Below, one piece after another: positions 1 through 21,654 of a stretch of DNA of 21,654 bases; positions within the stretch are counted from its first letter, which is position 1; the number at the start of each line of letters is the position of its first letter. A program made the position numbers and the translations under genes. The notes beneath the pieces were generated by a model. That model made no database searches. It saw nothing but the letters and a program-made list of their open reading frames with translations, and had not been told where the DNA came from. This DNA is from Chloroflexota bacterium (GTDB lineage: Bacteria > Chloroflexota > Dehalococcoidia > GIF9 > UBA5620): the NCBI GenBank assembly GCA_026389735.1, contig JAPLHH010000170.1, positions 1 to 21,654 on the forward strand, read 5' to 3'.

Positions 1-122
1 ATCCTTCGTCAAGAAGGATAATATAGGGGCTGCCAAATTGGAATACGGCTGCCAGAAATCAAACCCGATACCGATTTAAGGCTTTCGTATGACCGTAACT
101 AAAGTAAACAAAGGAGGACATA

Positions 123-383
123 ATGGCAAAGCTGCTCTGGAAACCATCCGAAGAACGGAAAAAGAAATCGAATATTACTAAATTCATAGATTATGTCAAT
201 AAGCGTTACGCCCAGAAAATCAGCACTTATGACGAACTATATTCCTGGTCAGTAAGCGAAATACCTGATTTCTGGGCGGCAGTATGGGACTTTGTTGGAA
301 TCAAGGCCTCCAAAGGCTATGACACTGTAATTGACGACCTTAAAAGATGCCCGGCGCCAAATGGTTCCCCGGGGCCAAACTGA
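123..383 (+). pseudogene. Acetoacetyl-CoA synthetase, N-terminal fragment (frameshifted from the next ORF)
   Basis: This 86-codon frame starts at an ATG with a strong ribosome binding site (AAGGAGGA about 4 bases upstream). Residues 1-75 match the N-terminal cap of acetoacetyl-CoA synthetases (LLWKPSEE, then SNITKFIDYVNKR, WSVSEIPDFWAAVWDF). After VIDDLK the frame runs into CPAPNGSPGPN, which is not family-like, while the expected continuation (MPGAKWFPGAKLNFAENLL in the family pattern) lies in the -1 frame from 347. Adding one A to the AAAA run at about 341-345 restores a single frame of about 652 residues, the normal family length. The break is therefore one missing base in a short homopolymer: either a sequencing error or a recent mutation. 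No classical slippery heptamer is present, so programmed frameshifting is unlikely. Confidence 0.8.
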
Positions 384-2080
384 ACTTCGCTGAAAACTTG
401 TTAAGGTACAGGGATAACCATACAGCTTTTATCTTCAGGGGGGAAACGCAGAAAACAGCCAAAATGAGCTATGCGGAGCTTTACGACACTGTGGCACGCT
501 TAGCAAAATCCCTCCGCCAGATAGGAGTTCGCCCGGGTGACCGGGTGGCAGCATATATGCCCAATATGATGGAGACGGCTATTGCTATGCTTGCTGGTAC
601 CAGTGTAGGCGCCACATGGGCTTCTTGTGCTACTGACATCGGCCCAGACGCAGCTATTGACCGCCTCGGACAGATTGGACCAAAGGTTTTATTCACGGTT
701 GACGGATATTTCTATAAGGGGAAGGGCTTCAATTCCATCCCCAATGCCGCTGAGATTATAAAAGGAATACCTTCGATTGAAAAGGTTGTAGTAGCTTCCT
801 ATACAGGACAAAAACCTGATATAAGCCATATCCCTAACGCCGTACATTATGTCGACTTTCTGGCCAAAGAAAGAGGACTTGAAATTCAGTTCGAACAGCT
901 ACCTTTCGACCATCCCGTGTATATCATGTTTTCCTCTGGAACAACCGGTAAGCCAAAGTGCATGGTGCAAGGAGCCGGTGGGATTCTTATCAATCAATTA
1001 AAGGAATTAATTATTCATACTGATTTAAAACGAGAAGATGTCCACTTCTTTATCACCACCTGTAGCTGGATGATGTGGAACTGGATGCTAAGCTCTTTAG
1101 CAACAGGAAACACTTTAGTTTTATACGACGGCAACCCCAGCTACCCTGATTCCGGTGCTATGTGGAAACTAGTTCAGGACGAGAAGATAACCATGTTCGG
1201 TTGCAGCGCAAGCTATATCAATTATCTCAGGGGCGAGAAAATTAAGCCCGGGAAAGACTACGATCTGTCATCATTGCAGCAAATATGGCAAACCGGCTCA
1301 CCTCTTTCAGCCGACGGCTTTGAGTATGTTTACCAAGATATTAAAAAAGATTTGTGGTTTAATTCCAGTGCCGGCGGCACCGACATCAATGGCTGCTTTT
1401 GTACCGGAAACCCTATCAGCCCTGTGTATGCCGGTGAATTACAGAAGGCTGCTCTGGCCATGAAAATAAACGTATATGATGAAAAGGGCAAACCAATAGT
1501 TGACCGCGAGGGAGAACTTGTCTGCGAAGCTCCAGCTCCCCCCATGCCTCTCTCTTTCTGGAACGACCCCGATGGCAAAAAATATAAGGAGGCCTATTTC
1601 GAAGTTTATCCCGGTATATGGCGTCATGGAGATTACGTCGTGCGTAATAGCGATACTGGTGGATTCACTTTCTTCGGCCGTTCTGACTCGGTGCTAAAGC
1701 CTTCTGGAGTCCGCATCGGCACAGCGGAAATATACAATCAGGTTGAAAAATTGGAAGAGGTGGCTGACAGCCTTGCCATAGGACAGAACTGGGAGGGAGA
1801 CCAGCGTGTAATTCTCTTCGTTAAGCTTGCTGAAGGGCATAATTTGACGGAAGATTTGAAAAACAAAATTAGAAAGACCCTGCGTGAAAATGCTTCCCCT
1901 CGGCACATCCCGGCTAAGATTCTCCAGGTGCCTGATATTCCCTACACCCTGAACATGAAGAAGGTCGAAAGCGCTGTCACTAATATAATACACGGTAGGC
2001 CAGTCTTGAACCGAGATGCTTTAGCCAACCCCCAATGCCTTGCTTACTACGAGAGCCTTCTTGAAGAGCTTAAGTCGTAG
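347..2080 (+). CDS. Acetoacetyl-CoA synthetase, main part (ANL superfamily adenylate-forming enzyme)
   Basis: The family activates acetoacetate with ATP and CoA to acetoacetyl-CoA through an acyl-adenylate, in the cytoplasm. In this 577-residue frame the ANL P-loop is SSGTTGKPK at residues 196-204, the hinge/A8 region is GRSDSVLKPSG at 444-454, and the C-terminal catalytic lysine motif is IPYTLNMKKVE, with the lysine near 538. The opening WFPGAKLNFAENLL and the C-terminal VESAVTNIIHG are typical of acetoacetyl-CoA synthetase rather than acetyl-CoA synthetase. The ATG at 347 has no convincing Shine-Dalgarno and lacks the N-terminal cap, which is encoded by 123-383 in another frame. The natural product was probably one protein of about 652 residues. 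If the frameshift is real, this part may be poorly translated. The next gene downstream encodes an oxidoreductase subunit, which fits CoA-ester metabolism. Confidence 0.85.
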   Translation: MPGAKWFPGAKLNFAENLLRYRDNHTAFIFRGETQKTAKMSYAELYDTVARLAKSLRQIGVRPGDRVAAYMPNMMETAIAMLAGTSVGATWASCATDIGPDAAIDRLGQIGPKVLFTVDGYFYKGKGFNSIPNAAEIIKGIPSIEKVVVASYTGQKPDISHIPNAVHYVDFLAKERGLEIQFEQLPFDHPVYIMFSSGTTGKPKCMVQGAGGILINQLKELIIHTDLKREDVHFFITTCSWMMWNWMLSSLATGNTLVLYDGNPSYPDSGAMWKLVQDEKITMFGCSASYINYLRGEKIKPGKDYDLSSLQQIWQTGSPLSADGFEYVYQDIKKDLWFNSSAGGTDINGCFCTGNPISPVYAGELQKAALAMKINVYDEKGKPIVDREGELVCEAPAPPMPLSFWNDPDGKKYKEAYFEVYPGIWRHGDYVVRNSDTGGFTFFGRSDSVLKPSGVRIGTAEIYNQVEKLEEVADSLAIGQNWEGDQRVILFVKLAEGHNLTEDLKNKIRKTLRENASPRHIPAKILQVPDIPYTLNMKKVESAVTNIIHGRPVLNRDALANPQCLAYYESLLEELKS

Positions 2081-2292
2081 TAAACCTGCTAGACAATTTG
2101 TGGACTGAAAACTAAAAGGTTTTTAGCCGGAGATAAAGACAGACTCTGCTAGCGCTGAGCAGTCACAACCATCAAGCTCACCAAGAATCTACGGTTCTGT
2201 ATTTGACACACGTAAGTAGTGAGAGTTACCATATTATGTCTGTTCACTCTGAAATACCAAGCATCAATTAAGAAAGGGCAAAGAAATCCTCT

Positions 2293-2871
2293 GTGACCAC
2301 AAAGCTATATGAGATTAGATGGCATGGGCGTGGTGGACAGGGAGCTGTAACAGCCGCCAAGATAGTGGCACAGGCAGCCTATCTTAAAGGATATCAAGGG
2401 GTAACTGCCGCACCTTCTTTTGGCGCTGAAAGAAGGGGCGTCCCGGTAAGTGCACTGACTAGGATCTCCACAGAAGCGATAGCTGTAGTGTCGCAAGTAG
2501 AAAAACCAAATGCTGTTGTGGTTCTAGATCAGTCGCTGCTTAAATATCAAGAGGTAATCAGCGGCTTAAGCAGCGGGGGATGGCTGGTGGTTAACTCATG
2601 GCTCCATCCTAAAGAGCTTAACATCAAAGGCGATTTTAACATCGCCACTGCCGATGCCACTAAAGTCTGCCGGGAACTGGGGCTGATGGTCGGCGGACTT
2701 CCAATGGTGAACACTGCTATGTTAGGCGCTTTTGCCCGTGCTACCCAAATAGTGGATATAAGTAGTATAGAAAAAGTAATAAGGGAAAGATTTTCCAATG
2801 ACGCTATAGACATTAACCTCGCCGCTATTGAGAAGACCTACGAGATAACGAAGCTAGAGAGAATAAGATAA
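2293..2871 (+). CDS. 2-oxoacid:ferredoxin oxidoreductase, gamma subunit (PorC/VorC/KorC type)
   Basis: This 192-residue protein is the gamma subunit of an enzyme that oxidatively decarboxylates a 2-oxoacid to an acyl-CoA and reduces ferredoxin. The signature RWHGRGGQGAVTAAKIVA is at residues 9-26, followed by PSFGAERRGVPVSA at 41-54. Together these are diagnostic of the POR gamma domain. The start is GTG. A GAAAGGG sequence lies about 14 bases upstream, farther than ideal. An in-frame stop at 2269-2271 limits upstream extension. The gene is first of a gamma-delta-alpha-beta set, the order seen in four-subunit archaeal and Thermotoga enzymes. Pyruvate, 2-oxoisovalerate and 2-oxoglutarate cannot be told apart from this subunit. 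Confidence 0.9.
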   Translation: MTTKLYEIRWHGRGGQGAVTAAKIVAQAAYLKGYQGVTAAPSFGAERRGVPVSALTRISTEAIAVVSQVEKPNAVVVLDQSLLKYQEVISGLSSGGWLVVNSWLHPKELNIKGDFNIATADATKVCRELGLMVGGLPMVNTAMLGAFARATQIVDISSIEKVIRERFSNDAIDINLAAIEKTYEITKLERIR

Positions 2872-2880
2872 CGTAAGGCC

Positions 2881-3156
2881 ATGGGAACCAGGGATTGCAA
2901 ACATATTTGCGATGAGTCATCACCAGCTATTGGCGAAGCTGGCAAGACAGGTGAGTGGCGCAGCCTGACACCAGTGATACAACATAACAAGTGTATCCCA
3001 GCTAAGCAAAAGAAGCCATCATGCTTTCTGTGCTGGCTGTATTGTCCGGATGCTATCATCAAGAAAACCATACCCATCCAGATAAACCTGGAATACTGTA
3101 AAGGATGCGGAATATGCATGCAAGTATGCCCGGCAAAAGCTATAACCATGGCGTAA
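2881..3156 (+). CDS. 2-oxoacid:ferredoxin oxidoreductase, delta subunit (2x[4Fe-4S] ferredoxin, PorD type)
   Basis: This 91-residue polyferredoxin subunit passes electrons from the catalytic core to external ferredoxin. The second cluster motif is canonical: CKGCGICMQVCP at residues 73-84. The first is unusual: C38, then nine residues (IPAKQKKPS), then C48-x2-C51-x3-C55-P, where bacterial ferredoxins normally have C-x2-C-x2-C-x3-CP. The WLYCPDAII context is typical of PorD, so this is the right family with an expanded first loop. Two more cysteines (C6 and C10) lie in the N-terminal extension. The gene starts 9 bases after the gamma stop codon and is clearly in the same operon. The ribosome binding site is weak. 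Confidence 0.88.
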   Translation: MGTRDCKHICDESSPAIGEAGKTGEWRSLTPVIQHNKCIPAKQKKPSCFLCWLYCPDAIIKKTIPIQINLEYCKGCGICMQVCPAKAITMA

Positions 3157-3199
3157 TGAAGAAAGGGCTCTGTCCAAAACAAGAAGAGTCAGTGGTTCT

Positions 3200-4423
3200 T
3201 TGACAAAGAAAGCTAACAAAGCCAATATCCGATTGCTGGATGGTAATCAAGCTGCTGCCGAGGGAGCCAAACTCAGCCATGTCCAGGTCATTGCTGCCTA
3301 CCCAATCACTCCACAGACACCAGTTACCGAAGCACTTTCTGAATTTGTGGAGAGAGGCGACCTCAAGGCTGAATACGTCGCCGTCGAGAGCGAACATAGT
3401 GCCATGGCCGTATGTACTTCAGCCTCTATGGTAGGAGCCAGAACCTTCACTGCGACAAGCGCCCATGGTTTAGCCTACATGCATGAGATGCTGCATTGGG
3501 CGGCTGGGGCACGCCTCCCAGTGGTGCTCGCCTGCGTTAACCGCGCCATCGGAGCACCCTGGAATATACTTAACGACCAACAGGACTCCATATCCCAGCG
3601 TGATACCGGCTGGATACAGATATATGCTCAAAACAACCAGGAAATTCTGGATTCGATCATCCAAGCTTATAAGATTTCGGAAACAGTGTACGTACCCGTT
3701 ATGGTTTGCTTCGATGGTTACGTCCTATCTCACACTGAAATGCCTGTTGAAGTGCCATCACAAGAGGATGTGGATAGCTTTTTGCCTCCATATAAACCAC
3801 ATACTATACTGGACCCAGCCAATCCCAAGAATTACAACCTTGTAACCCTTGCTGACCCCAGAGTTAACGCCGAGGGCACGCTCTGCCACGGATACATGGA
3901 ACTGAGATACCTCCTCCAGGAAGCTTTGCAAAACTCCGCAGAAACAATAATCAAGGTGGGACAGGAATTCGGCGAATTGTTTGGCAGGAACTACGCCAAC
4001 ATGTTCTGGGAAGATGACCTGGACGATGCTGACATAATTATTGTTGCCATGGGTAGCCTGGCAATGGAAGCAAAAGTGGCTGCGGACATGCTTCGGGAAG
4101 AAGGTCATAAGGTCGGCGTCCTGGGCTTGAGGGTATTCAGACCGTTTCCTAAAGCAGGCTTGGCGAAGGCACTAGAGAAAACTCGCCTGATCGTGGTTTT
4201 CGATAAGAACATCAGCTATGGCTCTGAAGGAGCCACCTGCTCAGAAATCAAGTCAGCTCTTTACGGGAGCCAAGCAAACGCAGCGATACGAAACTTCATC
4301 GTCGGACTGGGCGGACGAGATGTCAAAGCCAGAGAACTAGCAGACGCAGTAAGAAAATCGCTACCTTCAATGGAAACGGGCCCCTTGAACATCGAATATC
4401 CTGAATGGATATGTTACATTTGA
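3200..4423 (+). CDS. 2-oxoacid:ferredoxin oxidoreductase, alpha subunit (PorA/VorA/KorA type)
   Basis: This 407-residue alpha subunit provides the pyrimidine-binding half of the TPP site and the transketolase C-terminal-like domain. The N-terminal signature VIAAYPITPQTPVTEAL is at residues 30-46, followed by AEYVAVESEHSAMAV at about 58-72. The C-terminal half carries DADIIIVAMGSLAMEAKVAADMLREEG and VGVLGLRVFRPFP, typical of domain II. Length is normal for a stand-alone PorA. The chosen start is TTG at 3200. It begins the protein about 10 residues before the conserved LLDGNQAAAEGA segment. No ATG lies closer. It is 43 bases after the delta stop. Substrate is not resolved; pyruvate or a branched 2-oxoacid are the likeliest. 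Confidence 0.9.
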   Translation: MTKKANKANIRLLDGNQAAAEGAKLSHVQVIAAYPITPQTPVTEALSEFVERGDLKAEYVAVESEHSAMAVCTSASMVGARTFTATSAHGLAYMHEMLHWAAGARLPVVLACVNRAIGAPWNILNDQQDSISQRDTGWIQIYAQNNQEILDSIIQAYKISETVYVPVMVCFDGYVLSHTEMPVEVPSQEDVDSFLPPYKPHTILDPANPKNYNLVTLADPRVNAEGTLCHGYMELRYLLQEALQNSAETIIKVGQEFGELFGRNYANMFWEDDLDDADIIIVAMGSLAMEAKVAADMLREEGHKVGVLGLRVFRPFPKAGLAKALEKTRLIVVFDKNISYGSEGATCSEIKSALYGSQANAAIRNFIVGLGGRDVKARELADAVRKSLPSMETGPLNIEYPEWICYI

Positions 4424-4436
4424 AGGGTATTTCATT

Positions 4437-5372
4437 TTGAAAGTTAATGCAGTCAACCTAACCGAAACAGAATATACACTGCCAGGCAATAGAACATGTC
4501 CAGGTTGTGCCTTATCGCTTGCCTATCGTCACATTCTAAAGGCACTAGAGGGACAGGTTATTGTAACGGTGCCAGCCAGTTGTCTCACCGTATTGCACGG
4601 CATGTATCCGATAACGTCGGTTAATGTCCCTTGCGTGAATACACCATTCGCCTCCACCGGGGCATCAGCAACCGGACTGATTGCCGGACTCAGAGCTACA
4701 GGCAAAAAGGGATTGACCGTACTGGCAATGGCTGGCGACGGAGGCACTCATGACATAGGAATCCAGTCATTGAGCGGGGCTGCGGAAAGGCAGGAGGATT
4801 TTATCTACATCTGCTATGACAACGAAGGCTATATGAACACCGGCAATCAGCGCTCAGGCTCCACACCTCTCGGTGCTATCACAGGCACCACGCCTATCCT
4901 GGGCAAGCGACAAAACCCGAAGGATATAGCTGCCATAATGGAAGCCCATTGCCTGCCGTATATCGCCACTGCCAATGCCTCTTACCCTCTAGACCTATAC
5001 GAAAAAGTCAGAAAAGCAAAGGAGATAAAGGGCACCAGGTTCATTCATGTATTCACACCCTGCGCTCCCGGATGGCAATTCCCCTACAGTGACACCATCA
5101 AAATCGGCCAACTGGCAGTAGAGACCGGACTGGTTGTGCTCTACGAGGTTGAAGATGGCATTTTTCACCTCACTTCTGCCAGCGAGTCACTTGCCCGAAA
5201 GGGTAACCTAAGGCCAGTAAGAGAATACTTGACTGAACAGGGAAGGTTCAAAAACATTACCGAAGAGCAGGTCAACCAATTGCAGGACTGGGTAAATGAC
5301 CGATGGAAGTGCTACCTTGAGCGGGCAACTAACTTACAGTCTCCGACGATGCCAGAAGAATCAGCATCCTAG
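4437..5372 (+). CDS. 2-oxoacid:ferredoxin oxidoreductase, beta subunit (TPP-binding, PorB/VorB type)
   Basis: This 311-residue subunit binds thiamine pyrophosphate and one [4Fe-4S] cluster. The TPP/Mg motif runs from AGDGGTHDIGIQ (99-110) to DNEGYMNTGNQRS (128-140). The cluster ligands visible are C21 and C24 (TCPGC), C49 (VPASCL) and C209 (FTPCAPGW), matching the four cysteines of pyruvate:ferredoxin oxidoreductase beta subunits. The start is TTG at 4437. A GAAGGG Shine-Dalgarno at 4422-4427 overlaps the alpha stop codon, about 9 bases upstream, so translation of alpha and beta is probably coupled. YMNTG is common in pyruvate- and 2-oxoisovalerate-type beta subunits. I infer one of these but cannot prove it. 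Confidence 0.92.
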   Translation: MKVNAVNLTETEYTLPGNRTCPGCALSLAYRHILKALEGQVIVTVPASCLTVLHGMYPITSVNVPCVNTPFASTGASATGLIAGLRATGKKGLTVLAMAGDGGTHDIGIQSLSGAAERQEDFIYICYDNEGYMNTGNQRSGSTPLGAITGTTPILGKRQNPKDIAAIMEAHCLPYIATANASYPLDLYEKVRKAKEIKGTRFIHVFTPCAPGWQFPYSDTIKIGQLAVETGLVVLYEVEDGIFHLTSASESLARKGNLRPVREYLTEQGRFKNITEEQVNQLQDWVNDRWKCYLERATNLQSPTMPEESAS

Positions 5373-5752
5373 AACATTTCTGCAAGCACTAAAACATACA
5401 AGATATAAAGACATACTTAAGCTTAACAGAGGTTCATGTACTCCAAAGCACTTCCTACTGTGCTACCTGTTCCAGAAAATCGGGCTTGAGGTGTTATATA
5501 CAGTTCACCCCTTCCGATGAAGTGGTTTTGAAGCCGTCTATCCCCCGGAGCTGCAGGAGCCAGCCGAGGCCATGCCACTAAACTATCACCTTGCATGCAA
5601 GGTAGATTCCGAGGGCATTTGGCCACAATTTCACCAACTCCAAATGATTGAGATATGAACCTGCCTCCTTTATGCCAGAATAACAGGCTAGCGATGAGGA
5701 TAATATAAATAGTATAATAACTCCATCTATTGATATCTATGATATTGCTCCG
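5373..5752 (+). other. Intergenic region between the oxidoreductase operon and lysA
   Basis: This 380-base stretch holds no gene I can support. A minus-strand open frame (5423-5761) has no recognisable domain and overlaps the lysA start. A perfect 16-base palindrome, ACCTTGCATGCAAGGT, lies at 5588-5603. An AT-rich segment near the lysA start contains TATAAT at 5713-5718, a plausible -10 box, but no good -35 box at 17 bases. No riboswitch or clear intrinsic terminator was recognised. Confidence 0.5.
5588..5603. promoter_or_regulatory. Perfect 16-base palindrome, possible operator
   Basis: The sequence ACCTTGCATGCAAGGT reads identically on both strands. It lies in non-coding DNA about 150 bases upstream of lysA and 215 bases after the oxidoreductase beta gene. 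The shape suits a homodimeric DNA-binding protein, but no known operator was matched, and one such palindrome in a window of this size is not rare by chance. Confidence 0.25.
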
Positions 5753-7078
5753 ATGCACCAAAGCGATTTATCGAAGCTTTCCCTGTTTCCGTTAACAAAG
5801 GAGGTTGACAGTCGCGGTCACCTTCATATTGGTGGCTGTGACTGTGTTGAGCTGGCTAAGAAATTCGGCACTCCCCTCTATGTTTTCGACGAGGCCACTC
5901 TTCGCTCTAAGTGTCAAGAGTTCAAGGCTGAGTTCACCAAGCGTTATTCGAACACACTTATTATATATGCATCTAAGGCTTTCCTGAACCGGGCTCTAGC
6001 TATTATCTTCAAAGAAGAAGGCCTGGGGTTGGATGTTGTTTCTGGTGGAGAGCTGAGCACGGCTCAATCAGTGGATTTCCCCCGAGAAAAGGTGTATTTT
6101 CACGGCAATAACAAGACTGCCGATGAGCTAAAGCTGGCTTTAGATTGGGAAATCGGGCGAATTGTAGTTGATAACTTCGATGAGATGGAACTACTCAATT
6201 CATTAGCTCGTGAGATGGGAGTTAGACAGAGCATTTTACTTCGTCTTACTCCTGGAGTGGATCCACATACCCATCGCCATACCACCACCGGTATACTGGA
6301 TAGCAAATTTGGCTTTCCGCTAGCCACCGGGCAGGCTGAGACGGCAGTGGCCAAAGCCATGTCAGCTCCCAACCTCAATCTTGTGGGCCTTCACTTTCAC
6401 CTTGGCTCACCCATCCCCGACACCTCTTCTTATCAGATAGCCATAAGCCTTGTCCTTAATTTTGCCAGGGAGATGAAAACTAAGCATGATTTTCACCTTG
6501 CTGAATTCAGCCCCGGTGGTGGCTTAGCTGTCAAATACACAGTAGGTTCTCAGACACCAAGCATAACTGATTATGCTGAAGCTATAACTACCAAGGTTAC
6601 AAGTCTAGCCACTGAACTTGACTTGACATGTCCAAAGCTAATTATTGAACCTGGAAGAGCTATCGTGGCACAGGCAGGTGTGGCTTTATATACTGTTGGT
6701 TCGATAAAAGAGATTCCCGGAGTGCGGAAATATATATGTGTAGACGGCGGTATGGGGGATAATATCCGCCCGGCTCTTTACGAAGCACGGTATGAAGTTT
6801 TAGTAGCAAACAAGGTTAGCGATGACGAATCAACCAAAATTACTATCGCCGGCAAATATTGTGAGTCAGGTGACATTCTGGCCAGAGACGTGAGCTTGGC
6901 TCCCGTCTCAGTAGGAGATATTATAGCTATACCAGTCAGCGGCGCTTATTCTATCCCCATGTCAAGCAATTATAATATGGTTCCCAGACCAGCAATTGTG
7001 ATGGTCAAAGACGGCAAAGCCCGCCTGATCCGAAAGCGCGAAAGCTATAAGGACTTGATAAAGCTAGACCGAATTTAG
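5753..7078 (+). CDS. lysA: Diaminopimelate decarboxylase
   Basis: LysA is a PLP enzyme that decarboxylates meso-diaminopimelate to L-lysine, the last step of lysine biosynthesis. The 441-residue protein has the fold-III pattern: PLP lysine K75 in IIYASKAF, the HFHLGS motif, the SPGGGLAV phosphate-binding loop, EPGRAIVA, and the C-terminal CESGD motif, whose cysteine completes the active site across the dimer. Tail segments YSIPMSSNYNMVPRPA are also typical. Length is usual for the family. The ATG at 5753 has no clear Shine-Dalgarno. The stop is only 7 bases before holB, so lysA, holB and the PSP1 gene probably form one transcript. Other group IV decarboxylases are less likely because CESGD and the overall pattern fit LysA well. 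Confidence 0.93.
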   Translation: MHQSDLSKLSLFPLTKEVDSRGHLHIGGCDCVELAKKFGTPLYVFDEATLRSKCQEFKAEFTKRYSNTLIIYASKAFLNRALAIIFKEEGLGLDVVSGGELSTAQSVDFPREKVYFHGNNKTADELKLALDWEIGRIVVDNFDEMELLNSLAREMGVRQSILLRLTPGVDPHTHRHTTTGILDSKFGFPLATGQAETAVAKAMSAPNLNLVGLHFHLGSPIPDTSSYQIAISLVLNFAREMKTKHDFHLAEFSPGGGLAVKYTVGSQTPSITDYAEAITTKVTSLATELDLTCPKLIIEPGRAIVAQAGVALYTVGSIKEIPGVRKYICVDGGMGDNIRPALYEARYEVLVANKVSDDESTKITIAGKYCESGDILARDVSLAPVSVGDIIAIPVSGAYSIPMSSNYNMVPRPAIVMVKDGKARLIRKRESYKDLIKLDRI

Positions 7079-7085
7079 AAAAGAT

Positions 7086-8129
7086 ATGTGGCAAACAATT
7101 GGTCAACCCAAAGCTTTAGCCTTACTTGAACATGGCCTTCAAACCGACGAATTGGCTCATGCCTACCTTCTTGTAGGAGCACCACACATAGGTAAAATGA
7201 CCTTAGCATTCGATTTGGCCCAAGCAGTGAACTGCCAAGGGAAAGAGCCACCTTGTGGTGAGTGTCAGTCCTGTCGCAGAATCGCCAACGGTAAGCACGC
7301 TGATATTGCAATCATAGGTCTGAACTCAGCCAAAGATTCGGGAGAGGTAAGGACGCGTGTTGAAATTAGCATTGATGATATTAAAGAACTTCAGCACAGT
7401 GCCAACTTGCCGCCGTATGAGGGGAGGTGCAAGGTCTTTATTATCGATGGTGCTGAATATCTATCTACCGAAGCGGCCAACTGCTTGCTCAAGACTATAG
7501 AAGAGCCGCCACCTCACATAATGATACTTCTATTGACTGCCGAAGAGCTACGGCTCTTGCCCACTGTAGTCTCTCGCTGCCAGCGGATAGAATTAAAGCC
7601 AATTTCAAGCGAGGAAGCGGAAAAAATACTTATCGAGTCACATGGCGTTGATAGTGATAGGGCAAGACTCTTAGCCCGATTGTCCCAGGGCTGCCTCGGT
7701 TGGGCACTAAGAGTTTCAGTTGACGACAGTTACCTCGCACAGCGCACTCAAAGGTTGACCGAAATGTTTTCTTTGCTAGGTGCTGGGTGGGAAGAACGCT
7801 TCAGCTACGCTGCTAAGCTCGGGAATGAGCGTAAGTCAGCCGAAGAGGCAATAAAACTTTGGCTTGTCTGGTGGAGAGATGTGATGCTGACTAAATGCGG
7901 CTGCAAACACACCACCACCAATGTTGACTACATCTCAAAGCTTGAGAAATGGGCACAGGTGCTAAGTTTATTGGAGATCAGGAATTTCATCGATAGCTTG
8001 CGACAATCGTTAAACCAGATCGCTGTAAATGCCAACCTGCGCCTGGTGTTCGAGACATTAATGCTTGACATGCCTAAGAAGGAGGGAGCACTGGGTAACA
8101 CACCATTACCCACGCCCGTAAGCTTATAA
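7086..8129 (+). CDS. holB: DNA polymerase III, delta' subunit (clamp loader)
   Basis: Delta' is a structural AAA+ subunit of the clamp loader that places the sliding clamp on DNA. In the 347 residues, the P-loop region is VGAPHIGKMT at 30-39, followed by a zinc-binding set C50, C57, C60, C63 (CQGKEPPCGECQSC). Then come KVFIIDGAEYL at about 116-126, the conserved NCLLKTIEEPP at about 132-142, and the SRC trigger motif at 163-165 in TVVSRCQRI. The IIDGAE in place of DEAD suggests it does not hydrolyse ATP well, as in other delta' proteins. The gene starts 7 bases after lysA and its TAA overlaps the next ATG by one base. A DnaX-type subunit is unlikely because the protein is short and lacks the DnaX C-terminal domains. 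Confidence 0.92.
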   Translation: MWQTIGQPKALALLEHGLQTDELAHAYLLVGAPHIGKMTLAFDLAQAVNCQGKEPPCGECQSCRRIANGKHADIAIIGLNSAKDSGEVRTRVEISIDDIKELQHSANLPPYEGRCKVFIIDGAEYLSTEAANCLLKTIEEPPPHIMILLLTAEELRLLPTVVSRCQRIELKPISSEEAEKILIESHGVDSDRARLLARLSQGCLGWALRVSVDDSYLAQRTQRLTEMFSLLGAGWEERFSYAAKLGNERKSAEEAIKLWLVWWRDVMLTKCGCKHTTTNVDYISKLEKWAQVLSLLEIRNFIDSLRQSLNQIAVNANLRLVFETLMLDMPKKEGALGNTPLPTPVSL

Positions 8130-8962
8130 TGCCAGAAATAGCTGGAGTTCGTTTTCATCAAGCCGGCAAGGTCTACTATTTCGACGCTGCGGGTATCCCA
8201 TTGGAAATAAATGACGAGGTGGTGGTTGAGACCAGCCGTGGCCAAGAATTGGGCAAAGTGGTTATCTCCCCAAAACAAGTCATCTTTAGTGAAATAACCG
8301 AACCACTGAAACCGGTAATCCGCAAGGCACAGGCTGAAGACATAGAAAAAGCTCAACAGCAGCAAGAAAAGGCAACAAATGCCATAGCCAAATGCCGAGA
8401 GCTAGTAGAAAAACTCAACCTGCCAATGAAACCGATCTCAGCTCAGTATAATTTAGATGGAAGCCATCTCACTATCTTCTTCAGCGCCGAAAAAAGGGTT
8501 GATTTTCGTGAGCTTGTTCGAGAGTTAAGCCGTAACCTAAAGACCCGCGTTGAATTAAGGCAAGTTGGAGCTAGAGACGAGGCAAAGTTAATTGGCGGCT
8601 TAGGTAAATGTGGTTTCCCCTTATGCTGTACCACCTTCCTCAGCGAGTTTGAGCCAGTTTCCATCAAGATGGCCAAGGAGCAAGATATCGCACTCAACCC
8701 GATGAAAACATCTGGTGTCTGCGGCCGACTCCTCTGTTGCTTGGGCTATGAATATGAGCAATATCGGGCTATGAAAGAAAAAATGCCACCATTGCGTCAG
8801 GAAGTATCCACAGCTTTGGGAAATGCTAAAGTAGTCAGTTGTAATCCGCTTAAAGAGACCGTAACAGTAGAATTAGAAACAGGTGTTAGCGTAGAATTAC
8901 CGCTCAGCCAGATAGGTTGGCGCGAAAAACCAGCCGACGATAAGCAGCAGACAAAAACTTAG
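8129..8962 (+). CDS. PSP1-domain protein, YaaT/RicT family
   Basis: This 277-residue protein carries the PSP1 C-terminal conserved region. In Bacillus subtilis the homologue YaaT (RicT) joins YlbF and YmcA in a complex that binds Fe-S clusters and affects RNA maturation and development; the role here is inferred only. The two paired-cysteine motifs are visible: GKCGFPLCCTTF (C161, C166, C167) and SGVCGRLLCCL (C198, C203, C204), followed by YEYEQYRAMKEKMP. Residues 65-95 are rich in Gln, Lys and Glu and may form a helix. The ATG overlaps the holB stop (TAATG), indicating translational coupling. Pairing with holB is common in bacteria. The stop codon lies 2 bases from the stop of the convergent HNH gene. 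Confidence 0.9.
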   Translation: MPEIAGVRFHQAGKVYYFDAAGIPLEINDEVVVETSRGQELGKVVISPKQVIFSEITEPLKPVIRKAQAEDIEKAQQQQEKATNAIAKCRELVEKLNLPMKPISAQYNLDGSHLTIFFSAEKRVDFRELVRELSRNLKTRVELRQVGARDEAKLIGGLGKCGFPLCCTTFLSEFEPVSIKMAKEQDIALNPMKTSGVCGRLLCCLGYEYEQYRAMKEKMPPLRQEVSTALGNAKVVSCNPLKETVTVELETGVSVELPLSQIGWREKPADDKQQTKT

Positions 8963-8964
8963 AT

Positions 8965-9468
8965 TTATTGAGGAAGGTATTTTTGCCACTCAGTATGCAC
9001 ACGGAGGTGCTGGAAGGGCACATAGAAGCCATCGTTGTGTGGCAGTCTGGGTTGACGAAGGAGTGGCATTCCAGCCTCAATCGGGGTCCTTCCAGCCTTC
9101 CGACGATTACAAGGTATGCAGGCACTTACCATATTTTCCCAGCTATGCTCCCCACCACGCCGCCTAGGTGTAACATGGTCTAGAGTGAGTTCCTTACTTT
9201 CTCGGCCGCAATATTGACAGACATACTGGTCACGATTGAAAACCTCAAGCTTGGTCAACTTCCGCTGCTGCCGCGGTCGCCTGATAAAATAAACAAGGCG
9301 AATCACCGATGGGATGTCGAAGACACCATCAACAGAATGAAGGTTGCCCCGCCCATTCTCTAAAACCTCAGCCTTGCCGCAAAACAGCAAAATTATAGCT
9401 CTGCGTACTCTGCAGATATTGAGCGGTTCGTAATTCTGATTCAGTACCAGAACTGGTGAGTTTACCAC
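8965..9468 (-). CDS. HNH endonuclease family protein
   Basis: This 167-residue protein has an N-terminal VLVLNQNYEPLNICRVRRAI region typical of small chromosomal HNH proteins in Chloroflexota, cyanobacteria and Deinococcus. A zinc-HNH domain follows: C84-x2-C87, the LDHVTPRRRGG metal-binding segment with H98, N112, and C117-x2-C120 then N121. A conserved RQPRLPHN-type tail follows. HNH domains cut DNA; the physiological target of this family is not established. The start is GTG at 9468 with AGGAAAGAG just upstream. It is last in the minus-strand replication cluster, 58 bases after the ATPase stop, and may share its transcript. A homing or mobile-element origin is possible, but its conserved form suggests a housekeeping gene. 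Confidence 0.88.
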   Translation of the reverse strand: MVNSPVLVLNQNYEPLNICRVRRAIILLFCGKAEVLENGRGNLHSVDGVFDIPSVIRLVYFIRRPRQQRKLTKLEVFNRDQYVCQYCGRESKELTLDHVTPRRRGGEHSWENMVSACIPCNRRKAGRTPIEAGMPLLRQPRLPHNDGFYVPFQHLRVHTEWQKYLPQ

Positions 9469-9526
9469 GGCTCTTTCCTAGTCAATTTGGGTTATTTTAG
9501 CAAGAAAATCTTTGACCTACAAGAAT

Positions 9527-10957
9527 CTAAGATAACCGACCTCGCCGCGGATATCGTTGCTGGGACTTAGCTTCACGAACCAGCGGCGATTTTATATCGC
9601 CACGATAATCAGGTGCATTGATATTTAAGACAAGACTGAGGCTGGGGTCAACCATACGCGAGCCGATACGTCTTTCAATACTATCCAAGTCAAAACAGGT
9701 AGTAATCACCGTGGCTAACCTAGCATTATAGCGATAATTTATTAGATGATAGAGCTTTTCTTGTGCCCATGGCGTGGCTGATTGCTCACCAAAATCATCA
9801 AGAATAAGCACCGGGGCCTTCTTAATTTTCTCAAAGAGCTCATCATAGGACAGTCTGCTCTCCGGGTTAAAAGTGGAGCGCAAATAATCGAGAAGGTCAG
9901 TAACCACAATGAACAAGACTGATTTACCTTCCCGGCGCAGATGATTGGCAATGGCAGCTGCCAGGTGTGTTTTGCCACAACCATTGACACCCATGAAAAT
10001 CAACCAGCCCTCCGGGGATTTAGCAAAATTGACGGCATTGCGGTGGGCTTGCTCCAAGCTCTGGCGCTCCTCAGACGAGAGATTTAGCGATTTGTAATCG
10101 AAATTGTTGAAGGCCTTCTTGCTTAATGCCTCTAACTCTATGCTACTGAGGTGCTCCAAAGTCAGTGCCGATTTCCCCTGAATTACACATATAGTGCATA
10201 GCTCAGGGTCAGTCAGATGGCCTCGTAAACTCTCATCAAACTCTTCAACTGGCACATCGGTAGTAATAACTGTAGGTAAGCGGGCATTGAAACGATAATT
10301 GAGCAACTGCTCCAACTTACCTTTAGCCCAGGGGGTGGTAGCTGTCATAGTCAAATCATCCAGGATTAAAAGCGGTGCATTTTTCACGCGCTCAAACAGT
10401 TCGTCATGAGCAATATCACTGCTGGGGCTAAAAGCGCTCCGAAGGTGGTCCAGCAAGTCAGCGGCGCCTATGTAAAAAGCGGGCTGACCCAGGCTCAGCC
10501 GGTAATTGGCGATGGCGCAGGCTAGATGTGTTTTGCCACAACCACTCGGGGCAACCAAAATCAACCATCCCTGAGGTTCATTGGCAAAAGCTTTGGCGGC
10601 TTCATAAGCCCGTGTGAAATTCTGCTGCAATGCGGCTTCGTCGTATCTACCGTTCGGCAAGAGATTATCGAAGGTTAGCCGAGACAGGGCACCAAGATTA
10701 CTGTACCGTTGAAGCTGAGCCAGCTTCTCCTTTTTCAACTCCTCATGTCTGCATCGGCACGGCACGACTCGACTGAAATCAGGACGTCCCGAAGCCGCCA
10801 AAGGATGTACGAAGCCAGCTCCTTTACATATTGGGCAAGCTGAGTCAGGCGAGTTTTCTTCGCCTGACTCACCGCTGGACCATGTGTCCGTACTTGCCCC
10901 TGATGTACTTCTCGCGGTCGTCCTCTTTTTTAAAATCTCTCCCAGGTTTTCCATCAT
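9527..10957 (-). CDS. Double-headed DnaC/DnaI-like ATPase (two fused AAA+ helicase-loader domains)
   Basis: The 476-residue protein resembles two DnaC/IstB-type loaders in series. Residues 41-69 form a small cysteine cluster (CPIC and CRC), as in DnaI-like loaders. Domain 1 has Walker A at 135-143 (VAPSGCGKT, with Ala at the usual first Gly), Walker B at 196-201 (LLILDD) and sensor 1 ITTD. Domain 2 has a canonical Walker A at 323-330 (GVNGCGKT), Walker B at 383-388 (VLILDD), ITTCFD, and GSRMVDPSL with the arginine-finger R434. The matching place in domain 1 is RGHLTDPEL, with His247 instead of Arg. The start, ATG at 10957, has GAAGGT 4 bases upstream and overlaps the DnaD-type gene by 89 bases. 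Context next to dnaB suggests it loads or remodels the replicative helicase. IstB of insertion sequences is unlikely because no transposase is nearby. Confidence 0.88.
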   Translation of the reverse strand: MMENLGEILKKRTTARSTSGASTDTWSSGESGEENSPDSACPICKGAGFVHPLAASGRPDFSRVVPCRCRHEELKKEKLAQLQRYSNLGALSRLTFDNLLPNGRYDEAALQQNFTRAYEAAKAFANEPQGWLILVAPSGCGKTHLACAIANYRLSLGQPAFYIGAADLLDHLRSAFSPSSDIAHDELFERVKNAPLLILDDLTMTATTPWAKGKLEQLLNYRFNARLPTVITTDVPVEEFDESLRGHLTDPELCTICVIQGKSALTLEHLSSIELEALSKKAFNNFDYKSLNLSSEERQSLEQAHRNAVNFAKSPEGWLIFMGVNGCGKTHLAAAIANHLRREGKSVLFIVVTDLLDYLRSTFNPESRLSYDELFEKIKKAPVLILDDFGEQSATPWAQEKLYHLINYRYNARLATVITTCFDLDSIERRIGSRMVDPSLSLVLNINAPDYRGDIKSPLVREAKSQQRYPRRGRLS

Positions 10958-11591
10958 CTTTACCTTCTGTAGCCCATCGTTCTAAAATACGCGCAATATA
11001 TTTCCAGCTACGCTTATTTAAGGCGACAGCCTCTTTAAAAGCGCTCTCAATCCACTCTGCCGGGTAAAGTTTCTCCGCATCCTGAAGTTCCTCGGCAATC
11101 ATAGGCGTGAGCATGCCAATGTTCTGTTCATAAAGGCTGAAAATGTTCGGCGGCGGCACAGTTTCCGCTCCCTCGCCTTTCCTGGGTGCCAAAACCAGCT
11201 GTGGAAAATCGCCCTGCTGAATTTTATTAATCGCCTCCCTCGTAGTTTCGCTGTTAATGAAATAGGCATCTTCCGGCTGCCCATCTCTGTCAATCCTCAG
11301 GTGGAGCATAGTACCATGCTGCACAGCTTGTTCCAGCGCCAGACGAAGTACTTCATCTTTGGGCTTGGTTCCTCCCTCTATGCCACTCATAAGGATGGGG
11401 TCAGACAAGAGCTCGTTATACGTTACAAACTGGGGATAACCACGACGACGACTGAGCAGCCAGAAAACGTGCAATATTGCCTTAAGCTCGGCAACACCAT
11501 CGATCTTCGGCATCACCGCGGTGAAGAACAGGTTAGGTATCGGGGTAACTTCAGCTCTTGCAGGGAAACCAGAAAACAGTTTTTCAGCCAT
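10869..11591 (-). CDS. DnaD-domain primosome protein
   Basis: This protein is likely a primosome component of the DnaD/DnaB_2 family, which helps recruit the helicase loader and DnaB in Firmicutes; the role is inferred from family and context. The C-terminal domain (about residues 151-214) has the characteristic pattern YEQNIGMLTPMIAEEL, then EWIESAFKEAVALNKRSWKYIARILERW. The N-terminal half contains PIPNLFFTAVMPKI and ELKAILHVFWLL, a winged-helix-like region. The open frame extends upstream to 11699, but that start would overlap dnaB by 86 bases with non-conserved sequence. I choose the ATG at 11591 (MAEKLFSGFPARAE), 22 bases after the dnaB stop, giving 240 residues. The 3' end (tail GKYGHMVQR) overlaps the next gene by 89 bases. 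Confidence 0.85.
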   Translation of the reverse strand: MAEKLFSGFPARAEVTPIPNLFFTAVMPKIDGVAELKAILHVFWLLSRRRGYPQFVTYNELLSDPILMSGIEGGTKPKDEVLRLALEQAVQHGTMLHLRIDRDGQPEDAYFINSETTREAINKIQQGDFPQLVLAPRKGEGAETVPPPNIFSLYEQNIGMLTPMIAEELQDAEKLYPAEWIESAFKEAVALNKRSWKYIARILERWATEGKDDGKPGRDFKKEDDREKYIRGKYGHMVQR

Positions 11592-11613
11592 GCTTCTTCG
11601 TCTCAAATAATCC

Positions 11614-12984
11614 TTAAGCTGCTCCCAACTCTGGTTGTGTGTCTTCGAATCTGACTCTCTTAGAGTCAAAACGCAATTTGACCTCACCGGTAGGGCCATT
11701 ACGATGCTTGGCTATAATGATATCAGCCTTATCTTCTTCATAGGGCTCTACCCCTACGTCATGGATTTTTTCCCATTCATCTTTAGTGAAATACATTGCA
11801 TCACGAGAGATAAAGAGAACCACATCAGCATCTTGCTCGATGCTGCCGCTATCTCTAAGGTCGGAGAGTTGGGGCTTGTGCGATGCACGCCATTCTATAG
11901 CCCGGCTAAGTTGTGAAATGGCCAATACAGGTGCATCTATCTCACGAGCGAGTGCCTTCAGCGAGCGTGTTATCTCACTCAGTTCCTGCACTCGACTTTC
12001 GCTTCTAGTCGCCCCCTGTATCAGTTGCAGATAATCGACAATAACCAGGTCAACAGTGCGCTCGCGATGAAGTCGCTGTGCCTTGCCTCGCATCTCCACC
12101 ACCCGCAGTTGGGGTGAATCATCAATATATACGAGTGCTTCTGAAAGGATGCCACTGGCTTTCATGATTTTTCTTTCTTGCTCTTCAGTGTAGAGTCCCA
12201 AACGAACACTTCTAGAATCCACGTTGGCCTCATTAGCTAGAAGACGCTGAACGACCGCCTGTCTAGACATCTCCAGGCTAAATAGAGCCACACAGGCCTT
12301 CTGCTCGACAGCCGCGTTTCTGGCAATATTTAGAGCCAAGGTAGTCTTGCCTGCGCTTGGCCTGGCACCGAGAATAATCAGGTCAGAACGTTGCAACCCA
12401 CCTAATATGTCATCTATAGCGGCGAAGTTGGTGAGAATATGTGGGATCTCCTCTCCGCCAGGGTGGGCTGGCCCAGCTTCTTCAAAATACTGACCGAGAA
12501 CCTGTCGGATAGGCACAAAATCCTGATGACTTTGCCGCTGCCTTACCTTAAACAGAATGTCCTCCGCCCTACTAAGCGCAATATCAACCTCAGCATCATC
12601 TTCATAGCCGAGAGCAGTAATCTGGCTGCCAGCACTGATGAGTCGCCGCATTACAGCCGATCTCGACACAATCTGTGCAAAATGCTCAACATGTAGAGAG
12701 GTGGGTACCATGGACACCAAATGACTTAAATAAGCAGCCCCACCAGCCTCTTCCAGCCTGCCTTTCTGGGCTAATTCATGGGCTACAGTTATCTGATTTA
12801 TACCCTCATTACGCTGGTAAAGGCTGAAACAAGCATCATAAATCCACTGATTTTCCGGCGTAAAGAAGTCCTCCGGCCTAAGGAAGGTAGCAATCTTGAA
12901 CATGCCCTCACTATCAATAAGCAGGGAGCCAAGCACCGCTTTTTCAGCCTCAACATCATGGGGGGGCAAGTTTTCGCTACTCAT
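11614..12984 (-). CDS. dnaB: Replicative DNA helicase DnaB
   Basis: DnaB is the hexameric 5'-3' helicase that opens the replication fork. The N-terminal domain begins [19 protein letters not shown]. The RecA-like motor has Walker [11 protein letters not shown] at about residues 206-215, [27 protein letters not shown] (Walker B), and LAISQLSRA followed by [20 protein letters not shown]. All are textbook DnaB motifs. The open frame reaches 13032, but the conserved N-terminus and context favour the ATG at 12984, giving 456 residues. That ATG overlaps the rplI stop by 8 bases (ATGAGTAG), with GAGGAAGAG upstream, so bL9 and DnaB translation are likely coupled. No intein is visible in the P-loop region. 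Confidence 0.95.
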
Positions 12985-13435
12985 CTTGAGTCGTCTCTTC
13001 CTCAATAACCACTTTGATTTTAGCCTCAGCACCTGTGCCCAAGTTAATCATTACGTCATAGCTGCCGACATGATGCAAAGGCTCCTCTAGCTCGACTTTT
13101 TTCTTATCGATCTCGAAGCCTGTGAGCCGAGAGAGCTCATCAGCTATACTAGCAGTGGTAATAGCGCCATGAAGGCGACCTTTGGCGCCTGCTTTAGCCT
13201 TGAAATGTAACTCTTTCCCCTCCAGCTCCTGAACTATTCTGCTCAGTTCCTCACGCTGGCGAGCCTGACTCTCTGCCTTCTCATCAGACAGGACTTTAGC
13301 TGCCTTTATTGCCGAAGGTGTTGCCGGTAAAGCCACGCCTTTAGGAAAAAGAAAGTTCCTGGCATAGCCATCAGCAACCTCTTTTATCTCCCCCTTCTTC
13401 CCCTTAGGTGCATCCTTGAGAAAAATAACTTTCAT
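12977..13435 (-). CDS. rplI: 50S ribosomal protein bL9
   Basis: bL9 binds 23S rRNA near the L1 stalk and helps keep the reading frame. The 152-residue protein begins [33 protein letters not shown], the diagnostic N-terminal domain. A long charged helix follows (about residues 40-80), then the C-terminal domain ending in IKVVIEEET. Length is normal. Its gene is first in the minus-strand replication group and overlaps dnaB by 8 bases, a common bacterial pairing. A 207-base gap separates it from the M20 gene upstream and probably carries its promoter, although I could not define one. Confidence 0.95.
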
Positions 13436-13642
13436 TCTTAAACTCCCATCGATACTAGTCAGCTTAACAACTGGTATCCAGCCAGAATTCTACCCCTAGG
13501 GGCGTTTCCGTGGTTCTATTTTATAATTTCTGGTCTTTGATTTCTACACCCGATAAAGCTGTTTGAACACCCGACCTCAAAAAGATTTTGCCACAGGGCC
13601 AATTCTTACTGGCTGCAGAGCAAAACTCTGAAAATACTTGCC
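13436..13642 (-). other. Gap between the M20 gene and rplI
   Basis: This 207-base gap on the minus strand should contain the rplI-dnaB promoter. I see a TATAAA-like box around 13520-13530 (minus strand) and a 10-base palindrome CCCCTAGGGG at 13494-13503, but no pair of boxes with correct spacing. Confidence 0.3.
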
Positions 13643-14833
13643 CTATGACGTCTGACCAGAGAATTCATCCTTAACCCTGGCTAGAGCTTGAGGTTCACTT
13701 AGAAGGTCAACAACCGTCATAGCTAGAGCTTTAGCCGCATCTAACAGCCCCTTATGACCTGACTCAGAGGCAGCAGCTACGGCAAAATCTGCCGAATGCA
13801 GTAGCACGTCGGGGGAAACAATGGCGACCGAGGGATGAATGGCAGGTATAACCTGGCTGACATTACCCATGTCAGTGCTACCAAAACCAAAGTGAGGTTC
13901 AAAAGGTTCCACCCTCCGGCCCAAAGATTCCAGGTTCTGGGCAAATAGCTGCGCCAAGACTAAGTTATTCTTCATTGGAGCATAGATTATCTCACTCCAT
14001 CTATAGTCCAATCTAGCACCTGTAGCTAGAGCCGCCCCTTCGAAGCAATTTAGAACCTTTTGCTTCAACTCATCAAGGTAGGCATTATCCGTAGCGCGAA
14101 CGAGGAATGTGGCTGCTGAATATGCTGGGACTACATTAGCCGCCTCACCACCATGGGTAATTATGCCATGAATCCGAGCCCTATCTTTGATATGCTGGCG
14201 AAGTGAATTGACAGCATTAAACGCCAAAATCATGGCTTCGAGAGCATTTACCCCCTGCTCAGGATAGGCGGCAGCATGAACTGCTTTACCAAAGAATTCA
14301 ATCTCCAGGCCAATACAGGCCAGTGCTTCAGCAGTCGCTGCGTTACGCACCCCGGGGTGAATTATCATAGCTGTATCCACTCCATCAAAAACACCTTCCC
14401 TCAACATGAACACTTTGCCACCAAAAAGCTCCTCTGCAGGTGTACCGAAAACGACAACCGTCCCACCACAATTGTCGATAACACATTTACTGGCTACACC
14501 AGCTCCTACCGCTGAAGCAGCTATTATATTGTGTCCACAGGCATGCCCAATTTCAGGCAAGGCGTCATATTCGCCAAGCATAGCAATTACCGGTTTACTG
14601 ATGCCATAAACTGCCTTAAAAGCGGTGGTTAAACCCCCAATCCCGTTTTCTACCTGAAAGCCGTTTCTTGCCAGGTAATCAGTCAACCAGGCTGATGCCT
14701 TCTCCTCTTTGAAACCCAGCTCAGGATTGACATGAATCTTGAGGCTTAATTCAATGAGTTCCTGGCGCTGTTGCTCTACCTGCCTGCTTACCTCGGCCTT
14801 CAGTTCCGCCTTTGTCAAAGTCTTATTCGCCAC
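13643..14833 (-). CDS. M20-family amidohydrolase/dipeptidase (PM20D2/AbgB-like)
   Basis: This 396-residue metal-dependent hydrolase belongs to peptidase family M20 and probably cleaves an N-acyl amino acid or small dipeptide. Visible metal and catalytic motifs are GEYDALPEIGHACGHN at about residues 87-102 (C99 and H101 likely ligands), TPAEE at 131-135, IIHP near 158-160, and LLHSADF near the C-terminus. A dimerisation domain sits between. GHACGHN and PAEE place it with PM20D2, AbgB and IAA-amino-acid hydrolases rather than with DapE or ArgE. The annotated start is GTG at 14833. An AAGGA sequence abuts it, so the true start could be the in-frame TTG 15 bases later. No signal peptide is seen. 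The substrate is unknown. Confidence 0.88.
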   Translation of the reverse strand: MANKTLTKAELKAEVSRQVEQQRQELIELSLKIHVNPELGFKEEKASAWLTDYLARNGFQVENGIGGLTTAFKAVYGISKPVIAMLGEYDALPEIGHACGHNIIAASAVGAGVASKCVIDNCGGTVVVFGTPAEELFGGKVFMLREGVFDGVDTAMIIHPGVRNAATAEALACIGLEIEFFGKAVHAAAYPEQGVNALEAMILAFNAVNSLRQHIKDRARIHGIITHGGEAANVVPAYSAATFLVRATDNAYLDELKQKVLNCFEGAALATGARLDYRWSEIIYAPMKNNLVLAQLFAQNLESLGRRVEPFEPHFGFGSTDMGNVSQVIPAIHPSVAIVSPDVLLHSADFAVAAASESGHKGLLDAAKALAMTVVDLLSEPQALARVKDEFSGQTS

Positions 14834-14859
14834 TCCTTGACTTGCCCCCGCAAGTAGCC

Positions 14860-14865
14860 ATTATA
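14860..14865 (-). promoter_or_regulatory. Possible -10 box for the M20 gene
   Basis: On the minus strand, TATAAT lies about 27 bases upstream of the GTG start. No good -35 hexamer is present at 16-18 bases. A small inverted repeat (CTTGC/GCAAG at 14841-14854) sits between the box and the start codon and could shield the ribosome binding region. Confidence 0.35.
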
Positions 14866-14954
14866 CTCCAAGAGCCCGGTACATTCTACCTACGTTGAGT
14901 CAGATATAAGTCATTCTCTGCCGATAATTACCTTAGCTTGACTCGTTCAAATAG

Positions 14955-15200
14955 ATGAGTGACACTATATACCCTGAGGAGGCAGAATTGAAAGCAGATG
15001 ATATGAGTGATTTGGGAGAGCCAAAGAAGGACGAGCTATATTTCTATCTCCAGCGTAGGCAGGCTGTAAATCTTTATCCTCCCTCCCCTAGCGGGAGGGA
15101 GTTAGAGGGAGGGGGTATTATCCCATGTTTCACCCTCACCCTGACCCTCTCACGTCAAGGGAGAGGGAAGATGGTCGAAGACAGAAGTCATCAGCTCTGA
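14955..15200 (+). pseudogene. Possible short gene disrupted by a repeat element
   Basis: The frame begins MSDTIYPEEAELKADD and its first 40 residues are acidic and protein-like (later DELYFYLQRRQAV). From about codon 41 onward the sequence is the G/C-rich inverted-repeat element (PPSPSGRELEGGG, LTLTLSRQGRG), which is not normal protein. There is no ribosome binding site. It may be the remnant of a small gene cut by repeat insertion, or a chance frame. I do not recognise a family. Confidence 0.2.
15078..15170. repeat. Two-hairpin intergenic repeat (MITE/REP-like)
   Basis: Two adjacent inverted repeats are visible. The first pairs TCCCTCCC (15080-15087) with GGGAGGGA (15093-15100). The second pairs CCCTCTC (15145-15151) with GAGAGGG (15161-15167). 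Between them lie purine-rich GTTAGAGGGAGGGGG and pyrimidine-rich CACCCTCACCCTGACCC runs, which can also pair with each other. Elements of this style (CCCTCACCCT...CTCTCC...AAGGGAGAGGG) are dispersed intergenic repeats in many bacterial genomes. Only one copy is in this window. Confidence 0.65.
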
Positions 15201-15251
15201 CCTTAAAAGCAAAAGAGAAGTGTCACCAATATACTGGACGAGTACATTAGC

Positions 15252-15280
15252 TTGACTTTAAAAATATCTCAACTTATAAT
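15252..15280 (+). promoter_or_regulatory. Sigma70-type promoter for the yceD-rpmF cluster
   Basis: TTGACT (15252-15257) is separated by exactly 17 bases from a perfect TATAAT (15275-15280). Transcription would start near 15287, giving a very short leader to the yceD start at 15296 or 15311. This is the best promoter match in the window. Confidence 0.75.
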
Positions 15281-15310
15281 GAGCTAAGTCCGTAAATGTT
15301 AATAGATAAA

Positions 15311-15820
15311 ATGTACATTAATGTTGCCCAGCTACTCAAAGAGCCAGTAGGCTCAAGCCGTAGATACCAAATAGACGAGAGCCTTGGTACGGACGACATA
15401 AATTCTGTTAAGGGTGAGGTAACCTTAATCCGCACCAATCGCGGCATTTTGGTTAAAGGTGAAATGACAGCCGGCGTGACAGGAATTTGCAGTCGGTGTC
15501 TCAAACTGATTGATTGTAAAGTAAACTATGACGTTGAAGAGGAATGTCTTCCTAGCGTAAGCACATCCGAAGCTTTACCTTTACCTGACCAGACTGATAA
15601 CATTACTATTGACGAGAGCCACATGCTGGACTTAAGCGAAACGATACGCCAATACACCTTGCTGACTATGTCTGCCAAGCCGCTTTGCCGTCCAGATTGT
15701 GCTGGAATCTGCTCATCCTGCGGGCATGACCTTAATCAAGGTCCCTGCCAATGTCCGTCTCATGCCTATGACCAGCGCTGGTCAAAACTAATCCGCTTGG
15801 GGAAGGAGAGTAAAACCTAA
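15311..15820 (+). CDS. YceD/DUF177-family protein
   Basis: YceD proteins are small cytoplasmic proteins encoded beside bL32 in many bacteria and linked to 23S rRNA accumulation; the exact role is unclear. The protein has the conserved zinc-type cysteines CSRCLKLIDC in the centre and CRPDCAGICSSCGHDLNQGPCQC near the C-terminus. The frame extends to ATG 15296, but that start would have a leader of only about 9 bases from the predicted promoter. I prefer ATG 15311 (MYINVAQLLKEPVGSSR), which begins with the family's usual N-terminus and gives 169 residues. Neither start has a good ribosome binding site. The stop abuts the rpmF start codon. Confidence 0.88.
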   Translation: MYINVAQLLKEPVGSSRRYQIDESLGTDDINSVKGEVTLIRTNRGILVKGEMTAGVTGICSRCLKLIDCKVNYDVEEECLPSVSTSEALPLPDQTDNITIDESHMLDLSETIRQYTLLTMSAKPLCRPDCAGICSSCGHDLNQGPCQCPSHAYDQRWSKLIRLGKESKT

Positions 15821-16021
15821 ATGGCGTTACCAAAGAGAAAATATGCCAAATCACGGCAAGGGAAAAGGCGCAGTCACCTAGCTCTGAGCATCCCTAAATT
15901 GGTTGATTGCCCTCAATGCCATACTCCCAAATTACCTCATCATGTCTGTCCTACCTGCGGTACCTATGCAGGAAGGGAAGTGGTTGAGATTAAGACCCCG
16001 AAGAAAACACCCGGCCAGTGA
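15821..16021 (+). CDS. rpmF: 50S ribosomal protein bL32
   Basis: This 66-residue protein begins MALPKRKYAKSRQGKRRSH, the standard bL32 start. It has a complete zinc ribbon, CPQC...CPTC (VDCPQCHTPKLPHHVCPTCGTY). The ATG follows the yceD TAA with no spacing, and a GGAAGGAGAG Shine-Dalgarno lies within the end of yceD. The pair yceD-rpmF is conserved across bacteria and often precedes fatty-acid synthesis genes, as it does here in altered form. Confidence 0.95.
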   Translation: MALPKRKYAKSRQGKRRSHLALSIPKLVDCPQCHTPKLPHHVCPTCGTYAGREVVEIKTPKKTPGQ

Positions 16022-16121
16022 GGACTAGCATTAGAGACATAACCATCTCGGAAAACCGTTGGACAAGTGAGACTAAGAAAATGATTGCCCCCTCAGTAAA
16101 TTTGAATTACAAGGAGGAGAC

Positions 16122-17066
16122 ATGGTAGAAGCAATAAAAGTCGCTTATGTTTTCCCCGGACAGGAATCTCATTCTGTAGGCATGGGGTTAGACCTTTATG
16201 TTCATTATTCTTCAGCCCGGGAAGTTTTCGATGAAGTTGACAAAGCTCTGGGTTTCTCTCTGTCGCGTTTATGCTTTGAAGGCCCTCCAGACGACCTTAA
16301 GCAGACCGTCAATGTACAGCCAGCCGTATTGACCACAAGTGTTGCCTGCCTGAGGGCAGCTCAGGAGATTAGCAACAACGGCATACCAGAGCCCACCTTC
16401 GTCGCTGGACATGACGTGGGCACCTACGCAGCTCTGGTAGCTGCTGGTGCTCTCAGCTTGTCTGATGCCGTGCGCTTGATTCGCGAGAGAGGACGATTAA
16501 TGAACGAAGCTGGGCAAAGAACAGTCGGCGGCATGGTATCTATGACCGGCCTGGATATAGAAGTCTTCAAGAACATCAGCTTCTCCACAGGTGTTGAGAT
16601 TGCCTATATTGACGCTCCAGACCAGGTCACCATCAGCGGCAACCAGGAAAGCCTGACCAAAGCCAAGAGGCTAGCACAGATAAAGGGGGCTCGCCGCATT
16701 ATCCCACTGAGAGTAAGCGGACCATTCAATTCCACTTTAATGGAGCCGGCCATAGAAAGGCTAAGAAATACCATCTCGGAGTTTACCTTTAACAAACCAT
16801 CAGTCCCGGTTGTGGCTAATGTTACTGCCCAGCCGCTTACCGACCTGGAAGCGATAAAAGAGGAGCTGGTTAGCCAGATTGTCCGGCCGGTTCAATGGCA
16901 GCAATCTGTTGAAACTATGATCGCCCGAGGAGTAACCACCTTCTTTGAGATGGGGCCTGGTGAGGCACTGACCAAGTTGACTAAGCGAATCAGCCCCGGA
17001 GCACAGACCTTTAACATCAGCAGTGCTCAAACCATCAGTGAAATAACAAGATGGCGCAGAGGATAA
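16122..17066 (+). CDS. FabD-like protein lacking the catalytic Ser and His (likely pseudo-transacylase)
   Basis: The fold is that of malonyl-CoA:ACP transacylase: VFPGQESHSVGMG at residues 10-22 (Q14 kept), LSLSDAVRLIRERGRLMNEA at 111-130 (carboxylate-binding Arg kept), VTISGNQE, VSGPFNSTLMEP at 198-209, PVQWQQSVE and FFEMGPGEALTKLTKRI. Two key residues are changed. The nucleophile motif GHSxG reads GHDVG at 96-100, so Ser is Asp98. The usual VSGPFHSPLM reads VSGPFNSTLM, so the catalytic His is Asn203. Normal transfer through a serine ester is therefore not expected. The 314-residue frame is intact and its ATG has a strong AAGGAGGAG site, so the protein is probably made. It may act as a structural, regulatory or binding protein. 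A non-canonical enzyme using Asp98 cannot be excluded. Confidence 0.85.
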   Translation: MVEAIKVAYVFPGQESHSVGMGLDLYVHYSSAREVFDEVDKALGFSLSRLCFEGPPDDLKQTVNVQPAVLTTSVACLRAAQEISNNGIPEPTFVAGHDVGTYAALVAAGALSLSDAVRLIRERGRLMNEAGQRTVGGMVSMTGLDIEVFKNISFSTGVEIAYIDAPDQVTISGNQESLTKAKRLAQIKGARRIIPLRVSGPFNSTLMEPAIERLRNTISEFTFNKPSVPVVANVTAQPLTDLEAIKEELVSQIVRPVQWQQSVETMIARGVTTFFEMGPGEALTKLTKRISPGAQTFNISSAQTISEITRWRRG

Positions 17067-17111
17067 TCACTCACACTCCAGACCATAATATAGTGGCTGC
17101 GCTTAATCAGA

Positions 17112-18293
17112 TTGCCAGACCTCAGGGTTCTAATAGCCGAGATGCTGAAACGTAGCCCATCCCCCAGAACCGCTGCCATCTGTAATCACTGCGGCAAGAA
17201 ATCCACCCTCATCTCTAAGACCCTCGGCCTATGTACTGATTGTATCCGCCACGACTTCCAAAAGGTCGAGCCCACAATCCAGGAAGCACATCAGAAATCA
17301 AGGCAGTCCTTCAACCTGCCGCTGCAACCGCCGAAGACAAATAATGGCGTTGCTTGCCATCTATGCCTTAACGAATGTCAACTTTCGGAAGGGCAAAGGA
17401 GCTACTGCGGCGTGCGTCTAGCCACAGCAAGCAAACTCACCGGTGCCACTGCAGAAAAAGGCAATGTAAGCTGGTACTACGACCCGCTACCTACAAACTG
17501 CGTTGCCGACTGGGTTTGTCCCGGCGGTACAGGCTCAGGCTATCCTGACTTTGCTTATTGCCCAGGGCCTGAGCGCGGTTATAAGAACCTTGCCGTTTTC
17601 TATCAAGCTTGCTCTTTCGATTGCCTCTTCTGCCAGAATTGGCACTACCGCATAGCAGCAACAAAGCAAAACTGGGTCAGCCCTATGGAACTAGTCGAGG
17701 CTGTTGACGACCACACCTCCTGCATTTGTTACTTCGGCGGCGACCCAACACCTCAATTACCCCACGCCTTGCGTGCCTCTCGTCTCGCCTTAGATAAAAA
17801 TAAAGGACGTATCCTTCGCATTTGCTGGGAAACCAACGGCTCGATGCACCCAGCTTCGCTCAAGCAAGCGGCCAAGCTGTCGCTTGACTCCGGCGGCTGC
17901 ATCAAGTTTGACCTTAAAGCCTGGAATGAGAAGCTGCATATCGCCCTTTGCGGCGTTAGCAACAAAAGAACAATAGAGAATTTCAGCCTTCTCGCCGCCT
18001 ATACAAAGAAAAGACCTGAGCCGCCTTTTCTCATAGCCAGCACCTTGCTCATTCCCGGCTATATAGACGAGCTAGAAATCTCCAGTATCGCCAAATTTAT
18101 TGCCTCTTTAGACCCGAATATACCTTACGCACTCCTCGCCTTCCATCCTGATTTCCTGATGACAGACCTGCCAACAACCTCGCTCCAGGATGCTGAGCGA
18201 TGCCTAAAAGCAGCTAAAGAGGCCGGCTTACGCCGGGTGCGGCTGGGAAACATTCATTTGTTGAGGAATGAATATCAGGATGACTGGATTTAG
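17112..18293 (+). CDS. Radical SAM protein, PflA/AmmeMemoRadiSam-like
   Basis: This 393-residue protein has the radical SAM motif C167-x3-C171-x2-C174 in YQACSFDCLFCQNW, followed by CYFGGDPTPQ (the GGE-like motif) and CWETNGSM. Two cysteine-rich parts precede it: a zinc ribbon at 24-44 (CNHC...CTDC) and CHLCLNECQ...YCGVR at 82-102. This order matches the pyruvate formate-lyase-activating-like enzymes, including the AmmeMemoRadiSam group. No AMMECR1 or MEMO partner is in the window, so the substrate is unknown. The start is uncertain. TTG at 17112 gives 393 residues; ATG at 17142 removes ten residues and fits the family equally well. Neither has a strong ribosome binding site. The 3' end overlaps nusB, so the two are likely co-translated. 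Confidence 0.85.
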   Translation: MPDLRVLIAEMLKRSPSPRTAAICNHCGKKSTLISKTLGLCTDCIRHDFQKVEPTIQEAHQKSRQSFNLPLQPPKTNNGVACHLCLNECQLSEGQRSYCGVRLATASKLTGATAEKGNVSWYYDPLPTNCVADWVCPGGTGSGYPDFAYCPGPERGYKNLAVFYQACSFDCLFCQNWHYRIAATKQNWVSPMELVEAVDDHTSCICYFGGDPTPQLPHALRASRLALDKNKGRILRICWETNGSMHPASLKQAAKLSLDSGGCIKFDLKAWNEKLHIALCGVSNKRTIENFSLLAAYTKKRPEPPFLIASTLLIPGYIDELEISSIAKFIASLDPNIPYALLAFHPDFLMTDLPTTSLQDAERCLKAAKEAGLRRVRLGNIHLLRNEYQDDWI

Positions 18294-18702
18294 ACGGAAG
18301 GCCAGAACTATTGCCCTACAGACGCTTTACGAGCTTGACTGCTCGGCTCACAAGCCGAAGGAGGTTCTGGCTCGCTTGCTGAAGGAGAGAGCCCTGCCGG
18401 ATGAAGCCGCCGATTTTGCTCAGAGCTTAGTCAAAGGAGTTCTTCAGAACAAGAAAGATATAGACGATGTGATTCGAAGGTTCGCTCCAGCCTTCCCTGT
18501 CGAGCAGATAGCCCTCATAGATAGAAACATCCTCCGCCTTGCCATTTTTGAGGTTTTATTCGATAATAGAGTTCCAATGAAAGCAGCCATTAATGAAGCT
18601 GTTGAGCTGGCCAAGAGTTTTGGTAGTGATACTTCTTGGAAATTTGTCAATGGGGTTTTAGGTTCAGTAGTCACTGCTTGTGTAAAGGAAGGGAAACGAT
18701 AG
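18280..18702 (+). CDS. nusB: Transcription antitermination factor NusB
   Basis: NusB works with NusA, NusE (S10) and NusG in antitermination of rRNA transcription. The all-helical family pattern is clear: FRRKARTIALQTLYELDC at the start, then FAQSLVKGVLQNKKDIDDVI, VEQIALIDRNILRLAIFEVLF, VPMKAAINEAVELAKSFGSDTSWKFVNGVLG. All conserved blocks are present. Two ATGs are possible: 18268 (144 residues) and 18280 (140 residues). I prefer 18280 because GAGGA at 18263-18267 is too close to the first; its spacing to the second is 12 bases, long but usable. It overlaps the radical SAM gene by 14 bases. Confidence 0.92.
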   Translation: MTGFRRKARTIALQTLYELDCSAHKPKEVLARLLKERALPDEAADFAQSLVKGVLQNKKDIDDVIRRFAPAFPVEQIALIDRNILRLAIFEVLFDNRVPMKAAINEAVELAKSFGSDTSWKFVNGVLGSVVTACVKEGKR

Positions 18703-18749
18703 GAAGTGACTAAGGAAACTGTACAGGCCTGAATGCCCAGAGGGAAAGA

Positions 18750-19007
18750 ATGGCACGCATTTTGGAAAAGCTTAAGAAAGTGATTGCAGAGCAACTCGGT
18801 GTTGACGAGGAATCAATAGAGCCTTCGGCATCCTTTGTTGACGACCTCAATATTGCCCCCCCCGATTTAGCCGAGCTTATCACAGCCATCGAACAGGGAT
18901 TCAGCAGGCCGGGACGAAAGCTGGAAATATCAGACGAAGACACCGAGAAAATCGTTACCGTTCAGGACCTCATCGACTGCCTCCACGACTACGGCATCGA
19001 AGATTAA
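18750..19007 (+). CDS. ACP-like protein lacking the phosphopantetheine serine
   Basis: The 85-residue protein is an obvious acyl carrier protein homologue: ILEKLKKVIAEQLGVDEESIEPSASFVDDL, then ELITAIEQGF, DEDTEKIVTVQDLIDCL. The phosphopantetheine attachment motif, normally DLGADSLD, reads DLNIAPPDL at residues 32-40, so the serine is replaced by Pro37. It cannot carry an acyl group by the usual 4'-phosphopantetheine arm. The residues GFSRPGRKLEISDED also make the stretch after helix II about 4-5 residues longer than in E. coli ACP. The frame is intact on both sides of the C-rich run at 18855-18863, arguing against sequencing error. A GAGGGAAAG site precedes the ATG. It is last in the cluster with the FabD-like protein, suggesting the two work together. 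Role unknown. Confidence 0.85.
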   Translation: MARILEKLKKVIAEQLGVDEESIEPSASFVDDLNIAPPDLAELITAIEQGFSRPGRKLEISDEDTEKIVTVQDLIDCLHDYGIED

Positions 19008-19126
19008 GTGTCCTTGGTAATCTCCACCTTAGCAGTATAAGCAAAAATGGTTTTTGGCTTTTCCTAGAAATCCCCTCCTTCCGAACCTGTGTGTCAGCAC
19101 TTTCTGAACTTACCCACCAAGTTTAG

Positions 19127-19243
19127 ATGCCTTACTACAGAAACGTTCGAGTCCAGTATGGTAGCCCGCATTGGAAGGATACCGAACTCGTGTTTGAGAG
19201 GAAAGGACTTATCCCTGCTTTGCAGCAGTTATTTGTTAAGTAG
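19127..19243 (+). pseudogene. Small ORF or C-terminal gene remnant (38 codons)
   Basis: The frame starts MPYYRNVRVQYGSP and ends HWKDTELVFERKGLIPAL...FVK. Its second half is repeated about 100 bases downstream with mostly conservative changes at the protein level (ELVFERKGLIP against ELLFEKNGLIP), which suggests both were once coding. An in-frame stop directly precedes the ATG and there is no ribosome binding site, so this is more likely a remnant of a larger gene than a working small protein. I do not recognise the family. Confidence 0.35.
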
Positions 19244-19327
19244 GGTCACCTGTGGGCAGGCGACACCTAGGAATTGGATACGAACTTCTCTTTGAGAAAA
19301 ATGGGCTTATTCCATTTTGCAGTAGTA
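19169..19327 (+). repeat. Degenerate direct repeat (two copies of about 55 bases)
   Basis: Copy 1 at about 19171-19230 and copy 2 at about 19274-19327 share blocks GGATA-CGAACT, TTTGAGA, CTTAT-CC and TTTGCAG-AGT. Copy 2 lacks 4 bases near its start and 1 base near its end relative to copy 1, breaking its frame. This looks like a tandem duplication of coding sequence that has since decayed. Confidence 0.6.
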
Positions 19328-19445
19328 TAAACGATGCCATGTGAATCTTATTGCTAGTGAAAGACATTGAGAGTAAAATAATAATTATTCTAGAAAGAGC
19401 CGTGATTTGATTCAGGAGCTTGAGATGCAGAGGGGGGTGACTGTT

Positions 19446-20549
19446 ATGAAGAAGTGCCGAATTTGTAAAACCAAAATTCCTGAGCAATATGAATACTGCA
19501 CTTACTGTGGCGCTAATCAGAGTACAAATTTAAATCAACAAGCTACAAAACATAGCGTCTTTGCTTCACTCAAGGATTGGTTTGGCAACCTTTTTAGAGA
19601 CGAAGAAATAGATAGGCGATTAGATAGAGTTTGCATGGCTTCACTTGAAGAACATGACGACGCTAGCCTTAATGAAATGGAAATAATTGCACGTTTGAAA
19701 CCGAAGAACCGCAATTTACAATCGATACTTGCATGGTCCTATAGCGAAGCAGCCGACGAGCGGTTGGGCTTCAGAGGACCCCCTGGACTATTCCGTTACC
19801 TCAGGCCAGATGAACGCGGAAAAGCCACAGCTCTATCAATACTATCGTGTATTTGCGAAGTTGAGCTGACAGCCACACTATCTGAAATTACAAACAGTCG
19901 TAGTCATTTTTCCCTAAATGAAGCACTTAACGATGCAATTACTCTGTATGGCAAAAGTATCCGGGTAATGCCGGAGGAACCGAAGTTTTATATAAGCCGT
20001 GCCCGGGCATTTCAGAGGTTAGCTGACGGGATTTTAATGGCATTTGGTATCTTTCACAACTATGAATCACCTTATACTAAGGTAGCTGAAGATGGAACTT
20101 TTACTGTTGGGAGTATTTGTCTTGGGAGATTATCAAATTACAGCTCAAATGTATCTATACCTGTAGACCTTGGAGCTAAAGTAATTTGGTTTTACAGGCA
20201 TGCAGAAGCAGATTATTTAAAATCACTCGAGTTAGACCCAACCAGTGTTGAAACATATTTGAGCATATCTCATGTGCAGCGACAGCAAGGAAAGACAAAT
20301 GAGGCGAATAGTAATCGTGATAGAGCTTTTGAATTAGTAAATAAAGCAATAAATGCAGATACTTCGGATTGTGAAAGTTACTTCTTGAGAGCGGACATTT
20401 ACGAAGAAATTGGTGGCTTTGCTTTAGCTATAGCTGATATTGAGAAAGCTATTACGTTGTCTCCGTCCGAGCTTAGGCTTATTGGTATTAAACACAGGTT
20501 AGAGGAGCTCCGTAAGAGTAGCTCGCAAAATCAGATACAGATTAATTAA
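19446..20549 (+). CDS. Zinc-ribbon and TPR-repeat protein, function unknown
   Basis: This 367-residue protein opens with a zinc ribbon, MKKCRICKTKIPEQYEYCTYCG, with C4, C7, C18 and C21. A middle region follows, with TPR-like helix pairs in the C-terminal half: AEADYLKSLELDPTSVETYLSISHVQ and ESYFLRADIYEEIGGFALAIADIEKAITLSP are the clearest. No signal peptide or membrane segment is seen, so it is probably a cytoplasmic scaffold. The open frame reaches TTG 19407, but ATG 19446 has AGGGGGG about 8 bases upstream and starts right at the zinc ribbon, so I chose it. Codon use is more AT-rich than in the genes before it, suggesting an accessory or transferred gene. It may be paired with the HEPN gene downstream. 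Confidence 0.75.
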   Translation: MKKCRICKTKIPEQYEYCTYCGANQSTNLNQQATKHSVFASLKDWFGNLFRDEEIDRRLDRVCMASLEEHDDASLNEMEIIARLKPKNRNLQSILAWSYSEAADERLGFRGPPGLFRYLRPDERGKATALSILSCICEVELTATLSEITNSRSHFSLNEALNDAITLYGKSIRVMPEEPKFYISRARAFQRLADGILMAFGIFHNYESPYTKVAEDGTFTVGSICLGRLSNYSSNVSIPVDLGAKVIWFYRHAEADYLKSLELDPTSVETYLSISHVQRQQGKTNEANSNRDRAFELVNKAINADTSDCESYFLRADIYEEIGGFALAIADIEKAITLSPSELRLIGIKHRLEELRKSSSQNQIQIN

Positions 20550-20598
20550 TGGTAAATTCATCAATTACATTGAATAAATCAAACGAATAGCCAGTTCC

Positions 20599-20637
20599 GA
20601 GCGGCCGCCCCGTCGGGCTGCCTGCGGGCGGGTGGCA
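20599..20637. repeat. GC-rich imperfect hairpin in AT-rich DNA
   Basis: GCCGCCC (20604-20610) pairs with GGGTGGC (20630-20636), allowing one G-T pair, and inner CCG/CGG runs could extend the structure. The DNA on both sides is AT-rich, so the element stands out sharply. It ends just before the ATG of the HEPN gene and has no T-run, so it does not look like a standard terminator. It may be a dispersed repeat or a translation-control hairpin. Confidence 0.45.
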
Positions 20638-20646
20638 TTTAAAAAT

Positions 20647-21582
20647 ATGAGTAATAGATTGGCTAAATTCGAACTAATTGCAGCTCTTGGTAATCTAGAA
20701 TTGCCAAATAATTTTCGAAAGGTTTCTTTCAAGGATTTTACATTAAAAAGGTGTCCGAATCACTCATCTCCAGAAGCGACATACGATGAGGATAGTGATG
20801 ATATTGCTGATGTTGATTGGGTATATCCTGATAAACCTGATTTACGTTATCCTGTTTGTGATTATTATCTCGAAGCAATCTTTCCAGCACAAAGAGGTCA
20901 AGGGTGGAGACAAGCTGACGTTTTCTTAGCATGGTCGCTCACAAGATTAAGACTTTTCCAGAAAGGTGATCTCTGGGGTTCACTTTACAAAGTATATGAC
21001 ACAAGTCATTCGGGAATGACAACAGGTATATATGATATTGAAGAAAGCCTTAAAAGGCGGGCAAAAGAACCACCATCCGTTGGTTTATTAGTAGGAAGAG
21101 CTACATATACTATTAATAAGAATGATATCTGCAAAATAAAAGCATTTGTAAGCAAAATAGCAAGTTTTCCAATATCAGATTTTGAAATACCCATTCGTCG
21201 ATTCAACCAATCGTTTGACCGGGATTTTGTCGATGATAAAGCTATTGATCTTTTTATAACACTCGAGTCTTTGTTAAGCGAGGGGCCAGAGTCTATTGGA
21301 ACCAAGATAGCTTTACGAGCCGCTGGTCTTATTGGTAAATCGTCGTTAGAAAAACAAAACATATATTCTTTTATAAAAAAGGCGTATAGCAAAAGAAGTG
21401 ATTTGGTACACGGTGTCTCCTCAGCAATAAGATGGTTTTCAGAAAAATCTTTTAGTGGTAGCAAAAATGTTTATGAAATAGAGGATATCACAAGACGAGT
21501 ATTGAAAGTAATTGTAGAAAAAGCATGCAAAGGTGTACTTCTAAAAGCAAAAGACCTTGATAAATATTTGTTTCTTGGCTAA
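20647..21582 (+). CDS. HEPN-domain protein (Apea-like), putative RNase or defence-related
   Basis: The C-terminal third contains an Apea-like HEPN pattern: KAIDLFITLESLLSEG, then KIALRAAGLIG, IYSFIKKAYSKRSDLVHG. The R-x4-H HEPN motif is RSDLVH at residues 250-255 in this numbering. HEPN domains with this motif are often metal-independent RNases in toxin and phage-defence systems. Here that activity is inferred only. The N-terminal 180 residues have no domain I recognise. ATG 20647 gives 311 residues; GTG 20632 would add five, inside the GC-rich hairpin. Neither has a good ribosome binding site. The gene is AT-rich, follows the TPR gene by 97 bases, and has no recognised antitoxin beside it. 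The 72 bases after the stop show no gene. Confidence 0.7.
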   Translation: MSNRLAKFELIAALGNLELPNNFRKVSFKDFTLKRCPNHSSPEATYDEDSDDIADVDWVYPDKPDLRYPVCDYYLEAIFPAQRGQGWRQADVFLAWSLTRLRLFQKGDLWGSLYKVYDTSHSGMTTGIYDIEESLKRRAKEPPSVGLLVGRATYTINKNDICKIKAFVSKIASFPISDFEIPIRRFNQSFDRDFVDDKAIDLFITLESLLSEGPESIGTKIALRAAGLIGKSSLEKQNIYSFIKKAYSKRSDLVHGVSSAIRWFSEKSFSGSKNVYEIEDITRRVLKVIVEKACKGVLLKAKDLDKYLFLG

Positions 21583-21654
21583 CTTCTATTCGGTTCTGTT
21601 GTATAGTTCAGAAAAGCGGTAGAGGCCAAAGAGAAATATTTTATTAGGTGGCAC

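Follow-up and report, generated by a model that had tools for sequence, protein, structure and literature searches.

The window (the whole stretch of 21,654 nucleotides analysed here) encodes homologues of the fatty-acid synthesis (FAS) proteins FabD and acyl carrier protein (ACP). Both have lost their active sites, share an operon with ribosome genes and are retained under purifying selection, in genomes that encode intact copies elsewhere or in which no FAS II was detected. This dead pair, kept beside ribosome genes even where no other FAS machinery was found, has probably been put to a non-enzymatic use.

The two genes belong to an operon that also contains yceD, rpmF and nusB, as a sequence-only reading of this DNA had it. 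All its genes are co-directional on the + strand in the order yceD-rpmF-fabD-radical SAM-nusB-acp (Table 1). Sigma-70-type sites like the one before yceD number eight in 14800-19400, against a mean of 4.5 in shuffles. Published work on DUF177/YceD reportedly concerns 23S rRNA accumulation. The radical SAM protein scores 84.8 bits against TIGR04337, under its cut-off of 220.

Table 1. Features of the operon, in window coordinates
Feature	Position	Strand	Basis
Sigma-70-type promoter-like site TTGACT-17-TATAAT, 15 bases before yceD	15252..15280	+	pattern match only, 11/12 consensus
yceD (DUF177, 23S rRNA accumulation protein)	15296..15820	+	PF02620 83.1 bits, cut-off 33.2
rpmF, ribosomal protein L32	15821..16021	+	TIGR01031 84.7 bits, cut-off 22.6
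FabD (malonyltransferase) homologue without catalytic Ser/His	16122..17066	+	TIGR00128 290 bits, cut-off 260.9
Radical SAM protein (AmmeMemoRadiSam-like)	17112..18293	+	PF04055 63 bits, cut-off 29.5
nusB	18268..18702	+	TIGR01951 135 bits, cut-off 88.35
Acyl carrier protein homologue without phosphopantetheine Ser	18750..19007	+	PF00550, NF002148, alignment to 1l0h

The acp homologue is an open frame of 85 aa. It scores 28.2 bits against Pfam PF00550 (cut-off 20.8) and 74.9 bits against the NCBIfam ACP subfamily NF002148 (cut-off 71), and stays below the cut-off of the ACP equivalog TIGR00517 (60.7 vs 70.45). The alignment with E. coli ACP (1l0h) is near full length except for five added residues after helix II. 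It places P37 on the phosphopantetheine Ser, which confirms the earlier observation that APP (A36-P37-P38, bases 18855-18863) stands in place of DSL. The bases at this site include a run of eight C. APP is not a sequencing slip, because Ser37 occurs in none of the best 120 of 424 homologues (P 95, A 18, L 5, Q 1, H 1) and the ACP of locus L001 likewise reads APP. Position 38 is Ser in 56 of these 120 and P, E, A or R in 64. The protein thus has P37 for the Ser of a functional ACP, and its model retains the four-helix fold (helices 2-16, 37-51, 62-67 and 71-80; pLDDT 83.7). With TM values of 0.78-0.84 to the top five solved ACPs, the model agrees with the earlier view that the rest of the fold is conserved. 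By their entry titles, the structural matches include ACP bound to ISD11/NFS1 and to MukBEF.

We take V41, M45 and A74 to line the acyl pocket of E. coli ACP. The protein of the window has A41, T45 and L74 at these positions; when 24 distinct Ser-less sequences were compared with 55 intact ones, V41A was found in all 24 of the former, M45T in 22 and A74L in 19. Acidic positions are kept in the Ser-less ACPs (D39 in 23/24, E42 and E48 in 24/24). Compared with AcpP, the homologue therefore shares the fold and an acidic helix II and differs in the missing Ser, the replaced pocket positions and the longer loop after helix II. The sequence-only reading had the length of this loop right, at five residues more than in E. 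coli ACP, but the loop does not mark Ser-less proteins: it is also present in nusB-linked ACPs of other Dehalococcoidia that are intact and bear DSL.

The neighbouring FabD homologue had also been suspected of being dead, and it is. We take Ser98 and His203 to be the catalytic residues of FabD and R123 to bind the malonyl carboxylate. Aligned with E. coli FabD (1mla), the window's protein reads GHD98VG for GHSxG (D98 at 16413-16415) and has N203 (16728-16730) at the His position, and R123 is retained. It therefore has neither the GHSxG Ser nor the His expected of an S-malonyltransferase and does have the malonyl-binding Arg. Among the best 120 of 6759 homologues, position 98 is occupied by D (87), G (27) or S (6) and position 203 by N (78), Y (31) or H (11); Arg123 is present in all 120, as it is in 24/24 dead loci. 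The model (pLDDT 92.9) superimposes on E. coli FabD (6u0j) with a TM of 0.91. The protein is thus a full-length homologue of bacterial FabD, above the equivalog cut-off and 38% identical to the E. coli enzyme in the structural alignment, but its database name is misleading because the catalytic Ser and His are absent. Since TIGR00128 and NF002148 both score above cut-off and database entries are named accordingly, FAS steps may be attributed to genomes that lack them. One FabD of this kind (P0196), 80% identical to that of the window, is filed under a Bathyarchaeia MAG, probably through a binning error.

To place the pair in a wider family, genomes were scanned with a FabD alignment; the best 80 of 541 matches came from Dehalococcoidia and other Chloroflexi by record title. 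The order yceD-rpmF-fabD-(radical SAM)-nusB recurs across these best 80 of 541 loci, and by our own count an ACP follows nusB in 46 of them. The loci without it have missing ends, or are second FAS clusters (L023, L025, L026, L029), or belong to one group with intact FabD (e.g. L030, L032, L036) in which no ACP was seen after nusB. Other Dehalococcoidia carry intact fabD and acp copies at this same locus. Beyond the clade defined below, FabD has the motifs GHSxGE/AFH (GYSLGE in two copies) and the ACP linked to nusB has DSL.

From 104 distinct FabD ORFs, 62 have a nusB-type ACP on the same stretch. Both sites are lost in 18 of these two-gene loci and neither in 42; one locus (L009) has lost the ACP Ser only and one (L021) the FabD Ser only. 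Ser-less ACP and Ser-less FabD thus co-occur in the same gene order, as anticipated, and the association is strong (Fisher p 1.9e-13, kinship ignored). The further claim that the loss was strictly coordinated did not hold. In L009 the FabD is intact and the ACP dead; in L010 and L022 the FabD is intact and the ACP has lost its Leu and kept its Ser; and in L021 the FabD is dead and the ACP Ser kept. Judged by this distribution of motifs, the two losses are linked and not simultaneous. Intact FabD with a full DSL is found in 40 of the 62 loci, and in two others only the Ser of the ACP motif remains. The possible refutation named earlier, that relatives have an intact DSL, is therefore borne out outside the clade but not within clades A and B (described below), which dates the loss and does not refute it.

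A FabD tree of 99 rows, calculated with the active-site columns removed and five odd or short rows dropped, unites 24 dead and four live syntenic copies as a single clade with an SH-aLRT of 99. Nine second FabDs (FabD2) from separate FAS clusters adjoin this clade in a wider group (SH-aLRT 92) of unresolved inner order; L165, the long-branched second copy of G005, is not part of that group. The 24 dead rows comprise clade A (10, including the window), clade B (13) and L021. A tree built from five genes of the neighbourhood has L020, with both sites intact, branching first, followed by L021, L009, L010 with L022, clade A and clade B. A single origin of all dead FabDs (A, B and L021) was rejected on this neighbourhood tree with motif columns masked (p-AU 7.5e-5), L021 being a long branch; the grouping of A with B (support 50/45) was neither rejected nor supported. 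With the all-dead grouping rejected, and provided that a lost Ser is never regained, FabD was inactivated on at least two occasions. L021, from genome G018, shows its own form of Ser loss (GHGLGE, AFYSS) beside an ACP that reads DSS. A second FabD and an ACP in the same G018 bin (L081) are of a different Dehalococcoidia type and may be contamination.

Gly occupies the FabD Ser position in every one of the 13 clade B rows, and the His site has Y or H. Loss extends beyond the catalytic residues: G15, Q17, S98, L99, T103, A140, H203 and G285, which 77 live FabDs conserve to 93% or more, are kept in fewer than a quarter of the 24 dead ones. Conserved basic residues of the dead FabDs (K41, R118, K180, R183, R269, R312) mark the clade and not the loss, because live L009, L010, L020 and L022 have them too (Q at 180 in L010 and L022). 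A gain of basic residues as a sign of neofunctionalisation was accordingly rejected except for G285K, which alone tracks FabD loss, in clades A and B but not in L021. That the basic residues mostly predate the loss fits a second function older than the loss, without proving it. Mean net charge is -3.2, vs -7.1 in live FabDs, and the dead protein is slightly acidic overall. Taken together, the chemistry has been lost and the acyl cavity probably with it, and fold and recognition surface were kept. The radical SAM gene, in turn, is a dispensable member of the operon: only short remnants of it lie between fabD and nusB in L002 and L003, where the FabD and ACP homologues are whole, and the gene was not seen in those clade B loci that were read.

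To determine which organisms retain FAS, we searched 84 draft genomes of the order, of unstated completeness, with a FabF threshold of E <= 1e-20. FabD was found in 78 of them, as a dead syntenic copy in 24, and in the 54 others the best FabD is intact by motif without exception. One of these 54, G351, has a Ser-less ACP (L115) and only FabD2 was found, and may for that reason belong with the dead set. In G009, G010, G017 and G019 the syntenic FabD is the sole FabD found and its active site is kept. Ten dead-FabD genomes bear FabF (G003, G004, G005, G008, G011, G013, G014, G018, G342, G349), and all ten have a second FabD with intact motifs; the G018 copy clusters with those of other Dehalococcoidia, perhaps through contamination. 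G003, assembled as one contig (CP070642.1), has two ACPs and two FabDs, namely the dead pair and an intact pair, the latter in a cluster acp2-fabF-acpS-fabK-fabD2-crotonase-plsX-fabF2.

In the other 14 of the 24 dead-FabD drafts, neither FabF at E <= 1e-20 nor a second FabD was found; in G345 a further piece of FabD lies next to the ACP homologue, where the contig ends. FabF is missing from 14/24 dead-FabD genomes against 2/54 others (G320, G019; Fisher p 1.7e-7, kinship ignored). AcpS was not found in 13 of the 14 FabF-less dead-FabD genomes, G002 being the exception, and is also missing from 10/66 FabF-bearing genomes of the order. As a check on completeness, SecY was looked for in 32 clade genomes; it is found in 30, among them all 14 FabF-less dead-FabD genomes, and missing in G003 and G344. 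Given the AcpS gaps where FabF is present, the SecY gaps and the draft state of the genomes, single gene absences are not proof. An ACP homologue was matched in 13 of the same 14 drafts (not in G343) and is Ser-less in all 13. Among near kin of the window, FabF matches were absent from G001, G002 and G194, and AcpS was absent from the drafts G001 and G194 and present in G002 and G003. Across all 84 drafts, 18 are FabF-less (G001, G002, G006, G007, G012, G015, G016, G019, G020, G032, G194, G320, G343-G347, G350), and AcpS was not found in 16 of them; PlsX was found only in G001, G194 and G019 among the 17 FabF-less genomes tried. Archaeal-type lipids as a cause of FAS loss were rejected as far as PcrB (PF01884) is concerned, which occurs in 0/32 clade genomes with controls positive in 5/14. 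When G001, G002, G194, G006, G007 and G020 were searched at the DNA level for the G003 cluster and flanking sequence, no empty FAS-cluster site could be demonstrated; the matches were the FabD homologue, PlsX and short pieces only, and the adjoining two-component genes were unmatched.

Selection on the pair was estimated as pairwise dN/dS with a Nei-Gojobori script; 20 locus pairs were attempted, with fewer values where a gene was missing. Dead FabDs gave 0.029-0.177 in 13 pairs, of which L012-L149 and L012-L183 represent one locus twice, and some pairs are saturated at silent sites (L018-L019, dS 2.1). Ser-less ACPs gave 0.046-0.133 in seven pairs, one likewise duplicate, and an eighth pair 0.46 at a dS of 0.03. 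In the same dead-locus pairs NusB ranged from 0.09 to 0.32 and YceD from 0.08 to 0.29. Six pairs of live FabDs from other lineages ranged from 0.11 to 0.44, with low dS in several of them, and L010-L022 gave 0.038. By these codon comparisons both proteins are under purifying selection, a strong constraint that we do not claim to exceed that on live FabD. It extends to pairs from FabF-less genomes (L006-L007, FabD 0.034 and ACP 0.046; L012-L149, 0.051 and 0.122). At the amino-acid level, FabD identity is at least that of NusB and YceD in every pair comparable; between the window and L003 it is 87%, with 91% for ACP, 84% for NusB and 68% for YceD. In L012-L149, ACP identity is lower than that of NusB and YceD (88% vs 92% and 89%), and between the window and L001 it falls just below that of YceD (92% vs 93%).

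This constraint bears on the idea that the two genes are decaying relics of an old fab operon, held by their position between essential genes. Such a reading draws on the intact copies elsewhere in ten genomes, on the ancestral order retained at the locus and on an internal TAG in one ACP (G013). We nevertheless hold it very improbable: dN/dS is low in all 13 dead FabD pairs with FabD identity not below that of NusB or YceD where comparable, ACP is similarly constrained apart from the two comparisons just given, and both proteins are whole in L002 and L003, where the radical SAM gene has been reduced to remnants. Least probable of all is a changed chemistry, with Asp98 of FabD acting as a nucleophile or in a hydrolase and ACP modified elsewhere, for example on the next-position Ser of DPS or DAS forms. 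Asp is present in 87/120 FabDs and Ser38 in 56/120 ACPs (best 120 each), but the FabD position is Gly in 27/120 and throughout clade B, where the His site is Y or H, and the shifted Ser is replaced in 64/120. The acyl-pocket residues of ACP have also been exchanged, and AcpS was not found in 13 of the 14 FabF-less dead-FabD genomes.

A decoy regulator, in which the pair competes with live ACP2 and FabD2 or binds malonyl-CoA through Arg123 and reports it, could account for the invariance of Arg123, for the intact modelled FabD fold and for the ten dead-FabD genomes with FabF and a second FabD. It is quite unlikely in our view, as the other 14 have no detectable FabF or second FabD and the pair is still constrained there. 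The same genomes, 14 of 24 without FabF and 13 of those 14 without AcpS, disfavour the sensor of lipid synthesis proposed in the sequence-only reading. That reading is thus partly supported, with an FAS-independent structural pair in place of the sensor. The Ser-less ACP might also be functional alone, as a phosphopantetheine-free scaffold in a cysteine desulfurase or SMC-like complex, for instance, with FabD unrelated or helping it fold. Precedent exists in the Plasmodium mitochondrial ACP discussed below, the structural matches to ISD11/NFS1- and MukBEF-bound ACPs point the same way, and in L009, L010 and L022 the ACP site or its Leu was gone before FabD was touched. We consider this unlikely, since FabD is constrained as strongly as ACP and both sites are missing in 18 of the 20 loci in which either is lost.

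With the chemistry removed and FAS apparently gone from some of these genomes, any remaining function must be a non-FAS one, and an FAS-independent, non-catalytic function of the two proteins is highly probable. Our preferred explanation is that of an FAS-derived pseudoenzyme pair with a structural job, likeliest in ribosome or rRNA biogenesis; taken whole, we put it slightly short of an even chance. The ancestral yceD-rpmF-fabD-nusB-acp locus would have been the source of the cell's FabD and ACP until a self-contained FAS cluster, as in G003, brought its own. The old ACP would then have lost its Leu and later its Ser, and the old FabD its Ser, His and nearby residues. Both would have been retained because they already had a second job, surface-based and free of chemistry. 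This structural job would lie in ribosome or rRNA biogenesis, the two proteins being co-made with YceD, L32 and NusB from one operon. FabD might bind RNA or protein of the pre-ribosome, much as human MCAT binds in the small subunit of the mitochondrial ribosome, and ACP might be an acidic partner of FabD or of another factor. Whether the two form a physical complex is an even call; as the losses are separable (L009, L021), they may not act as a pair.

We lean towards the ribosome because of the operon partners, the findings on MCAT and the phosphopantetheine-free Plasmodium ACP. By analogy with these, a role of FabD and ACP in ribosome or rRNA biogenesis is a tentative possibility, and operon co-location is weak evidence for it because the order is ancestral and intact fab genes sit there too. 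We take human MCAT to have intact catalytic residues and still to serve mitochondrial FAS; the window's FabD differs in that its catalysis is gone and its putative ribosome role is read from gene order only. MCAT, a FabD family protein of the same fold, is a structural assembly factor of the mitochondrial small ribosomal subunit (mtSSU) that sequesters h31 and hinders h42 docking (PMC9892005; PDB 8csp). Our FabD model matches chain entry 8csp_8, from a human mtSSU assembly intermediate, with a TM of 0.86. The mitochondrial ACP of Plasmodium falciparum is retained without phosphopantetheine in an organelle without FASII and is an essential scaffold there (PMC8547962). It is a eukaryotic organelle protein acting on Isd11-Nfs1, whereas the ACP studied here is bacterial and shares an operon with a dead FabD.

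Our literature search found nothing on this pair, on ACP with a malonyl pseudoenzyme, on inactive FabD and the ribosome, or on fabD in the fatty-acid synthesis of Dehalococcoidia. To our knowledge, the association of fab genes with ribosome genes in bacteria (yceD-rpmF-plsX-fab) is unexplained. Here the chemistry of FabD and ACP has been removed and the proteins kept in a ribosome-gene operon, apparently even without fatty-acid synthesis, so that two small proteins make the ribosome-lipid link directly testable. More doubtful is the bolder reading that FabD and ACP form, in a clade of Dehalococcoidia, a catalysis-free ribosome-biogenesis module made from the yceD-rpmF-nusB operon and kept after repeated FAS loss, a bacterial counterpart of MCAT and mitochondrial ACP. 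If true, the ribosome link of FAS proteins would be old and able to outlive their chemistry.

A few minor features complete the description. The ACP copy of L013 (G013:C5:38510-38764) contains one internal TAG, either a sequencing error or a first case of loss. At L107:433-1857 (G121), a 474-aa open frame includes a nusB-type ACP sequence that reads DSS instead of DSL. The remainder of that frame resembles, by eye, a PQQ-repeat lipoprotein, and the whole could be a real fusion or an assembly chimera. On the - strand of the window, 9527-10957 holds a 476-aa ORF with apparently two tandem DnaC/IstB-like ATPase domains, judged by eye from the translation. Downstream of acp, 19089-19340 contains two diverged direct copies, recognised by eye, of a short coding-like stretch (FERKGLIPALQQ and FEKNGLIPFCSS), perhaps gene remnants.
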